A stretch of DNA of 64,000 nt from Amnibacterium flavum. GTDB lineage: Bacteria > Actinomycetota > Actinomycetes > Actinomycetales > Microbacteriaceae. Below, piece by piece: positions 1 to 64,000 of this stretch. The stretch's first letter is position 1, and each line of letters begins with the position of its first letter. Below the pieces are notes generated by a model, which worked only from the letters and a program-made list of their open reading frames with translations, made no database searches and was not told the origin of the DNA. The stretch lies in the NCBI RefSeq assembly GCF_003097495.1, contig NZ_QEOP01000002.1, positions 1,116,001 to 1,180,000 on the forward strand, given 5' to 3'. The translations under genes were made by a program, and so were the position numbers.

Positions 1-2
1 CG

Positions 3-206
3 TGGCCGCATCGGTTCCGTCCCGGCGAGTACCTGCACATGGATGTGCTGGCGCTTCTGGGTATCCCGATCGGCGAGATGTGGTACTTGGACGCCCTCGC
101 CGCGGACTGCGCGAGCGACGGGGTCTACGAGTTCATGCTCACCTCGGCGCCCTTGAACAAGATCGGGGGAGTGGCGTCGCCACCGAACGCCCTCGCCATC
201 AAGTAG
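3..206 (+). CDS. Cyclase-family protein, C-terminal fragment
   Basis: An open frame enters from the left edge and ends at the TAG at 204-206, giving the last 67 residues of a protein. The tail reads ...GEYLHMDVLALLGIPIGEMW and closes with a SAPLNKIGGVASPPNALAIK segment, which I recognise as the C-terminus of the cyclase/kynurenine-formamidase-like family (PF04199). These are metal-dependent amidohydrolases, often acting on small-molecule amides or cyclic esters. The metal-binding N-terminal half lies outside the window, so the substrate cannot be judged. A MarR-type regulator follows on the same strand 111 nt downstream. I infer the family from the C-terminal pattern only. Confidence 0.7.
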   Translation, partial: WPHRFRPGEYLHMDVLALLGIPIGEMWYLDALAADCASDGVYEFMLTSAPLNKIGGVASPPNALAIK

Positions 207-317
207 CGGGTCGTGGACACTGCCGACCGCAGGGTCGCCGCCGTCCTCAGCGCGCCGCCGAGATCGCCCGGACGGGGTAGATCCTCGACCCCCGCCAGTC
301 GTTATCCTGGGCGGACC

Positions 318-866
318 ATGACAAGCACGGAACACGGCGGCCGCACCCTCGCGCCGCAGGACCGGGTCTCGACCGACCGCGACGTCGCGGCACTGCCGTA
401 CCGATCCGATCTCATGGCCAGCCTCGGAGCCCTCCTGAACCTCTGGGACTCGCCCGACTTCCACCTCGAGATCCGGCTGTCCGACGGAGACGTCCTCGAC
501 GAGCCCTGCCACCGGATGATCCGCCACCTCAGCTTCCGCGGTCCGATGCGCCCCTCGGCGCTCGCCGATGAGCTCGGCACCGGGCGCTCGAACGTCAGCA
601 AGATCGTCGGCCGCCTCCAAGCCGGAGGTCTGGTGGAGCGGCAGGCCGACGAGGGCGATTCGCGCGCGAGTCGCGTGTGCCTGACCGAGTCCGGACTCGC
701 CGTGGCCCAGCGGCTCTACGACCTGGGCGATCGGCTGGCGGAGCAGGTCGTGCGCGACTGGTCTCCCGAGGATGTGGCGACCTACACCCGCCTGACCGAG
801 CGCTTCGCGAGGGGCGCCCTGACCCAGGCCGAGGAAGTCCGCCGCAGGGGGGTCGATCAGGTCTGA
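318..866 (+). CDS. MarR-family transcriptional regulator
   Basis: A 182-residue protein with a central winged helix-turn-helix. The recognition region RPSALADELGTGRSNVSKIV is followed by a wing containing DEGDSRASRVCLT, the usual MarR arrangement, with helical dimerisation segments on both sides. The ATG at 318 is preferred over an upstream in-frame codon at 213, because a TATCCT box (303-308) lies just before it and the sequence upstream of it has no protein character. It follows the cyclase-family gene on the same strand and may regulate it, but that is inference. Ligand unknown. Confidence 0.8.
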   Translation: MTSTEHGGRTLAPQDRVSTDRDVAALPYRSDLMASLGALLNLWDSPDFHLEIRLSDGDVLDEPCHRMIRHLSFRGPMRPSALADELGTGRSNVSKIVGRLQAGGLVERQADEGDSRASRVCLTESGLAVAQRLYDLGDRLAEQVVRDWSPEDVATYTRLTERFARGALTQAEEVRRRGVDQV

Positions 867-972
867 TCAGCGCGTTCACCCCGGCTTCCTCCAGCACTGC
901 GAACCGGGAACGCTAGGCTGATGCCGTCCCCGGATCGCCGGGTCGACACCGCGATCGCCGAAGGGGGCTCGA

Positions 973-1299
973 GTGGGCAAGCTGACCTACGATTCCACCC
1001 TCACCGTCGACTTCGACGACCGGGTGCTCGCCCACCTCCAGCTCGTGATCGGCGCGAAACTGCGGCGCGGTGAGTCGTTCTTCTTCCTCTGGAAGGACGA
1101 CCCGCAGATCGGCGACGGACGCAGCAGCCTGTGGATGCATCCCGCGATCCCGCTCTACTTCAAGTTCGTGGGCAGCAGACCTCCCTCCATCAACCCCGAG
1201 TGGGTCAACGCGCTGATGCTGACCGCGAACAGCGCGCAGGGCATGCGGATCGTGCCGGAGCCGCCTCCCGCTCAGCCGGGAGTCGAGGCTCCGCAGTGA
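973..1299 (+). CDS. DUF7882-type small protein
   Basis: A 108-residue soluble protein beginning at GTG with an AGGGGG ribosome-binding site at about 962-966. It opens MGKLTYDSTLTVDFDDRVLA and carries a GESFFFLWKDD motif. I recognise this as a small family common in Microbacteriaceae and usually left as a domain of unknown function; some databases mislabel it as a DNA ligase, but no nucleotidyltransferase motif (KxDG) is present. The C-terminus is proline-rich and probably disordered. It is followed 13 nt later by another small gene, so the two are probably co-transcribed. Function unknown. Confidence 0.75.
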   Translation: MGKLTYDSTLTVDFDDRVLAHLQLVIGAKLRRGESFFFLWKDDPQIGDGRSSLWMHPAIPLYFKFVGSRPPSINPEWVNALMLTANSAQGMRIVPEPPPAQPGVEAPQ

Positions 1300-1312
1300 G
1301 ACACGACCGCCG

Positions 1313-1525
1313 GTGAAGCGCATCGACATCATCTACGACGGCGAGCAGTACAGCGTCGGTCAGAGGGACCTCGACGAGGTCAAGGGCGTCATCGAACGCG
1401 CACTCGCAGGTGGGGGCCCGACCTGGCTCCGGGTCAATCGCGGGGAAGGTCGACCCCAGCCGGCTGAGCTGCTGATCATGCCGGGAGTACCGCTCGTTCT
1501 CATCCCGCTCGACCCCGACGAGTAG
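1313..1525 (+). CDS. Small hypothetical protein
   Basis: A 70-residue protein starting at GTG 1313, 13 nt after the preceding small gene, so probably the second cistron of a two-gene unit. The N-terminus MKRIDIIYDGEQYSVGQRDL is a beta-hairpin-like start, followed by a helix with many charged residues and a hydrophobic strand LLIMPGVPLVLIPLDPDE at the end. There is no signal peptide or membrane segment. I do not recognise a characterised family. Codon use is typical of the surrounding genes. Confidence 0.6.
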   Translation: MKRIDIIYDGEQYSVGQRDLDEVKGVIERALAGGGPTWLRVNRGEGRPQPAELLIMPGVPLVLIPLDPDE

Positions 1526-1562
1526 CCCGCGACGTCCCGTGCGGCCGACGCGTCATCGCCGG

Positions 1563-1910
1563 TCAGATGTAATCCATGCACGGCTCCGATGACGCGGCAT
1601 CGTCCAGCATCGGAGACGCGGCCAGCGTATCCGCGCCGGGTGCCCGCAGCCCCGCCCTGCGGCTCAGATCAGCGACGAGGTCAGCATCCTCGGGTTCGGG
1701 CCAGCTGTTCTCGACCGGAAGAGAGAGGATCTGACTCGCGGGCCCGATGAGGAATTGAGCGTCCGCCCGAGCGCCGGACTCGGTGACCACCGGGATCGTG
1801 ACGAGGTCGGAGCCACCGCATACCGCGAGCGCCTGCGCGTAGGAGAGAAGGGCGGAGGCGGTGGTGTCCGCAGTGAGCACGGAACCATCTGCATAGTGGA
1901 TTCGTCTCAC
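1563..1910 (-). CDS. Hypothetical protein, 115 aa
   Basis: A 115-residue soluble protein on the minus strand starting at GTG 1910. It begins MRRIHYADGSVLTADTTASAL, reminiscent of the short Y-x-D-G-type N-termini of the neighbouring small proteins, and ends in an acidic, low-complexity tail. It converges with the gene ending at 1525. No enzyme motif is visible. The run of small genes here looks like lineage-specific material shared by Microbacteriaceae; function unknown. Confidence 0.5.
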   Translation of the reverse strand: MRRIHYADGSVLTADTTASALLSYAQALAVCGGSDLVTIPVVTESGARADAQFLIGPASQILSLPVENSWPEPEDADLVADLSRRAGLRAPGADTLAASPMLDDAASSEPCMDYI

Positions 1911-2006
1911 GGGGCGGAGCCTTTCGGAAGTGATGGCATCGACGATCCTCGCCGGATGTTCGTTCTGCGCCGAGCAGGAGCGCTGTTCGGACGAGACGCG
2001 AGGCGT

Positions 2007-2207
2007 CTAGTCGAGAGTCGAGTCGAGGCACCGGGTGCGTACCGCACGCAGCGCCGTCTCGAAGTCGCGGAACACCGCCCACCCGCGCCCGCCGACGAGC
2101 CAGGTGATGCGGAACGCTCCGCGTCGACGCTCGATGAACGCGAGCACGCGCATCGCGTCCTCCTCATCCAATCGCTCATCGCAGATGCGCCACGAGTGCT
2201 CATTCAC
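2007..2207 (-). CDS. Small hypothetical protein
   Basis: A 66-residue protein on the minus strand. The frame is open to an ATG at 2261, but the GTG at 2207 is preferred: it has a GGAAG ribosome-binding site about 8 nt upstream, and the residues before it are low-complexity. The protein opens MNEHSWRICDERLDEEDAMR and contains AFRITWLVGGRGWAVFRDFE, a strand-turn-strand with two aromatic positions. It has no close relative that I can name. It shares its direction with the neighbour at 1563-1910 and is separated from it by 96 nt. Confidence 0.5.
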   Translation of the reverse strand: MNEHSWRICDERLDEEDAMRVLAFIERRRGAFRITWLVGGRGWAVFRDFETALRAVRTRCLDSTLD

Positions 2208-2281
2208 GGCGGTCACTTCCAGCGGCGAGAGAGATGGGGAGGCGGGCCATACAGCGGTCATGATGCAAGGAGAGCACCGCC

Positions 2282-2473
2282 TCAGCGCGGGAGATAGGGG
2301 TTGACGAACGACCTCGAATGGTGAACAGGGGCGAGAACATACCGCTCCGCCCTCGGGTCGCTCATCGATGCCTCTACCAGGACTCGGATGTGGACGCCGT
2401 AAACTCGGGCGATGCGCAACGGCACACCGTCCCGCCCGGCTAGGTTCACCCGCACTCGCGCTCGCAGTTCCAC
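2282..2473 (-). CDS. Possible small hypothetical protein
   Basis: An open frame of 63 codons on the minus strand, starting at GTG 2473. The product is basic and begins with a run of Arg/Val residues that could be a chance reading of GC-rich DNA. The C-terminal third (after an internal ATG, MSDPRAERYVLAPVHHSRSF) looks more protein-like. There is no clear ribosome-binding site. It may be a shorter gene starting at that internal ATG, or not a gene at all. Confidence 0.28.
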   Translation of the reverse strand: MELRARVRVNLAGRDGVPLRIARVYGVHIRVLVEASMSDPRAERYVLAPVHHSRSFVNPYLPR

Positions 2474-2512
2474 GATGTTCGGCGCAGCTCGGGTCGTCAG
2501 GAAAACTCAGGC

Positions 2513-2968
2513 GTGAGCGGCGGATTCGTGATCTCCCGCGAGATCGACGCGATCCCCGACGACGTGTTCCGCGCCTGGACGGAGGCGGACCGCCTGCACT
2601 GGTTCTTCAACCCCGCGACCCCGATCGGCGAAACCGTCTCGGTCGATCGGCGAGAGGGCGGGGCGTGGCGGCAGTTCATGCTCACACCCGACCGCAGCTA
2701 CATCACGGGCGGCATCTACCGCGAGCTCCGCCGCCCGAACCGCATCGCATTCGTGTGGGGTGCGGTCGACGGCTGGCCCGAGATCCGCGAGGACGAACTC
2801 GACGAGGGGATCCTCGTCACCATCGACCTGGTCGGAACGGGGTCGGCGACCGAACTCACGTTCCGCCTCGAGCTGCCCGACGGTTCGCCCGTCGACGACG
2901 ACGAGCTGGCCGCGATGCGCGAGGGCTGGTCCGAGACCATCGACCGCCTGGTCGCTGCCGCCGCTTGA
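2513..2968 (+). CDS. SRPBCC / AHSA1-domain protein
   Basis: A 151-residue single-domain protein of the START-like SRPBCC superfamily, AHSA1 branch. It has the typical start of a strand followed by a helix (FVISREIDAIPDDVFRAWTE), then D-RLHWFFNP and REGGAWRQFML, and a long C-terminal helix ending GWSETIDRLVAAA. These domains form a hydrophobic ligand cavity; the ligand is usually unknown. The GTG start at 2513 has an AGGAAAA ribosome-binding site around 2500. It converges with the small acidic gene at 3021-3215. Confidence 0.85.
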   Translation: MSGGFVISREIDAIPDDVFRAWTEADRLHWFFNPATPIGETVSVDRREGGAWRQFMLTPDRSYITGGIYRELRRPNRIAFVWGAVDGWPEIREDELDEGILVTIDLVGTGSATELTFRLELPDGSPVDDDELAAMREGWSETIDRLVAAAA

Positions 2969-3020
2969 GACCCCACCGAGGCTTCAGGCCCCACCGAGGC
3001 CTTCTGAGCCCGAGGCCGGA

Positions 3021-3215
3021 CTACTCGGGGCGGTAGTCCGCGACGATGTGCGAATCGCGACCCTCGCGGTCGCGCTCGCGCTCCGCCGAGCTCTCGGTGT
3101 CGCTGTCGGCGAGGCCGTCGGAGTCTCCGTCGAGACCCGAAACGACTCCGTTGGTCTGGTCGAAGGGCTTGCCGATGAGGTCGTCGTTGTCGCTGGGAAC
3201 CGCTTTGTCCGTCAT
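3021..3215 (-). CDS. Small acidic, probably disordered protein
   Basis: A 64-residue, highly charged protein (MTDKAVPSDNDDLIGKPFDQ..., with a Ser/Asp/Glu/Arg-rich second half), predicted disordered, with no membrane segment. The ATG at 3215 is preceded on the minus strand by TAGGGT at 3222-3227 with 6 nt between the box and the start codon, which predicts a leaderless mRNA and supports this small gene being real. Function unknown. Confidence 0.55.
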   Translation of the reverse strand: MTDKAVPSDNDDLIGKPFDQTNGVVSGLDGDSDGLADSDTESSAERERDREGRDSHIVADYRPE

Positions 3216-3310
3216 GCCTCGACCCTATTCAGATCGGGGCGCCGCCACCATCGCCCACCAGGAGATTCCCGGTCGGACGGACTCGCCCGCAGAATGTCGG
3301 TGGAAAGAGA

Positions 3311-3339
3311 AAAGCAGACCGCGTGATGCGATCTGCTTT
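3311..3339 (-). terminator. Terminator downstream of tRNA-Leu
   Basis: On the minus strand, just past the tRNA 3' end, AAAGCAGA pairs with TCTGCTTT, extended by an inner CGC/GCG stem across one mismatch, with a small loop; the transcript then continues into a T-rich stretch (TTTTCTCTTT). This is a rho-independent terminator for the tRNA gene. Confidence 0.7.
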
Positions 3340-3373
3340 CCCGACGTGTCGACCGAGGCCGACTGTCTTCGTG

Positions 3374-3458
3374 TGTCCGAGGGGGGACTTGAACCCCCAC
3401 GCCCTATACGGGCACTAGCACCTCAAGCTAGCGCGTCTGCCATTTCCGCCACCCGGAC
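3374..3458 (-). tRNA. tRNA-Leu, anticodon GAG
   Basis: An 85-nt class II tRNA on the minus strand. The acceptor arms GTCCGGG and CTCGGAC pair (one G-U), with discriminator A. The anticodon stem CTAGC/GCTAG encloses the loop TTGAGGT, giving anticodon GAG (leucine, CTC/CTT codons). A variable arm GCCCGTATAGGGC and the T-arm GGGGG-TTCAAGT-CCCCC are clear. CCA is not encoded. There is no integrase gene or duplicated tRNA end nearby, so no sign of its use as an attachment site in this window. Confidence 0.95.
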
Positions 3459-3553
3459 GAGTGGTGGGAGCGGTGCGTTTTACGGCCCGTTTCCCGACGA
3501 ATGAGACTAGCACGAGGGAAGGGGTGTGTTCGTCACCGGGCTACGGTTGAGGG

Positions 3554-4858
3554 GTGAGCGATGCTGATCAGCTGAGCGAGACCGCCGCCGTTGCGCGTGA
3601 TCTCATCCGGTTCCCGACCGTGAACTGGGGGGAGGGCCGTTCCGAGGGGGAGACGGAGGCTGCGGAGTACGTGGAGTCCTATCTCCGCGATCTGGGCCTG
3701 ACGCCCCGGCTGTTCGAGTCGGAGCCGGGCCGCGTGTCGGTGGTGGCGCGGGTCGAGGGCCGGGAGCGGTCGCGGGGTGCACTCGTGCTGCACGGGCATC
3801 TCGACGTCGTTCCCGCCGAGCCCGCCGATTGGTCGGTGGACCCGTTCGGCGGGGTCGTCCGCGACGGCATGCTGTGGGGTCGCGGCGCCGTGGACATGAA
3901 GGACATGGACGCGATGATCCTCACGTCGGTGGCCGAGCTGCTGCGGGCGGGGGAGCGGCCCGCCCGCGACCTCGTCCTGGGTTTCTTCGCCGACGAGGAG
4001 GCCGGCGGCGTCCTGGGGTCGCACTGGTTGGTGACGCATCATCCCGAGCTCTTCGACGGCGCCACGGAGGCGATCAGCGAGGTCGGCGGGTACTCGGTGA
4101 CGTTCGGTGGTCAGCGCTCCTACCTGCTGCAGACGGGCGAGAAGGCACTCGTCTGGGTGCGGCTCACGGCCCGAGGGCGCGCAGCCCACGGCTCCCGCCT
4201 GATCCGGGACAACGCCGTGACCCGACTGGCGGAGGCCGTCGTCGCGCTGGGGCGCATGGAATGGCCGATCCGCCTCACCGAGACGACGGAGGAGCTGCTC
4301 GCGCGTGTCGCGACGATCCTCGGCGCCGATCCGCAGCGCGTCTCCGCCGACGAGCTGATCCTCGCCACCGGCACGGCCGCGGGATTCCTCCAGGCGACAC
4401 TGCGCACGACGACGAACCCGACAGTCCTCGCCGCGGGGTACAAGCACAACGTCATCCCGGCCTCGGCGAGCGCACTCGTCGACATCCGCTGCCTGCCGGG
4501 TGAGGAGCAGAAGACCTTGGACGAGGTGCGGGCGATCGTCGGCTCCGACATCGAGATCGAGGTGCTCCACACCGACGTCGGACTCGAGACGCCGTTCGCC
4601 GGCGAACTGGTCGATCGGATGGTCGGTCTGCTGCAGCGGCACGACCCGGGCACGAACGTGCTGCCCTACCTGATGTCGGGCGGGACGGATAATAAGGCGC
4701 TGTCAGAACTCGGAATCGTCGGCTACGGCTTCGCGCCGCTGCGCCTGCCCGACGATCTCGACTTCCCGGGGATGTTCCACGGGGTCGACGAGCGCGTCCC
4801 CCTCGATGCGCTCGATTTCGGCCAGCGGATCCTGACCGAGCTGTTGCGGGACTACTGA
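3554..4858 (+). CDS. M20-family metallopeptidase/amidohydrolase
   Basis: A 434-residue zinc-dependent hydrolase of the M20 family (ArgE/DapE/CPG2/aminoacylase group). Metal-binding signatures are complete: LHGHLDVV (H82, D84), the bridging aspartate in GRGAVDMKDM (D114), and the catalytic FADEEAGG (E148/E149). A central lid/dimerisation domain around residues 190-310 is followed by a C-terminal MSGGTDNKAL and a histidine in MFHGVDERV. It probably cleaves a dipeptide or N-acyl amino acid in the cytoplasm; substrate not deducible. The GTG start is supported by TACGGT at 3542-3547, 6 nt upstream (predicted leaderless mRNA). Confidence 0.9.
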   Translation: MSDADQLSETAAVARDLIRFPTVNWGEGRSEGETEAAEYVESYLRDLGLTPRLFESEPGRVSVVARVEGRERSRGALVLHGHLDVVPAEPADWSVDPFGGVVRDGMLWGRGAVDMKDMDAMILTSVAELLRAGERPARDLVLGFFADEEAGGVLGSHWLVTHHPELFDGATEAISEVGGYSVTFGGQRSYLLQTGEKALVWVRLTARGRAAHGSRLIRDNAVTRLAEAVVALGRMEWPIRLTETTEELLARVATILGADPQRVSADELILATGTAAGFLQATLRTTTNPTVLAAGYKHNVIPASASALVDIRCLPGEEQKTLDEVRAIVGSDIEIEVLHTDVGLETPFAGELVDRMVGLLQRHDPGTNVLPYLMSGGTDNKALSELGIVGYGFAPLRLPDDLDFPGMFHGVDERVPLDALDFGQRILTELLRDY

Positions 4859-4880
4859 GTTTTTCTCGCGTCCGACACGC

Positions 4881-4900
4881 GCCCCCGCAGCCGGGGGCGG
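4881..4900 (+). terminator. Hairpin after the M20 gene
   Basis: GCCCCCG (4882-4888) pairs with CGGGGGC (4893-4899) across a 4-nt loop, 23 nt after the peptidase stop codon. There is no T-tract, so termination is only suggested. Confidence 0.4.
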
Positions 4901-4939
4901 TTGGTCAGCAATCCGCCGCCGACGCGTTAGCGTGTCCCA

Positions 4940-6277
4940 GTGCAACAGGCGTCACCCAAAACGGGGTACAAATCCACTCAACTCCGTTCGGGGACCCCTG
5001 TTCCGGCCCGGGCGATCCTCGCTCCGATCATGCGCACCTGGGTGCGGTCGGTCTGGGGCCGGGTCGAGAACCTCCCTCGTCCGCTCGATGACCCGCGCGG
5101 TCACGCTCCCGGTCGGAACCCTCTTCGCATCCTCCTGATCGGCAACGGGGCCGCGGTCGGCTACGGACTCCGCTCGCACGAGCTCGCGCTGCCCGGGCAG
5201 CTCGCCCGCCACCTCGCGGAGCACATCGAGCGCGGGGTGGAGGTCCGATCGATCGCAGGCGGAGACTTCACCGTCGTCGACGCCGCCGCGATGCTCGACA
5301 GCCGGCCCGTCGAGTCGCTCGACGCCGTCGTGGTCACCTTCGGCTTCTACGAGGCCCTCACCCTCGTGCCGCCGAAGATCTGGACGCTGCGACTGCATGC
5401 TCTCGTCGCCCGCCTTCGGCGGGACCACCCGGAGCTCCCCATCCTCTTCGTCGGTCCGCACGACATCCGATCCGTTCCGATGTTCGACTCGGGATTCGGT
5501 GCGATCGCTCACCGGCACGCCGTCCACCTCGACCTGCTGGGCCGCGAGATGACCGAGTTCCACCCGGCGACGACGTGGGAGTCGATCTCGCCGCTCCGCG
5601 CGGAGGCGGGCGACCGGCACCGTTCTCCGTCGGATTACGCGCAGTGGGGCCGCGAGGTGGCGGCCCATCTCCGCGCCCTGCTCGACCGCTCCGCGCCGGG
5701 CTGGCGCAGCACTTCGCCCGCCCGCGAGCACCCCCTCCTGATCGCCGACGACGACGCACGCGCGGTCGCCGTCGCGAAGTTCCGGCGACTTACCTCGTCG
5801 CCATCGGCCGACCTCGAGCGCATCGTCGGGCTGGCGCAGAAGGTGTTCGGCACGACGGGGGCCGCGATCACTCTCATCGACGACGAGAAGCAGTGGATGC
5901 AGGCCGTCTCCGGCGTAACCGACACGCCCGACGGTGTGCCCCGCGAGGCCTCGATCTGCTTCCGCACGATCGACCAGGACGACGTCATGGTCGTGCCGGA
6001 CTCAGCACTCGACCCCCGGTTCGCCACCGGCCGCGTCACCGAACTGATGCGCTTCTACGCCGGATTCCCGCTCGTCTCTCCCGACGGCCACCGGCTCGGA
6101 GCGCTCTGCGTCTTCGACTCCGAACCCCGCCCTGATCAGAGTATCGAGCCGTCGCTCCTGCGCGAGGTGGGGATGCTGGCGCAGCGCGCACTCTGGGATC
6201 TCGCCGCCGATGACGAACGCGGCAGAGGCGGCGTGCAGCGCTCGGACGTCGACGGTGATCCGCTGCCTCTCAGCTGA
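4940..6277 (+). CDS. SGNH-like / GAF-domain fusion protein
   Basis: A 445-residue protein with two parts. Residues about 60-255 resemble an SGNH/GDSL-hydrolase fold: a first strand [20 protein letters not shown], a central [14 protein letters not shown], and a final [13 protein letters not shown] helix. The expected GDS nucleophile is GNG, so the catalytic serine appears to be missing. Residues about 285-425 form a GAF domain ([20 protein letters not shown], then [10 protein letters not shown]). I infer a sensor or scaffold rather than an esterase. GTG 4940 is chosen because TAGCGT at 4928-4933 lies 6 nt before it, predicting a leaderless start; ATG 5030 is the alternative. Confidence 0.75.
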
Positions 6278-6372
6278 CGGGCGGACCGCTGGGCGACCTC
6301 GTCGCGGCGGGGCGCTCGGTTAGTCTGAGCGGCGGGGACGTCGGTCTCCGCCAGACGTCGATACGGGAGACC

Positions 6373-7266
6373 ATGCAGATCCTCGAAGCGCTTTTCCTGG
6401 GCCTGATCCAGGGCCTCACCGAGTTCCTCCCGATCTCCTCGAGCGCCCACCTCCGCATCGTGGGGGAGTTCCTCCCGAGCGGTGCGGACCCGGGCGCGGC
6501 GTTCACCGCGATCACGCAGCTGGGCACCGAGACGGCCGTGCTGGTGTACTTCTGGCGAGACATCGTCCGGATCGTCTCGCGCTGGTGGTCGGCGCTGTTC
6601 GCCCTCAAGGACGCGTCCGGCGCGGTGCGCGTGCCGCGCAGCGACCCTGACGCCCGCATGGGCTGGCTCATCATCGTCGGGTCGGTCCCCATCGTGGTGC
6701 TCGGGCTGCTGTTCCAGGACGAGATCGAGACGACGTTCCGGTCGCTGTGGATCGTGGCCGCGACGCTCATCGGCTTCGGCATCCTGCTCGGGATCGCCGA
6801 CCTCGTGGGCCGCAAGACCAAGGAGCTCGACGACCTGTCGATCGGCAACGGCATCGTCTACGGATTCGCCCAGGCGCTCGCACTGATCCCCGGCGTCTCT
6901 CGATCCGGCGGCACCATCACCGCAGGCCGCTTCCTCGGCTATTCGCGCGCCGCTGCCGCCCGCTACTCGTTCCTGCTCGCGATCCCCGCCGTGTTCGGCA
7001 GCGGCCTGTACCAGCTCTACAAGGCGGTCAGCGAACCGTGCACGCAGGCCGTCGCCGATGCGACAGGCGGCGCATGCACCCCGTCGGCATTCGGTCCGCT
7101 CGAGACGGCGCTCGCGACGATCGTCGCGTTCGGGGTCGGACTCGTCGTCATCGCGTTCTTCCTCCGCTACATCTCCCGGCACTCGTTCCTGCCCTTCGTG
7201 ATCTACCGCATCCTGCTCGGCGTGCTCCTGATCGGGCTGCTGGCGTCCGGCGCCATCGCCGCCTGA
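6373..7266 (+). CDS. uppP: Undecaprenyl-diphosphatase UppP
   Basis: A 297-residue integral membrane enzyme that removes a phosphate from undecaprenyl diphosphate, recycling the lipid carrier for peptidoglycan and other wall polymers; known overexpression phenotype of the family is bacitracin resistance. Both signature motifs are present: [11 protein letters not shown] near residue 17-27 and PGVSRSGGT around residues 173-181 (Arg177 catalytic in the family). About eight hydrophobic helices are visible and the length is normal. It has its own promoter (TAGTCT at 6319-6324) and a GGGAGA ribosome-binding site. Confidence 0.97.
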
Positions 7267-7324
7267 GGCTGCTCCGCACGCCGCATCGGACCCGCGAGGT
7301 CCGTCGCGGTGGGAACATTGGTCC

Positions 7325-8359
7325 GTGACGAATCTCGAGCGCGACCCCGCACTGGTCGCCACCGACGCCGCCACCGAGAGACCGGTCGGCGGGGCGGAGG
7401 TCGGCGGGGCCCCATCGACTCCGCGCGGTGCGATCGAGGTGCTGTCCCCGCGCGAGGTGCCGCTCGGCGGTCCCCGCGCGATGACCGTCCGCCGCACCCT
7501 GCCGCAGCGACGGCGATCGCTCATCGGGGCGTGGTGCTTCGTCGACCACTACGGTCCCGACGACGTGAGCACCTCGGGAGGGATGCACGTCCCCGGCCAT
7601 CCGCACACAGGTCTGCAAACCGTGACGTGGCTGTTCGAAGGCGAGATCGAACACCGCGACACCCTGGGCACGCTGCTGACGATCCGGCCCGGCGAAGTCA
7701 ACCTGATGACCTCGGGAGAGGGCATCGCGCACTCCGAGTACTCGACGCCGACGACGACCCGCGTTCACGGTGCCCAGCTGTGGATCGCGCTGCCGGAGCC
7801 GCGCCGTCAGGGCTCCCGCGCGTTCGAGCACTTCGCGCCCGAACCCTTCGCCGTCGACGACGCCGTGGTGAAGGTCTTCCTCGGCCGGCTGGCCGGTGCC
7901 TCATCGCCCGTGCGCACCTGGACGCGAGTCGTCGGCGCCGAGATCCGGCTCCCGGCCCACGGGCGGGTCGCACTCGACGTCGATCCGGCCTTCGAGCACG
8001 GCGTGCTCGTCGACACCGGCACCATCACCCTCGAAGGAGAGCCGGGCGACGGCTCCGAGCTGCTCTTCTCCGCCGTCGGCGCGTCGAGACTCACCCTGGT
8101 CGCCGGCGCCGACGGGGCCCGAGTCCTCCTGATCGGCGGCGAACCCCTCGGCGAGAGCATCGTCATGTGGTGGAACTTCATCGCGCGCGATCACGACGAG
8201 ATCGTCGCGCAACGGACCGCCTGGCAGGATCGCGTCTCGGCTCTTCGCGATGGCGGAACCCCCGGCGACGCGGAGCGCTTCGGCGAGTTCCCCGATGCCT
8301 GGAACGATGTGCTCCCCGCACCCGAGCTGCCCAACGTGCGACTCAGCCCGCGGCGTTGA
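7325..8359 (+). CDS. Pirin-family bicupin protein
   Basis: A 344-residue protein of the pirin family with two cupin barrels. The N-terminal cupin has the metal-site pattern PGHPHTGLQTVTWLFEGEIEH, followed by GEGIAHSEYS, so the iron-binding histidines and glutamate are kept; the C-terminal cupin (about residues 195-285) ends in GEPLGESIVMWWNF, a strongly conserved pirin segment. Some bacterial pirins are quercetin dioxygenases or redox sensors; the role here is unknown. The GTG at 7325 lies just after an AACATT-like box. The next gene starts 44 nt downstream on the same strand. Confidence 0.92.
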   Translation: MTNLERDPALVATDAATERPVGGAEVGGAPSTPRGAIEVLSPREVPLGGPRAMTVRRTLPQRRRSLIGAWCFVDHYGPDDVSTSGGMHVPGHPHTGLQTVTWLFEGEIEHRDTLGTLLTIRPGEVNLMTSGEGIAHSEYSTPTTTRVHGAQLWIALPEPRRQGSRAFEHFAPEPFAVDDAVVKVFLGRLAGASSPVRTWTRVVGAEIRLPAHGRVALDVDPAFEHGVLVDTGTITLEGEPGDGSELLFSAVGASRLTLVAGADGARVLLIGGEPLGESIVMWWNFIARDHDEIVAQRTAWQDRVSALRDGGTPGDAERFGEFPDAWNDVLPAPELPNVRLSPRR

Positions 8360-8403
8360 TCCCGCCCCCAGATCCGATTCACTCCCGATCCAAGGAGACA
8401 GCA

Positions 8404-8700
8404 ATGAGCGACGAGAGCATCACCGTCCGTTTCGACGGCGACAACAACCGCTTCCTCGCCGAGGTCGACGGCACGCAGGCGGGAGTCTGCAAGTACCTCG
8501 ACGAGGGCGACGTCTGGGTCATCACCCACACCGTCGTCGACGAGGCGTTCGAGGGTCGCGGAATCGGGAGCCTGCTCGCCCGCGCCGCCCTCGACGGAGC
8601 CCGCGAGCAGGGCAAGAAGGTCGTCCCGCAGTGCCCGTTCGTCGCCGCCTACGTGGGCAAGCACGACGACTGGAACGACATCCTCGTCCCCGCCGCCTGA
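8404..8700 (+). CDS. Small GNAT acetyltransferase (YjdJ/Gtl3B type)
   Basis: A 98-residue protein of the short GCN5-related acetyltransferase group. The acetyl-CoA-binding signature is VVDEAFEGRGIGSLLARAAL, with the Q/R-x-x-G-x-G/A pattern as EGRGIG, then VVPQCPFVAAYVGKH, which is the hallmark end of these small acetyltransferases. Cytoplasmic; acceptor unknown. The start ATG has an AAGGAG ribosome-binding site (8392-8397). It lies 44 nt after the pirin gene in the same direction, so the two are probably co-transcribed. Confidence 0.9.
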   Translation: MSDESITVRFDGDNNRFLAEVDGTQAGVCKYLDEGDVWVITHTVVDEAFEGRGIGSLLARAALDGAREQGKKVVPQCPFVAAYVGKHDDWNDILVPAA

Positions 8701-8731
8701 TCCCCGAGCGAGGCCGGGAAGGCTCAGGCGG

Positions 8732-9700
8732 TCAGAGAGGATTCTCTCGACCGTCGGCGAAGCCGTCCCGGCCATCGCCGCGCTTGCGGAGGTACTGCTC
8801 GAACTCCTGGGCGATCGCCTCGCCGCTCGCCTCGGGCGAGTCGACCGTGTCGCGAGCCTGCTCGAGCTGCTCGATGTAGGCCGCCATGTCCTCGTCATCA
8901 CCGGCGAGGGCATCGATGCCCGACTCCCACGCCGCCGCCTCGTCTTCGAGGTCGCCGCGCGGGACCGGGACGCCGATGATCTCCTCGAGCTTCTCGATGA
9001 GGGCCAGCGTCGCCTTGGGCGACGGGGCGTTGTGAACGTAATGGGGCACGGACGCCCAGATCGAGACCGTCGGGATTCCGACGACATCGGCGACGTCGGC
9101 GAGCACCGACAGGATCCCGACGGGCCCCTCGTAGGCGCTGCGCTCCATGCCGAACTCGAGTCGCACCTCGGCGCTCTCGCTCGAGGAGAACACGGAAATC
9201 GGCCGGGTGTGCGGCACGTCGGCGAGCATGGCGCCCAGCACGACGATGCCCGTGATGTCGTGCACCAGTGCCTGGTCGAGGATCTCCGCCGCGAAGCTCT
9301 TCCAGCCGCGCGAAGGCTCGCTGCCGACCAGCACGAAGATGTTGTCGACGAGGCTGAGGCTCGTCTCGTCGTCATCCGAGTCGCCGTCGTCCTGCTGATC
9401 CACAGACAGCGGCGTCTCGGGCTCGATCGAGCGGGGGAGCACCGCACCCGAGGTCGGGGGACCGAATACGGTCGCCGACGGCCAGCGGAGGCGACGCTTG
9501 CCCTCGTCGTCGACATAGATGACGGGGCGCGTGAACTGGTAGTCGAAGTACTGCTCGGGGTCTGCCTCGTGCAGTGCGACCAGGCCGAGCGCATCGCGCA
9601 GCATGGTGACCGCGCCCGACGCGGCCTCGCCTGCGTCGTTCCAGCCCTCGAAGGCCACGACGAGGATGCGTCCGTCGCCGAAGCGTCGCTTCTGCTCCAC
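8732..9700 (-). CDS. PAC2-family protein
   Basis: A 322-residue member of the PAC2 (proteasome-assembly-chaperone-like, PF09754) family, seen in the start RILVVAFEGWNDAGEAASGA and the core LVGSEPSRGWKSFAAEIL. The family is widespread in actinobacteria, including species without proteasomes, and its bacterial function is unsettled. I choose GTG 9700 because GGAGAGGG lies about 8 nt upstream; the open frame extends to a TTG at 9739 without a binding site. It sits divergently beside the HAD-trmI-pafBC block, the region that carries proteasome genes in mycobacteria. Confidence 0.88.
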   Translation of the reverse strand: MEQKRRFGDGRILVVAFEGWNDAGEAASGAVTMLRDALGLVALHEADPEQYFDYQFTRPVIYVDDEGKRRLRWPSATVFGPPTSGAVLPRSIEPETPLSVDQQDDGDSDDDETSLSLVDNIFVLVGSEPSRGWKSFAAEILDQALVHDITGIVVLGAMLADVPHTRPISVFSSSESAEVRLEFGMERSAYEGPVGILSVLADVADVVGIPTVSIWASVPHYVHNAPSPKATLALIEKLEEIIGVPVPRGDLEDEAAAWESGIDALAGDDEDMAAYIEQLEQARDTVDSPEASGEAIAQEFEQYLRKRGDGRDGFADGRENPL

Positions 9701-9775
9701 GTGCCCACCCTCTCCCGCCCGCGAGCGGACGTCATACAAGGATAGGTCTTCGCCAGCCCTCTAAACTTGACGCCC

Positions 9776-10483
9776 GTGACCTCCGACCTTCCTTCCGCCG
9801 TGCTCTGGGACATGGACGGCACGCTGGTCGACAGCGAACCGTACTGGTTCGAGGCTCAGTCCGAGCTCATCGAGTCGTTCGGAGGCAGCTGGACCGACGA
9901 GGAGGCCCTCGAGCTGGTCGGCGCCGGCCTGTGGGTCACCGCCGACACGATGCAGAGGAAGGGCATCCCCTGGGATGCCGACCGCATCGTCGACCACCTG
10001 ACCGACGAGGTCATGGTCCGCATCCGCCGTCAGGTGCCCTGGCGTCCCGGTGCGCGCGAGCTGCTCGCGTCCGCCCGTGCCGCGGGGGTCCCGTGCGCGA
10101 TGGTGACCATGTCGATCAGGCGGATGGCCGAGCTCGTCGCCGAGAGCCTGTCCGTCGAACTCGCCGATGACGACCTCTTCGTGACCCTGGTGACGGGCGA
10201 CGAGGTGACCGAACCGAAGCCCCACCCCGAGGCGTACCTGCTCGCGGCGGAGCTGCTCGAGGTCGATCCGTCGCGGTGCGTCGCGATCGAGGATTCGCCG
10301 ACCGGGGCAGCCGCCGCGGTTGCCGCAGGAGCTGCGACGATCGGGGTTCCCCACATCGTCCCCATCACGGGGTCGGCTCGGCTGACCGTATGGCCGACTC
10401 TCGAGGGGCGCACGGTGACCGACCTCGCAGACGTCCTCGCCGGGCACAGCAGCCGGGTCGGCGACGAGGAGCGCTCCGCATGA
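9776..10483 (+). CDS. HAD-family phosphatase
   Basis: A 235-residue haloacid-dehalogenase-type hydrolase. Motif I is VLWDMDGTLVDSEPYW (nucleophile and acid/base aspartates), motif II is CAMVTMSIRRM, motif III contains EPKPHPEAYL, and motif IV is IEDSPTGAAAAVAAG, all in order with a small helical cap. It resembles beta-phosphoglucomutase-like phosphatases; substrate unknown. GTG 9776 follows TAAACT (9762-9767) by 8 nt and is a predicted leaderless start. The stop overlaps the trmI start as ATGA, so translation of the two genes is probably coupled. Confidence 0.9.
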   Translation: MTSDLPSAVLWDMDGTLVDSEPYWFEAQSELIESFGGSWTDEEALELVGAGLWVTADTMQRKGIPWDADRIVDHLTDEVMVRIRRQVPWRPGARELLASARAAGVPCAMVTMSIRRMAELVAESLSVELADDDLFVTLVTGDEVTEPKPHPEAYLLAAELLEVDPSRCVAIEDSPTGAAAAVAAGAATIGVPHIVPITGSARLTVWPTLEGRTVTDLADVLAGHSSRVGDEERSA

Positions 10484-11571
10484 CAGACATCCACCCCACC
10501 GCCGCCGCGAGCCTCACCCCGGGCACCTCGGCGCCCACGTTCTCGGGACCGTTCCGCGAGGGCGACCGGGTCCAGCTGACAGGTCCCAAGGGCCGCCTCA
10601 ACACGATCATCCTCGGCGCGGGCAAGCAGTTCCACAGCCACAGGGGCACCCTGGACCACGACTCGCTCATCGGCCTGCCCGACGGCTCGGTCGTCGAGAA
10701 CTCGGCCGGCGTCCGCTACCTCGCTCTCCGCCCCCTTCTCAGCGACTTCGTGATGTCGATGCCGCGCGGGGCCGCGATCGTCTACCCCAAGGACGCGGCG
10801 CAGATCGTCGCCCGTGCCGATGTGTTCCCCGGGGCGACCGTCGTCGAGGCCGGCGTGGGCAGCGGGGCGCTCAGCCTCTGGCTCCTCCGCGCGATCGGTC
10901 CGGCCGGAACCCTCATCTCGTTCGAGCGCCGTGAGGAGTTCGCCGAGGTCGCCCGCGGCAACGTGATCGGCTTCTCCGGCGAGGACCCCGAGAACTGGAG
11001 CATCGTCCTCGGCGACCTCGTCGAGCAGCTGCCCGGAGCGGCGAAGGACGGGACCGTCGACCGCGTGGTGCTCGACATGCTCGCCCCGTGGGAGTGCATC
11101 GACGTCGTCGCGGACGCCCTGACGCCCGGCGGCGTCGTGCTCTGCTACGTCGCGACCGTCACCCAGCTCTCCCGCGTCGCCGAGGCGATCCGGGACACCG
11201 GCCTCTTCACCGACCCCGAGTCGAACGAGACCCTGGTCAGGGGCTGGCACGTCGAGGGCCTCGCCGTCCGGCCCGACCATCGCATGGTCGCCCATACCGG
11301 CTTCCTCATCACCGCTCGTCGGCTCGCTCCCGGCGCGGTGCTCCCGAAGCCCGTTCGACGCAGCTCGAAGACAGAGTACGGCGACGAGGATGTCGAACTC
11401 TGGACTCCCGGCGCGGTCGGGGAGCGGACCGTGAGCGACAAGAGCCTGCGCCGCCGCGTACGCGAGGCCAAGGCCGGAGCCGCCGCCTCGATCGCCCGCG
11501 AGGGCAGGGACGACCCGGACGCGCGGGTCGAGGGGGACGACTCGGTGGCCGACGGCGCGCAGGTAGACTGA
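10480..11571 (+). CDS. trmI: tRNA (adenine-58-N1)-methyltransferase TrmI
   Basis: A 363-residue class I methyltransferase that makes m1A58 in the T-loop of tRNAs. The N-terminal beta domain includes GPKGRLNTIILGAGKQFHSH; the SAM-binding loop is VVEAGVGSGALSLWLL, and a later DRVVLDMLAPWE supplies the catalytic-site aspartate expected in the family. The C-terminal 60 residues are a charged extension. It starts with an ATGA overlap on the HAD gene. In mycobacteria this gene stands immediately upstream of the mpa-dop-pup-prcBA proteasome genes; here it is followed by an FKBP lipoprotein and pafB. Confidence 0.95.
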   Translation: MTDIHPTAAASLTPGTSAPTFSGPFREGDRVQLTGPKGRLNTIILGAGKQFHSHRGTLDHDSLIGLPDGSVVENSAGVRYLALRPLLSDFVMSMPRGAAIVYPKDAAQIVARADVFPGATVVEAGVGSGALSLWLLRAIGPAGTLISFERREEFAEVARGNVIGFSGEDPENWSIVLGDLVEQLPGAAKDGTVDRVVLDMLAPWECIDVVADALTPGGVVLCYVATVTQLSRVAEAIRDTGLFTDPESNETLVRGWHVEGLAVRPDHRMVAHTGFLITARRLAPGAVLPKPVRRSSKTEYGDEDVELWTPGAVGERTVSDKSLRRRVREAKAGAAASIAREGRDDPDARVEGDDSVADGAQVD

Positions 11572-11621
11572 TCGCCGGTCGCGACGGTGGCCGACTTCCA
11601 GTCAGAACGGCATCTCTCCCG

Positions 11622-12572
11622 ATGAACAGACGTCTCGTGCGCCAGATCACCGCACTCGCCACTGCCGGCACGCTCACGCTCACGCTCGCCGCCTGCTCGA
11701 CCGGTGACCCGCAGGCCTGCACAACCGGGCCCGACGGTGCCGCCGCCGACACGATCACCGCGACGGGCGACTTCGGCTCGGCCCCTCAGATCGACTTTCC
11801 GACGCCACTGAACTCCAACGGCGTCCAGACGCACACCCTCGTCGAGGGTGACGGCCCCACCGCCCAGGACGGGCAGTACATCACCGTCGACATCACGCTC
11901 CTCAAGGGCTCCGACGGCTCCGTCCTCCAGCAGACCTCCTACGACCCCACCAGCCCGACGTCCTTCCTGTTCAGCGGCCTCGCGATCCCCGCTCTCAAGA
12001 CCGGCCTCGAGTGCCAGCCGACCGGCTCCCGCGTCGCAGTGACGATGCCTGTCGGCGATGCCTTCCCCGACGGAGCGCCCCAGGGCCTGACCGACGACGA
12101 TACCCTCGTCGCGGTCGTCGACCTGGTCTCGAGCGTCACCGCCCGCGCCCACGGCACCGTCCTTCCCGCCGTGTCCGGCGTCCCCTCGGTCGTCCGGGCT
12201 CCCGATGGCCGTCCCGGGATCACGCTGACCGGCGGTGAAGCGCCCGACGAGCTGAAGGTCGCGACCCTCATCGACGGCGATGGAGACGAGACCGTCGCCG
12301 AGGGCGACAGCGTGCTCGTCCAGTACACGGGCGTCCTCTGGGACGGCGGAACGGTCTTCGACTCGTCCTGGGAGAACGGCGCCCCCGTCACCCTGGCGGC
12401 CGACGAGGATTCCGTGATCCCGGGCTTCGCCAAGGCGATCATCGGCAAGAAGGTCGGGTCCCAGGTCGTCGCGGTGCTCCCGCCCGACGAGGGCTACGGT
12501 GACACGGAGCAGGGGACGATCCCCGCGGGTTCGACCCTCGTCTTCGTGATCGACATCCTCGCAATCGGCTAG
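11622..12572 (+). CDS. Lipoprotein with two FKBP-type PPIase domains
   Basis: A 316-residue exported lipoprotein. A type II signal peptide ends in the lipobox LTLAAC with the acylated Cys25. Two FKBP units follow: residues about 65-170 (DGQYITVDITLLKGSDGSVL..., poorly conserved) and residues about 215-316, with VQYTGVLWDGGTVFDSSWEN and PPDEGYGD, which is a standard FKBP core. It probably assists folding of proteins outside the membrane. TAGACT (11564-11569), overlapping the trmI stop, would serve as its promoter. It ends 10 nt before pafB. Confidence 0.92.
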   Translation: MNRRLVRQITALATAGTLTLTLAACSTGDPQACTTGPDGAAADTITATGDFGSAPQIDFPTPLNSNGVQTHTLVEGDGPTAQDGQYITVDITLLKGSDGSVLQQTSYDPTSPTSFLFSGLAIPALKTGLECQPTGSRVAVTMPVGDAFPDGAPQGLTDDDTLVAVVDLVSSVTARAHGTVLPAVSGVPSVVRAPDGRPGITLTGGEAPDELKVATLIDGDGDETVAEGDSVLVQYTGVLWDGGTVFDSSWENGAPVTLAADEDSVIPGFAKAIIGKKVGSQVVAVLPPDEGYGDTEQGTIPAGSTLVFVIDILAIG

Positions 12573-12582
12573 GTCGATCGCG

Positions 12583-13596
12583 GTGGCAGAAGCGGTTCCC
12601 GCCGAGGAGCGGCTCTTCAGCCTCGTGCTCGCACTCGTCGCCACGGAGCACGGCCTGACCAAGGCCGACATCCTCTCCAGCGTCCAGGGCTACCGCCAGC
12701 GCTATCAGCCCGGCGGCGACAACGCGACGCTCGAGCGGCAATTCGAGCGCGATAAGGACGACATCCGCGACCTCGGCGTGCCCCTCGAGACACTCGAGTC
12801 GCCGCTCGAGGTCGGCAACAACCACCTGCTCCGGTACCGGATCCCCAAGGGCGCCTACGACCTGCCGGGGGAAGTGGTGTTCACCGCGGAGGAGACCACC
12901 CTGTTGAACCTCGCGGCCGAGGTGTGGCGCGAGGGCTCCCTGTCGAGCGAATCCCGGCGCGCGCTGCTCAAGCTGCGCTCGCTCGGGGTCGACGTCGACG
13001 ACACCACGATCGGCTACGCCCCTCGGGTGCGCGTGCGCGAACCGGCATTCGACGCCCTCGCCGAGGCGATCTCCCGCCACCTCGTCGTCCGGTTCGACTA
13101 CGTCAAACCCGGCGAGACGGCGGCTGTGACCCGATCGGTCGAGCCGTGGGCCCTGGTGAAACACGAGGGCCGCTGGCATCTGTCGGCGTTCGACCTCGAC
13201 CGGGGCGCGAAGCGCACCTTCCTACTCAGCCGCATCGTCGGAACGGTGACGAAGACCCGCACGACCTTCACCCCTCCCGATGGCGACCCCGCCGAGGAGG
13301 CGCTCGCCGACCTGCAGCGCGTCTTCGACTCCGGGCAGGTGATCGTCGACGTCGTCCCGGGCTCCGATGCCGAGCTGCGGCTCGAGGGACGGGACCGGAG
13401 AACCGGCATCGAGGCCGGCGAGGGCGGACGTCGCCGACTGGTCATCGGGTGCTCCGACCCCGCCCTCCTCGCCGATGAACTGGCCTCCTACGGTCCCGAG
13501 GCGAAGGTCGTCTCGCCCGAATCGGTGCGCGCCGGTGTGATCGAGCGACTCCGACGGGTCGCGAGATCGCACGTTCCCGTGGGGGAGGCCCGCTGA
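12583..13596 (+). CDS. pafB: PafB, WYL-domain transcriptional regulator
   Basis: A 337-residue regulator with an N-terminal helix-turn-helix (about 1-75) and a central WYL domain (about 150-230, with EPWALVKHEGRWHLSAFDLD), then a WCX extension. In mycobacteria PafB and PafC act together as the PafBC activator of the LexA-independent DNA-damage response, probably sensing single-stranded DNA. Start GTG 12583, 10 nt after the FKBP stop. The stop codon overlaps the pafC start (TGATG), so the partners are translationally coupled. The name comes from proteasome accessory factor, although no proteasome genes are present here. Confidence 0.93.
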   Translation: MAEAVPAEERLFSLVLALVATEHGLTKADILSSVQGYRQRYQPGGDNATLERQFERDKDDIRDLGVPLETLESPLEVGNNHLLRYRIPKGAYDLPGEVVFTAEETTLLNLAAEVWREGSLSSESRRALLKLRSLGVDVDDTTIGYAPRVRVREPAFDALAEAISRHLVVRFDYVKPGETAAVTRSVEPWALVKHEGRWHLSAFDLDRGAKRTFLLSRIVGTVTKTRTTFTPPDGDPAEEALADLQRVFDSGQVIVDVVPGSDAELRLEGRDRRTGIEAGEGGRRRLVIGCSDPALLADELASYGPEAKVVSPESVRAGVIERLRRVARSHVPVGEAR

Positions 13597-14570
13597 TGGC
13601 GAACCCCATGCAGGCGCAGGACAAGCTGACGTTCCTGCTCTCCCTCGTGCCCTACCTGATCGAGCACGACGGCGTCGATGTCCCCGAAGCCGCGGCGCAC
13701 TTCGGCGTCAGCGACGACGAGATGCGGGCGGCGGTCCGCCTGATCGCCGTGTCCGGCATCCCCGGTGACAGCTCGGCGTACCAGCCCGACGACCTGTTCG
13801 ACATCAACTGGGACGCCTTCGAGGAGGACGACCGGATCGAGCTGACCCACGCCGTCGCGATCGACGACTCGCCCCGCTTCTCGGCGAGGGAGGCCGCCGC
13901 GCTGCTCGCCGGCCTGCAGTACCTGTCGGCGCTGCCCGAGAACCTCGACCGCGCGACGATCGCATCGCTGTCGCGCAAACTCGCATCCGGCGCGTCGGCC
14001 GCCCCCAGCCCGGTCGCCGTCGCTGCCGGCGCTGCCGCCTCGCTCGTGGCTCCGTTGCGCGCCGCTCTGATCGCGGGTGTCCGGATCGAATTCGACTACC
14101 GCACGGCTCGCGGAGACAGCGAACGCCGCATCGTCGACCCTCTGCGCATCGACTCCGAGGATCAGAACTGGTACCTGAGGGCCTGGGATCACGGACGAGA
14201 AGCCGTTCGCACCTTCCGGCTCGACCGGATGAGCTCTCTCACGACGACCGATCAGCCCATCAGCAGGACGGGACGCGACGTCGCCCTGCCCGACTCGCTG
14301 TTCGAGACCTCTCCCGACGACCTGACGGTGCGGATCGAGGTGAGCGACAGCGCGCTGCCCCTGCTCGGCGACTTCCTCCCGGACGGCACCCGCACCTCGA
14401 AGGGCAGCATCCGCGGACTCACCGACGCGACAGTCCGCGTCGGGCACTATCACGGGCTCAAGCGGCTGGTCGCGAGTCTCCCGGGTCTCGTCACGGTGCT
14501 CGGTCCCGCGGACGCCCGCGCGACCGTCGCCGACTGGGCGCGCGAGGGGCTCAGCCAGTACGACGACTGA
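13596..14570 (+). CDS. pafC: PafC, WYL-domain transcriptional regulator
   Basis: A 324-residue partner of PafB with the same HTH-WYL-WCX plan: an N-terminal HTH region (LSLVPYLIEHDGVDVPEAAA), a WYL domain containing VDPLRIDSEDQNWYLRAWDH around residues 180-200, and a C-terminal WCX part ending VLGPADARATVADWAREGL. PafB and PafC form one functional unit in mycobacteria, and the 1-nt stop/start overlap here agrees with equal synthesis. It is followed after 32 nt by a small membrane protein and the tat genes, the conserved actinobacterial order. Confidence 0.93.
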   Translation: MANPMQAQDKLTFLLSLVPYLIEHDGVDVPEAAAHFGVSDDEMRAAVRLIAVSGIPGDSSAYQPDDLFDINWDAFEEDDRIELTHAVAIDDSPRFSAREAAALLAGLQYLSALPENLDRATIASLSRKLASGASAAPSPVAVAAGAAASLVAPLRAALIAGVRIEFDYRTARGDSERRIVDPLRIDSEDQNWYLRAWDHGREAVRTFRLDRMSSLTTTDQPISRTGRDVALPDSLFETSPDDLTVRIEVSDSALPLLGDFLPDGTRTSKGSIRGLTDATVRVGHYHGLKRLVASLPGLVTVLGPADARATVADWAREGLSQYDD

Positions 14571-14602
14571 GGCGGCCGGCGCCCCGTCCTAGACTGGTGC
14601 AC

Positions 14603-14950
14603 ATGCCGTGGTGGTCGTGGGTCGTGATCTGGGGGATCCTCGTGCTCGCCCTCCTCGCCGTGCTCGCCGCCAGTGGGTGGATGCTGTTCCGCAAGGCGAT
14701 GACCGCCGCCGAGGCCCTCGGACAGCTCGTCGACCAGGCCGACCGGCTCGACGTCGCCCGCTCCGAACTCGACCCCGAGCACTTCGTCCCCGCCGCGATC
14801 CGCCCGCACAGCGAGGTGTCCGCCGAGTACGAGGTCATCGCCGAGGCGCGTACCGCTCGTCGTCAGGCTCGCCACGAGAAACGACTCGCTCGGGGACGCG
14901 AGCTCGTCTCGCCCGAGGCGACCGCAGCGGCCGCGCGCGGCACGCTCTGA
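14603..14950 (+). CDS. Small single-span membrane protein
   Basis: A 115-residue protein with one N-terminal transmembrane helix (WSWVVIWGILVLALLAVLAA, residues about 4-24) and a long charged cytoplasmic helix rich in Ala, Glu and Arg, possibly a coiled coil. A protein of this type lies between pafC and tatA in many actinobacteria; I know of no assigned function. ATG 14603 is favoured over GTG 14597 because TAGACT (14590-14595) lies 7 nt before it, which would make the ATG the first codon of a leaderless mRNA. Confidence 0.7.
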   Translation: MPWWSWVVIWGILVLALLAVLAASGWMLFRKAMTAAEALGQLVDQADRLDVARSELDPEHFVPAAIRPHSEVSAEYEVIAEARTARRQARHEKRLARGRELVSPEATAAAARGTL

Positions 14951-15045
14951 TCGGGTCCCGACCCGCTTCCCGCACTCACGGCTTACCCTCTGCGGCGCAC
15001 GGTACACTCGGCTTTCCGCGATAACCATACGAAGGGTCGCCCCCG

Positions 15046-15297
15046 ATGCTCGGAAACCTGACCGGTTGGCATTTCCTGATCGTCCTGCTCGTCATCCTGC
15101 TCATCTTCGGAGCGACGAAGCTCCCCGCGCTGGCCAAGGGCGTCGGACAGTCGATGAAGATCCTCAAGAACGAGATCAAGAGCGACGATCCGCCCGCAGC
15201 GAAGAGCGAGGCTGCTGAGCAGCCCGTGTACACGCAGGATCCGCCCGCCAGCACCGTGCGTTCGGCCGCCGAGCCGGACTACAAGTCCGAGAAGTAG
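15046..15297 (+). CDS. tatA: Sec-independent translocase subunit TatA
   Basis: An 83-residue TatA-family protein: a short N-terminal membrane helix (WHFLIVLLVILLIFGATKLP), the conserved FG-x-x-K/R-L-P hinge, an amphipathic helix ALAKGVGQSMKILKNEI, and a Pro/Ala-rich, poorly ordered C-terminus. TatA oligomers form the pore through which folded proteins carrying twin-arginine signals cross the membrane. Promoter TACACT at 15003-15008 and a GAAGGG ribosome-binding site before the ATG. It is followed by tatC after 5 nt, so the two are an operon. No tatB is seen in the window. Confidence 0.96.
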   Translation: MLGNLTGWHFLIVLLVILLIFGATKLPALAKGVGQSMKILKNEIKSDDPPAAKSEAAEQPVYTQDPPASTVRSAAEPDYKSEK

Positions 15298-15302
15298 GCA
15301 CT

Positions 15303-16088
15303 TTGGCGCGCCAAGGGCGCGGCACGAACCGCGAGCGCACGATGACGCTCGGGGGTCACCTGGTCGAGCTGCGCAAACGACTCTTCATCGCGGGGATCGC
15401 ACTGCTGCTCGGCACCATCGTCGGCTTCGTGATCTCCGAGTACATCTGGGACGCCCTCCGATCACCGGTGCTGGTCATCGCGAAGCAGCACAACGCGAGC
15501 ATCAACTACACCAACATCTCCGAGGCGTTCGATCTCCGTCTGCAGATCGCGTTCTACGCGGGTCTGCTGCTGTCCGCTCCCGTCTGGCTGTACCAGATCT
15601 GGGCATTCATCGTCCCCGGTCTGACCAAGCGCGAGAGGGCATACAGCTTCGGCTTCTTCTTCGCCGCGGTTCCGCTGTTCTTCGGCGGCTGCTACGCCGG
15701 ATGGCTGGTGTGGCCGCACATCGTCGAGCTGATGGCCAGCTTCGTCCCGAGCGAGGACTCCAGCTTCTACAGCGCCCGCTACTACTTCGACTTCGTCCTC
15801 AAGCTGATCCTCGTCGTCGGGGTCGGATTCGTGCTGCCCGTCTTCGTGGTGCTGCTCAATTTCGTCGGTGTCATCTCCGCGCGCAGCATCATCCGGGCCT
15901 GGAGATGGGCGATCATCGCCATCACCGTCTTCACGGCGCTGGCAACCCCCGCCGCCGACGTGTTCTCGATGTTCCTGCTCGCGATCCCGATGGTGGTGCT
16001 CTACTTCGCCTCCTGGTTCGTCGCCTGGATCCACGACCGCCAGGTGGCGCGCAAGCAGGACGTGCTGTCCGCTGAGCTCGCCGTATGA
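15303..16088 (+). CDS. tatC: Sec-independent translocase subunit TatC
   Basis: A 261-residue polytopic protein with about six membrane helices; it is the twin-arginine signal receptor of the Tat system. The family signature HLVELRKRLF starts near residue 18, and the conserved IAFYAGLLLSAPVWLYQIWA with its following PGLTKRER loop is present. The likely start is TTG 15303 behind GAAGTAGG; ATG 15342 is an alternative that would leave only a few residues before the signature. The stop overlaps the helY start (ATGA). Confidence 0.95.
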   Translation: MARQGRGTNRERTMTLGGHLVELRKRLFIAGIALLLGTIVGFVISEYIWDALRSPVLVIAKQHNASINYTNISEAFDLRLQIAFYAGLLLSAPVWLYQIWAFIVPGLTKRERAYSFGFFFAAVPLFFGGCYAGWLVWPHIVELMASFVPSEDSSFYSARYYFDFVLKLILVVGVGFVLPVFVVLLNFVGVISARSIIRAWRWAIIAITVFTALATPAADVFSMFLLAIPMVVLYFASWFVAWIHDRQVARKQDVLSAELAV

Positions 16089-18547
16089 CCGCGGAGCTCA
16101 GCGCTGCCGAGCGGTATGCCGCCTCGAAGCAGCGGTCCGCCTCGCCCCAGCTCGAGGCCTTCCGGTCGCACCAGTCGTTCGACCTCGACCCTTTCCAGAT
16201 CGCCGGCTGCGCGTCGATCGAGAAGGGGCGCAGCGTGCTCGTCGCCGCTCCCACCGGGGCCGGCAAGACGCTCGTCGCCGAGTTCGCCGCGTTCCTCGCG
16301 ATGAAGGACCCCCGGGCGAAGCTCTTCTACACCGCGCCGATGAAGGCGCTGTCGAACCAGAAGTTCAACGAGCTCGTCGCCGAGTACGGGCCCGAGAGCG
16401 TCGGGCTGCTCACGGGCGACACCAACATCAACGCGACCGCCCGCCTCGTCGTCATGACGACCGAGGTGCTGCGCAACATGCTCTACGCCGACTCCGACCT
16501 GCTCACCGACCTCGCCTTCGTGGTGATGGACGAGGTGCACTACCTGGCCGACCGGTTCCGCGGTGCGGTCTGGGAGGAGGTCATCATCCACCTTCCGCAG
16601 TCCGTGCGACTCGTGTCCCTCTCGGCTACGGTCTCGAACGCGGAGGAGTTCGGCGACTGGCTGCAGGCGGTGCGCGGCGACACCGATGTCATCGTCTCGG
16701 AGGAGCGCCCCGTGCCGCTCGATCAGCATGTGCTCGTTCGCGGCAAGATGGTCGACCTCTTCGACACCTCGTCGGCCGTCGACACGGCGAGCGACGGCCG
16801 GGCGGCCACGCACCGGGTCAACCCCGAACTCGTCCAGCTCACCCGTTACGGCTACCGTGCTCCGTCGGGTCGCGGCGGGCACGGCGCGGGGCGTCGACAG
16901 TACGGCGGGCCGCGGGAGAGCGGCGGCGGCCGGATGGATCGCTCCGAGATCATCCGACTGCTCGACGAGCGCACCCTCCTCCCCGCGATCTTCTTCATCT
17001 TCAGCCGGGTCGGCTGCGACTCGGCCGTCCAGCAGGTCATGCGCTCCGGGGTGCGGCTGACCGACACCGCTGAGCGGGCCGAGATCCGCGCCATCGTCGA
17101 GGAGCGCTGCGCACCCCTGCAGGGCGAGGACCTCGCCGTCCTCGGCTACTGGGAGTGGATGGAGGGCCTCATGAACGGGGTCGCCGCTCACCATGCCGGC
17201 CTCCTTCCCGCCTTCAAAGAGGTCGTCGAGGAGCTCTTCCAGCGCAAGCTGGTCAAGGTGGTCTTCGCGACCGAGACCCTCGCCCTCGGTATCAACATGC
17301 CCGCGCGCACCGTCGTGCTCGAGAAGCTCGAGAAGTTCAACGGCGAGGCCCGCGTTCCGATCACACCGGGGGAGTACACCCAGCTGACCGGACGCGCCGG
17401 GCGCCGCGGCATCGACGTCGAGGGCCACGCGCTCATCCAATGGGTCGACGGGCTCGACCCGCAGGCCGTCGCATCGCTCGCCTCCCGCCGCAGCTACCCG
17501 CTGAACTCGAGCTTCCGCCCCACCTACAACATGGCGGTCAACCTGATCGAGCAGTTCGGCCGGTCCCGCACACGCGAGATCCTCGAGTCGAGCTTCGCCC
17601 AGTTCCAAGCCGACCGCGCGGTCGTCGACCTGGCCCGCAAGGTGCGCCAGCAGGAGGAGTCCCTCAAGGGCTACGAGAAGGCCATGAAGGACGACTCGGG
17701 CCGCAGCGGCGACTTCACCGAATACGCGTTGATCCGGCGCGAGATCAGCGACCTCGAGAAGCGCAACTCGCAGAACAACGACCGCGGGCGCGCGCAGCGG
17801 GAGAAGGACCAGCGTCAGCTCGCCGGACTCCGCCAGCGGATGCGCTCCCACCCCGCTCACTCGTCCCCGCGGCGCGAAGAGCTCTCCCGCTGGGCGGAGC
17901 GCTGGTGGCGGCTGAAGCGGCAGAACGACGACGCCCGCCGGCAGATCGAGGCCCGCACGGGGGCTGTCGCGAAGATCTTCGACCGGGTGACCGAGGTGCT
18001 CCTGGCCGAGGGCTATCTCAAGCAGGGCGAGGACGACCTCGTGCTCACGGGCAACGGCGTGATGCTGAAGCGCATCTACGGCGAACGCGATCTGCTCGTC
18101 GCAGAGTCGCTGCGTCGGAGCGTCTGGTCCGAGCTCGACCCGGCCGGGTTCGCCGCCCTCGCGACCACGCTCGTCTTCGAGCCGCGGCGCGAGGAGCAGA
18201 CCGGCGAGCGGTACCTGCCCCGTGGGGCGTTCCCCGTCGCCCTCGAGCGCATCCAGGAGATCTGGTCGAGGCTCGACGATGTGGAACGCGATCACCGTCT
18301 TCCCGGCTCCAACCCTCCGTCGACCGGGCTCGCGACGGCGATGCACCGGTGGGCGCGCGGCGGACGCCTCGACCAGGTGCTGCGCGATGCGGATCTGCAG
18401 GCGGGCGACTTCGTGCGCTGGGCGAAGCAGACCATCGACCTCCTCGACCAGATCTCGGTCGTCGCCGACGGCAAGCAGGCTCGCACCGCCCGGCAGGCTA
18501 TCGACGCGGTACGGCGCGGCATCGTCGCGTACAGCAGTGTCGGCTGA
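16085..18547 (+). CDS. helY: Ski2/Mtr4-like DEVH-box RNA helicase HelY
   Basis: An 820-residue superfamily 2 helicase of the Ski2/Mtr4 group. Walker A is VAAPTGAGKT (K61), motif II is DEVH (149-152), motif III SLSAT, and motif VI QLTGRAGRRGID. A charged, partly coiled segment around residues 515-620 separates the helicase core from a C-terminal winged-helix/ratchet region. Such helicases unwind structured RNA, usually for decay; the bacterial role is not well defined. It overlaps tatC at its 5' end and lnt at its 3' end, so tatA-tatC-helY-lnt read as one transcription unit. Confidence 0.94.
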   Translation: MTAELSAAERYAASKQRSASPQLEAFRSHQSFDLDPFQIAGCASIEKGRSVLVAAPTGAGKTLVAEFAAFLAMKDPRAKLFYTAPMKALSNQKFNELVAEYGPESVGLLTGDTNINATARLVVMTTEVLRNMLYADSDLLTDLAFVVMDEVHYLADRFRGAVWEEVIIHLPQSVRLVSLSATVSNAEEFGDWLQAVRGDTDVIVSEERPVPLDQHVLVRGKMVDLFDTSSAVDTASDGRAATHRVNPELVQLTRYGYRAPSGRGGHGAGRRQYGGPRESGGGRMDRSEIIRLLDERTLLPAIFFIFSRVGCDSAVQQVMRSGVRLTDTAERAEIRAIVEERCAPLQGEDLAVLGYWEWMEGLMNGVAAHHAGLLPAFKEVVEELFQRKLVKVVFATETLALGINMPARTVVLEKLEKFNGEARVPITPGEYTQLTGRAGRRGIDVEGHALIQWVDGLDPQAVASLASRRSYPLNSSFRPTYNMAVNLIEQFGRSRTREILESSFAQFQADRAVVDLARKVRQQEESLKGYEKAMKDDSGRSGDFTEYALIRREISDLEKRNSQNNDRGRAQREKDQRQLAGLRQRMRSHPAHSSPRREELSRWAERWWRLKRQNDDARRQIEARTGAVAKIFDRVTEVLLAEGYLKQGEDDLVLTGNGVMLKRIYGERDLLVAESLRRSVWSELDPAGFAALATTLVFEPRREEQTGERYLPRGAFPVALERIQEIWSRLDDVERDHRLPGSNPPSTGLATAMHRWARGGRLDQVLRDADLQAGDFVRWAKQTIDLLDQISVVADGKQARTARQAIDAVRRGIVAYSSVG

Positions 18548-20105
18548 CCGGCGCCGGCCCCTCCTTCCACTCTGGGCGGCGCTGCTCGTTGCGCTGTCCG
18601 CGGGGTGGATCACGGACCTCGCCTTCCCCGACACGGGTGTGTGGCCGCTCGCCTTCGTCGGCGCCGGTCTGGTCCTCATCGCTCTCCAGGGTCGGCGTCC
18701 GCGTTCCTCGCTCCTCGTGGGCTTCGTCTTCGGGATGTCGTTCTACCTGATCCACATCCAGTGGGCCACCCTGTTCCTCGGTGTCGTCCCCTGGCTGGCC
18801 CTGTCGACGCTCGAGTCGCTCTTCGTGGCGGTGGGCATGCTCCTGATCACCCTCGCCTACGCCTGGGTGCCGCGGGTCTGGCCGACGCGGGCCGGACGCG
18901 TCGGACTTCTTCCCGTCGTGATAGCCGGTCTATGGACCGCACGCGAGGGCATCAGCGCGGTCTGGCCGTACGGCGGCTTCTCGTGGGGGCGCCTCGCCAT
19001 GAGCGAGTCCGAGGGTCCGCTGCGCGATCTCTTCCCCTGGCTCGGCATGGCCGGGGTCAGCTTCGTGATGGTCTGGCTCACCGCCCTGACCGTCGCCGTC
19101 GCAGGGGAGTGGTGGCGCGGCCGCGCGAAGCGACGGATCCTTCCCGCCACGCTGCCTGCCGGTCTGCTCGCGCTCGGGATCGCGGTATCCGCACTCATCG
19201 CCGTCCCCGGCTGGCAGACCTCGGAGGCCGGCACCATGTCCGTCGCCGCCGTGCAGGGCAACACGCCGTCGGGCTACTTCGACCAGCGTGACTACCAGGG
19301 GCAGATCCTCGACGGTCACATCGCGGCGACGTTGCCGGCCCTCGACGACGACCTCGACGTCATCGTCTGGCCGGAGGGTGCTGCGGACCTCGACCCGCTG
19401 GAGTCGACCGCGGCTGCTGAGGCCATCGATCTCGTCGCCCAGGCCGCCGATGTCCCCGTCGTTCTCGGCACGATCACCGAACGCGGAGACGACAGCTACA
19501 ACTCGTCGCTGCTGTGGCAGCCAGGGGTCGGCGTGACCGACCTGTACGACAAGCGTCATCCTGTGCCGTTCGGCGAGTACGTGCCCGACCGGGAGTTCTG
19601 GGAACCGTTCGCGCCCGACCTGATCGGCCTCATCGGACGCGAGTACACCCCGGGTACGACCGACCCGGTCTTCGACATCGACGGGGTCCTGGCCGGCGTC
19701 AACATCTGCTTCGACATCGTCGACGACGCGCTGATGCGCGAGACGGCGATCGACGGCGCAGAGATCATCTTCGCCCAGACCAACAACGCCGATTTCGGCC
19801 GCACCGACGAGAGCGTCCAGCAGCTCGCCATCGCCCGCATCCGGGCGCTCGAGCTCGGTCGGTCGGTCGTCAACATCTCGACCGTCGGATCGAGCGCGGT
19901 CATCGCGCCCGACGGCAGCGCTCTCGACTCGATCCCCGTCTACACGACAGGGCTGATGCGCGACGACGTCCCGCTGCGCGAGGGGCTCACGCCCGCCGCC
20001 GTCGCCGGGGGACAGGTGGAACAGCTGGCCGGCGGATTCGGTCTTCTCGTTCTGCTCATCGCGGGAGTGCTGCGCCCTCGGCGCCCGAGCATCAAGCGCC
20101 GCTGA
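18537..20105 (+). CDS. lnt: Apolipoprotein N-acyltransferase Lnt
   Basis: A 522-residue membrane enzyme that N-acylates the lipidated cysteine of lipoproteins. Six or more N-terminal membrane helices (to about residue 230) precede a nitrilase-like extracytoplasmic domain. The catalytic triad is visible: Glu280 in VWPEGAA, Lys339 in YDKRHPVPFGEYVP and Cys391 in NICFD, with spacing equal to that of E. coli Lnt. A final membrane helix lies near residue 500. GTG 18537 is chosen because upstream residues are helY in another frame; the two genes overlap by 11 nt. In some actinobacteria such enzymes act with polyprenol-mannose synthases, but none is fused here. Confidence 0.94.
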   Translation: MSADRRRPLLPLWAALLVALSAGWITDLAFPDTGVWPLAFVGAGLVLIALQGRRPRSSLLVGFVFGMSFYLIHIQWATLFLGVVPWLALSTLESLFVAVGMLLITLAYAWVPRVWPTRAGRVGLLPVVIAGLWTAREGISAVWPYGGFSWGRLAMSESEGPLRDLFPWLGMAGVSFVMVWLTALTVAVAGEWWRGRAKRRILPATLPAGLLALGIAVSALIAVPGWQTSEAGTMSVAAVQGNTPSGYFDQRDYQGQILDGHIAATLPALDDDLDVIVWPEGAADLDPLESTAAAEAIDLVAQAADVPVVLGTITERGDDSYNSSLLWQPGVGVTDLYDKRHPVPFGEYVPDREFWEPFAPDLIGLIGREYTPGTTDPVFDIDGVLAGVNICFDIVDDALMRETAIDGAEIIFAQTNNADFGRTDESVQQLAIARIRALELGRSVVNISTVGSSAVIAPDGSALDSIPVYTTGLMRDDVPLREGLTPAAVAGGQVEQLAGGFGLLVLLIAGVLRPRRPSIKRR

Positions 20106-20181
20106 CCGGGAACGCAGGACCCCGAAGCTTCGCACCGCGTGCCACCGACCTCGGGACAAGCAATAGGCCCTAGGAACAAGA

Positions 20182-20215
20182 AAGAGGGCCGCCGGGGGGA
20201 ATCGGCGGCCCTCTT
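20182..20215. terminator. Bidirectional terminator between lnt and rbpA
   Basis: AAGAGGGCCGCCG (20182-20194) and CGGCGGCCCTCTT (20203-20215) form a perfect 13-bp stem with an 8-nt loop between two convergent genes, with A and T residues at the two feet. It can serve both strands. Confidence 0.85.
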
Positions 20216-20252
20216 CAGGGGAAGTCAGCCCGAGGGATTCGGGCGGCGTCAA

Positions 20253-20621
20253 TTACGACGCGATGGTCTGCTTCTTTCCGCGACGTTCGCGGAGGTAGGT
20301 CAGTCGCTCCTCGAGAAGCTCTTCGAGCTCGGCACGGGTGCGACGTTCCAGGAGCATGTCCCAGTGGGTGCGGGGAGCCTTGGTCTCCACCTGCTCCTGC
20401 ACGACGGGGGAGCCGTCGGCCTCGAGCAGGACGCCGTCCTTGCCCGACTTGGGAGATGTCCAGTTCTCCGGGACTTCGGCGTCTTCCGAGAACGTGACCT
20501 CGAAGGTCGATCCGTCATCCGCACGGTAACGTGCGACGATGCGCGGGGAGAAGACGACGCCCTCTTCGCTCTGCAGACTCTGACTGCCGAGACGCATTCC
20601 ACGCAAACTGCGATCCGCCAT
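20253..20621 (-). CDS. rbpA: RNA polymerase-binding protein RbpA
   Basis: A 122-residue actinobacterial transcription factor that binds the principal sigma factor and core polymerase and stabilises the open complex. It starts MADRSLRGMRLGSQSLQSEE, and the C-terminal sigma-interaction helix is THWDMLLERRTRAELEELLE, both diagnostic. As in many relatives the central zinc-site cysteines are not present. ATG 20621 is chosen over the upstream frame because it has a GAGAGGAG ribosome-binding site and matches the family N-terminus. Confidence 0.96.
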   Translation of the reverse strand: MADRSLRGMRLGSQSLQSEEGVVFSPRIVARYRADDGSTFEVTFSEDAEVPENWTSPKSGKDGVLLEADGSPVVQEQVETKAPRTHWDMLLERRTRAELEELLEERLTYLRERRGKKQTIAS

Positions 20622-20730
20622 TGTGTGACTCCTCTCGCTGGGTTGCCTCCCAATGATGAACCCACGAACGGGGGACATCATTCCCGAGCGCTCTTTTCCC
20701 AGAACCTTCTCAGTGACTTAGCGAGCGCGG

Positions 20731-20748
20731 CGCCCCAGCACTGGGGCG
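20731..20748 (-). terminator. Hairpin after the GDPD gene
   Basis: CGCCCCAG and CTGGGGCG form a perfect 8-bp hairpin with a 2-nt tip directly behind the GDPD stop codon (20750-20752). It lacks a T-tract, so it may be a weak terminator or an mRNA 3' end stabiliser. Confidence 0.45.
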
Positions 20749-20749
20749 G

Positions 20750-21529
20750 TCAGGCACCTCGGGACCGCAGCAGCGTTACGAGCAGGTCGCATCGGTCGGT
20801 GACGATGCCGTCCACGCCGACCTCGAGCAGCTTCGCCATGGTCGGGGTGTCGTTGATCGTCCAGATGTGCACCTCGACCTGCGCCGCATGGAACGCCGAC
20901 ACCATGGGTGCCGTAGTCGTGGCGATCCCCAGCACTTTCATGGGGATCTGAACCGCGTCGACACGTCGGAGAAGGGTGCGGAGCAGTCCGGTCCACCGGA
21001 CCCTGGCCAGCAGCACCGCGATGGCGATCGTCGGCGCGGAGGCCGACGTCGCGACCCCGGGAAGAGAGCGCAGGGCGGCGAGGCGACGCCGGGTGCTGAA
21101 CGAGGTCACCAGCACCCGGTCCTGCGCACCGGCGTTCCGGATGTCGTCCGCCGCGGGCAGGGCCGCGCTTCGCGATTTGATGTCGATGTTGAAGAGGGCA
21201 GACGGAAAGGTCTGCAGAGCTTCGGATAGGGTACAGATCTCGAGCCGGTCACCCGCCGCCGCACGCAGCTCCGCCAGCGTCGAACGTGCCGCGATCGCCG
21301 ATGCGGAATCGCCGCCGATGACCCGTCCGAGGTCGGGATCGTGCAGAACGATCACCTTGCCGTCCCGGGTGGCGTGCACATCCGTCTCGATGTGGGTCGC
21401 GCCGGCCGCGAGTGCATCGAGGAACGCGTCGAGAGTGTTCTCGGGGGACCGCAGCGCGAGCCCTCGATGCGCGATGACGCGAGGTCGCGACGGGGCGAAC
21501 CAGCGTTTCGCGCCGGCCCGCGTCGTCAC
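20750..21529 (-). CDS. Glycerophosphodiester phosphodiesterase
   Basis: A 259-residue GDPD-family enzyme (TIM barrel) that hydrolyses glycerophosphodiesters to glycerol-3-phosphate and an alcohol. The signature is RVIAHRGLALRSPENTLDAF with catalytic His, then THIETDVHATRDGKVIVLHD, the metal-binding glutamate/aspartate and second histidine. There is no signal peptide, so it probably acts in the cytoplasm. The GTG start overlaps the stop of the SPFH gene (GTGA), making it the third gene of the NfeD-SPFH-GDPD operon. It could recycle head groups from membrane lipid turnover. Confidence 0.93.
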   Translation of the reverse strand: MTTRAGAKRWFAPSRPRVIAHRGLALRSPENTLDAFLDALAAGATHIETDVHATRDGKVIVLHDPDLGRVIGGDSASAIAARSTLAELRAAAGDRLEICTLSEALQTFPSALFNIDIKSRSAALPAADDIRNAGAQDRVLVTSFSTRRRLAALRSLPGVATSASAPTIAIAVLLARVRWTGLLRTLLRRVDAVQIPMKVLGIATTTAPMVSAFHAAQVEVHIWTINDTPTMAKLLEVGVDGIVTDRCDLLVTLLRSRGA

Positions 21530-22572
21530 GACCCGACGGGAGGCTGTGCCTCGTCCGATGCCTGGAGCGCCCCTGCTCGCGCCTCGTCCGCGGCTGCCCG
21601 CGCTGCGGCCGCGGAGGCGGCGGCCTTCTGCCGTGCCTCCTCGGCCTTGACCTTGTCGACGGGAGCCGAGTCGGCGACACTGCCGCCGAACGCGTTGCCG
21701 ATGCCCTTGAGCGCCTCGGTGAGCTCGCTCGGCACGATCCAGAGCTTGCTCGCCTGACCTTCCGCGATCTTGGGCAGCATCTGCAGGTACTGGTAGGCCA
21801 GCAGCTTGCTGTCGGGGTCACCGAGGTGGATCGCATTGAACACCGTGGTGATGGCCTCGGCCTCACCCGACGCACGGAGCACCTGCGCCTTCGAGTCGCC
21901 TTCGGCCCGCAGGATCTCGGCCTGCCGTCGCCCCTCCGCCTCGAGGATCTCGGACTGCTTCGTTCCCTCGGCGGTGAGGATGACGGCTCGGCGGTCGCGC
22001 TCCGCGCGCATCTGCTTCTCCATCGAGTCCTGGATCGAGGCGGGCGGATCGATGGCCTTGAGCTCGACCCGGGAGACGCGGAGTCCCCACTTGCCCGTCG
22101 CTTCGTCGAGGACGATGCGGAGCTGACCGTTGATGTTGTCGCGGCTGGTGAGCGCCTCTTCGAGGTTCAGCCCGCCGACCACGTTGCGGAGGGTGGTGGT
22201 CGTGAGCTGCTCGACGGCGCCGAGATAGTTCGCGATCTCATAGGTCGCCGCACGCGCGTCGGTGACCTGGAAGAAGACGACCGTGTCGATCGAGACGACG
22301 AGGTTGTCCTCGGTGATCACGGGCTGGGGCGGGAAGGAGACCACCTGCTCGCGCATGTCGACGAGGGGGCGCACCCGGTCGATGAAGGGCACCAGGATGT
22401 TCAGGCCCGGGGCGAGGGTTTTGTGGTACTTGCCGAGTCTTTCGACGACGCCGGCCGACGCCTGCGGGATGATCCGGATCGATCGGATGAGCACGACGAT
22501 CGCGAAGATCACGACCACCACGATCAGTGCGATCACGAACAGCTGTCCGATGAACGCGACGGGTTCGATCAT
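21526..22572 (-). CDS. SPFH/Band-7 (stomatin-like) protein
   Basis: A 348-residue membrane-anchored SPFH protein. One N-terminal membrane helix (about 8-30) is followed by the band-7 domain (QASAGVVERLGKYHKTLAPG...), then a long coiled coil with repeating EILEAEGRRQAEILRAEG units (about 185-250) and an Ala-rich tail. Such proteins form large membrane rings linked to lipid microdomains and quality-control proteases. ATG 22572 has a GAAGG ribosome-binding site and overlaps the stop of the NfeD gene, the standard NfeD-SPFH pairing. The frame remains open upstream but only as a shadow of NfeD. Confidence 0.93.
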   Translation of the reverse strand: MIEPVAFIGQLFVIALIVVVVIFAIVVLIRSIRIIPQASAGVVERLGKYHKTLAPGLNILVPFIDRVRPLVDMREQVVSFPPQPVITEDNLVVSIDTVVFFQVTDARAATYEIANYLGAVEQLTTTTLRNVVGGLNLEEALTSRDNINGQLRIVLDEATGKWGLRVSRVELKAIDPPASIQDSMEKQMRAERDRRAVILTAEGTKQSEILEAEGRRQAEILRAEGDSKAQVLRASGEAEAITTVFNAIHLGDPDSKLLAYQYLQMLPKIAEGQASKLWIVPSELTEALKGIGNAFGGSVADSAPVDKVKAEEARQKAAASAAAARAAADEARAGALQASDEAQPPVGS

Positions 22573-23081
22573 GATTCTGCCCTTCCTTCTGTGGGTGTCT
22601 GAGCTTCGAGCGGCGGCGCCGGCACGGATGTCGGGTACACGTAGGCCGTTGCGCCCTCGATGCGCTCCACCGCGACGGTCGAGCCGACCGCGAGTGGACC
22701 GACCGCGGCCCGACCGAGGCCCGCGGTCCAGGTCTCGCCGTTGGCGAGCCGCACCTGCCCTCCCGTCTCGCCGACGGCGAGGACCACTCGGCCGCTCATG
22801 TCCTTGAGGGCGTCGAGGTTGCTCGGTGTCGGATCTGCGCCGCGATGCATGACCCGGAGCAGCAGGGGCCGGATGGTGAGGAGCAGCAGTACCGAGAGAG
22901 CAGCGGCGACGATGATCTGCAACCACCAGGGACCGCCGAGGAGGTTGGTGGCGAGACCCCCGAGACTGCCGGCAGCGATCATGAGGAAGGTGAACTCGAG
23001 GGTCAGAAGCTCGATGATGACGCAGACGAGGATCACGAGCAGCCAAGCGATCCATACGAACTGAGTGAGATCGGGCATCAT
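22569..23081 (-). CDS. NfeD-family membrane protein
   Basis: A 170-residue NfeD1b-type protein: three membrane helices in the first 90 residues (FVWIAWLLVILVCVIIELLT, then two more) and a C-terminal OB-fold domain (about 95-150, SGRVVLAVGETGGQVRLANG). NfeD proteins partner SPFH proteins, and here the genes overlap by ATGA. Two adjacent ATG codons could start it (23081 or 23078); a GAGG sequence lies upstream. It is the first gene of the operon and is divergent from the SDR gene at 23207. Confidence 0.92.
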   Translation of the reverse strand: MMPDLTQFVWIAWLLVILVCVIIELLTLEFTFLMIAAGSLGGLATNLLGGPWWLQIIVAAALSVLLLLTIRPLLLRVMHRGADPTPSNLDALKDMSGRVVLAVGETGGQVRLANGETWTAGLGRAAVGPLAVGSTVAVERIEGATAYVYPTSVPAPPLEAQTPTEGRAES

Positions 23082-23206
23082 CGTCGCCTCTCTTCCGAGT
23101 CTCCAAGCTACCAGTGCGACATCGGGGCCGACTGGGTGCCTGATCCCGCTCGTCCTCCTTCCGTCGGATCGGAGTCGCGAACACCGCGTTGCTAGAGTCG
23201 GGTTCC

Positions 23207-23980
23207 GTGGAACTCTCTCCCTCGAATCCGCTCGAAGCAGGTCAGCTCACGGGTCTTCGCGCCCTCGTCACGGGTTCGTCCCGCGGGATCGGCGCCGATA
23301 CGGCGCGGTACCTCGCAGAGGCCGGCGCCAGCGTGGTCATCAACTTCCGGAACAAGGAGAAGCGGGCGCTGCAGCTCGTCGAGAAGATCGAGGCTGCCGG
23401 CGGCACGGCGATCGCGATCGGCGCGGACCTGACAGATCCCGACTCGGTCTCGGCGATGTTCGATGAGATCGACGCGCAGTGGGGCGGTCTCGACATCCTC
23501 GTGCTGAACGCATCGGGCGGCATGGAGTCCGGAATGGACCCCGACTACGCGACCAAGCTCAACCGCGACGCCCAGGTGAACGTGCTCGAGACGGCTCTGC
23601 CGCTTCTCGGCGACGACGGCCGAGTCGTGTTCGTGACGAGCCATCAGGCGCACTTCATCAACGAGGCGCCGACAATGCCCGAGTACGAGCCCGTGGCGCG
23701 TTCCAAGCGCGCCGGCGAGGACGCTCTCCGTGAGCGCATCCCGGCGCTGAAGGAGCGCGGTATCGACTTCGTCGTCGTATCGGGCGACATGATCGAGGGC
23801 ACCGTCACCGCGACGCTCCTCGAACGGGCGCGTCCCGGTGCGATCGGCGAGCGCAAGGAGGCGGCCGGTCGTCTCTACAACGTGTCGGAGTTCGCCGCGG
23901 AAGTGGCGCTCGCCGCTGTCGAGCCGATCCCATCCGAGAACACGCGCTTCGTCGGCGACGTGTCGAGCTTCACCTCATGA
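23207..23980 (+). CDS. SDR-family oxidoreductase with altered active site
   Basis: A 257-residue short-chain dehydrogenase/reductase. The cofactor motif is VTGSSRGIGADTARYL and the NNAG-type motif is LNASGG. The catalytic serine may be in VTSHQAHF, but the expected Y-x-x-S-K reads V-A-R-S-K (in EYEPVARSKRAGE), so the tyrosine is replaced by valine, with another Tyr four residues earlier. It may be an atypical or non-catalytic member. GTG 23207 follows TAGAGT (23193-23198) by 8 nt, a predicted leaderless start. A Nudix gene follows 4 nt later. Confidence 0.85.
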   Translation: MELSPSNPLEAGQLTGLRALVTGSSRGIGADTARYLAEAGASVVINFRNKEKRALQLVEKIEAAGGTAIAIGADLTDPDSVSAMFDEIDAQWGGLDILVLNASGGMESGMDPDYATKLNRDAQVNVLETALPLLGDDGRVVFVTSHQAHFINEAPTMPEYEPVARSKRAGEDALRERIPALKERGIDFVVVSGDMIEGTVTATLLERARPGAIGERKEAAGRLYNVSEFAAEVALAAVEPIPSENTRFVGDVSSFTS

Positions 23981-23984
23981 GCCG

Positions 23985-24437
23985 ATGACGGAGTCGTTCC
24001 GGGCGACCTCGCGGGTTCTGCTCTTCGACGAGAGCGACCGGGTGCTGCTGTTCCTCCAGTACGGCAAGTCGCACGATGTGCCGCCGAGGTGGATCACCCC
24101 GGGCGGGGGAGTGGATCCCGGGGAGGACCACGACGACGCCGCCATCCGGGAACTCGTCGAGGAGACCGGACTCCGCGTCCCGCGCGTGCCGAACCCGTTC
24201 CATAGTCACGACTTCGAGGCCGATCAGAGGTGGCACGAGTACCTCACGGGCCACTCCGAGTGGTACGCGCTTCGGGTCGCGCGCTTCGAGCCGGTCGCGG
24301 ACGGGTGGACGGACGAGGAGAAGGTCGACATCGTCCGGCACCACTGGTGGGACATCGACGAGCTCGCCACGACCGACGACATCGTCGAACCCGAGAACCT
24401 CGTCGCCCTCATCCGACAGGGCCGCACGACTCTCTAG
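23985..24437 (+). CDS. Nudix hydrolase
   Basis: A 150-residue Nudix hydrolase. The Nudix box runs from GGGVDPGEDHDDAAI to RELVEETGL (about residues 38-60), fitting G-x5-E-x7-R-E-U-x-E-E-x-G-U. Before it lies a core strand region, VLLFDESDRVLLFLQYGKSH, and after it a substrate loop rich in aromatic residues. It hydrolyses a nucleoside diphosphate linked to some other group; substrate unknown. ATG 23985 lies 4 nt after the SDR stop, so the genes are co-transcribed. Confidence 0.9.
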   Translation: MTESFRATSRVLLFDESDRVLLFLQYGKSHDVPPRWITPGGGVDPGEDHDDAAIRELVEETGLRVPRVPNPFHSHDFEADQRWHEYLTGHSEWYALRVARFEPVADGWTDEEKVDIVRHHWWDIDELATTDDIVEPENLVALIRQGRTTL

Positions 24438-24470
24438 CCCACCCGCCCGCCGAAGCGCCCGGCCGACCGA

Positions 24471-24968
24471 TCAGCCGTCGAGTGCCGCCCGGTAGTGCTC
24501 GACCACCTCGCCGAGGAACCTCTCGATGACGGCGGCGTCCTCCGCGGGGAGGTCGGCGATCGCCTGGGCGACCCCTCCCACCAGCGGCAGCAGTTCCTGC
24601 GCTGCCAGGCGAACCGAGTCCTCGCGAGGAACGACCACGATCTTCCGTCGATCCTCGGGATGCGGCTGACGCGAGACGTGACCGACGGCCTCGAGTCGGT
24701 CGACCACCATGGTGGCTGCCGCGGTCGAGATCCGGAGCCGGGAGGACAGCTCGCTGGGGCTCAGCGGGCCCGATTCCATCAGGTGCTGCATCGCGACGAG
24801 GTCCGTGTGGTTGACGGCGAGAGTCCTGCCGAGCCGACGTTCGAAGTCGGCGGAGAGCTTCACGATCTCGCGCAGTTCACGCGAGATGCTGCTGCCTTCG
24901 GGGAAGTCGGCGAAGGCGGGACGCCGCGACGCCTGGGGCGTGCTGTCCGGATTGCGCGCTTCGGCCAT
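24471..24968 (-). CDS. MarR-family repressor of the adjacent exporter
   Basis: A 165-residue MarR protein. The winged HTH includes LSPSELSSRLRISTAAATMV and the wing HPEDRRKIVVVP. ATG 24968 is preferred to ATG 24977 because TAGTAT (24976-24981 on the minus strand) lies 7 nt before it, predicting a leaderless mRNA. It is divergent from an MMPL-type exporter, and a perfect inverted repeat lies between them (24989-25011). The usual logic would be repression of both genes until a toxic ligand binds; this is inference from arrangement. Confidence 0.88.
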   Translation of the reverse strand: MAEARNPDSTPQASRRPAFADFPEGSSISRELREIVKLSADFERRLGRTLAVNHTDLVAMQHLMESGPLSPSELSSRLRISTAAATMVVDRLEAVGHVSRQPHPEDRRKIVVVPREDSVRLAAQELLPLVGGVAQAIADLPAEDAAVIERFLGEVVEHYRAALDG

Positions 24969-24988
24969 GGGGTCCATACTAAACGGAC

Positions 24989-25011
24989 TATCGCTAAGTT
25001 GCTTAGCGATA
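24989..25011. promoter_or_regulatory. MarR operator, perfect 10-3-10 inverted repeat
   Basis: TATCGCTAAG (24989-24998), spacer TTG, and CTTAGCGATA (25002-25011) form a perfect palindrome between the divergent MarR and MMPL start codons. It lies 8 bp upstream of the predicted -10 box of the regulator and 29 bp before the exporter start, where a bound repressor would block both. Confidence 0.82.
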
Positions 25012-25039
25012 TGACCGCCATCGATTGAAGAGGAACCTC

Positions 25040-27091
25040 GTGCGTCGCTTCACCTCCATCGTCACAGGCCGACGCAGCGCCTGGTTCACGCTCGTCGGAT
25101 CTCTCCTCGTCATCGGCGCACTCTTCGCCGCCCTCCCCAAGGAGGCCTCCAGCGACGCTCCCGCGGCGGGGCTGCCGTCGAGCAGCCAGGCCGCCCAGGT
25201 CGATGCGCTCCTCGAGAAGTTCCCGTCGGCGGATCAGACCGCGGCGATCCTCGTCTGGAGCCGGGGCGGAGAGCAACTGAACGAGGCCGATCGATCCGCG
25301 ATCACCGAACGCGCTGCCGCGCTCGCCGAGGATTCGACGACCCCGCAGGCGGTCCAGCCCCAGTTCAGCGAGGACGGCGAGGCCGCACTCGTGGCCGTCC
25401 CGCTCGACGCGGCGACCATCGACGACGACCTCCAGGGCGCAGCCGACGAGCTCAGAAGCGTCGCCTCCGAGGGCCTGCCGGACGGGCTCGCGGCTCAGCT
25501 CACCGGTCCGGTCGGCTTCCAGGCCGACGTGTCGGGCGCCTTCGCGGGCGCCGACCTGCGCCTCCTGCTGGTGACCGTGGCCGTCGTCGCCCTGCTCCTG
25601 ATCGTGACCTACCGCAGTCCGGTTCTGTGGATCGTGCCGCTGCTCGTCGTCGGCGCCGCTGACGGCCTGTCCCGCTTCGTGGTCACCGCCCTCGCCGATG
25701 CCTTCGACATCCCCGTCGACGCCTCCATATCGGGCATCCTCTCGGTCCTCGTCTTCGGGGCGGGCACCAACTACGCGCTCCTCCTGGTCGCCCGCTACAG
25801 GGAGGAGCTCCATCACCGGCAGGACCGCAACGAGTCGATGCGGATCGCGGTGACGAGCGCGGGACCGGCCATCCTCGCCAGCGGAGGCACCGTCACGCTG
25901 AGCCTCCTCACCCTCCTGCTCGGGGAACTGGCCGGCAACCGCGCGCTCGGATTCGCGTGCGCGATCGGCGTCGTCATCGCCATGGCCTTCGCGCTGATCG
26001 TCCTCCCCGCCGCCCTGGTGGTCTGCGGTCGAGGGCTGTTCTGGCCATTCGTGCCCCGCCCGGGCACCGCCGCGAAGCGCCGAGGATTCTGGCGCGGACT
26101 GGGAGAGCGGGTGGCCCGTCGTCCGGTCGTCGTCGTCACGTCGGCCACCGCGGCCATCGCGATCCTCTGCCTCGGCCTCGGCGGCTACGCGGTCGGCCTC
26201 TCGCAGACCGATCAGCTTCTCGGGGACCCCGAGTCCGTCGCAGCTCAGAACGTGATCGACCGATCGTTCTCGGCGGGACTCAGCGGCACGACGGTCGTCC
26301 TCGCTCCCGACTCGGCCGCCGACGAGGCCGTGAGCATCGCCGAAAGCACGGACGGGGTCGCCTCGGCGCGAGCCGGTGAATCCGCCGACGGTCTGACGCG
26401 CGTGGACCTGACCCTCGACGCCGAGCCCGAGAGCGACGCCGCCTTCGCCACGATCGACAGGCTCCGGACGGCCTACGCCGACGCCGCAGGAAGCACAGCC
26501 GAGACCCTCGTCGGGGGAGTGGACGCCACCCAGCTCGACTTCAACCGCGCGGCGACGCGTGATCTCGGGCTCATCGCCCCGATCATCCTGGGGATCGTCT
26601 TCCTGGTGCTCGGTCTGCTGCTGCGATCCCTGGTGGCACCCGTGCTGCTCGTGGCCAGCGTGCTCGCCACCTTCTTCGCGAGCCTCGGCGCGTCGATCTG
26701 GATCTTCCAGGGACTTCTGGGATTCCCCGCTCTCGACACGAACGTGACGCTCTACGCGTTCCTCTTCCTCGTCGCCCTGGGGGTCGACTACAACATCTTC
26801 CTGACCACGCGCGCGCGGGAGGAACGGGCAGGACACGGCACCCGGGAGGGGATGATCCGCGCGCTCGCCTCGACGGGCGCGGTCATCACGAGTGCCGGGG
26901 TCCTGCTGGCGGCCGTGTTCGCGGTGCTCGGGGTGCTTCCCGTCGTGGCCCTCACCCAGGTCGGCATCATCGTGTGCATCGGCGTGCTTCTCGACACGCT
27001 CGTCGTGCGCACCCTGGTGGTGCCCGCTCTCGTCTTCCTCGTCGGCGACCGCTTCTGGTGGCCGTCGCGAGCGGGCCGCGCCACATCCTGA
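25040..27091 (+). CDS. MMPL-family (RND-like) exporter
   Basis: A 683-residue transporter of the MMPL/RND superfamily with about 12 membrane helices in two halves: one helix, an extracellular domain (about 45-170), then five helices; the same pattern repeats from residue about 370. The second-half helices carry FLVALGVDYNIFLTTRAREE, the conserved proton-relay aspartate region of MMPL proteins. Likely exports lipids or toxic compounds using proton motive force. GTG 25040 is chosen for the AGAGGA ribosome-binding site just upstream; a TTG at 25025 is less likely. Controlled, by inference, by the divergent MarR. Confidence 0.92.
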   Translation: MRRFTSIVTGRRSAWFTLVGSLLVIGALFAALPKEASSDAPAAGLPSSSQAAQVDALLEKFPSADQTAAILVWSRGGEQLNEADRSAITERAAALAEDSTTPQAVQPQFSEDGEAALVAVPLDAATIDDDLQGAADELRSVASEGLPDGLAAQLTGPVGFQADVSGAFAGADLRLLLVTVAVVALLLIVTYRSPVLWIVPLLVVGAADGLSRFVVTALADAFDIPVDASISGILSVLVFGAGTNYALLLVARYREELHHRQDRNESMRIAVTSAGPAILASGGTVTLSLLTLLLGELAGNRALGFACAIGVVIAMAFALIVLPAALVVCGRGLFWPFVPRPGTAAKRRGFWRGLGERVARRPVVVVTSATAAIAILCLGLGGYAVGLSQTDQLLGDPESVAAQNVIDRSFSAGLSGTTVVLAPDSAADEAVSIAESTDGVASARAGESADGLTRVDLTLDAEPESDAAFATIDRLRTAYADAAGSTAETLVGGVDATQLDFNRAATRDLGLIAPIILGIVFLVLGLLLRSLVAPVLLVASVLATFFASLGASIWIFQGLLGFPALDTNVTLYAFLFLVALGVDYNIFLTTRAREERAGHGTREGMIRALASTGAVITSAGVLLAAVFAVLGVLPVVALTQVGIIVCIGVLLDTLVVRTLVVPALVFLVGDRFWWPSRAGRATS

Positions 27092-27156
27092 GTCGAGCGT
27101 CCTCCCTGTCTGGGCGCTACGCTTCACGGGCCACGGATTGAGACGAGGGAGCAGCG

Positions 27157-27645
27157 ATGCACGAGAACCAGCCCATCGACGAACTGATCGACGAGTTGGA
27201 GCAGGAGCAGCAGGAACTGATCCTCGACCACTTCGACGACGACGATGCCCTCGAGCTCGGGCTCCGCATGCTCGACATCGCCCGCGAGGACGAACTGCCC
27301 GTCGTCATCGCGGTGACCAAGGGGGCGCAATCCGTGTTCCGCGCGGCACTGCCCGGTTCCGTGCCCGATTTCCACCACTGGGTCGAGCGCAAGGCCGGGG
27401 CGGTTCTCCGTTTCGGCGAGCCCTCCTACCTCGTGCAGCTCCGCCATGAGGCGCGCGGTGAGCGTTTCGAGGATCGGCCCGACGTCGATCACGCGGCGAT
27501 CGCCGGCCACGGCGGTTCAGTGCCCATCCGGGTCGACGGGATCGGCATCGTGGGCACGGCGAGCGTCTCGGGACTCACCCAGCAGGCCGACCATGTCCTC
27601 GCAGCACGGGCGATCGCAGACCTCATCGCATCCAGTCGCGACTGA
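27157..27645 (+). CDS. DUF336 / UPF0303-type protein
   Basis: A 162-residue protein with an acidic N-terminal helix rich in Asp, Glu and Gln, then a DUF336 (GlcG/HbpS-like, PF03928) domain: LPVVIAVTKGAQSVFRAALP, later GSVPIRV and IGIVGTASVSGLTQQADHVL. The UPF0303 subgroup is sometimes called heme-degrading domain-containing because HbpS binds heme, but no heme ligand can be confirmed here. Promoter-like TACGCT at about 27117 and GAGGGAG before the ATG. It is separate from the MMPL gene by 65 nt. Confidence 0.85.
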   Translation: MHENQPIDELIDELEQEQQELILDHFDDDDALELGLRMLDIAREDELPVVIAVTKGAQSVFRAALPGSVPDFHHWVERKAGAVLRFGEPSYLVQLRHEARGERFEDRPDVDHAAIAGHGGSVPIRVDGIGIVGTASVSGLTQQADHVLAARAIADLIASSRD

Positions 27646-27691
27646 GGCTTCTCCCAGCTTCGATCGAGTCGGGCACTCTACGGTCGGCCGG

Positions 27692-28402
27692 ATGAGCACG
27701 CCCACCGCACCGAAGCTTCGCGAGCAGGATCGCAAGACCTACGAGGTGTCTCGGCGGTGGCCTCTCGTCAGCGGGTCGATCGCGCTTGCGCTCGTCCTCA
27801 TCGGCGGCGTCCTCATCGCGCTCAGGCAGTTCGCCGTGGTTCCCTACTCGATCGACAGCGCGTGGATGGACGAGCTCTACGAGAACAGGACTCCGGCGCT
27901 CGAGAACGTCGCGTACTTCTTCGACTGGATGGGGGGCGGCATCGTCGGCGTCTTCGTCGTGCCGATCGCGCTCGCGATCGTGCTGATCGCGATGAAGCGC
28001 AAATGGGGCGCGGTGTACTTCATCTCGGCCTGCGTAGTGAGCGCGGGCCTGGTTCAGCTCGTGAAGAACCTCGTCGAGCGGCCGCGCCCGGAGCAGATCC
28101 TCGTCCACGCGGATTTCGGGTCATTCCCGAGCGGGCATACCGCCAACGCGGCGACGCTCGCGGTCGTCCTCGGCTTCATCGGCCGCCGCTGGTGGGTGTG
28201 GGCGATCGGGGCGCTGTGGGTGATCGGGATGCTCCTCAGTCGCAACTACCTCGGCGCCCACTGGCTGACCGACACGCTCGGCGGCCTGGTGCTCGGCGCG
28301 GCCGTCGCACTCATCCTGTGGGCCCCGTTCGCGCACCGTCTGCACCGCGAGACATTGGCGAAACGAGATATCGAGCCGGTGGCGGGAGTCCCCGCCAGCT
28401 GA
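27692..28402 (+). CDS. PAP2-family membrane phosphatase
   Basis: A 236-residue membrane phosphatase with about six helices. All three PAP2 catalytic motifs are present: K-x6-RP as KNLVERPRP from Lys125, PSGH at 146-149, and SRNYLGAHWLTD (R-x5-H-x3-D). Such enzymes dephosphorylate lipid phosphates, including undecaprenyl diphosphate or phosphatidic acid, on the outer face of the membrane. ATG 27692 follows TACGGT (27679-27684) by 7 nt, a predicted leaderless start. It converges with the antiporter gene. Confidence 0.93.
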   Translation: MSTPTAPKLREQDRKTYEVSRRWPLVSGSIALALVLIGGVLIALRQFAVVPYSIDSAWMDELYENRTPALENVAYFFDWMGGGIVGVFVVPIALAIVLIAMKRKWGAVYFISACVVSAGLVQLVKNLVERPRPEQILVHADFGSFPSGHTANAATLAVVLGFIGRRWWVWAIGALWVIGMLLSRNYLGAHWLTDTLGGLVLGAAVALILWAPFAHRLHRETLAKRDIEPVAGVPAS

Positions 28403-28412
28403 CTCGAGCGCC

Positions 28413-30092
28413 TTACTCGGACCTCGCGCCGGCGGGGTCGCCGGCCGGGTGACCCTCCGCCTCCGCGTCACCCCTGACCGCGAACGTCGGAGGCATGCCA
28501 GGTTTGCGCGGAACCTCACCCTTGATCGTTCCTCCGGCCGAGGTCTTCAGAGCGATCTCCTCCGCATCGATGGCCGAGAGGACGTCCTGCACGGCGTACT
28601 CCTCGAAGCGCCCCTCCTGCCGCGCAGCGATGACGGCGTCACGTTCTCCCCGGATCATCGTCTTGCGCAGGTGGGCGTACGCCATCAGCTGCGGCTCGTC
28701 GGATTCAGCGTCGAGGTCACCGACATCGGCGAGGAAGCTCGCGTTGTCGCGGAGCTGTCGGACCACGCGCTGATCGATCCCCGACAGGTCGAGGTCGTCG
28801 AGGAGCTTCAGCCCGGCCGCCTGAGCCTCGGCCATCAGGAGCTGACGCTGCGTGCGCTCCTGGGCGGCATTCGGCGGCGGCAGACGCAGCTTGCGGATGA
28901 CCGTCGGCAGCAGCAGACCGGCCAGCAGGCTGCCGATGATGACGATGACCGCGAGCAGCTGCAGGAACGCCCGATGCGGGGTCTCCGGCGGCAGGAGCAG
29001 CACCGCCACCAGGGTCACCACGCCACGGACGCCTGCGACGCCGACGGCCACGCTGTTGCGCCATCCCCAGCGTCGGTCGCGCAGGAACCCGGGTCCGTAG
29101 GTGTAGGCGACGAAGGACAGCGTGACCCAGACCGCCCGGGCGAGGAACACGGCCCCGAGAACGGCGGCGATGATCATCACCGTCGTCCAGAGGTCGGGGA
29201 AGTCCTCCGACGCCGCCTCGACGATGTCGGCGAGCGAGAGCCCGATGATGAGGAACACGGCGTTCTCGAGCAGGAAGCCGATGGTGCGCCAGTTGATCGA
29301 CTCGGCGATGCGCGCCGACGCCGACTGGATCGTGGGGGAGCGGTAGGCGAGGAAGAGGCCGGCCACCACCACCGCGAGGACGCCCGAGCCGTGCAGCAGC
29401 TGCGCCGGGATGAAGGTCACGTACGGCGTGATGAGCGAGAGGCTCGTGTCGAGGACGGGTGCCCGCAGACGCGATCGGATGAATGCGAACAGGAAGCCGA
29501 CGCCGATTCCGACAGCAAGTCCCACCCCGACCGCCAGGAGGAGGTCGACGCCGATCATGGCGGGGGTGACCACACTCGTGATCGCGAGGATCGAGGCGTT
29601 CAAGGCGACCAGGGCGACCGCGTCATTGAGCAGGCTCTCGCCCTCGAGCACCGTGAGCAGTCGACGGGGGAGCCGGAGCCGGCCCACGACCGCGTTGACC
29701 GCGACCGTGTCGGTGGGCGCCACGACCGCACCGAAGGCCAGGCCGGCGGCGAGGGTGATACCGGGAACGACGAGCCAGGTCGTCAGCCCGACGGTGAAGA
29801 CGGTGAAGACCACGAGTCCGACGGAGAGGAGCAGGATCGAGTCGAGGCGGGCCCTGATGTCGATGAGAGAGGTGTGGATCGCTGCGGCGAAGAGCAGCGG
29901 CGGGAGCACCGCGTAGAGGATGACGTCGGGCTCGACCTCGACCGTCGGGACGGCCGGGATGAAGGACGCGATGGCGCCGATCACCACGAGTGCGACCGGT
30001 GCGGACCAGCCGAACTTTCCGGTGAATCCGGTGACACTGACCGTCACGATGACGAACAGCACCACGCCGATGATGGTCTCGACCGAGTCCAT
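28413..30092 (-). CDS. CPA1-type Na+/H+ antiporter
   Basis: A 559-residue transporter with about 12 membrane helices followed by a cytoplasmic region of some 150 residues. Family motifs include FGAVVAPTDTVAVNAVVGRL and LEGESLLNDAVALVALNASI, with the paired Asn-Asp that bind the cation. It would exchange Na+ (or K+) for H+ for pH and salt tolerance. The C-terminal region (RGERDAVIAARQEGRFEEYA...) is charged and probably regulatory. Start ATG 30092 has a GAGGGGAG ribosome-binding site. Confidence 0.93.
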   Translation of the reverse strand: MDSVETIIGVVLFVIVTVSVTGFTGKFGWSAPVALVVIGAIASFIPAVPTVEVEPDVILYAVLPPLLFAAAIHTSLIDIRARLDSILLLSVGLVVFTVFTVGLTTWLVVPGITLAAGLAFGAVVAPTDTVAVNAVVGRLRLPRRLLTVLEGESLLNDAVALVALNASILAITSVVTPAMIGVDLLLAVGVGLAVGIGVGFLFAFIRSRLRAPVLDTSLSLITPYVTFIPAQLLHGSGVLAVVVAGLFLAYRSPTIQSASARIAESINWRTIGFLLENAVFLIIGLSLADIVEAASEDFPDLWTTVMIIAAVLGAVFLARAVWVTLSFVAYTYGPGFLRDRRWGWRNSVAVGVAGVRGVVTLVAVLLLPPETPHRAFLQLLAVIVIIGSLLAGLLLPTVIRKLRLPPPNAAQERTQRQLLMAEAQAAGLKLLDDLDLSGIDQRVVRQLRDNASFLADVGDLDAESDEPQLMAYAHLRKTMIRGERDAVIAARQEGRFEEYAVQDVLSAIDAEEIALKTSAGGTIKGEVPRKPGMPPTFAVRGDAEAEGHPAGDPAGARSE

Positions 30093-30162
30093 GCAGCTCC
30101 CCTCGACATCCGACCCCGCTGGGGTCGGAGCTGGGAGCCGTCACTCCCGCGTCCCGGGCAAC

Positions 30163-30423
30163 CTATCCTGTCCGCGCTTCATTCCCCATACCGGTCGGGC
30201 AGTGGAGCATGGTCCGGGGGAGTCCGCGTTCGATCCGGTGCTCGGACATCGGGAAACCGCACAACGGACAGGCCGGCGGCGCAGCGGGCGCGGCGACCTC
30301 GTCGTAGGGACCGAGCTGCGGTGGGCCGATGTAGGGTCGCAGCCGATCATTCAACCGATTGATGACGCCGCCGAGTCCGCGCTCGCGAGGGTTGCTCTCG
30401 TTCCGGCCATTTGTTCGTGCCAC
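30163..30423 (-). CDS. Small zinc-ribbon-like protein
   Basis: An 86-residue basic protein with a putative zinc site CPLCGFPMSEHRIER followed by MLHCP near the C-terminus, giving C-x2-C...H...C ligands. The N-terminus is Arg/Asn-rich and unstructured, then LGGVINRLNDRLRPYIGPPQ. Small proteins like this occur in related actinobacteria but no function is known to me. The start codon lies only 5 bp from a palindrome (30428-30441) shared with the divergent OhrR-like gene, so the two may respond to the same signal. Confidence 0.6.
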   Translation of the reverse strand: MARTNGRNESNPRERGLGGVINRLNDRLRPYIGPPQLGPYDEVAAPAAPPACPLCGFPMSEHRIERGLPRTMLHCPTGMGNEARTG

Positions 30424-30427
30424 AATG

Positions 30428-30441
30428 ATTAGTGTACTAAT
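30428..30441. promoter_or_regulatory. Palindrome between OhrR-like gene and zinc-ribbon gene
   Basis: ATTAGT-GT-ACTAAT is a 14-bp palindrome in an AT-rich island of otherwise GC-rich DNA, between two divergent genes. OhrR/MarR operators are typically AT-rich palindromes in this position, so I read it as the autoregulatory site. Confidence 0.65.
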
Positions 30442-30459
30442 GAAATCGAGGACGGGGTA

Positions 30460-30906
30460 GTGGTGGCGACGACTGATGCAGGCGAGGATCTCCTCGCGCT
30501 CGACAACCAGGTCTGCTTCGCGCTCGCGGTGGCGTCACGGAGCGTGATCGCGCTCTACCGGCCGCTGCTCGAACCACTCGGGGTCACGCATCCGCAGTAC
30601 CTGGTCCTTCTCGCGCTGTGGGGCCGCGACGGCATGACGATGGGGGAGCTGTCGTCGACACTGCGACTCGAGCCGGCGACCCTCTCTCCGCTGCTCAAAC
30701 GTCTCGAGGCGATCGGTTACGTCTCTCGCGGCCGCCGCCCGAGCGATGAGCGAGTGCTCGAGGTGACGCTGACGCAGGCGGGCCACGACGCTCGAGCGAC
30801 GGCGGAACGGATCCCGGCTCAGGTCGTCGAGCGGCTGGGTCTCCCGATGGAGCGACTGGAGTCGCTCCGGGACGCTCTGCACCTGATCATCGCGGCGTCG
30901 GCGTGA
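30460..30906 (+). CDS. OhrR-type MarR regulator (organic peroxide sensor)
   Basis: A 148-residue MarR protein whose start, LDNQVCFALAVASRSVIALY, matches the OhrR group and keeps the reactive cysteine (Cys19) that organic hydroperoxides oxidise. The domain YRPLLEPLGVTHPQYLVLLA and the winged HTH around residues 65-100 (STLRLEPATLSPLLKRLEAI) are typical. Oxidation would release DNA and induce ohr, but no ohr gene is in the neighbourhood; instead a zinc-ribbon gene is divergent and an alpha/beta hydrolase converges. Two adjacent GTG codons (30460, 30463) could start it. Confidence 0.88.
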   Translation: MVATTDAGEDLLALDNQVCFALAVASRSVIALYRPLLEPLGVTHPQYLVLLALWGRDGMTMGELSSTLRLEPATLSPLLKRLEAIGYVSRGRRPSDERVLEVTLTQAGHDARATAERIPAQVVERLGLPMERLESLRDALHLIIAASA

Positions 30907-30919
30907 CGGTCCGCAGCGG

Positions 30920-31711
30920 TCAGTCGGCGAGGAACGCAGCGGCGCGCTGACCCCAGCCGCGGACCTCGTCGGGTTCGTCGGCGATCTCGAGAACGGCGTC
31001 GGGCAACAGCTCGGCCAGCCTCTCGGCTGTGCTGACGGGGTGACCGGGGTCGGTCGTCCAGGGGAGCAGCAGGGCGGGGTGCGGGATCGTGCGGATCTCC
31101 GCAGGGTCGGGAAGGTCGGAGGACGCCGCTCCACGGAACACCGCGGGAAGCAGCTCCTGTGCGACCGCGGGCGCCGGCAGATCCAGCCAGCCGCCTTCGA
31201 CGAGGAGAGGGGCGGGCTGCATGGTCGCTGCGAGACGAGCCACAGCGCCGGGTCCGCTCGATTCGACGAAGTCGGCGCCGGCGAGGTAGGTGCCCGCCTG
31301 CGCAGCGCGGGTCTCCCATGCTGTCGGCGGGATGGAGAGGACCAGGCGCCGGAACCGATCGGGCCGCCGGATCGCCGCCCAGATGATCGTCGCGGTGCCC
31401 ATCGATGCACCGATGGCATCGACGGGAGCATCGGGGGAGACGGTGTCGATGAGCGCGAGCAGGTCCTCGGCCAGCGCGGACCAGACGTAGTCGGCCTGTT
31501 CGGGCCGCCCCGTCGAGGCTCCGTGGCCCCGGGCGTCGTATCTGACGAGCCGAGCTCCGGTGGCAACCGCCGACCAGTCGAAGACGCCCCAGGCCTCCTC
31601 GGCGCCGCGGCTCGACGTGAGTCCGTGAGCGGCGACGACGACCCGATCGCCGGAGCCGATCGTCGAGTAGGCGAGCTGGGCGCTGGGGACGTCGAGAAGC
31701 TGATCTGTCAC
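30920..31711 (-). CDS. Alpha/beta hydrolase
   Basis: A 263-residue alpha/beta-hydrolase fold protein. VVVAAHGLTSSRG contributes the oxyanion-hole region, the nucleophile elbow is GASMG, and a late DPGHPVST contains the candidate catalytic histidine. No signal peptide. Substrate unknown. GTG 31711 is preceded on the minus strand by TAGCGT (31718-31723) at 6 nt, a predicted leaderless start. It converges with the OhrR-like gene, whose stop lies 14 nt away. Confidence 0.88.
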   Translation of the reverse strand: MTDQLLDVPSAQLAYSTIGSGDRVVVAAHGLTSSRGAEEAWGVFDWSAVATGARLVRYDARGHGASTGRPEQADYVWSALAEDLLALIDTVSPDAPVDAIGASMGTATIIWAAIRRPDRFRRLVLSIPPTAWETRAAQAGTYLAGADFVESSGPGAVARLAATMQPAPLLVEGGWLDLPAPAVAQELLPAVFRGAASSDLPDPAEIRTIPHPALLLPWTTDPGHPVSTAERLAELLPDAVLEIADEPDEVRGWGQRAAAFLAD

Positions 31712-31829
31712 GTCGGCACGCTACGCCCTCCCTCCGATACCGGGTAATCGGAGGTGCGCGTCGCCGGAGCGATCGGGGAAAAGTGAGTTCCGGCGCATTG
31801 TGAGGTTTGCTCGCGACTAGGTTATGACC

Positions 31830-32096
31830 ATGCGAAAGCATGAGATCGCCCCGCTGATCCTCGGACTCGTCGTGGCTGGGCTGGTGAGCATCGGCGCCTA
31901 CACGCTGAAGAATCTGACCGTGCTGCTGATCGTCCCGGCGCTGGTCGCGATCATGCTGACGGCGAGGATCATCCGCGATCACGTGAGAGCAGGGCGCGGG
32001 GGAGAGACCGGCCCGCACGTGCCGAACCAGGGGCAGGACGGTTCGGACGCCCGGACCGGCGAGGCAGTGCCGCCGAGCGGGTCGTCGCTCTCCTAG
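31830..32096 (+). CDS. Small two-helix membrane protein
   Basis: An 88-residue protein with two membrane helices (APLILGLVVAGLVSIGAYTL and LTVLLIVPALVAIMLTARII) and a hydrophilic Gly/Pro/Ser-rich tail. ATG 31830 is preferred to ATG 31824, because TAGGTT (31818-31823) ends 6 nt before it, which would make it a leaderless start. It begins a run of three small genes with membrane segments (31830-32959). Function unknown. Confidence 0.6.
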   Translation: MRKHEIAPLILGLVVAGLVSIGAYTLKNLTVLLIVPALVAIMLTARIIRDHVRAGRGGETGPHVPNQGQDGSDARTGEAVPPSGSSLS

Positions 32097-32106
32097 AGTG
32101 ATCCGG

Positions 32107-32589
32107 ATGAACAGAGCAACCGCGTCAGCCTCCTCACCACCCGTGCTGCTGCGTTCTCCTGCCGCCGTCCGCTGGACTTTGCTCATCGTCTTCGCCGCGG
32201 TGTTCGTCGCCTGCGTCGCGGTGACGAACAGCTCGGCTCCGAGCACCCTCGAGCGTGGGATCGTGGTCGTCCTGGGGGCTGCGAGCCTGGCGATCGCGAT
32301 CAGGGCTCTGCGCGTCGCCGTCGTCCTCACCGAGGCGGGTCTGGTCTCTCGCGGCTTCCTCTGGTCGACGCAGATCGCACGGACAGCCATCACCGAGGTC
32401 AGTCGCGAGGCCCGCGTGACCTGGATCGACAAGGCCGATGTGCAGCGCCAGACGATCCTGAGCCCGCTGATGACCCTGAGCTCGCGAGCGGCGGGGGAGT
32501 CGTCCCCACGAGCCGACGCCGTGGCCGTCATTCAGAAGTGGCACTCGGATGGTCGCCGAGGTCGGGGCAACCGTTCGAGCAGACGCTGA
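32107..32589 (+). CDS. Membrane protein, possibly PH-like
   Basis: A 160-residue protein with two adjacent membrane helices (about 20-40 and 48-66) and a soluble C-terminal half. The hairpin followed by VVLTEAGLVSRGFLWSTQIA and ITEV resembles small membrane-bound bacterial PH-domain proteins; that assignment is tentative. Its ATG follows TAGAGT (32094-32099) by 7 nt, so a leaderless transcript is expected although the preceding gene ends only 10 nt upstream. The basic C-terminus is Arg/Ser-rich. Confidence 0.6.
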   Translation: MNRATASASSPPVLLRSPAAVRWTLLIVFAAVFVACVAVTNSSAPSTLERGIVVVLGAASLAIAIRALRVAVVLTEAGLVSRGFLWSTQIARTAITEVSREARVTWIDKADVQRQTILSPLMTLSSRAAGESSPRADAVAVIQKWHSDGRRGRGNRSSRR

Positions 32590-32590
32590 C

Positions 32591-32959
32591 ATGGACGCCC
32601 TGCCGCCTCCTCATGACGACGCCGAGCCCGGCTGGTACGTCGACCCGATGGCCGACGACATGCTGCGCTGGTGGGACGGCGCGGAGTGGTCCGAGACCGA
32701 GTTCAAACTCGTCAAGCCGCCGTTCGGTCTCACCGAGGGCACGAAGGTCGACGTGCTCCTCGGATCGGAGGGTCGCATCGGCTCAGTCGCGAACGTCGTC
32801 ATCTGTGCGATTCTGATCGTCGGCTTGATCGTTTTCTGGGTGAATCAGCGGTTCGACATCTGGCTGGCGCTGCTGGGATTGCTGGCGCTCGTCGGACTCG
32901 AGATCTTCTTCGTGCGGGCCGCACTGAAGGTGCGCCGCGACGATCTCCGTGAACCATGA
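32591..32959 (+). CDS. DUF2510 membrane protein
   Basis: A 122-residue protein. The N-terminus has the DUF2510 signature PGWYVDPMADDMLRWWDGAE (residues about 13-32), a short tryptophan-rich module common at the start of actinobacterial membrane proteins, and two membrane helices follow (about 68-110, NVVICAILIVGLIVFWVN and a second). ATG 32591 directly follows the stop of the preceding gene (32587-32589), so they are co-translated. Function unknown. Confidence 0.78.
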   Translation: MDALPPPHDDAEPGWYVDPMADDMLRWWDGAEWSETEFKLVKPPFGLTEGTKVDVLLGSEGRIGSVANVVICAILIVGLIVFWVNQRFDIWLALLGLLALVGLEIFFVRAALKVRRDDLREP

Positions 32960-33116
32960 CGATCATCGAGTAAATCGTCCGACGAACCACCCGGACCGCT
33001 GTGATCTCAGCGCGCCGATAATGCACATTATGTCAGTTTGATTCTCGGAAGGGCCGGAAACGGCGTGACCCACGCCACCTGGACCCGTCACTGACGATCG
33101 CCGACCGCCCTGCTAC

Positions 33117-33758
33117 TCAGCGAGCGAACGTGACATGGTTCACGCCCGCCTCCGACAGTTCGGACGTCACGGCGTAGCCGAGGTCGAAGCTCCGCAGGTC
33201 ATCCCAGAGACTCGTGCCCTGACCGAGGACGATCGGCGAGACCGCGACGTGCAGCCGGTCGACGAGACCGGCGGTGAGGAAGTCGCGGACGGTGCCGACT
33301 CCCCCGCCGATTCGCACGTCGGCTCCGCCGGCCAGCCTGAGCGCCTGGTCGAGGGCCTCTTGCGGACTGACGGACAGGAACTCGAACCGAGTGCCGTTGG
33401 CGAAGTCGATCGTCCGACGCTGCTGATGCGTCAGCACGAGGACCGGATAGCCGAACGGCGGCTCCTCGCCCCACCAGCCGCGCCAGTCCGGGTCGTCGGG
33501 GAACGAATGGAGTCCGAACATGGCGGCTCCCATGATCTCCGCACCGACTCCGTCGAAGTAGGCGGCGGCATATCGATCGTCGACCCCGGTCGTTCCCTCC
33601 CCCGTGGTGTCACGCAGGACCCGCTCGCGCATCGTCTTCGTCCCGACGTATGCTGCGACCAGACGCCCCCAGTCCTCGCCCATCGGATTCTCGGCTGTCT
33701 GATTCGCCGGCATCGCGATGCCGTCGAGCGAGAGATTGAGGTCGACCCGAACCGCCAC
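33117..33758 (-). CDS. RibD/dihydrofolate-reductase-like protein
   Basis: A 213-residue protein of the RibD C-terminal/DHFR-like superfamily, with LNLSLDGIAM at the start and RIGGGVGTVRDFLTAGLVDR, the NADPH-binding glycine loop, near residue 155-175. These enzymes reduce flavin precursors or other small molecules; the true substrate of this subgroup is not known. GTG 33758 is chosen for its strong GGAGGA ribosome-binding site; an upstream ATG at 33794 lies inside the operator. It is divergent from a second protein of the same superfamily. Confidence 0.87.
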   Translation of the reverse strand: MAVRVDLNLSLDGIAMPANQTAENPMGEDWGRLVAAYVGTKTMRERVLRDTTGEGTTGVDDRYAAAYFDGVGAEIMGAAMFGLHSFPDDPDWRGWWGEEPPFGYPVLVLTHQQRRTIDFANGTRFEFLSVSPQEALDQALRLAGGADVRIGGGVGTVRDFLTAGLVDRLHVAVSPIVLGQGTSLWDDLRSFDLGYAVTSELSEAGVNHVTFAR

Positions 33759-33777
33759 TGATTCCTCCGGTTTGAAA

Positions 33778-33792
33778 GTGTACACTGTACAC
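33778..33792. promoter_or_regulatory. GTGTACA-C-TGTACAC operator
   Basis: A perfect 7-1-7 inverted repeat located 20-34 bp upstream of the RibD/DHFR-like gene on the minus strand. The spacing and symmetry are typical of TetR/MarR/PadR-class repressors. No such regulator gene lies next to it, so the controlling protein is encoded elsewhere. Confidence 0.68.
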
Positions 33793-33887
33793 ATTGGCAG
33801 ACAGGAGAGACGGCGTCAACTCCTCGCGATACCGGATCACGTCTCACGACAGTTCCGTATACTGCGCGGCAGTGACACAATCGCGGC

Positions 33888-34439
33888 ATGCTGATCGTGT
33901 CGATGGGCGTCTCCGCCGACGGGTACATCAATGACCGCGATGGCGGCTTCCAGTGGACCGCCCCGATCGACGACCTGTTCGAATTCCACCTCGAACAGGT
34001 CGGCTTGCTCGGGGGCTATCTGCTGGGCCGGCGCCTGTACGAGAACATGTCGGTCTGGGAGACCGACCCCTACTTCCGCAGCACCGAGGCGAATGCCGCG
34101 TTCGCCGACGTCTGGGCCGCCCTCCCGAAGGTCGTCTTCAGCCGCACGCTCGAGCGCGTCGACGGCAACGCCCGGCTGGCTTCGGGTTCGGTCGCCGATG
34201 AGATCGCCGCGGCGGTGAGCGCCACGGACAAGGACGTCTCGATCGGCGGAGCCGACCTCGTCGGGCAGGCCGTGGGGCTGGATCTGATCGACGAATTCCG
34301 CCTTTTCCGGTACCCGATCATCACAGGAGGGGGCACCCCCCTCCTGCCGTCACTCCCCCGCCCCCTGCCGCTCGATCTGATCGAGACGCGCACGTTCGGC
34401 TCGCAGGTCGCCTACGAGCGGTACCGTCGAGTCCGCTGA
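33888..34439 (+). CDS. RibD/dihydrofolate-reductase-like protein
   Basis: A 183-residue protein of the RibD C-terminal/DHFR-like superfamily: MLIVSMGVSADGYINDRDGG at the start, LLGRRLYENMSVWE, and SIGGADLVGQAVGLDLIDEF as the NADPH-binding loop. It is shorter than the divergent relative at 33117-33758 and not closely similar, so these are two paralogous subgroups side by side rather than a recent duplication. A CACAAT sequence 8 nt before the ATG may be its -10 box. Substrate unknown. Confidence 0.87.
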   Translation: MLIVSMGVSADGYINDRDGGFQWTAPIDDLFEFHLEQVGLLGGYLLGRRLYENMSVWETDPYFRSTEANAAFADVWAALPKVVFSRTLERVDGNARLASGSVADEIAAAVSATDKDVSIGGADLVGQAVGLDLIDEFRLFRYPIITGGGTPLLPSLPRPLPLDLIETRTFGSQVAYERYRRVR

Positions 34440-34449
34440 ATCCGACTGT

Positions 34450-34599
34450 TCAGACCTGCTGCCCGAATCGCTGCAGCTTGCCCGAGTGGATATCGACCAC
34501 CCATTCCCAGCCCGGCTCGGCGGCGGGCCCGATGCGTCGGTCGCCGACCTCGCCGAAACGAAAAGGGCCTCGACGGTCCGGGTCGAAGGGATCGGGCAG
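34450..34599 (-). other. Possible small ORF without a standard start codon
   Basis: The minus-strand frame between 34641 and the TGA at 34450-34452 reads like protein: PDPFDPDRRGPFRFGEVGDR, then PAAEPGWEWVVDIHSGKLQR, ending FGQQV. It has no ATG, GTG or TTG after the upstream stop; a CTG at 34599 would give 49 residues. It may be a real small gene using CTG, or one whose start has been lost. It would share its upstream region with the divergent DUF1801 gene. Confidence 0.35.
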
Positions 34600-34666
34600 A
34601 AATGGAGAAGCGCCCGGACTCCGCGGGTCATTACTGTCGATTCATCGCCGACGCAGGAGGACAACG

Positions 34667-35110
34667 ATGACCGAGACCACCGAGACGTTCACCGACGAAG
34701 AGCGCGCCGCCATGAAGGAGAGGTCGAAGGAGCTCCGGACCGCATCGAAACGAGCGGGCTCCGCCGCCGAGAAGCAGGCCGCAGCGGAGAAGGATCTCCT
34801 CGAGAAGATCTCCGAGATGTCGGGGACCGACCGCGCGATCGCCGAGAAACTGCATGAGATCGTCGCGACGGCCGCTCCGGAGCTCGTCGCGAAGACCTGG
34901 TACGGAATGCCCGGATATGCGAAGGACGGCAAGGTCGTCGTCTTCTTCCAGGCCGCGGCGAAGTTCAAGGTGCGCTACGCCACGATCGGCTTCAATGAGA
35001 CCGCCGCGCTCGACGACGGCGACATCTGGCCCACCGCCTTCGCGGTCACCGCACTGACGCCGGCGGTCGAGAAGCAGATCGCCGCACTCGTGGCGAAGGC
35101 GGCCGGCTGA
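34667..35110 (+). CDS. DUF1801-family protein
   Basis: A 147-residue protein. The first 55 residues are a charged helix rich in Lys, Glu and Ala. The DUF1801 (YdhG-like) domain follows, with APELVAKTWYGMPGYAKDGK and VVFFQAAAKFKVRYATIGF. Members of this family include a frataxin-like iron chaperone, but most are uncharacterised. The ATG has an AGGAGG ribosome-binding site at 34655-34660. A short remnant of a second DUF1801-like gene lies just downstream. Confidence 0.82.
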   Translation: MTETTETFTDEERAAMKERSKELRTASKRAGSAAEKQAAAEKDLLEKISEMSGTDRAIAEKLHEIVATAAPELVAKTWYGMPGYAKDGKVVVFFQAAAKFKVRYATIGFNETAALDDGDIWPTAFAVTALTPAVEKQIAALVAKAAG

Positions 35111-35132
35111 GCTCTTAGGGCGCTGACCGCCG

Positions 35133-35240
35133 ATGCCGCGTCGGCCGAAGGACTGTGTGGACTTCCCGTACACGAAGCCGATCCCCTACGACCTGATCGA
35201 ACGGACGGCGGCGGCGATCGTCAGCCTCCGCCGTCCGTGA
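35133..35240 (+). pseudogene. C-terminal remnant of a DUF1801-like gene
   Basis: A 35-codon frame ending at TGA 35238-35240 reads CVDFPYTKPIPYDLIERTAA followed by AIVSLRRP. This resembles the C-terminal strand-helix end of DUF1801/YdhG proteins (a phenylalanine-proline strand, then K-P-x-P-Y-x-L-I), which the intact neighbour at 34667-35110 ends without. No ribosome-binding site or N-terminal domain is present, so I read it as the leftover tail of a deleted paralogue. Confidence 0.5.
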
Positions 35241-35250
35241 CGGATCGGAC

Positions 35251-36774
35251 TCAGACGCCTTCCTTCAGGCGGTAGTAGGCGGAGTTCCACTCGACCTCGC
35301 GCTGGAAGTCCTTCAGCGTCGTCTCGTCGTCGATGACGAGCAGCTCGATACCGGCCATGACCGCGAAGTCGCGGAACACCTCGACACCGACCGCATTGCT
35401 CATCACGGTGTGGTGCGCCGCGCCCGCCGTCAGCCAGGCGGATGCGGACGTGCGGAAGTCGGGGGCCGGCTTCCACACCGCACGCCCGACGGGCAGGTTC
35501 GGCATCGGCTCAGGCAGTCCGACGTTCTCCACGACGTTCGCGACGAGCCGGAACCTGTCGCGCATATCCGACAGAGCAACGACCACCGCGGGACCGGCGT
35601 CCGCCGTGAAGACCAGGCGCACCGGGTCCTCCTTACCGCCGATGCCGAGAGGATGGATCTCGAGACTCGCCTTCTCGGAGCTGAGGGCCGCGTTCACCTC
35701 GAGCATGTGCGCCCCGAGGATGAGCTCGCTGCCCGGGGCCAGATGGTAGGTGTAGTCCTCCATCAGGCTCGCGCCGCCCGGAAGGCCGGCGCCCATCACG
35801 TTGGCGACGTGGACGAGGACCGAGGTCTTCCAGTCACCCTCGCCCCCGAAACCGTAGCCGTCGGCCATGAGGCGCTGGACGGCGAGGCCCGGCAGCTGCT
35901 TGAGCCGGCCCAGGTCCTCGAAACTGTCGGTGAAGGCACCGAACCCGCCCGCCTCGAGGAACGACCGGAGTGCGAGCTCGATGCGTGCTCCATCGCGCAG
36001 GGACTCGCGGCGCTCGCCGCCGGCCTGCAGCTCGGGAACCACGTCGTACAGCTCGTCGTATTCGGCGACCAGGGCGTCGACGTCCGCATCGGCGACGGCG
36101 TCGACCGCGTCGGCGAGTTCATTGACGCCCCAAGTGTTGACCTGAACCCCCAGACGGCGCTCGGCCTCGGTCTTGTCGCCTTCAGTGACGGCGACGTAGC
36201 GCATGTTGTCACCGAACCGGGCGACTTTGAGCGATCGGACTGCGGCGAATCCGGCCGCCGCACGCGTCCAGGTGCCGACCTGCGAGGTGACGACCGGGTC
36301 GGACACGTGACCGACGACGATCTTGTGAGGGATGCCGAGCCGGGCGAGGATGTAGCCGTACTCGCGGTCGCCGTGCGCGGCCTGGTTGAGGTTCATGAAG
36401 TCGAAGTCGATCGCACCCCACGGCAGATCGACGTTCGCCTGCGTGTGCAGGTGCATTAGCGGCTTCTGCAGCAGCTCGAGGCCGGCGATCCACATCTTGG
36501 CGGGCGAGAAGGTGTGCATCCAGGTGATCAGGCCGATGACGTTGTCGTCGCTGTTCGCGTCGAGCACCGCGCGACGGATCGCGTCGCTGTCGGTGAGGAC
36601 GGGCTTCCAGACCACGGTGACCGGCACGTCGCTCGCTGCCTGGAGGCCTTCGGCCACGGCCTGGGACTGCTCGGCGACCTGACGGAGGGTCTCCTCGCCG
36701 TAGAGGCCCTGGCTGCCGGTGAGGAACCAGACCTCCCGGGTTGCGAGATCGGGGACGATGCTGCGGCTGGACAT
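35251..36774 (-). CDS. araA: L-arabinose isomerase AraA
   Basis: A 507-residue isomerase that converts L-arabinose to L-ribulose. The N-terminal Rossmann-like domain ([20 protein letters not shown]), [12 protein letters not shown], and the metal/substrate region [20 protein letters not shown] (about residues 305-325, with the catalytic Glu) are all present, plus the conserved histidine in GAAHHTV. Normal length for the family. ATG 36774 has an AAGGAG ribosome-binding site. It is the third gene of araD-araB-araA, 68 nt behind araB. Confidence 0.97.
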
Positions 36775-36842
36775 GCGGTTCTCCTTGGCGGGTCGGTTCG
36801 TTCGGATGCTCTGCGGTGAGCGGTGATCGGTGATCGGGGCGG

Positions 36843-38447
36843 TCAGAGCGCGTCGACGGCGGCGCGCTCGACGGCGAGGCCGTCGCGGTACCGGTCGAGG
36901 AACGCGGCGAATCCGGCGACGTCGGCGGGATCGGGTTCGGCGATGTCGAACACGGCATCGGCGAACACCGCGTCGCGCAGGTACGAGTCGAGGTCGTTCT
37001 TCGCGGGTGCGGCGGTGAAGGCGGCGAGCACCGCGATCCCCCACGCCCCGCCCTCCGATGCGGTCTCGGCGACGGCGACCGGCGCGTCGAGCGCTCCGGC
37101 GAGGAACCGCTGCGCGACACCCGCGGTGCGGAACATGCCGCCGTGGGCGAAGAGGCGATCGACCTCGACGCCCTCATCGGCGAGCACGCGCATGCCGAGG
37201 CTGAGCGTTCCGAACACGCTGTACAGCTGCGCGCGGAAGAAGTTGCCGAGCGTCAGCCTGCTGTCCGGTCCGCGGACGACGAGCGGGCGCCCCTCGTCGA
37301 GACCGGCGATCGGCTCCCCCGCGAGATAGTTGAATGCGACGAGACCGCCCGCGTCGGGCTCGGCGTCGAGCGCTTCCCGGAAGAGGGTCTCGTAGACGGC
37401 ATCCGAATCGATCGGCGTGCCGGCGGCGGTCGCGAAGCGGGAGAACAGTCCCGCCCATGCGGCCAGCTCGCTGGCACCGTTGTTGCAGTGCACCATCGCT
37501 ACCGCGTCGCCGGCGGGCGTGGTGACGATGTCGAGTTCGGAATGCACGCCCGAGAGAGGCCGTTCGAGGACGACCATCGCGAAGATGCTCGTCCCGGCGC
37601 TGACATTGCCCGTGCGAGGAGCGACCGCCTGGGTCGCGACCATCCCGGTGCCGGCGTCGCCCTCGGGCGGGCAGAACACGGCACCCGGCTGCAGGAGCCC
37701 TGAGGGGTCGAGGAGCGCGGCACCCTCGGCCGTGAGCCGTCCCGCCTGCTCTCCGGCGACGAGCACCTCGGGCAGCAGGTCGCGCAACCCGACGCTCAGC
37801 GGGCTCTCCGAGACGAGGGAGTCGAACCGGGCGATCAGATCCTCGTCGTAGTCGCGGGTCGCCACATCGATGGGGAACATCCCCGAGGCGTCCCCGACCC
37901 CGAGCACGCGGCGGCCGGTCAGCTTCCAGTGCACGTAGCCCGCGAGCGTGTTCAGCGACCGGATCTCGGCTACGTGCGACTCGTCGTCGAGTACAGCCTG
38001 ATAGAGATGGGCGATCGACCAGCGCAGCGGGATGTTGACGCCGAACCGGTCGGTGAGCGCGTCCGAGGCGGGTCCGGTCGTCGTGTTGCGCCAGGTGCGG
38101 AACGGCACGAGGAGCTCGTCATCGGCGGCGAACGCGAGGTAGCCGTGCATCATGGCCGAGATGCCGATCGCCGCGAACGACTCGGGACGCACCCCGTACC
38201 GCTGCTCCACGTCCGCGACGAGCTCGGAGTAGGCGGCCTGCACCCCTGTCCAGACCTCGTCGAGCGAGTAGGTCCACACGCGGTCGACGAAGCTGTTCTC
38301 CCACTCGTGACCGCCCGCGGCGATCACCGTGGCGGGATCGTCGCCGATCAGGCACGCCTTGATCCGCGTGGACCCGAACTCGATGCCCAGTGTCGCGCGC
38401 CCCGCCTCGATGGCGGCGCGGACGTCGTCGATGCTCGATCCACTCAT
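36843..38447 (-). CDS. araB: Ribulokinase AraB (FGGY family)
   Basis: A 534-residue FGGY carbohydrate kinase. The N-terminal phosphate region is [18 protein letters not shown], the substrate region is [20 protein letters not shown], and the ATP-binding C-terminal domain holds [20 protein letters not shown]. From its place between araD and araA it phosphorylates L-ribulose to L-ribulose-5-phosphate. It is closer in length to actinobacterial ribulokinases than to xylulokinases. The ATG at 38447 overlaps the araD stop (ATGA). Confidence 0.93.
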
Positions 38448-39202
38448 CGGCGGTCGTCCCCACCCTGCCCGTAGACGTTCTGATATCGATTGAAGAGGCT
38501 GTCGATCCTGTCCTGCGGGATGGGGATGAGCGGCCCGGCCTCGCGTGCGATGTGCACGCTGCGAGCGACGTCCTCGCACATGACCGCGGCCTTGACCGCA
38601 TCCTTCGCGCTGACGCCGATCGTGAAGGGACCGTGGTTCTGCATGAGCACCGCGCGGGACCGATGACCGGTCAGGGTGTCGACGATGCCTCGACCGATCG
38701 AGTCGTCTCCGATGATCGCGAACGGTCCGATCGGGATGGGGCCGCCGAACTCATCGGCCATGCCGGTGATGACGCACGGGATCTCCTCGCCACGCGCCGC
38801 CCACGCGACCGCGTAGGTCGAATGGGTGTGCACGACTCCCCCGACGTCCTGCATGTGGCGATAGACGTAGGCGTGCGCTGCGGTGTCACTGGATGGGCTG
38901 CGCTCACTGCCCGGGGTTCCGGGGATGACGTTGCCGTCGAGATCGCAGAGCACCATGTTGTCCGGGGCGAGGTCGTCGTAGGAGACGCCCGATGGCTTGA
39001 TCACGAACAGGTCGGCCCCGGGCACGCGTGCGGAGACGTTGCCGCCGGTCCAGATGACGAGGTTGTAGCGGACGAGTTCGGCGTGGAGCCGGGTCACCTC
39101 CTCGCGGAGCGAATCGATCACGACCTGAACCTCGGGCGAGATGTCCGCCGCCTGGATCGCGGGGGTGGTGTTCGGCGTCGCTGCCGTTTCCGGGCTCGTC
39201 AC
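38444..39202 (-). CDS. araD: L-ribulose-5-phosphate 4-epimerase AraD
   Basis: A 252-residue class II aldolase/epimerase that converts L-ribulose-5-phosphate to D-xylulose-5-phosphate, the last step of the arabinose pathway. Visible motifs: TGGNVSARVPGADLFVIKPS, SDTAAHAYVYRHM, and the zinc ligands in GGVVHTHSTYAVAWA plus LMQNHGPF. The first 30 residues are a low-complexity extension. GTG 39202 has a GGAGGA ribosome-binding site and is 48 bp downstream of the palindromic operator; it opens the araDBA operon. Confidence 0.96.
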   Translation of the reverse strand: MTSPETAATPNTTPAIQAADISPEVQVVIDSLREEVTRLHAELVRYNLVIWTGGNVSARVPGADLFVIKPSGVSYDDLAPDNMVLCDLDGNVIPGTPGSERSPSSDTAAHAYVYRHMQDVGGVVHTHSTYAVAWAARGEEIPCVITGMADEFGGPIPIGPFAIIGDDSIGRGIVDTLTGHRSRAVLMQNHGPFTIGVSAKDAVKAAVMCEDVARSVHIAREAGPLIPIPQDRIDSLFNRYQNVYGQGGDDRR

Positions 39203-39249
39203 GTGGGTCCTCCATCGGCTCTCACTCGGTGCGCTGCACCGCTACTGGA

Positions 39250-39263
39250 TGTTACCGGTAACA
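39250..39263. promoter_or_regulatory. LacI-type operator TGTTACCGGTAACA
   Basis: A perfect 14-bp palindrome with a central CG step, the pattern recognised by LacI/GalR-family repressors. It lies between the LacI gene and araD, so the LacI protein at 39314-40357 is the expected binder and araDBA the regulated operon. Confidence 0.85.
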
Positions 39264-39313
39264 GTCAGTGATCGCCAGATGCGAGGCGTGAGTCCACCGG
39301 CCCCGCGCGATCC

Positions 39314-40357
39314 TCAGCGGGACGGTCGCGCGGTCGAGGCGCGCTCGACGAGAACGGGTGGGCCGCCGTTCACGGCCGGCGGCTGAGACTCTCGCACGAC
39401 GTCGCCTTCGACGATCTGCAGCACGCAACGCCGGGCCTCGGCTGCCACGTCCAGCCGGACGGTGGTGAGGGACGGAAGGTAGAAGGCGGCATCGGGGGCG
39501 TCGTCGAATCCGGCGACGCTGACATCGCGCGGCACCTCGATGCCCTCCTGCCGCAGGGACGCGATGACACCGAGCGCCATCTGGTCGTTCGCGACGACGA
39601 TCGCGGTCGGCCCTCCGGGCGCGCGGACCGCAGCGGCCAGTTCGATGCCGGCAACCGCCCCCGACGCCGCGGACCAGTCGCCGTGGAGATGTAGGACGCA
39701 GCTGACGCCATTGATGAGAGCCGCCTCGAACCCGGCCGACCGGGCCTCCTCCTCCAACCAGTCGGAGGGGCCGCCCACCCGGGCGAGGCGACGATGCCCG
39801 AGTCCGACGAGGTGATCGACGACCGCCGCGGCCGCCTCGCGCTGCGCGAGCGCACCCAGATCCCCATGCAGAACGGAGACGGGAAGGTCGTCGGACCGGC
39901 GGTCGATCACGTCTCGTGTGCGACTGTGGGCTGCGATCAGCACGATGCCGTCTACTCCCTGTCCGCGGAGGTGATCGAGCGCGGCGAGGACGGACTCCTC
40001 ATCGTCGGCGTCCGCGTAGGTGGTCGCGATCCAGCGGCCTTCCGCACGGGCGGCCGCCTCGACCGCGGCGATCCCGACGGAGGGACCGTACAGGGTTGCG
40101 TCGGCAGCGATCACTCCGATGGTCTTCGTCTGCTGGGTTCCGAGCGCCCGAGCCGCGTTGTTGACGCGGTAACCGAGGACCCCCATCACCTCGAGGACGC
40201 GTTCGCGTGTCTCGTCGCGGATGTGCGGATGACCGTTGAGGACACGGGAGACGGTCTGAGTCGAGACCCCCGCGGCGCGCGCGACGTCGCGCATGCCGAC
40301 ACCCGCAGCGCGTCGCGCACCGCTCGGTTCCGGTGCCGGTTCGACTCGATCGGTCAT
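39314..40357 (-). CDS. LacI-family regulator of the arabinose operon
   Basis: A 347-residue LacI-type repressor. The HTH and hinge are near residues 20-75 (MRDVARAAGVSTQTVSRVLN), followed by a periplasmic-binding-like sensor domain with TKTIGVIAADATLYGPSVGI and IVVANDQMALGVIASLRQEG. It reads in the same direction as araD and ends 111 nt before it, with the palindromic operator in the gap. I infer arabinose or a phosphorylated relative as the inducer. Start ATG 40357 with GAGGGG upstream. Confidence 0.93.
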   Translation of the reverse strand: MTDRVEPAPEPSGARRAAGVGMRDVARAAGVSTQTVSRVLNGHPHIRDETRERVLEVMGVLGYRVNNAARALGTQQTKTIGVIAADATLYGPSVGIAAVEAAARAEGRWIATTYADADDEESVLAALDHLRGQGVDGIVLIAAHSRTRDVIDRRSDDLPVSVLHGDLGALAQREAAAAVVDHLVGLGHRRLARVGGPSDWLEEEARSAGFEAALINGVSCVLHLHGDWSAASGAVAGIELAAAVRAPGGPTAIVVANDQMALGVIASLRQEGIEVPRDVSVAGFDDAPDAAFYLPSLTTVRLDVAAEARRCVLQIVEGDVVRESQPPAVNGGPPVLVERASTARPSR

Positions 40358-40420
40358 CGCCCCTCGCTTCCGGTGGCTCAGTGTAACCGGGCACGTTCGC
40401 CCGGCCGGTCCGGCGGGGAG

Positions 40421-40449
40421 GTGACGCTTTCCGCGTTCGCGCGTATGCT
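40421..40449 (+). promoter_or_regulatory. Promoter of the FBP-gene leader
   Basis: GTGACG (40421-40426) and TATGCT (40444-40449) are separated by 17 bp, a good housekeeping promoter. It would start a leader of about 200 nt before the FBP-domain gene. The rest of the 302-nt gap (40358-40420) shows a GTGTAACCGG half-site near 40381 but no clear second operator. Confidence 0.6.
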
Positions 40450-40457
40450 CTGCTCTC

Positions 40458-40529
40458 GTGGTTCACGTCTCATCGACTCCGCCCTCGGGGCGTCAGGAGG
40501 CTGTCGGCGCTTTCGCCGACCCGAGATAG
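40458..40529 (+). CDS. Predicted leaderless upstream ORF (leader peptide)
   Basis: GTG 40458 lies 8 nt after the TATGCT box, so it would be at or next to the 5' end of the transcript. It opens a 23-codon frame starting MVHVSSTPPSGRQEAVG and ending at TAG 40527-40529. Its 3' end is inside the first of three hairpins. The distance from the stop to the FBP start codon is 130 nt. I infer a regulatory leader peptide; nothing shows that it is translated. Confidence 0.45.
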   Translation: MVHVSSTPPSGRQEAVGAFADPR

Positions 40530-40595
40530 CCCGTCTCTTCCGTGCAGTTCCGGCGCTGTCGCAGCGCCGGGAGAGCCTCGCGATCGAGGTCTCCC
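40503..40595 (+). promoter_or_regulatory. Three-hairpin leader upstream of the FBP gene
   Basis: Three strong hairpins follow each other: GTCGGCG/CGCCGAC (40503-40520), CCGGCGCTG/CAGCGCCGG (40550-40570), and GGGAGA plus CCTCG pairing with CGAGG plus TCTCCC (40569-40595, one bulge). Hairpin 2 and 3 share bases 40569-40570, and the left arm CGGCGC of hairpin 1 can pair instead with GCGCCG of hairpin 2, so alternative folds are possible. Confidence 0.5.
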
Positions 40596-40659
40596 CCTTC
40601 CCGGATTCCCTTCGCCGCGCGCCTTCGGCCGGCGATCCACAGAGACAGGTTTCACCATC

Positions 40660-41151
40660 ATGATCACCTTCGACGAGAAGACCATTCGCGCTTCGTTCGT
40701 CAACGCATCCCTTCGCGAGCGCAGCAGCGTCACCCTTCCGCCCGGCTTCGCCGACACGGCGTGGGACCGACTCGACTACCTCGGCTGGCGCGACCCCAAA
40801 CTGCCCATGCTGGGCTACGTCGTCGTCGAACTCGACAGCGCCGCGACCGGAGTGGTCCTCCGACAGGGCGAGGTCAAACCGCGCGCCCGCGCCCAGTGCT
40901 CGTGGTGCGAGGACGTCACCCTCCCGAACGAAGTGGTCTCGTTCAGCGCCAAGCGCGCCGGAGCGGCCGGACGCAACGGCGACACCGTCGCGACGCTCGT
41001 CTGCTCGCACTTCGAGTGCTCCGCCAATGTGCGGAAGCTCCCGCCCGTCGCGTACATCGGATTCGATGTCGAGGCGGAGCGCTTGCGGCGCATCGAGGTG
41101 CTGGGCGAGCACGCCCGCAACTTCGTGCGCAACGTGCGGGACGGGGCGTAG
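40660..41151 (+). CDS. FBP-domain (FusB-like treble-clef zinc finger) protein
   Basis: A 163-residue protein. The C-terminal half is the FBP (fibronectin-binding/FusB-type) treble-clef zinc finger with ligands in CSWCED (residues about 86-89) and CSHFECSANV (about 117-122). In FusB proteins this fold binds elongation factor G and frees it from fusidic-acid-stalled ribosomes; actinobacterial relatives probably act on EF-G or on ribosomes, though this is inferred. The ATG at 40660 has only a weak ribosome-binding site, and the gene is preceded by a long structured leader with an upstream ORF. Confidence 0.87.
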   Translation: MITFDEKTIRASFVNASLRERSSVTLPPGFADTAWDRLDYLGWRDPKLPMLGYVVVELDSAATGVVLRQGEVKPRARAQCSWCEDVTLPNEVVSFSAKRAGAAGRNGDTVATLVCSHFECSANVRKLPPVAYIGFDVEAERLRRIEVLGEHARNFVRNVRDGA

Positions 41152-41189
41152 CGCTCGCATCGCTGCGCTCAGCGGGCGGGCGGACGGTC

Positions 41190-41243
41190 CTCGATACGCG
41201 CTTCGCGCTACTCGACCTCCGACCTCCTTCGGACGTCGAGTAG
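41190..41243. repeat. Palindromic intergenic element / terminator
   Basis: Between two convergent genes, CTACTCGAC (41208-41216) pairs with GTCGAGTAG (41235-41243), with TCCG/CGGA stacked inside. It is preceded by CGATACGCGC-TTCGCGC, which forms a second hairpin. The unit resembles the extragenic palindromes beginning CTCGATACGC that I associate with this bacterial family, and may terminate both genes. Only one copy was seen here. Confidence 0.55.
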
Positions 41244-41267
41244 GCCGCAGGCCCCACCGAGACCAGC

Positions 41268-42623
41268 TCAGACCGCGACCTTGCCGCCCAGCCGGTAGAA
41301 GAAGAACGGCACAGCGGACAGCACGCAGCTGATCGCGGGGACGAGGGTGATCGAGGCGAAGATCGTGTCCTGCATGAATCTCGTCACGGTCACCCCGTCC
41401 TCGTATCCGGCCAGCACGATGAACAAGCCGAAGACGAGCACCGCGAGAGCGTTCATGATCTTCGACACGAACGTCAGCGTCGCGAACGAGATCCCGTCGT
41501 TGCGCACTCCGAGACGTCGCTCGACATCGTCGACGGAGTCGGCGATGAGCGTCGCCTGCACGGTGAGGAAGACCCCGAGCGTGAGGCCGGTCAGGAAGAT
41601 GAAGACGAGGATGACGGAGAGGTTCTCGAAGCCCGCGAAGTACATGCCGAGGTAGAGGGCGGCACCGGCGAACGAGCTCCAGATCGCGAGGGAGCGGCCG
41701 GACGCGTACCTCAGCAGGAGCGGGGTCGAGAACGACGAGATGACCATGCCGAGGATGATGGCCGCGCCCACCAGGGTGAAGGTCCCCTCGTCCCCGTATG
41801 CGATGACGACGAATACCGCTCCCCCGGCTTGGACGATGAACCTGCCGAAGCCGAGCAGCGAGCCGACGAGCACCATCAGCAACGGGGTGTTCTTCGCGAG
41901 CGTGGATCCGATCTGTCGGAACCGCAGTCCGTCGCTCGCCGCGGATGTCTGCCGTTCGCGGGCGAAGAAGAACGCGAGCAGGTAGACCCCCATGCCGAGG
42001 ATGGAGGTGAGGAACACCGCGAGCGACCATCCTGCGCTCGTCGTCTCGGGTCCGAAGCTGAGCAGGCGTGCGATCCACGGCATCCCTAGGGTCGAGATCC
42101 CGAGGGCGATCGCGCCGAACGCGCGGACGTTGCCGATCACCCGGGTGCGCGCCTTCGGTTCCACGAACGCCGAGCCGATGAGCCCCCAGAACGGCACGTC
42201 GCAGGCGGTGTAGGCGATGCCCCAGAGCACGTAGAAGATGCCGAAGTAGACCAGCTTGAGCGGTTCGGTCGTATCGGGAACCGAGAACATCAGACCGGAC
42301 AGGATCGCCACGGGTGCGGCGGAGAACAGGATGTACGGCCGCAGCTTGCCCCAGCGGGTGCTCGTCATGTCGATGATGCTGCCGAGGATGGGGTCGAGGA
42401 TCGCGTCGAAGACCTTGGAGACGGTGATGATGACGGTCACGACCGCGATGCCCGCTGTGCTGATCCCGGCGTACTGCAGCAGGTAGACCAGGATGAATGT
42501 CGACACCGTGGTGAGCACGAAGTTCTGCCCGAATCCGGCGGCGACGACCGCGATGCTCTGCCGGCGCAGCGGGACCGCCTGGTTGCGGTCCACGGGCGCT
42601 TCGGTCGTTCGATCCGCTGTCAT
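41268..42623 (-). CDS. GPH-family glycoside/cation symporter
   Basis: A 451-residue permease with about 12 membrane helices of the glycoside-pentoside-hexuronide:cation symporter family. The diagnostic loop is ILGSIIDMTSTRWGKLRPYI, equivalent to the D-x-x-x-x-R-x-G-K-x-R-P motif of MelB and LacS. It imports a sugar or glycoside with Na+ or H+. Its ATG lies 2 nt after the mannosidase stop, so it is co-expressed with the GH38 enzyme and probably takes up a mannoside or mannose oligosaccharide. Confidence 0.92.
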   Translation of the reverse strand: MTADRTTEAPVDRNQAVPLRRQSIAVVAAGFGQNFVLTTVSTFILVYLLQYAGISTAGIAVVTVIITVSKVFDAILDPILGSIIDMTSTRWGKLRPYILFSAAPVAILSGLMFSVPDTTEPLKLVYFGIFYVLWGIAYTACDVPFWGLIGSAFVEPKARTRVIGNVRAFGAIALGISTLGMPWIARLLSFGPETTSAGWSLAVFLTSILGMGVYLLAFFFARERQTSAASDGLRFRQIGSTLAKNTPLLMVLVGSLLGFGRFIVQAGGAVFVVIAYGDEGTFTLVGAAIILGMVISSFSTPLLLRYASGRSLAIWSSFAGAALYLGMYFAGFENLSVILVFIFLTGLTLGVFLTVQATLIADSVDDVERRLGVRNDGISFATLTFVSKIMNALAVLVFGLFIVLAGYEDGVTVTRFMQDTIFASITLVPAISCVLSAVPFFFYRLGGKVAV

Positions 42624-42625
42624 CG

Positions 42626-45544
42626 TCAGCCCTTCAGGAGGATCGTCTTGATCTCGAACGGACCGAACTCGAGCCTGTCGAGATCGGCTTCGCCTGCGGG
42701 GACCTCGAGGAGGTTCGTCGTGAGGGCGACGGCGTGCGGCAGAGCGGTGCGCAGCACTGTCGTGGTGGGGCGACCGAGGCTCTCGTACAGCCGGAGCACG
42801 ACTCCGTCGCCGTTCTCGGCGCGCTTGACCGTTTCGACGAGTACCCCGGGGTCATCGACTCCGATGAGACTCTCGAACACGGTGCCTTGGGCGATCGTGA
42901 GCGGGTTGTTCAGCCGGTACCCCTCGGCGATGACCGGGGCGAGGTCGCCCGACTCGAACGGTGCGAACGCGTAGGTGAAGTGATGCCGCCCGCGATCCGC
43001 CGTCTTGTCGGGGAACGTCGGGGCGCGGAGGAGGTTGAGGCTCAGCAGGCCGTTCTTCGCGCGATGCCCGTACTTGCCGTCGTTGAGCAACGCGAATCCG
43101 CCACCCGAGTCCTCCGTCGCGATCCACTTGTGAGCGCAGACCTCAAACTGGGCCTTCTCCACCGGGTCGCGTTCGGTCGTGACCCGCTCGATGTGACCGA
43201 ACTGGATCTCGCACTTGACCGTCTCGCCGTAGTGCCGAGGGCGGAACTCCGCCCGCAGCATGCGGTGCTTCTCATGCCAGTCGACGTCCGTCTCGAAGCG
43301 GACGACGTCGCTCCCCGCCTCGAGTACGACCCGCTGCGTGATCGACACCTTCGAAGTCCGGTAGCTCTGCTCTCGGACTACCGTGGCCCCGTCCAGGTAG
43401 CTGCGGACCGAGCCGGCCCGCAGCGTCGTCGGAGTCGACTCGGCGTAGTCGACCCTGATATCCCAGGCGTTGAACGGCCAGACGTAGGGGTCGTCGAAGA
43501 GCACGAGCCGGTTGAGCCCGTCCCTCGCGTGCTCCTCGCCCTGCAGATCGCGGCAGGAGACGATCTCCCCGGTCTCGCCGAAACGGAGGGTCAAGCGCCC
43601 GTTGCTGAGGGTGTCGGCCGTGTAGGTCAGCTCGGGGAAAGTCCCGACCGGCTCGACAACCGCCGCCGAATAGGGCTCGACGATGGCGCGGAACCAGCCG
43701 CCGTCGACCTTGACGTACTCGTCCCGCGGCAGGCTCGTGAGGTTGATCGCGGTGGTGCCGGGCCCCGTGGGGAGCTGCGCGATCAGCTCGTCGCGGTAGC
43801 GGTCGAGGGTCGACTCGATGCGCTCGTACGTCGCGATGGCCTCGCGGTTGACGCGCGCGATCGACGATCCCGGGATGATGTCGTGGAACTGGTTCAGCAG
43901 CACCTCCCGCCACGGCTCCTCGAGTCGCGCCCGCGAGTCGGCGCCCGTGAACACCGCGAGGGCTTCGACCTCGTGCAGCTTCCGCTCGACGAGGCGGTTG
44001 TGCCGCTTGATCTGCCCCTGGGTCGTATAGGTGCCCTGATGCGTCTCGAGGTAGAGCTCCCCCGAATGCGTGTGCTCCACGTCGATCCGCTCGAGACGGC
44101 GGAAGAAATCGCTCGCCGACGAGTGCTCGACCTTCGGCAGCCCGCGGAGGCTCGCCTCGCGATCGATGACCTCGTGGTGGATCTCACCGGGGCCGCCTCC
44201 CCCGTCACCCGAGCCGTAGACGAGCAGGGCGGTGCCGAGAGCCCTCTCGGGATACCTCAGCAATCCCGTCAGCAGGTTGTCCGCTGCGCCCCGGCTGTTG
44301 TAGTCGCCCTCGGGAGGCATATGCACCAGCACGCTCGATCCGTCGATCCCCTTCCAGTGGAAGGTGCGGTGCGGGAAGTCGTTGACCTTGTTCCAGGCGA
44401 GCTTGATCGTCTGGAACCAGTCCATGCCGGTGCCCTTGAGGATCTGCGGCAGGTTCCCGTTGTACCCGAAGGTGTCGGGCAGCCAGCAGAGACGCAACTG
44501 CTCGTCGGTCAGTCCGAACTCCTCCTGCAGAAACCGGCGCCCGACGACGGCCTGACGGACGAGCGACTCCCCGGACGGCAGATTGGTGTCGGGCTCGACC
44601 CAGAACGAGCCCTGGATCTCCATCCGGCCATCGGCGACCGCGCGGCGCATCCGCTCGAACAGGACCGGCTGGTTCTGCTTCATCCAGGACATCTGCTGCG
44701 GCTGGCTCGTGCCGTAGATGTAGTCGCCGCGCGTCTCGATCGTGTTCAGCGCGCGGACATAGGTCCGAGCGGCTTTGCGCCGGGTCTCGCGGAGCGGCCA
44801 GAGCCAGGCCATGTCGAGATGGCCGTGCCCGACCGCGCTGTAAACAAAGTCGCTGTCGGATGGGCGGGTGAGCTGGCCGGCGAGATGCTCCCGCGCGGCA
44901 GCGACGTCGCCCGTGACGAATCGCGCGTAGGCATCCCGGAGCGCCTCCCGCACGTCGGCCTCGACGGCCGGATCCTCCGTCGCGCCGGCCAGTACGAGCA
45001 GGGTGAGGTAGTCGTAGTAGAGCGCGTACGCCTCGTCGTCCCGAGTCGCGAGCTGGGCGCCGTGGTAGACGGCCTTCCCCACCTCGTAGAGGATCCACCC
45101 GTTGTAGGTCACGTCGGCGTAGAACTCGACGTGACCCGATGTCAGGTCGACGCCCCGGACGGGTCGGTACCGCCCGCCGCTGTGCGGCAGGTCGCCCTGC
45201 TGGAAGACGGTGCTGACGGAGTCGAGCAGCTCACCGCGGGGCGAGTGGACGAGCCCCTCGCCCCGGATGCCGAGCAGGACGACGGCATCCCGAACACCCT
45301 CGGGCACTTCGCCCGTGATGCGCAGCCATGCGCAGTCGAACACCTTGCCCCACGCCGCGCCGGGACGGATCGGAGTGAAAGCCGACCTGTCGATCTCGTC
45401 GAACCGGATCGGCTCGGGCGAGCGCAGGATCTCGGCCCGGAGCGGGGCGACTCGCGTGTAGATCGTGCGGCGGATGCGCATCAGCCGCTGGTACTCGGCC
45501 GGCTGCTGGACTTTGAGACCGAACAGCCAGGACGCGAACCCCAC
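42626..45544 (-). CDS. Alpha-mannosidase, GH38
   Basis: A 972-residue glycoside hydrolase of family 38. The catalytic domain includes AVGHGHLDMAWLWPLRETRR with the zinc-binding His and Asp, GSFWVEPDTNLPSGESLVRQ, and LCWLPDTFGYNGNLPQILKG, with the nucleophile aspartate in LPDTFG. A middle three-helix bundle and beta-sandwich C-terminal domains follow. There is no signal peptide, so it acts on imported substrate in the cytoplasm. GTG 45544; TAGACT at 45628-45633 on the minus strand is a likely -10 box. First gene of a two-gene operon with the symporter. Confidence 0.95.
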   Translation of the reverse strand: MGFASWLFGLKVQQPAEYQRLMRIRRTIYTRVAPLRAEILRSPEPIRFDEIDRSAFTPIRPGAAWGKVFDCAWLRITGEVPEGVRDAVVLLGIRGEGLVHSPRGELLDSVSTVFQQGDLPHSGGRYRPVRGVDLTSGHVEFYADVTYNGWILYEVGKAVYHGAQLATRDDEAYALYYDYLTLLVLAGATEDPAVEADVREALRDAYARFVTGDVAAAREHLAGQLTRPSDSDFVYSAVGHGHLDMAWLWPLRETRRKAARTYVRALNTIETRGDYIYGTSQPQQMSWMKQNQPVLFERMRRAVADGRMEIQGSFWVEPDTNLPSGESLVRQAVVGRRFLQEEFGLTDEQLRLCWLPDTFGYNGNLPQILKGTGMDWFQTIKLAWNKVNDFPHRTFHWKGIDGSSVLVHMPPEGDYNSRGAADNLLTGLLRYPERALGTALLVYGSGDGGGGPGEIHHEVIDREASLRGLPKVEHSSASDFFRRLERIDVEHTHSGELYLETHQGTYTTQGQIKRHNRLVERKLHEVEALAVFTGADSRARLEEPWREVLLNQFHDIIPGSSIARVNREAIATYERIESTLDRYRDELIAQLPTGPGTTAINLTSLPRDEYVKVDGGWFRAIVEPYSAAVVEPVGTFPELTYTADTLSNGRLTLRFGETGEIVSCRDLQGEEHARDGLNRLVLFDDPYVWPFNAWDIRVDYAESTPTTLRAGSVRSYLDGATVVREQSYRTSKVSITQRVVLEAGSDVVRFETDVDWHEKHRMLRAEFRPRHYGETVKCEIQFGHIERVTTERDPVEKAQFEVCAHKWIATEDSGGGFALLNDGKYGHRAKNGLLSLNLLRAPTFPDKTADRGRHHFTYAFAPFESGDLAPVIAEGYRLNNPLTIAQGTVFESLIGVDDPGVLVETVKRAENGDGVVLRLYESLGRPTTTVLRTALPHAVALTTNLLEVPAGEADLDRLEFGPFEIKTILLKG

Positions 45545-45675
45545 GGGTGCCCCCTCGTCTCGTTCCGCCGGTGGAAGCGACCGCCGCGCTGCCCACGACG
45601 TCGTGGGCGCGGCTGCTCGCGGTCGTCAGTCTAGGGTCAGATCCGCACCCGTCCCCGGCAGGGCTCGGCTGCGAT

Positions 45676-46230
45676 TCAGCCCCCGGAGCCGCGGCGCTCG
45701 CGGAATGCGATCATGTTCATCCTGCTGCCGCAGCGGGCGCTGCAGAAGCGCTTGGAACCGTTGCGCGAGAGGTCGAGGATCAGGCCCGTGCAGTCGTCGG
45801 CCTCGCAGATGCGGAGGCGACGCATCTCGTCCATGCGGATCACGTCGGCCAGTGCCATCGCCGCCTCCACGCGGATCCGCTCCCCCAGCGGCGCCTCGGG
45901 CTCCGTGGCGTGGATGTGCCAGTCCATCCCGTCGTGGCGAACCAGGTGGGGACGGGCACCGGCCTCGGCGAGGATGCGATTGACTTCGACGACGGCCTCG
46001 TCGCGATCGAGCGTCCAGATACGTCGGATCCGGTCCCGGGTCTCGCGCATGTCCCGGAGTTCGCGTTCGTCGCCGTCGATGCGGCCGGAGAAGAGGTACC
46101 GGGAGATCAGCTCGGCGAGCTGATCGACCGTTTCGAGCTCGTCGGCACCGCTTCTCGAGGCACCGGGGTCCGAGTTTCCGAGGGCGACGGCGAAGTCGAG
46201 GGACTCCTCGGTGTCAGGGGCAAAAGCCAT
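45676..46230 (-). CDS. CGNR zinc-finger / ABATE-type regulator
   Basis: A 184-residue protein of the ABATE/CGNR group. Residues about 10-130 are the helical ABATE-like stress domain and about 140-180 hold the zinc finger CEADDCTGLILDLSRNGSKR followed by FCSARCGSRMN, where the usual CGNR reads CGSR. Such proteins are probable DNA-binding regulators. ATG 46230 has an AGGAG ribosome-binding site. It is divergent from an EamA exporter and a long inverted repeat lies between them, so it probably controls that exporter and itself. Confidence 0.87.
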   Translation of the reverse strand: MAFAPDTEESLDFAVALGNSDPGASRSGADELETVDQLAELISRYLFSGRIDGDERELRDMRETRDRIRRIWTLDRDEAVVEVNRILAEAGARPHLVRHDGMDWHIHATEPEAPLGERIRVEAAMALADVIRMDEMRRLRICEADDCTGLILDLSRNGSKRFCSARCGSRMNMIAFRERRGSGG

Positions 46231-46257
46231 GTTGACTCCTAACTCGCCTCGGCCTAC

Positions 46258-46289
46258 TGTTATGGACAACCCGAGTTTAGCCCATAACA
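46258..46289. promoter_or_regulatory. Inverted repeat between CGNR regulator and EamA gene
   Basis: TGTTATGG (46258-46265) and CCATAACA (46282-46289) are perfect inverted 8-mers whose centres are 24 bp apart, more than two helical turns. They sit between divergent genes with the left arm 28 bp from the CGNR start and the right arm 23 bp from the EamA start, and are a good candidate operator. Confidence 0.6.
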
Positions 46290-46311
46290 CCTCCCTCGGA
46301 ACGAAGGCGCC

Positions 46312-47295
46312 ATGAAACTGAAGTCCCCCACCGCAGGTCTTGCCGTCGCAGTGCTCGCGGCCCTTTCCTTCGGGACATCGGGTGCGTTCATCAAACCACT
46401 GCTCGAAGCGGGATGGTCCCCCTCCGCGGCAGTGACCGTCCGCGCTTTCGTCGGTGCTGCGGTTCTGCTGCCGATCGCGATCGTCGCATTGCGCGGCAGA
46501 TGGCGTGCGCTCTGGCGGGCCCGCATCCGCGTGCTGGTGCTGGGCGTCGTCGGCGTCGCGGCGACCCAGCTGACCTACTTCGCCGCGATCCAGCGCATCC
46601 CGGTCTCAACGGCCCTCCTCATCGAGCTCCTCGCGCCGCTCCTGCTCGTCGCCGTGGTCTGGGTCACGAGCCGCCGGATGCCGCGCCCACTCGTGCTGGT
46701 CGGATCCGCGCTCGCCATCGGCGGCCTGGTCCTCGTCATCGGACCGGGTGCGATACGTCCCGTCGACCCGCTGGGACTCGTCTTCGCCTGCCTCGCGCTG
46801 ATCGCCTGCGCCATCTACTTCGTCGTCGCCGCGCGACCGAGCGACGGCCTTCCGCCCGTCGCCTACGCCGCCGCCAGCCTGGTCGTCGGAGGGGTCGTTC
46901 TCGCACTCCTCGGCGCGACGGGGATCCTCCCGTTCACCGTGACCTTCGGCGAGGTGACCCTCCTGGGCGGGCAGGCTCCCTGGTGGGTTCCGATCCTCGT
47001 CGTCGGCGTGATCAGCTCGGCCTTCGCGTATGTGGCCGGCATCGCCGCAGCGGAGTCGCTCGGCTCGCGTCTGGCCTCATTCGCGGGCCTGCTGGAGGTC
47101 GTCTTCGCGTCCCTCTTCGCGTGGATCCTGCTCGGCGAGGCGCTTCAGCCGCTGCAGCTGCTGGGCGGTGCGCTCATCCTCGGCGGCATCGCCGCAGTGC
47201 GCCTGGCTGCACCGGAGGAGAGCCCGAGCATCGATGAGATCCCGGTGGTCGACGAGGCCGAGAACGCTGAGCTCGCCGGGCCGATGCGACGCTAG
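46312..47295 (+). CDS. EamA/DMT-family transporter
   Basis: A 327-residue membrane protein with ten helices in two EamA repeats (about 8-140 and 150-295), and a short acidic C-terminal tail. Motifs include LSFGTSGAFIKPLLEAGWSP and SLGSRLASFAGLLEVVFASL, the conserved end of the second repeat. The family exports amino acids or other small metabolites; the RhtA/YdcZ-like substrates cannot be told apart here. A GAAGG ribosome-binding site precedes ATG 46312. Probably controlled by the divergent CGNR protein. Confidence 0.92.
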   Translation: MKLKSPTAGLAVAVLAALSFGTSGAFIKPLLEAGWSPSAAVTVRAFVGAAVLLPIAIVALRGRWRALWRARIRVLVLGVVGVAATQLTYFAAIQRIPVSTALLIELLAPLLLVAVVWVTSRRMPRPLVLVGSALAIGGLVLVIGPGAIRPVDPLGLVFACLALIACAIYFVVAARPSDGLPPVAYAAASLVVGGVVLALLGATGILPFTVTFGEVTLLGGQAPWWVPILVVGVISSAFAYVAGIAAAESLGSRLASFAGLLEVVFASLFAWILLGEALQPLQLLGGALILGGIAAVRLAAPEESPSIDEIPVVDEAENAELAGPMRR

Positions 47296-47307
47296 CGGCC
47301 CGCTCGA

Positions 47308-47609
47308 TCAGACCGCGAGGTCGAAGACCGCGATGGTCTCCCGATGCTCGCCGATGATGTCGGCCAGCACGGCATGCGCGGGGTGGACGAGGTAGCCGTC
47401 ACGGGCGGCCTCATTGTCGAACAGGATCGAGAGCGCCCAGTCGTAGCCCGCCTCGAGCCCTTCGGGGCTGACACTCGGGCCCTCCTCGAGGGCGGCGATG
47501 CCCGGAATCGCCCCCGCGAGGCCGCGCGCGACCACCCGGGCTTCATCGCGGACCTCGTCGGATGCGCTCCCGCGCCAGCCGACGAGGACCAGATGACGGA
47601 TCGCGGTCA

Positions 47610-47610
<1 letters not shown>
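47308..47610 (-). CDS. Dabb (stress-responsive A/B barrel) protein
   Basis: A 100-residue protein matching the Dabb fold: MTAIRHLVLVGWRGSASDEV at the start, then GYDWALSILFDNEAARDGYL and HPAHAVLADIIGEH, the typical helix-strand pattern. It forms a dimeric ferredoxin-like barrel in relatives. Role unknown. The ATG at 47610 shares its last base with the argG stop, so it follows argG in the same transcript. Confidence 0.85.
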
Positions 47611-49518
<1,908 letters not shown>

Positions 49519-49703
49519 GATGCCTCCTCTGCCATGAGGCAAGGGTAGGACGTTGCTCGCCCCCGTTGAAAGCACCTGATGGGCAGCCTTTTCCGGGCTT
49601 TCGGGCGACACCCGGACTGGGGCACCCGTGCGGGGGCGCGCGACTGCTAGTTTTTCTGCGGCGCTGACAGCGCACTCATAGAAAGACTCAAGGGGGCACA
49701 CAC

Positions 49704-50105
49704 ATGGACACCTATAACGAACAGCTGGTTCAGCAGTACACCAATGGCGGATGGATCATCTCGCTCGTCGTGTACCTCGTCGTCGCATTCTTCTACTCGC
49801 GCATCTTCGCGAAGGCCGGCATCGAATCCTGGAAGGGCTGGGTGCCGTTCGTCAACACCTGGCACCTGTTCAAGCTCGGCGGGTTCGGCGGGTTCTGGGC
49901 GATCCTCGCGATCATCCCGATCGTGAACATCGTCGCTCTCGTGTTCTTCTGGATCGCGGAGTACCGCATCGGCAAGGGCTTCGAGAAGCCCGGCGTCTTC
50001 GTGCTCCTCGCGATCCTGCTCCACCCCATCTGGGCGGGCATCCTCGCATTCGACAGCTCGCGCTGGGTCAGCACTCCGGAAAGCAAGTACCCGGCTAACG
50101 CCTGA
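49704..50105 (+). CDS. DUF5684 membrane protein
   Basis: A 133-residue protein with four hydrophobic stretches and a conserved loop FAKAGIESWKGWVPFVNTWH followed by LFKLGGFGGFWAILAIIPIV, which I recognise as DUF5684. Function unknown. It has a promoter-like TGCTAGTTTT near 49647-49656, about 50 nt of leader, and an AAGGGG ribosome-binding site before the ATG. It ends at a strong terminator (50124-50156), so it is a single-gene unit. Confidence 0.82.
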   Translation: MDTYNEQLVQQYTNGGWIISLVVYLVVAFFYSRIFAKAGIESWKGWVPFVNTWHLFKLGGFGGFWAILAIIPIVNIVALVFFWIAEYRIGKGFEKPGVFVLLAILLHPIWAGILAFDSSRWVSTPESKYPANA

Positions 50106-50123
50106 TTCGCTCAGCCAGTCGCG

Positions 50124-50156
50124 AAGGGCCCCCGCACGTGATGTGCGGGGGCCCTT
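50124..50156 (+). terminator. Rho-independent terminator after the DUF5684 gene
   Basis: AAGGGCCCCCGCAC (50124-50137) and GTGCGGGGGCCCTT (50143-50156) form a perfect 14-bp stem with a 5-nt loop, followed by CTTCGTTCG. Confidence 0.85.
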
Positions 50157-50378
50157 CTTCGTTCGTCCTGCCCTATTTGCGGCTATCGCCTGGGACCACG
50201 GCGGAGAACAGGCCGAAACGTCGACCATTCCTGGCAAAAAGCTGTGAGACCAGAAGGTTCCCAATCCCGTCCCGATCGTCGATCCGAAGAGCCTTATGTC
50301 GGGAAGCGGAGGCGCAACCCGGCCGCCGGATCCTCTACCTGGGGAATGGACGAAGGACTCACCTTAAGGAGCAGTCAC

Positions 50379-51032
50379 ATGCGCATCATCAAGAGGAACA
50401 CCCTCGCAGCACTCGCACTCGCCGGCGTCGCGGTCTTCGGACTCGCCGCCTGTTCCAGCCCCGCCGCCACTGAGGAGACCTCGGCACCGTCAGAGACGAC
50501 AATGCCGGAGGAAACCCCCATGGCCGACCCGGCCGCCGACCTCGTCGGCTCCGGTTGCGCCGCCTACGCCGAAGCCGTTCCGGACGGAGCAGGTTCGGTC
50601 GAGGGCATGTCGCTCGACCCCGTCGCGGTCGCCGCGTCGAACAACCCGCTGCTCACCCAGCTGACCGCGAGCGTCTCGGGCGGACTGAACCCCGACGTCA
50701 ACCTCGTGGACACGCTGAACGGCAGTGAGTTCACGGTCTTCGCTCCCGTCGACGACGCCTTCGCGGCACTCGACCCGGCAACGGTCGAGACCCTCAAGAC
50801 CCCTGAGGGCGCTGCGACCCTGACCTCGGTTCTGACTTACCACGTCATCCCCGGCCAGATCGCTCCCTCTGACATCGTCGGAACCCACACCACCGTCCAG
50901 GGTGCGGACCTCGAGGTCACCGGAAGCGGCGACTCGCTCCAGGTGAACGGCGCCAACGTGATCTGCGGCGGTGTCAAGACGGCCAACGCGACCGTCTACC
51001 TCATCGACGCGGTGCTCATGCCCCCGATGTGA
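50379..51032 (+). CDS. Fasciclin-domain lipoprotein
   Basis: A 217-residue exported lipoprotein. The signal peptide ends in the lipobox FGLAAC with Cys25, then an acidic Pro/Thr/Ser linker, then a FAS1 domain (about 80-217) with the signatures [28 protein letters not shown] and [13 protein letters not shown]. It resembles the mycobacterial MPT70/MPT83 adhesins, which are surface lipoproteins. ATG 50379 has an AAGGAG ribosome-binding site. CAATCC (50262-50267) and CCGAAG (50284-50289), 16 bp apart, weakly resemble a SigK-type promoter. Confidence 0.93.
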
Positions 51033-51050
51033 TCTCGGTCACCTCATAAC

Positions 51051-51090
51051 GAAGAGCGGGTCCTCACCTTCGGGTGAGGGCCCGCTCTTC
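51051..51090 (+). terminator. Terminator after the fasciclin gene
   Basis: AAGAGCGGG-T-CCTCACC (51052-51068) and GGTGAGG-G-CCCGCTCTT (51073-51089) pair with one internal mismatch and a TTCG tetraloop, 20 nt after the stop codon. Convergent with dhaM, so it may stop both. Confidence 0.88.
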
Positions 51091-51141
51091 GTGTTGCAGC
51101 CGAGGCGCCCGCCGAGCGGACTCGCGCGACGGAGCCGTCGT

Positions 51142-51843
51142 TCAGACCTCTCCGAAGCCGGATGCGACGAGGTCGCGCAGCGCGACGACCGCTTCCTCGG
51201 CCTCGGGCCCCGTCGCCGAGAGGTCGACCGATGACCCGGCGGTGAGGCCGAGCGACATGATGCGCAGCAGGCTCTTGGCGTCGACGCCGTTGATCGTCAC
51301 CGCGGCATCGAATCGCGAGGCGAGCTTGACGAACTCGGCTGCGGGTCGCGCGTGCAGCCCCTCCCGGTTCACGAGCTCGACCTTTGCCGTGGCGGGACCG
51401 CCCGCCTCTTCCGAGTCAGCGGGGGTCTCCACCCGTGCCGGCTCCCCGGGAGGCGGACCCGATGCGGCCGACGCGGACTGGGCCGCCGCCACGACCTCGT
51501 CGAGCGAGTCACCGCTCTGAGCCGCGACCGCCGCGGCGACAGCACCCTCTACGAGTGGGGCATCCGCGATGCGGACGCGGGCTCTGGCATCGTCGTCGAG
51601 GAAGTCGAGGGCGGTCTCCGCGGTCAGGATCGCGGAACCGAGGTCGCAGAGGACCACGACCCCGTCACCGGAATCCGCAGCCTCGATGCCGGCCGTGACC
51701 CGCTCGAAGCTGGTGCCGATACCTCCGTCATCGGTTCCGCCCGCGGGCTGCATCGACACATCCCGCGCCATCTGGCGTGCCAGATCGACGACCCCGTCCG
51801 CGATCTTCTCGCTGTGCGAGACGATCACGAGTCCGACGCTCAT
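51142..51843 (-). CDS. dhaM: DhaM, PTS phosphotransferase of dihydroxyacetone kinase
   Basis: A 233-residue two-domain phosphocarrier: an N-terminal EIIA-mannose-like domain (VIVSHSEKIADG, active His10) to about residue 125, a Pro/Ala linker, and a C-terminal HPr domain with NREGLHARPAA (His164) and KSLLRIMSLG. It passes phosphate from PEP to the ADP bound in DhaL; the first phosphate donor, EI, is encoded elsewhere. Unlike the E. coli DhaM it has no EI-like third domain. The ATG overlaps the dhaL stop (ATGA). Confidence 0.94.
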   Translation of the reverse strand: MSVGLVIVSHSEKIADGVVDLARQMARDVSMQPAGGTDDGGIGTSFERVTAGIEAADSGDGVVVLCDLGSAILTAETALDFLDDDARARVRIADAPLVEGAVAAAVAAQSGDSLDEVVAAAQSASAASGPPPGEPARVETPADSEEAGGPATAKVELVNREGLHARPAAEFVKLASRFDAAVTINGVDAKSLLRIMSLGLTAGSSVDLSATGPEAEEAVVALRDLVASGFGEV

Positions 51844-52490
51844 GTGCCGGAGGACGACTCGGCGGCCGTCTCCGCCGCAGCTCGAAGGATCAGAGCGCTC
51901 GACTCCGCCCCCGGATCGCGATGACCGATCGCGCGTTCGCCGAGGTAGCTCGCGCGGCCCTTGTGGGCGACGAGCGGCTCGGTCGCCAGAGCGCCCGCCT
52001 CTGCCGCGTCGGCGGCTGCGGCGAGGATCTCGACCTCGCTCCTGCCTTCGCCGTTCGCGGCGACCGCGGCGTCGACCGCCGGAGTCCAGGCGTCGATCAT
52101 CGTCTTGTCTCCGGGCTCCGCCTTGCCCCGGGCGACGATCCCGTCTCGAGCCGCCGTCAGGAAGGCGACGACCGCGGCGCCGTCCAGGGTCGATTCCCCG
52201 GCGATCGCCGTCGATCCGCGGAGATACGCGGTGCCGTAGAGCGGACCCGCCGCCCCGCCGACCGTCGAGATCAGCGTCGTCGCAGCCAGTTTGAGGAGGT
52301 CCGCCGGCGTCGCATCCGCCGCGACGGAGTCGAGCTTCGCGATCACCGCGGTGAACCCCCTGTCGAGGTTCTCGCCGTGGTCGCCGTCTCCGATCTCACG
52401 ATCGAGTCGGACGAGCTCCGATCGATGCTCGGCGACCGTTGCCGCCGTCGCTCGCAGCCAGCTCTCCGCCCAATCTCTTCCGAGGGCCAT
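51840..52490 (-). CDS. dhaL: DhaL, ADP-binding subunit of dihydroxyacetone kinase
   Basis: A 216-residue DhaL protein. EIGDGDHGENLDRGFTAV holds the metal- and ADP-binding aspartates, then GGAAGPLYGTAYLRGS and GDKTMIDAWTPAVDA, matching the DAK2 fold. It holds ADP that is phosphorylated by DhaM and transfers the phosphate to dihydroxyacetone on DhaK. It lies between dhaK (gap 3 nt) and dhaM (ATGA overlap), so the three are produced together. Confidence 0.95.
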   Translation of the reverse strand: MALGRDWAESWLRATAATVAEHRSELVRLDREIGDGDHGENLDRGFTAVIAKLDSVAADATPADLLKLAATTLISTVGGAAGPLYGTAYLRGSTAIAGESTLDGAAVVAFLTAARDGIVARGKAEPGDKTMIDAWTPAVDAAVAANGEGRSEVEILAAAADAAEAGALATEPLVAHKGRASYLGERAIGHRDPGAESSALILRAAAETAAESSSGT

Positions 52491-52493
52491 CCG

Positions 52494-53495
52494 TCACCTT
52501 CCCCAGCGCAGCGCCGCGGTCTGCACGGGTGCATCCCACAGCTCGGTCAGTTCATCGTCCAGTTTGAGCACGGAGATGGAGAATCCCTGCATCTCGAGCG
52601 ACGTCACATAGTTGCCGACGAGGGTCCGGGTCACCTCGATGCCCTTCTCCTTCAACGATTCGGCGGCGTGCCGGAACGCGATGTAGAGCTCGATCAACGG
52701 CGTACCGCCCATGCCGTTGACGAAGAGCAGCACCTTGTCGCCGGAGACGAAGGGGAGGTCGTCGAGGATCGGTCCGAGGATCCGGTCCACGATCTTGTCC
52801 GCCGGCTCCAGACCGATCCGCTCGCGGCCGGGTTCGCCGTGGATGCCGATCCCGATCTCGATCTCGTCGTCGCCGATGTCGAAGCTCGGCTCGCCCGCGT
52901 GCGGCACGGTCGGCGCGGTGAGCGCGACCCCCATGGATCGGACATTGGCGTTGACGCGCTCGGCGAGCTCCACCACCTGGTCGAGGCTGTCGCCGCGCTG
53001 TGCGGCGGCGCCCGCGATCTTCTCGACGAGGACCGTTCCCGCGACGCCTCGTCGGCCGGCCGTGTAGAGCGAGTCCTTGACCGCGACGTCGTCGTCGACG
53101 ACCACGGCGCGGACCTCGATGCCCTCCGCCGCCGCGAGCTCCGCCGCCGTCTCGAAGTTGAGCACGTCGCCCGTGTAGTTCTTCACGATGTGCAGCACGC
53201 CCGCACCGCCGTCGACCGCCTTCGTCGCATCCACGATCGGATCGGGCGTCGGGGAGGTGAAGACCGGTCCGGGCACCGCCGCGGACAGCATCCCGTAGCC
53301 GACGAACCCGCCGTGCAGTGGCTCGTGACCGCTTCCGCCGCCCGAGACCAGGGCCACCTGACCCTGCACCGGGGCGTCGGCGCGGACGATGTAGATGGGG
53401 TCGGTGTGAACGGTCAGCAGGTCGCGGTGGGCCAGGGCGACACCGGCGACGGCATCCGACACCACGTCACGCGGGTCGTTGATGAGCTTCTTCAT
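52494..53495 (-). CDS. dhaK: DhaK, dihydroxyacetone-binding subunit
   Basis: A 333-residue DhaK protein. The substrate-binding histidine lies in [15 protein letters not shown] (His199), and [15 protein letters not shown] forms the conserved glycine region near residue 52. The covalent hemiaminal between this His and dihydroxyacetone is known for the family. First gene of dhaK-dhaL-dhaM, with AGGAG before the ATG at 53495. It faces glpF across 190 nt, so glycerol uptake and dihydroxyacetone use are probably controlled together; no operator could be assigned in that gap. Confidence 0.95.
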
Positions 53496-53685
53496 TGATG
53501 GCTCCTGATGGCTCGGAAAGTGGCGGCACGCATGACGCCTGCCGTCGTCTGTCAACCTACGCCCCCGGACACCCCGGCTCCAAGGAACCGGTTCCACACG
53601 GCGCACTCCCGGGCTATCGTGGTCGTGCCGCAACGTCGCGGCGGTGCTCACGCACAACTTCTGTTATTCGACAAGGAAGGTCGAA

Positions 53686-54447
53686 GTGGACACACCTGAC
53701 TACGGAGTAGTTTTCCTCTCCGAGACCGTCGGAACCACGCTGCTCCTGCTGCTCGGCGCCGGCGTCGTCGCCAACGTGATCCTCGCGAAGACCAAGGGAT
53801 TCGGCGGCGGCTGGCTTCTCATCAACTTCGGTTGGGGCCTCGCCGTCTTCGCCGGTGTCACGGTCTCCTACGCATCCGGCGCGCACCTGAATCCCGCGGT
53901 GACCTTCGGACTGCTCGCCGCCGGGGCGATGCCGTTCGACATCGTCCTGATCCTCTGCTACCTCGGGGGTCAGCTCCTCGGCGCCTTCCTCGGTGCCGTC
54001 CTGGCATGGCTCACCTACCGGAACCACTTCGACGAGGAGCCCGATCCCGCCGCCAAGCTCGGCGTCTTCTCGACGGGCCCCGGCATCCGCAACTACGGAT
54101 GGAACCTCGTCACGGAGATCATCGGTACCTTCGTGCTCGTCTTCGTGGTCATCGGCTTCGGCCGTGCGGGCGACCCGCAGGTGGACGCCCCCGCGGGCCT
54201 CGCCGCCCTGGGTGCTCTCCCCGTCGCCTTCCTGGTGGTGGCGATCGGCGCCTCGCTCGGTGGTCCGACCGGCTACGCGATCAACCCGGCCCGCGACATC
54301 ATGCCCCGCATCGCCCACGCGGTCCTGCCCATCAAGGGCAAGGGCTCCAGCGACTGGAGCTACTCCTGGGTGCCGGTCGTCGGTCCGCTGATCGGCGGCC
54401 TCCTCGCGGGATGGCTCTCCATCCCGCTGCTGCCGATCCTCACCTGA
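53686..54447 (+). CDS. glpF: Glycerol facilitator GlpF (MIP family)
   Basis: A 253-residue aquaglyceroporin. Two NPA half-helices are intact: [12 protein letters not shown] (first) and [13 protein letters not shown] (second, with the aspartate after Arg typical of glycerol rather than water channels). Six membrane helices are visible. GTG 53686 has an AAGGAAGG ribosome-binding site. It lies next to glpK and is divergent from the dha operon. A terminator separates it from glpK. Confidence 0.95.
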
Positions 54448-54450
54448 TCG

Positions 54451-54481
54451 AACGGCCGACCGCGTCTCGCGGTCGGCCGTT
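54451..54481 (+). terminator. Terminator between glpF and glpK
   Basis: AACGGCCGACCGCG (54451-54464) and CGCGGTCGGCCGTT (54468-54481) form a perfect 14-bp stem with a 3-nt loop and a TCCCTTT tail, 3 nt after the glpF stop. Transcription of glpK must read through it or start anew in the 108 nt that follow. Confidence 0.88.
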
Positions 54482-54589
54482 TCCCTTTCCCCACCCCATC
54501 CGATCTCCGGGGCAGTTCCCAGCGTTCACGCCAAGGCTGTGGAAGTGGAGCGTCCCGGGACGCACGCACGACAAAGGAGTTACTCCACC

Positions 54590-56104
54590 ATGACCGAATA
54601 CATCGTCGCCATCGACCAGGGCACCACCAGCACGAGGGCCATCGTCTTCGACCACTCGGGATCCATCGTCTCCGTGGGACAGAAGGAGCACGAGCAGATC
54701 TTCCCCAAGGCCGGATGGGTCGAGCACGACCCCGCCGAGATCTGGGCCAATACCCGTGAGGTGATCGGCCAGGCGCTGTCCAAGGCCGACATCACCCGCC
54801 ACGACGTCAAGGGCGTCGGCATCACCAACCAGCGCGAGACCACCGTGGTCTGGGACAAGAACACCGGGGAGCCCGTCTACAACGCGATCGTCTGGCAGGA
54901 CACCCGCACCCAGTCCATCGTCGACCGGTTCGCCACCGACGGCGGTGTCGAGCGATTCAAGGACACCGTCGGACTCCCCCTGTCCACGTACTTCGCGGGC
55001 ACGAAGATCGTCTGGATCCTAGAGAACGTCGACGGAGCCCGCGAGAAGGCCGAGGCGGGCGACCTGCTGTTCGGCACCACCGACACCTGGGTCCTCTGGA
55101 ACCTGACCGGCGGCACCGACGGCGGCGTCCACGTCACCGACGTGACCAACGCCTCCCGCACCCTGTTCATGGATCTGAAGACGCTGCAGTGGGATGACAG
55201 CATCCTCGAGGTGTTCGGAGTGCCGAAGTCGATGCTCCCCGAGATCAAGAGCTCGTCCGAGGTGTACGGCACCGTCGAGTCGTCCAACCTGCTGCGCGAG
55301 GTGCCGATCGCGGGCATCCTCGGCGACCAGCAAGCGGCCACCTTCGGGCAGGCCGCGTTCGACCCCGGCGAGGCGAAGAACACCTACGGCACCGGTAACT
55401 TCCTGATCTTCAACACGGGCACCGAGATCGTGAAGAGCGACAACGGTCTGCTCACGACGCTGGGCTACAAGCTCGGCGACGAAGAGCCGCACTACGCGCT
55501 CGAGGGTTCGATCGCCGTCACCGGTTCGCTCATCCAGTGGCTGCGCGACAACCTCGGGATCATCAAGTCGGCACCCGAGATCGAGGAGCTGGCGAAGACG
55601 GTCGAGAACAACGGCGGCGCCTACTTCGTGCCCGCGTTCTCGGGCCTGTTCGCGCCGTACTGGCGTTCCGATGCCCGCGGCGCGCTCGTCGGACTCACCC
55701 GGTACGTGAACAAGGGGCACATCGCGCGCGCGGCGCTGGAGGCGACAGCGTTCCAGACCAAGGAGGTCCTCGATGCGGTGAACGCCGACTCGGGCGTCCC
55801 GCTGGAGGAGCTGAAGGTCGACGGCGGAATGATCGCAAACGATCTGCTCATGCAGTTCCAGGCCGACATCCTCGGGGTTCCCGTCGTCCGGCCCGAGGTC
55901 GCCGAGACCACCGCACTCGGTGCAGCGTACGCCGCCGGCCTCGCGGTCGGCTTCTGGGAGAACCTCGACGACCTGCGCGCGAACTGGCAGGAGAACAAGC
56001 GCTGGACCCCGTCGATGGACGAGGCCGAGCGCGAGCGCACCTACCGCCTGTGGAAGAAGGCCGTGACGAAGACCTTCGACTGGGTCGACGAGGACGTCAA
56101 CTGA
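54590..56104 (+). CDS. glpK: Glycerol kinase GlpK
   Basis: A 504-residue FGGY kinase that phosphorylates glycerol to glycerol-3-phosphate. The start [20 protein letters not shown], then [17 protein letters not shown] and the ATP site [13 protein letters not shown], and the C-terminal [20 protein letters not shown] are all typical. Full length. ATG 54590 has an AAAGGAG ribosome-binding site. The gene follows glpF after a terminator and ends 12 nt before the first of two matching hairpins flanking a DUF559-type gene. Confidence 0.97.
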
Positions 56105-56116
56105 CACGACGCCGCT

Positions 56117-56172
56117 GAGTTGCCCAGTTCCGCCCACTCCCGAGCCGGGAGATGGGCGGAACTGGGCAACTC
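56117..56172. repeat. 56-nt palindromic element, left copy
   Basis: GAGTTGCCCAGTTCCGCCCA (56117-56136) and TGGGCGGAACTGGGCAACTC (56153-56172) are perfect 20-bp complements; the middle CTCCC/GGGAG can stack with one bulged A. The same element, equal in length and nearly equal in sequence, lies at 57124-57179 on the other side of the DUF559 gene. Confidence 0.9.
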
Positions 56173-56231
56173 GCATTCGAGGCCTGTGGATAGGTCGCCT
56201 GGGTACCCCCGGCCGGTGTCACTCTTGCCGC

Positions 56232-57125
56232 ATGAAACGGCCCGAACGCCTTCCACCCGAGCTCGCCGGCTCGTCTTTCACCACCCGCGCGGGCGCCGTG
56301 TCTGGACTGTCACCCAAAAGGCTCCGAGCGCGCGATCTCGACAAGCACATCTGGGGTGTCAGATCGGCTGGTGCCATCGCGACGCTCGATCAGCGCGCGC
56401 GCATGATGCTGCTGAGGATGCCGCCGAGCGCATTCGTGAGCCATCTCACTGCTGCAGTCCTGCACCGACTGCCGACGCCTCCGGCATCCTTCTCCTCTCA
56501 CGACGCCGTCGACATATCTGTCCCGGCCCCGGAGAGGGCGCCCCACGCAACCGGCATTCGAGGCCATCGGCTCACGCTGTTCCCGGGCGATGTGCAGGCC
56601 GCGGACGGCATCCGGATCACAAGTCCCGTCCGCACCTGGTTCGATCTCGGGGCATCCTTGAGGATCGAGGATCTCGTCGCAATCGGCGACCACCTGATCG
56701 CGACGCCTGGCGGTCCCAGTCGGGAGGACCTCGCCGGGACCATCGCGTCGCATCGTGGTGAACGGGGCGTACGTCGCCTCGCGTTGGCGAGTCGGATGTT
56801 GACCCCTCGTTCGGAATCGCCGCAGGAATCCCGTCTTCGCGCGCTGATCATGATGGGCGGACTTCCCGAGCCGAGCGTCAACAGGGTCATCACCGACGGG
56901 CTGGGGCGGTTCGTCGCTCGCGCCGACCTGGTGATCGAGGAGTACCGCCTGGTGATCGAGTACCAGGGGGACTACCACCGAGACAAGGCGCAATGGCGAC
57001 GAGACATGTCGCGACGGTCACGAATCGAAGCCGAGGGCTGGACCGTCGTCGAGATCGTCGCGGACGATCTCTGCGACCCGGACGAACTGCTGGCACGCTT
57101 CCGGAAGCTCGCCCGGATGCGCTGA
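56232..57125 (+). CDS. DUF559-type endonuclease-like protein with AbiEi-like N-terminus
   Basis: A 297-residue protein. The N-terminal third (GAVSGLSPKRLRARDLDKHI...) looks like the winged-helix region of AbiEi-type antitoxins, and the last 110 residues are a Vsr/DUF559-like nuclease fold: ESPQESRLRALIMMGG, then ARADLVIEEYRLVIEYQGDY with Asp and Glu/Gln at the expected PD-(D/E)xK positions, and YHRDKAQWRRDMSRR. This combination is common in actinobacteria and uncharacterised. It is flanked by two matching palindromes; its stop TGA overlaps the second one. Its codons are less GC-biased than neighbours, consistent with mobility. Confidence 0.8.
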   Translation: MKRPERLPPELAGSSFTTRAGAVSGLSPKRLRARDLDKHIWGVRSAGAIATLDQRARMMLLRMPPSAFVSHLTAAVLHRLPTPPASFSSHDAVDISVPAPERAPHATGIRGHRLTLFPGDVQAADGIRITSPVRTWFDLGASLRIEDLVAIGDHLIATPGGPSREDLAGTIASHRGERGVRRLALASRMLTPRSESPQESRLRALIMMGGLPEPSVNRVITDGLGRFVARADLVIEEYRLVIEYQGDYHRDKAQWRRDMSRRSRIEAEGWTVVEIVADDLCDPDELLARFRKLARMR

Positions 57126-57179
57126 GTTGCCCAGTTCTGCCCACTCGGGCCGGATTTAGTGGGCCGAACTGGGCAACTC
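57124..57179. repeat. 56-nt palindromic element, right copy
   Basis: GAGTTGCCCAGTTCTGCCCA plus CT (57124-57145) pairs with AG plus TGGGCCGAACTGGGCAACTC (57158-57179), 22 bp with one mismatch and a loop CGGGCCGGATTT. It matches the left copy in both arms and in length. It begins within the DUF559 stop codon and supplies the last seven codons and the TAA of trpD on the other strand. Confidence 0.9.
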
Positions 57180-58232
57180 GGGGGTCTTCGTGGCCGTGAC
57201 CCAGGCGTCGAGCTTGGCGGACGCCGCCCCACTGTCGATAGCGGCCGCGGCACGGGACAGGTTGAGGGAGAGGCGCTCGAGCAGCGAGATGTCGGCGAGG
57301 GTCGCGTCGCGCGAGAGCTCCCAGGCGACGAGGCCCGCCGCGGCGTTGAGGAGGACGATGTCGCGCACGGGCCCCTCGTCGCCGTCCAGCACCCGACGGA
57401 GCGCGGCGGCGTTCTCGTCCGGGGTGCCGCCGACGAGGTCCGACAGCGACGAGCGGCGGATGCCGAGCTCGCGCGGGTCGAGATCATGCTCGGTCACGGA
57501 TCCCCCCGACACCTCCCAGAGGTGGCTGTGGCCGGTCGTGGTCAGCTCGTCGAGACCGTCGTCGCCGCGGAACACGAGGGCTGTCGCACCACGCGTCTGG
57601 AACACACCGACGATGAGCGGCACGACCTCGGGCCGCGCCACCCCGACAGCGCTCGCCTCGGGACGGGCCGGGTTGCACAGCGGCCCCAGGAAGTTGAAGA
57701 CCGTCGGCACTCCGAGCTCCCCGCGGACGGGCCCGGCGTGGCGGAACCCGGGGTGGAAAGCGGCGGCGTAGACGAACGTGATCCCGACCTCGTCGAGCAC
57801 GCGGGCGACCGCCTCGGGGCTGAGGGTCAGATCGACGCCGAGAGCAGACAGCACATCGCTCGAACCGGACGCCGAGCTGGCTGCTCGGTTGCCGTGCTTG
57901 ACCACCGGAGCACCGCTCGCTGCCGCGACGATCGACGCCGCGGTGGAGATGTTGACCGTCTTCAGCCGGTCTCCGCCGGTGCCGACGATGTCGAGCACGT
58001 GGGAGTCCACCTGAAGGGGGATCGCGTGGTCGAGGATCGCATCGCGGAAGCCGACGATCTCATCGACCGTCTCGCCCTTCGCCCGCAGCGCGACGAGGAA
58101 TCCGGCCAGCTGGGCGGGCGACGCCTCCCCCGTCATGACCCGTTCCATCGCCCACGTCGAGTCCGCGATGGAGAGGCTGTTCCCGTCGAGGAGCGAGCCG
58201 ATGACAGTGGGCCAGGTGGGCGATTCGAACAC
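57156..58232 (-). CDS. trpD: Anthranilate phosphoribosyltransferase TrpD
   Basis: A 358-residue enzyme that joins anthranilate and PRPP in tryptophan synthesis. [20 protein letters not shown] is the conserved PRPP loop, with [17 protein letters not shown] and [15 protein letters not shown] 58232 follows TAGGAT (58239-58244 on the minus strand) by 6 nt, a predicted leaderless start. The last residues (ELPSSAH) and stop come from the adjacent palindrome. Other trp genes are absent. The trpD-ctaE-qcrCAB grouping matches mycobacteria. Confidence 0.95.
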
Positions 58233-58238
58233 GCCGCA

Positions 58239-58244
58239 ATCCTA
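58239..58244 (-). promoter_or_regulatory. -10 box of trpD (leaderless)
   Basis: TAGGAT on the minus strand ends 6 nt before the trpD GTG, the spacing at which transcription starts on the first base of the start codon. Confidence 0.6.
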
Positions 58245-58345
58245 TTCGCGGCGCTCTCCCCCGTGATCTCGCCGATCGGATGGGGATTTACCGACAACGT
58301 GTAGAAATATGCGCCGCGGTGCCATTCGCCCTGAGCGGAATCCGT

Positions 58346-58351
58346 CATAAT
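58346..58351 (+). promoter_or_regulatory. -10 box of ctaE (leaderless)
   Basis: CATAAT ends 6 nt before the ctaE GTG at 58358. The respiratory cluster is thus predicted to start as a leaderless mRNA, divergent from trpD, about 100 bp away. Confidence 0.6.
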
Positions 58352-58357
58352 GGACAG

Positions 58358-58987
58358 GTGAGCAGCGCGTCAGCACTTCAGTCGACCAGCGCCCCCGTCA
58401 TCAATCGGCCCAACTCAATCGCAGTCGGGACGATCGTGTGGCTGGGCAGCGAAGTCATGTTCTTCGCGGGGCTCTTCGCGATCTACTTCACCCTCCGATC
58501 GGCGGCTCCCGAACTGTGGAGCTACGAGACCGCACGGCTCAACGTGCCGTACGCGGCGATCAACACGGTGATCCTCGTCTCCAGCTCGTTCACCTGCCAG
58601 TTCGGCGTGTTCGCGGCGGAACGCCTCCAGGCGCGCTCGACCGGTGCCAGCCCGTTCAAGTGGGGCATGGTCGAGTGGTTCATGATCACCTACGCCCTCG
58701 GAGCCATCTTCGTCGCGGGTCAGATCTGGGAGTACGCGACGCTGGTCAGCGAGGGCATCAGCCTCAGCTCGAACGCCTACGGCTCCGCCTTCTACCTGAC
58801 GACCGGTTTCCACGGACTCCACGTGACGGGTGGACTGATCGCCTTCCTCCTCGTCATCGGTCGAGCGTTCGCCGTCAAGAACTTCGGTCACCGAGAGGCC
58901 ACGAGCGCCATCGTCGTGTCGTACTACTGGCACTTCGTCGACGTCGTCTGGATCGGCCTGTTCGCCGTCATCTACATTCTGAAATAG
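58358..58987 (+). CDS. ctaE: Cytochrome c oxidase subunit III, CtaE
   Basis: A 209-residue, five-helix subunit III of the aa3-type oxidase. [20 protein letters not shown] and [20 protein letters not shown] are family signatures. In actinobacteria it is part of the bcc-aa3 supercomplex with QcrCAB. GTG 58358 is taken as the start because CATAAT lies 6 nt before it; a longer frame is open upstream but without protein character. First gene of ctaE-qcrC-qcrA-qcrB. Confidence 0.95.
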
Positions 58988-59000
58988 GAATCGGATCAGC

Positions 59001-59852
59001 TTGGCTACCGCACGTAAAACCGACGCCCGCCGCTTCCGGATCAAGTCCGCGAACGCAGCCCGCCGCACGCGCTCACCGCGCGCTGCGCGACGTTCGCCAC
59101 TCGCGACCGTCGCACTCATCGCCATCGGCCTCCTCTTCACGGGTGGTGCCTACGCGGCCTTCAACGCCTCCTCCTCCGACTCCGGCGCCGTCGCCGCGTC
59201 ACAGGAATCGGTCGAACGTGGGGAGAAGCTCTTCGCCGCGAACTGCGCCACCTGCCACGGACTCGCCCTGCAGGGAACCGAGGCGGGCCCGACCCTCATC
59301 GGCGTCGGTGCCGCCGCGGTCGACTTCCAGGTCGGCACCGGACGCATGCCGCTGCAGAACCAGAGTCCTCAGGCCCCGGTGAAGCCGGTGCAGTTCACCG
59401 ACAGCGACGTCGACGCTCTTGCTGCCTACGTCTCGTCCATCTCCCCCGGCCCGAGCGTCCCCGACTCCGAATACCTCGACGCGGCGGGTGACGCCACCCG
59501 CGGTGCAGAACTGTTCCGGATCAACTGCGCCATGTGCCACAACGTTGCCGGCGCAGGCGGCGCCCTGACCGAGGGCAAGTACGCTCCCGCACTCACAGGC
59601 GTAACCGAGAAGCACATCTACGAGGCCATGCTCACCGGTCCGCAGAACATGCCCGTCTTCAACGACGCGAACCTGACCCCCGAGGACAAGCGCGACATCA
59701 TCACCTCGCTCAAGTACCTCGAGAACAACCCGTCGCCCGGCGGTTTCGAGCTCGGCAGCCTCGGCCCCGTCGCCGAAGGCCTGTTCGCCTGGATCTTCGG
59801 GCTCGGAGCGATCATCGCGCTGGCGGTCTGGCTGACCGCTCGCGCCAACTAG
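59001..59852 (+). CDS. qcrC: Diheme cytochrome c subunit QcrC
   Basis: A 283-residue membrane-bound cytochrome c subunit of the bcc complex. One N-terminal membrane helix (SPLATVALIAIGLLFTGGAY) follows an Arg-rich start; two heme c sites, CATCH (82-86) and CAMCH (176-180), follow; a C-terminal helix anchors the other end (FAWIFGLGAIIALAVWLTAR). The two hemes carry electrons from QcrA to the oxidase without a soluble cytochrome c. Likely TTG start at 59001; 13 nt after ctaE. Confidence 0.95.
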   Translation: MATARKTDARRFRIKSANAARRTRSPRAARRSPLATVALIAIGLLFTGGAYAAFNASSSDSGAVAASQESVERGEKLFAANCATCHGLALQGTEAGPTLIGVGAAAVDFQVGTGRMPLQNQSPQAPVKPVQFTDSDVDALAAYVSSISPGPSVPDSEYLDAAGDATRGAELFRINCAMCHNVAGAGGALTEGKYAPALTGVTEKHIYEAMLTGPQNMPVFNDANLTPEDKRDIITSLKYLENNPSPGGFELGSLGPVAEGLFAWIFGLGAIIALAVWLTARAN

Positions 59853-59890
59853 CCGCGGCTCACGCCGACAGCACCAAGGAGAACATCGAG

Positions 59891-60970
59891 ATGGCGAACG
59901 AAGAAGGCGGCACAGGACTCGTCCCGGCCGACGCTTCGGTGTCACACGGCCGCGACGTCTCGGCGGGCACCGCCGTCGTTCAGCGCGACCTGGCGCAGAA
60001 CCCCGGTCTGCCCCCGCACCGCCCGCGCACCACCGACCTCGATCCCAAGGCCGACAAGCGCTCCGAGCGCGGGGTCTCCCTGCTGTTCTACCTGTCGATC
60101 GTCGGCAGCATCGGCGCGATCGTCTCGTACTTCGCGCTGCCGATCGTCCCCGACGACCCGGCATCGGTCCGTCTGAACACGCTCTTCATCGGGCTCAGCA
60201 TCGCTCTCGCACTGCTCAGCATCGGAATCGGCGCGGTCCACTGGGGCAAGGCCCTGATGGCCGACCACGAGGGCATCGACATCCGGCACCCCACGCGCGG
60301 AACGGATGCCACGCGAGAGCGCGCCGTCGAGATCTTCCGCGAGGCGGACCAGGAGTCGGGCTTCAACCGGCGCAAGCTGCTCCGCAACTCGCTGTTCGGT
60401 GCGTTCATCGCCTTCCCGCTCCCCGCGATCTTCCTCTTCCGCGACCTCGCGCCCGCCGACAACGATCCGGCCGAGCTTCTCCGTCACACCATGTGGGAAG
60501 AGGGCGTGCGTCTCACCCGCGACCCCGAGGGCACACCGATCAAGGCGTCGGATGTCACACTCGGCTCCGCTTTCCACGTGATCCCGGAAGGTCTCAACGA
60601 GACCGAGCACAAGCTCGAGGAGAAGGCCAAGGCCGCAGTTCTCCTGATGCGTCTCAAACCCGAAGACCTGAATGTCTCCCCCGGCCGCGAGGACTGGAAC
60701 TACCAGGGAATCGTCGCCTACTCCAAGATCTGCACGCACGTGGGATGCCCCGTGGCCCTCTACGAGCAGCAGACGCACCATCTCCTTTGCCCGTGCCACC
60801 AGTCGCAGTTCGACATCAAGAACGAAGCCGAAGTGATCTTCGGACCCGCAAAGCGCCCTCTGCCCCAGCTGCCGATCACGATCGACGCCGACGGCTACCT
60901 CGTCGCACGACGAGACTTCACCGAACCCGTGGGACCAAGCTTCTGGGAGCGTGGCGAATATGAGCAGTGA
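59891..60970 (+). CDS. qcrA: Rieske iron-sulfur subunit QcrA
   Basis: A 359-residue actinobacterial Rieske subunit with three membrane helices (about 65-85, 95-120 and 170-190) before the Rieske domain. The [2Fe-2S] ligands are in CTHVGC (Cys281, His283) and CPCHQSQFD (Cys300, His303), with the disulfide pair Cys286/Cys302. The three-helix form, against one in mitochondria, is typical of the actinobacterial bcc complex. It starts 38 nt after qcrC and overlaps qcrB by 11 nt. Confidence 0.96.
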   Translation: MANEEGGTGLVPADASVSHGRDVSAGTAVVQRDLAQNPGLPPHRPRTTDLDPKADKRSERGVSLLFYLSIVGSIGAIVSYFALPIVPDDPASVRLNTLFIGLSIALALLSIGIGAVHWGKALMADHEGIDIRHPTRGTDATRERAVEIFREADQESGFNRRKLLRNSLFGAFIAFPLPAIFLFRDLAPADNDPAELLRHTMWEEGVRLTRDPEGTPIKASDVTLGSAFHVIPEGLNETEHKLEEKAKAAVLLMRLKPEDLNVSPGREDWNYQGIVAYSKICTHVGCPVALYEQQTHHLLCPCHQSQFDIKNEAEVIFGPAKRPLPQLPITIDADGYLVARRDFTEPVGPSFWERGEYEQ

Positions 60971-62573
60971 CACACGAACCGCACCTGCACCGCAGCGTGC
61001 GGCCAAGACGAGCGTGACCGGCGCCGTCTCGAACTACATCGACGAGCGCACCAGCATCTCGGCCGTGGTCAAGGAGTTCGGTCGCAAGATCTTCCCCGAC
61101 CACTGGTCGTTCATGCTCGGCGAGGTCGCTCTCTACAGCTTCGTCGTCATCCTGATCTCGGGCTCGTTCCTGACGTTCTTCTTCCAGGCCTCGATGGCCG
61201 AGGTCGAGTACGACGGCTCGTGGGTCCCGCTCAAGGGTCTCGAGATGTCGGCCGCGATGGACTCGGCGCTGAACATCTCGTTCGACATCCGCGGCGGACT
61301 GCTCATGCGTCAGGTGCACCACTGGGCGGCGCTGCTGTTCATCGCGTCCATCGGTCTGCACATGCTCCGCATCTACTTCACCGGTGCGTTCCGCAAGCCG
61401 CGCGAGCTCAACTGGGTCATCGGATTCATCCTCTTCATCCTCGCCATGGGTGAGGGATTCACCGGCTACTCGCTCCCCGACGACCTGCTCTCCGGCAACG
61501 GTCTCCGCATCATCGACGGTCTGATCAAGGGCATCCCGGTCGTGGGCACCTGGATCTCGTACCTGCTATTCGGCGGAGAGTTCCCCGGCGACCAGGTGAT
61601 CGGCAGGTTCTACACGCTGCACATCCTGCTGCTGCCCGCGATCATCGTGGCGCTGATCGCATTGCATCTGGTCTTCGTGGTCGTCCACAAGCACACCCAG
61701 TACCCCGGCCCGGGCAAGACCAACGACAACGTCGTCGGCTACCCGATCCTCCCGGTGTACGCCGCCAAGGCCGGTGGATTCTTCTTCATCGTCTTCGGTG
61801 TCATCGCCCTGATGGCCGCCTTCTTCACGATCAACCCGATCTGGAACTACGGCCCCTACGACCCCTCCCCGGTGTCGGCGGGAACGCAGCCCGACTGGTA
61901 CATCGGATTCGCGGACGGCGCTCTCCGACTGATCCCGCCGGGATGGGAGTTCGTCCTCTGGGATCGCACGTGGTCGTTCAACATCATCGTGCCGCTGGTC
62001 GTGCTCGGCGGGTTCATCGTCGTCGTGCTCCTCTACCCGTTCTTCGAGGCGTGGGTCACGGGCGACAAGCGGGAGCACCACCTGCTTGACCGCCCCCGCA
62101 ACGCTCCGACCCGCACCGCGATCGGTGCGGCCGGTGTCACCTTCTACGCGTCTCTCTGGGCCGCGGCGTCGTCCGACATCATCGCCACGCACTTCAAGAT
62201 GGCGATGGAGCACGTCATCCACATCCTGCAGTTCACGACGATCGTGGGTCCGTTCATCGCGTTCTTCATCGCCAAGCGCATCTGCATCGCGCTGCAGAAG
62301 AAGGACAGGGAGATCGCCCTCCACGGGTACGAATCCGGACGCATCGTCCGCCTCCCCGGCGGCGAGTACATCGAGGTGCACCAGCAGCTCGACGAGTACG
62401 AGCGCTGGAAGCTGCTGAACTTCAACGAGTACCAGCCGCTCATGATCCGCCCCAACGCGGCCGGCAAGATCTCGTCCGCCCAGCGGGTACGAGCGTCGGT
62501 CAGCAGGTGGTTCTTCGAGGATCGAATCGAACCGGTCACCAGCAAGGAACTGGAGCGGTCGTCTCACCACTGA
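60960..62573 (+). CDS. qcrB: Cytochrome b subunit QcrB
   Basis: A 537-residue cytochrome b with about eight helices. QVHHWAALLFIASIGLHMLR provides heme histidines, FTGYSLPDDLLSGNGLRI and IALHLVFVVVHKHTQYPGPG the second pair, and the quinol site is the PDWYIGF stretch. It is the quinol-oxidising subunit and the target of Q203-type inhibitors in mycobacteria. A C-terminal extension of about 100 residues is typical for actinobacteria. ATG 60960 lies inside the end of qcrA. Confidence 0.96.
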   Translation: MSSDTRTAPAPQRAAKTSVTGAVSNYIDERTSISAVVKEFGRKIFPDHWSFMLGEVALYSFVVILISGSFLTFFFQASMAEVEYDGSWVPLKGLEMSAAMDSALNISFDIRGGLLMRQVHHWAALLFIASIGLHMLRIYFTGAFRKPRELNWVIGFILFILAMGEGFTGYSLPDDLLSGNGLRIIDGLIKGIPVVGTWISYLLFGGEFPGDQVIGRFYTLHILLLPAIIVALIALHLVFVVVHKHTQYPGPGKTNDNVVGYPILPVYAAKAGGFFFIVFGVIALMAAFFTINPIWNYGPYDPSPVSAGTQPDWYIGFADGALRLIPPGWEFVLWDRTWSFNIIVPLVVLGGFIVVVLLYPFFEAWVTGDKREHHLLDRPRNAPTRTAIGAAGVTFYASLWAAASSDIIATHFKMAMEHVIHILQFTTIVGPFIAFFIAKRICIALQKKDREIALHGYESGRIVRLPGGEYIEVHQQLDEYERWKLLNFNEYQPLMIRPNAAGKISSAQRVRASVSRWFFEDRIEPVTSKELERSSHH

Positions 62574-62574
62574 C

Positions 62575-63096
62575 GTGGTGAACTCCGCTTCGACTCCCGC
62601 GTTTCGCATGCTCAGCAAGCGAAGCGCGGGAGTTATTCTTTTCCGCCGGACACCCGGGCTCGAAGTGCTGCTCGGACACATGGGTGGACCGTTCTGGGCC
62701 CGGAAACACGAGCGCGCCTGGTCCATTCCCAAGGGTGGCCTCGAGGGCCCGGAGGAACCGTTGCAGGCGGCCCTGCGGGAGTTCGAGGAGGAACTCGGCG
62801 TCGCCGTACCGGGGGGCGAACGACTGCCCCTCGGGACCGTGACGCAGTCCGGTGGCAAGACTGTCGAGGCGTGGGCCGTACAGGCCGACCTCGACCCGAC
62901 GACCATCGTGCCGGGCACGTTCGAAATGGAGTGGCCGCCGCGCTCAGGACGGACGGCGCTCTTCCCCGAACTCGACAGGGTCGAATGGTTCGCGCTCGAT
63001 GAGGCACGCCGAGTGATGGTCGCCGCCCAGACGGGCTTCCTCGACCGTCTCGCCTCCCTCGCTGAGCCCCAGATGCCGGGCCCGGACGAGGCATGA
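62575..63096 (+). CDS. Nudix hydrolase
   Basis: A Nudix hydrolase of 173 residues if GTG 62575 is used. Core: SAGVILFRRTPGLEVLLGHM, then a Nudix box GGLEGPEEPLQAALREFEEE and LG. WSIPKGG resembles diadenosine-polyphosphate and NTP pyrophosphohydrolases. The start is uncertain: GTG 62575, GTG 62578 or ATG 62608, the last lying in the loop of a terminator-like hairpin, so the gene may need read-through from qcrB or an internal promoter. The stop overlaps the acetyltransferase start (ATGA). Confidence 0.85.
   Translation: MVNSASTPAFRMLSKRSAGVILFRRTPGLEVLLGHMGGPFWARKHERAWSIPKGGLEGPEEPLQAALREFEEELGVAVPGGERLPLGTVTQSGGKTVEAWAVQADLDPTTIVPGTFEMEWPPRSGRTALFPELDRVEWFALDEARRVMVAAQTGFLDRLASLAEPQMPGPDEA
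62593..62642 (+). terminator. Terminator-like hairpin overlapping the Nudix start
   Basis: ACTCCCGCGTTTCGC (62593-62607) pairs with GCGAAGCGCGGGAGT (62619-62633), 15 bp with one G-U, with ATG 62608 in the 11-nt loop, followed by TATTCTTTT. It has every feature of a rho-independent terminator for ctaE-qcrCAB, yet overlaps the reading frame of the next gene. Confidence 0.75.
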
Positions 63097-63911
63097 CAGA
63101 GAACCCGACCGAAGAGGTGGACGCCCCGTTGCGTTCACGCCTGCTCGCCGCCTACGACAGTCAGCTCCGAACCGACGCCGAGACACCCAGCGCCATCGCG
63201 GTGACGCTGCTCGGACCCCTGCGGCTCGTCACGTTCGACGGCGGGCGTGGATTCATCACCTATCCCCATCTCGGTAATCTGGGCGAAGCGGACCTGCGCG
63301 CCCTGGTGCCGGCAGCGCTGGATCATTTCCTCGGAGATCCGGTGGTCACCCGGGTCGAATGGAAGACCCGCGGTCACGACAGGGCGCCCGGCCTGCATCA
63401 CGCGCTGATCGCGAACGGCTTCGTGGCCGATGAGGTCGAGACGATCATGATCGGGGATGCATCCGCTCTGGCAGTCGACGTTCCTCTCCCCGAGGGCGTC
63501 TCTCTTCGGGTGGTCACCGCTGAGGCGGACGTCCGTGCGATGAGCGCCATGCAAGATATGGCATTCGGAGACCCCGTGTCCAAGGAGATGGCAGACGCGA
63601 TCCTCCGACGTCTCGAACGCAACGACGGCATGGAGTTGTGGGTCGCCGAAGCAGACGGGGTGATCGTGTCAGCAGGCCGGCTCGAGCCCGTGCCGTCCTC
63701 GCAGTTCGCGGGCATCTGGGGCGGAGCCACCCTCGAGCAGTGGCGAGGACGCGGCATCTACCGCGCACTGACGTCGGCACGGGCCCACTCGGCCATCGCC
63801 CTCGGAAAGACCCTCATCCACAGCGACTCGTCGCCGTACTCTCGCCCCATCCTGGAACGGTCCGGCCTAACGGCCGTCTCGACGACGACTCCCTATCGCT
63901 GGAGCCGCTGA
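63093..63911 (+). CDS. GNAT-family acetyltransferase
   Basis: A 272-residue protein whose C-terminal half (about 140-272) is a GNAT fold with the acetyl-CoA loop EQWRGRGIYRALTSARAHSA. The N-terminal half (PSAIAVTLLGPLRLVTFDGG, then VVTRVEWKTRGHD) is another conserved domain seen in similar actinobacterial proteins. Acceptor unknown. It overlaps the Nudix gene by 4 nt (ATGA) and so is translated with it. Confidence 0.85.
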   Translation: MTENPTEEVDAPLRSRLLAAYDSQLRTDAETPSAIAVTLLGPLRLVTFDGGRGFITYPHLGNLGEADLRALVPAALDHFLGDPVVTRVEWKTRGHDRAPGLHHALIANGFVADEVETIMIGDASALAVDVPLPEGVSLRVVTAEADVRAMSAMQDMAFGDPVSKEMADAILRRLERNDGMELWVAEADGVIVSAGRLEPVPSSQFAGIWGGATLEQWRGRGIYRALTSARAHSAIALGKTLIHSDSSPYSRPILERSGLTAVSTTTPYRWSR

Positions 63912-63920
63912 CGAAAGGAA

Positions 63921-63961
63921 GAACGCCGCCTCCGCGACGATTGTCGATGAAGGCGGCGTTC
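63921..63961. terminator. Terminator between the acetyltransferase and the convergent gene
   Basis: GAACGCCGCCT (63921-63931) pairs perfectly with AGGCGGCGTTC (63951-63961); a small inner CGAC/GTCG hairpin sits in the 19-nt loop. It lies between two convergent genes. Confidence 0.7.
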
Positions 63962-63982
63962 AGATCCGGGCAATGCCCTGGA

Positions 63983-64000
63983 TCAGCGAGCGAAGTACCC
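63983..64000 (-). CDS. ctaF: C-terminus of a minus-strand gene, probably ctaF
   Basis: The last five codons before the stop at 63983-63985 encode GYFAR. This matches the C-terminal end I associate with the actinobacterial cytochrome c oxidase subunit 4 (CtaF), and the position beside ctaE-qcrCAB suits it. Too short to be sure; only the location and the ending support the call. Confidence 0.4.
   Translation of the reverse strand, partial: GYFAR

Follow-up and report, generated by a model that had tools for sequence, protein, structure and literature searches.

The window analysed here is a stretch of 64,000 nucleotides of the Amnibacterium flavum genome (contig NZ_QEOP01000002.1, positions 1,116,001 to 1,180,000), in which a gene for a putative nuclease is located between glpK and trpD and is enclosed by two palindromes. 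The features of the locus, in window coordinates, are:

54539-56104, plus strand: glpK (FGGY kinase), left neighbour, by Pfam family match; context
56117-56172, no strand: left palindrome (REP-like element), 56 nt, 20-nt arms, 100% complementary; same family as the dispersed copies
56232-57125, plus strand: AbiEi-like/DUF559 (Vsr-type PD-(D/E)XK) protein, 297 aa, by Pfam and PADLOC; AlphaFold model with pLDDT 95.6 and pTM 0.91
56403-56657, plus strand: region of the best AbiEi model, residues 58-142, putative palindrome-binding half; same model in 37 of 59 aligned members
56922-57095, plus strand: DUF559 domain, residues 231-288, with D232, E243, D247, H249 and D258, and E199 just upstream; nearest solved domain I-Bth0305I (3r3p)
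57124-57179, no strand: right palindrome, 56 nt, 22-nt arms, 95% complementary; overlaps the stops of the nuclease gene and trpD
57156-58232, minus strand: trpD (glycosyl transferase family 3), right neighbour, by Pfam family match; context

As the initial annotation had described, both palindromes are 56 nt long and enclose the gene at 56232-57125, and the stop codon of the gene overlaps the right copy: the GA of the TGA at 57123-57125 provides bases 1-2 of the palindrome. The loop of this right palindrome contains the trpD stop (TAA on the minus strand, 57156-57158), so that one element terminates two convergent ORFs. The flank-to-flank repeat score at the nuclease gene was 33.0, and 1893 placements of the same geometry elsewhere in the window gave a median of 11 and a maximum of 17.5; hence, bracketing of the gene by chance is excluded. 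The earlier account of the two copies was thus correct, but it overlooked both the dispersal of the palindromes and the differing repeats that accompany the sister genes. A known RNA was considered as a candidate for the 56000-57300 interval and rejected, since Rfam returned microRNA-hairpin matches only, far under their gathering scores. The assignment of the neighbours as glpK and trpD agrees with their family matches.

The nuclease/AbiEi-like character attributed to the gene was also confirmed. The C-terminus of the protein matched DUF559 with 24.3 bits (Pfam cut-off 20.6), with MTES_1575 below its own cut-off, and the PADLOC AbiEi models covered residues 58-191. No Y1 transposase domain was detected by Pfam, which reported DUF559/MTES_1575 instead. 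In an alignment of 59 sequences, that of the window included, R44, S196, E199, E243, Y244, G246, D247, H249 and D258 were invariant and D232 nearly so, a set of conserved residues that we take to be the expected PD-(D/E)XK core. A profile search of solved structures with the protein gave two matches, 3hrl and 3r3p, and the top Foldseek match of the model was again 3r3p, the homing endonuclease I-Bth0305I (probability 1.00, target TM 0.72), with a weak E-value of 0.012; no structure matched by Foldseek reached 0.001. The GC content at third codon positions (GC3) was 0.771 in the nuclease gene, compared with 0.935 in glpK and 0.902 in trpD.

The palindrome is not confined to the locus. The arm GAGTTGCCCAGTTC occurs in 15 exact copies in the 3.57-Mb genome and the reversed word in none; with up to two mismatches there were 66 genome matches against 9 for the reversed word. 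From 30 loci of this two-mismatch search, in which any arm spacing from 15 to 80 was accepted, 19 palindromes were recovered, 18 of them of 56 nt and one of 57, and 17 of the 19 lie away from the nuclease gene. The most similar pair (L006 and L019) is 96% alike, and the flanks of the two copies are only 20% and 44% identical over 25 nt, which indicates that the shared unit is the element itself. The base before the element is a pyrimidine and the base after it a purine in all 51 elements from five species, and among 41 aligned copies the start was GA in 41 and the end nearly always TC, although this consensus of the ends is partly ascertained because the copies were retrieved with a GAG-starting word. 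Among the 56-nt palindromes of the window genome a second type of inner arm was observed (GGCAGTG...CACTGCC, type B; e.g., L005, L009, L010, L028 and L029), with no partner protein identified; it may be left over from a nuclease that has since been lost. At L107, L028 and L002, adjacent 56-nt palindromes either bracket other genes (in L002 one that is transporter-like by eye) or are close together (L107). Copies in 400-kb genome samples were counted by blastn-short with whole palindromes, single 15-mer counts being too insensitive; at E 0.01 no copy was found in these samples for the motifs of L057, L043 and L048, nor for the palindromes of the window gene in its own sample.

All the elements located were intergenic: 40 of 40 targeted elements, after de-duplication, and 16 of 16 elements from 400-kb samples that are 83-89% coding, the two sets being partly the same and a gene overlap below 28 nt, as called by a home-made codon-usage gene finder, being taken as intergenic. 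The fifth sample, from genome G004, contained no element. Between convergent genes we found 22 of the 40 targeted elements, compared with 13 of the 68 junctions in the window. When the 41 copies were aligned as a 24-pair stem, 85.9% of the cells were paired (74.3 after shuffling), and the covariation of the stem was 0.317 against a shuffled mean of 0.127 (none of 500 shuffles as high) and a maximum of 0.112 for slid registers. Two-sided changes in 15 stem pairs gave a weaker signal (12.3 in the shuffled copies; 5 of 500 as high). The shuffle leaves the relatedness among the 41 copies in place, and the compensatory changes could also come from self-correction of the palindromes or from shared ancestry.

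These data can also be read in terms of regulation, the palindromes being sites where the AbiEi-like protein controls its own and other genes, or bidirectional terminators, with nothing mobile involved. Antitoxins of the AbiEi type bind to inverted repeats located at the promoter of their own gene, and in the loci with a flank score of at least 25 the chosen start lies a median of 70 nt downstream of the left repeat, which, together with the frequent location between convergent genes, fits such a role. In the same loci, the start of the right repeat precedes the end of the stop codon by a median of 2 nt. A copy at the 3′ end is, however, superfluous for autoregulation. Furthermore, neither window palindrome is followed by a T-tract on either strand, near-identical copies have only the 56 nt in common, the nuclease residues are conserved, and the presence and type of the element vary among species at one and the same site (see below), so that we regard this regulatory reading as unlikely.

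The window genome encodes three DUF559 genes and one remote homologue (L239), and the four genes examined have four different bracketing motifs. The repeats that enclose gene L031 are copies of TGCACGGATCAGGA, with 89 genome matches against 4 for the control, and gene L032 is enclosed by TCGCTCAGCAGGTGAA, with 142 matches against 72 for the control at up to three mismatches and 16 matches with at most one. L239 (G000:C1:97834-98397 plus flanks) is flanked by a 61-nt inverted repeat with one mismatch, which was found at 12 places in its own 400-kb sample, two of them the flanks of the gene itself, and at 6 with the reversed query; the counts for L032 and L239 thus carry high reversed controls. 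A repeat related to that of L239, at L237, gave 12 matches and none for the reversed control. L239 is a divergent AbiEi-plus-Vsr-like protein that no DUF559 model matches; among four proteins scanned, the winged-helix model AbiEi_4 scored above its Pfam cut-off in L239 and just under it in the other three. The L031-type elements are arrays of a 14-nt word, with two or three copies in one orientation followed by two or three inverted ones, mostly 18-30 nt apart (e.g., G000:C1:1483902-1484003 and C1:1209246-1209346), and their build is unlike that of the window-type element, which is one 56-nt palindrome. MTES_1575 has a fifth match in the genome (G000:C4:97565), which is located within a 1254-codon frame and was outside the four-gene comparison.

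Bracketing of the nuclease gene was also observed in relatives. In the genus, where 33 places were found and 30 loci analysed, the flank score exceeded the maximum of the 1893 random placements in 21 of the 30 and fell short in 9. Among 80 named relatives out of 371, with four loci that have cut flanks retained (L131, L179, L181 and L185), the score was at least 18 in 58 and lower in 22; the bracketed loci are mostly from Microbacteriaceae, but also from Pedococcus, Flexivirga and Isoptericola. The corresponding controls passed in 0.8% of 1500 mismatched flank pairs and, within the same loci, in 0.7% of 1361 placements at other positions. Phylum-wide, 24 of 40 loci (28 genomes), selected as stand-alone frames of 294-378 aa among the matches listed, passed the flank test and 16 did not, with 0 of 1500 for mismatched flanks. 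Even the remote homologues in the genus were bracketed in 14 of the 16 that had loci, 2 falling short, with 0 of 331 for placements elsewhere; their mismatched flanks passed in 14 of 240 cases, the strongest of which were pairs from different species (L239/L237 and L252/L244). Among 93 type-I loci, a total that counts seven genes twice because they belong to both the 80 and the 30, a palindrome scoring at least 14 was present to the left of the gene in 61 and to its right likewise in 61, with 46 loci having one on each side; of 170 control windows, 7 contained such a palindrome.

The bracketing motif varied with the protein. The motif was common to 5 of 5 locus pairs with at least 80% protein identity, to 6 of 20 at 60-80%, to 1 of 53 at 50-60%, to 1 of 70 at 45-50% and to 0 of 1505 below 45%, and the Mantel correlation between protein and motif was 0.18, with none of 1000 permutations as high. 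This set consisted of the 58 type-I loci, preselected by a flank score of at least 20, that remained once L177 and L178 had been taken out by hand. Protein and palindrome thus coevolve, and the covariation of arms and protein that the initial annotation had proposed to look for is present. At the glpK-trpD site itself, the orthologues of G002 (54% identity) and G001 (53%) have arms that are unlike those of the window and alike on both sides of each gene. With at most one mismatch, the window arm was found 28 times in its own genome, 60 times in G002, 35 in G005, 22 in G006, 4 in G007, 3 in G001 and once in G008, and it was absent from G003 and G004; the reversed control gave one match in all the genomes together. 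The arm matches listed for G002 and G005 were mostly the variants GAGCTGCCCAGTTC and GAGGTGCCCAGTTC.

This tracking is imperfect, since G005, with its 35 matches, encodes no homologue of the window protein closer than 45%, G006 (22 matches, in a genome that is 68% complete) has only remote homologues, and G001, with a 55% homologue, has just the 3 matches to the window motif. It could be argued that the palindromes are spread by a different enzyme (a RAYT or an IS transposase), and that the nuclease genes just sit where palindromes gather. The palindromes that lie far from any nuclease gene, and those of G005 and G006, which have no close homologue, are in keeping with such a passenger role, as is the ascription of REPs elsewhere to HUH RAYTs in the available text of PMC2817692. 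However, a passenger role leaves unexplained why each nuclease lineage has its own matching pair and why four genes of a single genome have four different ones, and we consider it very improbable.

The analysis of other genomes showed that the presence and the type of the element differ among species at two sites. The nuclease gene is present at the glpK-trpD junction of the window genome, G001 and G002, whereas in the same genus G003, G004 and G008 have an empty junction, as does G012 of another genus, so that the empty site that the initial annotation suggested looking for in relatives does exist; no glpK was found beside trpD in G005, and no trpD match in G006 and G007. The empty junctions of G003, G004 and G008 carry solitary repeats that look L032-like by eye. 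As regards a target-site duplication of the insertion-sequence or MITE kind, what was seen is the strict pyrimidine and purine edges of the 51 copies; filled and empty junctions were compared by eye only. At the era site, also inspected by eye and with G006 outside the comparison, the window genome, G005 and G004 each carry a palindrome of their own type and G008 a weaker L032-like repeat, and no palindrome was seen in G001, G002, G003 and G007.

The gene itself moves little, and the dispersed part is the palindromes. For 36 pairs of named loci with at least 60% protein identity, synteny was conserved on both sides in 24, on one side in 5 and on neither in 7, so that for the most part the gene does not behave as a module that moves freely; below 40% identity, 1875 of 1937 pairs share neither side. 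Homologues were found in 5 records of a plasmid collection and 2 of a phage collection, all of them distant. The suggestion of a discrete mobile module is supported in part, with dispersal seen for the palindromes but the gene mostly syntenic. As an alternative, the nuclease might home, i.e., cut the empty alleles of a single site (e.g., glpK-trpD), with repair then copying the whole cassette and the dispersed palindromes being by-products. The nearest solved domain is indeed that of a homing endonuclease, and the three filled and three empty junctions in the genus are in keeping with homing. Nevertheless, the location of 17 of 19 palindromes away from the gene and the scarce synteny between distant lineages speak against homing, which we judge improbable. 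Only the C-terminal domain matches the EDxHD/Vsr homing endonucleases, for which I-Bth0305I (PDB 3r3p) is the nearest profile and fold match, and unlike in those enzymes, no intron or intein was seen here and the gene lies between palindromes.

Two other known systems share parts of this protein. AbiE type IV toxin-antitoxins have in common with it the AbiEi-like region, for which the best PADLOC model recurs in 37 of the 59 members, but the neighbours here are glpK and trpD rather than an adjacent AbiEii nucleotidyltransferase toxin, and the fusion partner is a nuclease domain. Caulobacter VsrA also has a DUF559 domain and is described as a predicted Vsr-like endonuclease, which in the absence of the methyltransferase ScmA is required for a DNA damage response; the available text of that source mentions no palindromes for VsrA (PMC12907096).

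The closest parallel is that with RAYT/TnpA-REP and REP/REPIN systems. According to the accessible parts of the published descriptions, RAYTs are HUH/tyrosine enzymes related to IS200/IS605, canonical REPs have a GT(A/G)G foot, and the features shared with the present case include a pair of cognate palindromes at the flanks of the gene, many solitary copies outside genes, genomes with several distinct pairs, protein-repeat coevolution, orthologues that in some cases stay in place, and compensatory stem changes (PMC2817692, PMC3116915, PMC6006769). Here, by contrast, an AbiEi-like half is joined to a nuclease of the PD-(D/E)XK (Vsr) type, and in place of a GT(A/G)G foot the palindromes of this family have the ends Y-GA...TC-R (which are partly ascertained); since both the HUH enzyme and the foot are missing, the system does not qualify as a RAYT system. 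As to the plan (cognate flanks, solitary copies, coevolution and empty sites), the parallel with REP-associated transposases drawn in the initial annotation is apt, but it does not extend to the gene, which is mostly syntenic. Hairpins are widespread without a DUF559 neighbour, an observation that the initial annotation would have counted against its reading; yet it is no refutation, because the same holds for REPs and their RAYT.

By analogy, the DUF559-palindrome system appears to work like a RAYT/REP system. The locus is probably a single unit within a system of the REP type, where the nuclease recognises and spreads its own palindrome and each lineage has its own palindrome that coevolves with the protein. 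We infer that the nuclease binds, cuts and mobilises the palindrome and is itself the enzyme that spreads it. The protein, composed of the AbiEi-like half and the Vsr-fold (DUF559) nuclease domain, would recognise its 56-nt palindrome, and nicking or cutting there may allow intergenic copies of it to be made or maintained, often between convergent genes. Each nuclease lineage would use a palindrome of its own, with protein and palindrome changing together, and a PD-(D/E)XK nuclease similar to Vsr and homing endonucleases would fill the role that the HUH transposase RAYT has elsewhere. It is moderately likely that the AbiEi-Vsr/DUF559 nucleases constitute an independently evolved REP-mobilising class across Actinomycetota, so that REP-type parasites (or partners) would have arisen at least twice from unrelated nucleases. 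An open-access literature search, which covered titles and the starts of abstracts and had most subscription journals outside its scope, revealed no paper that connects dispersed palindromes with DUF559, Vsr or AbiEi proteins.

The available text of the literature (PMC2817692, PMC3116915, PMC6006769) associates repeated extragenic palindromes with a single enzyme family, the HUH RAYTs. If our reading is true, a second such family would exist, whose catalytic fold is unrelated to that of the RAYTs, and the REP lifestyle would have evolved more than once. It would also give a likely role to many genes that are now labelled 'DUF559', explain the species-specific palindromes of actinobacterial genomes, and provide many natural protein-palindrome pairs for reading DNA recognition.
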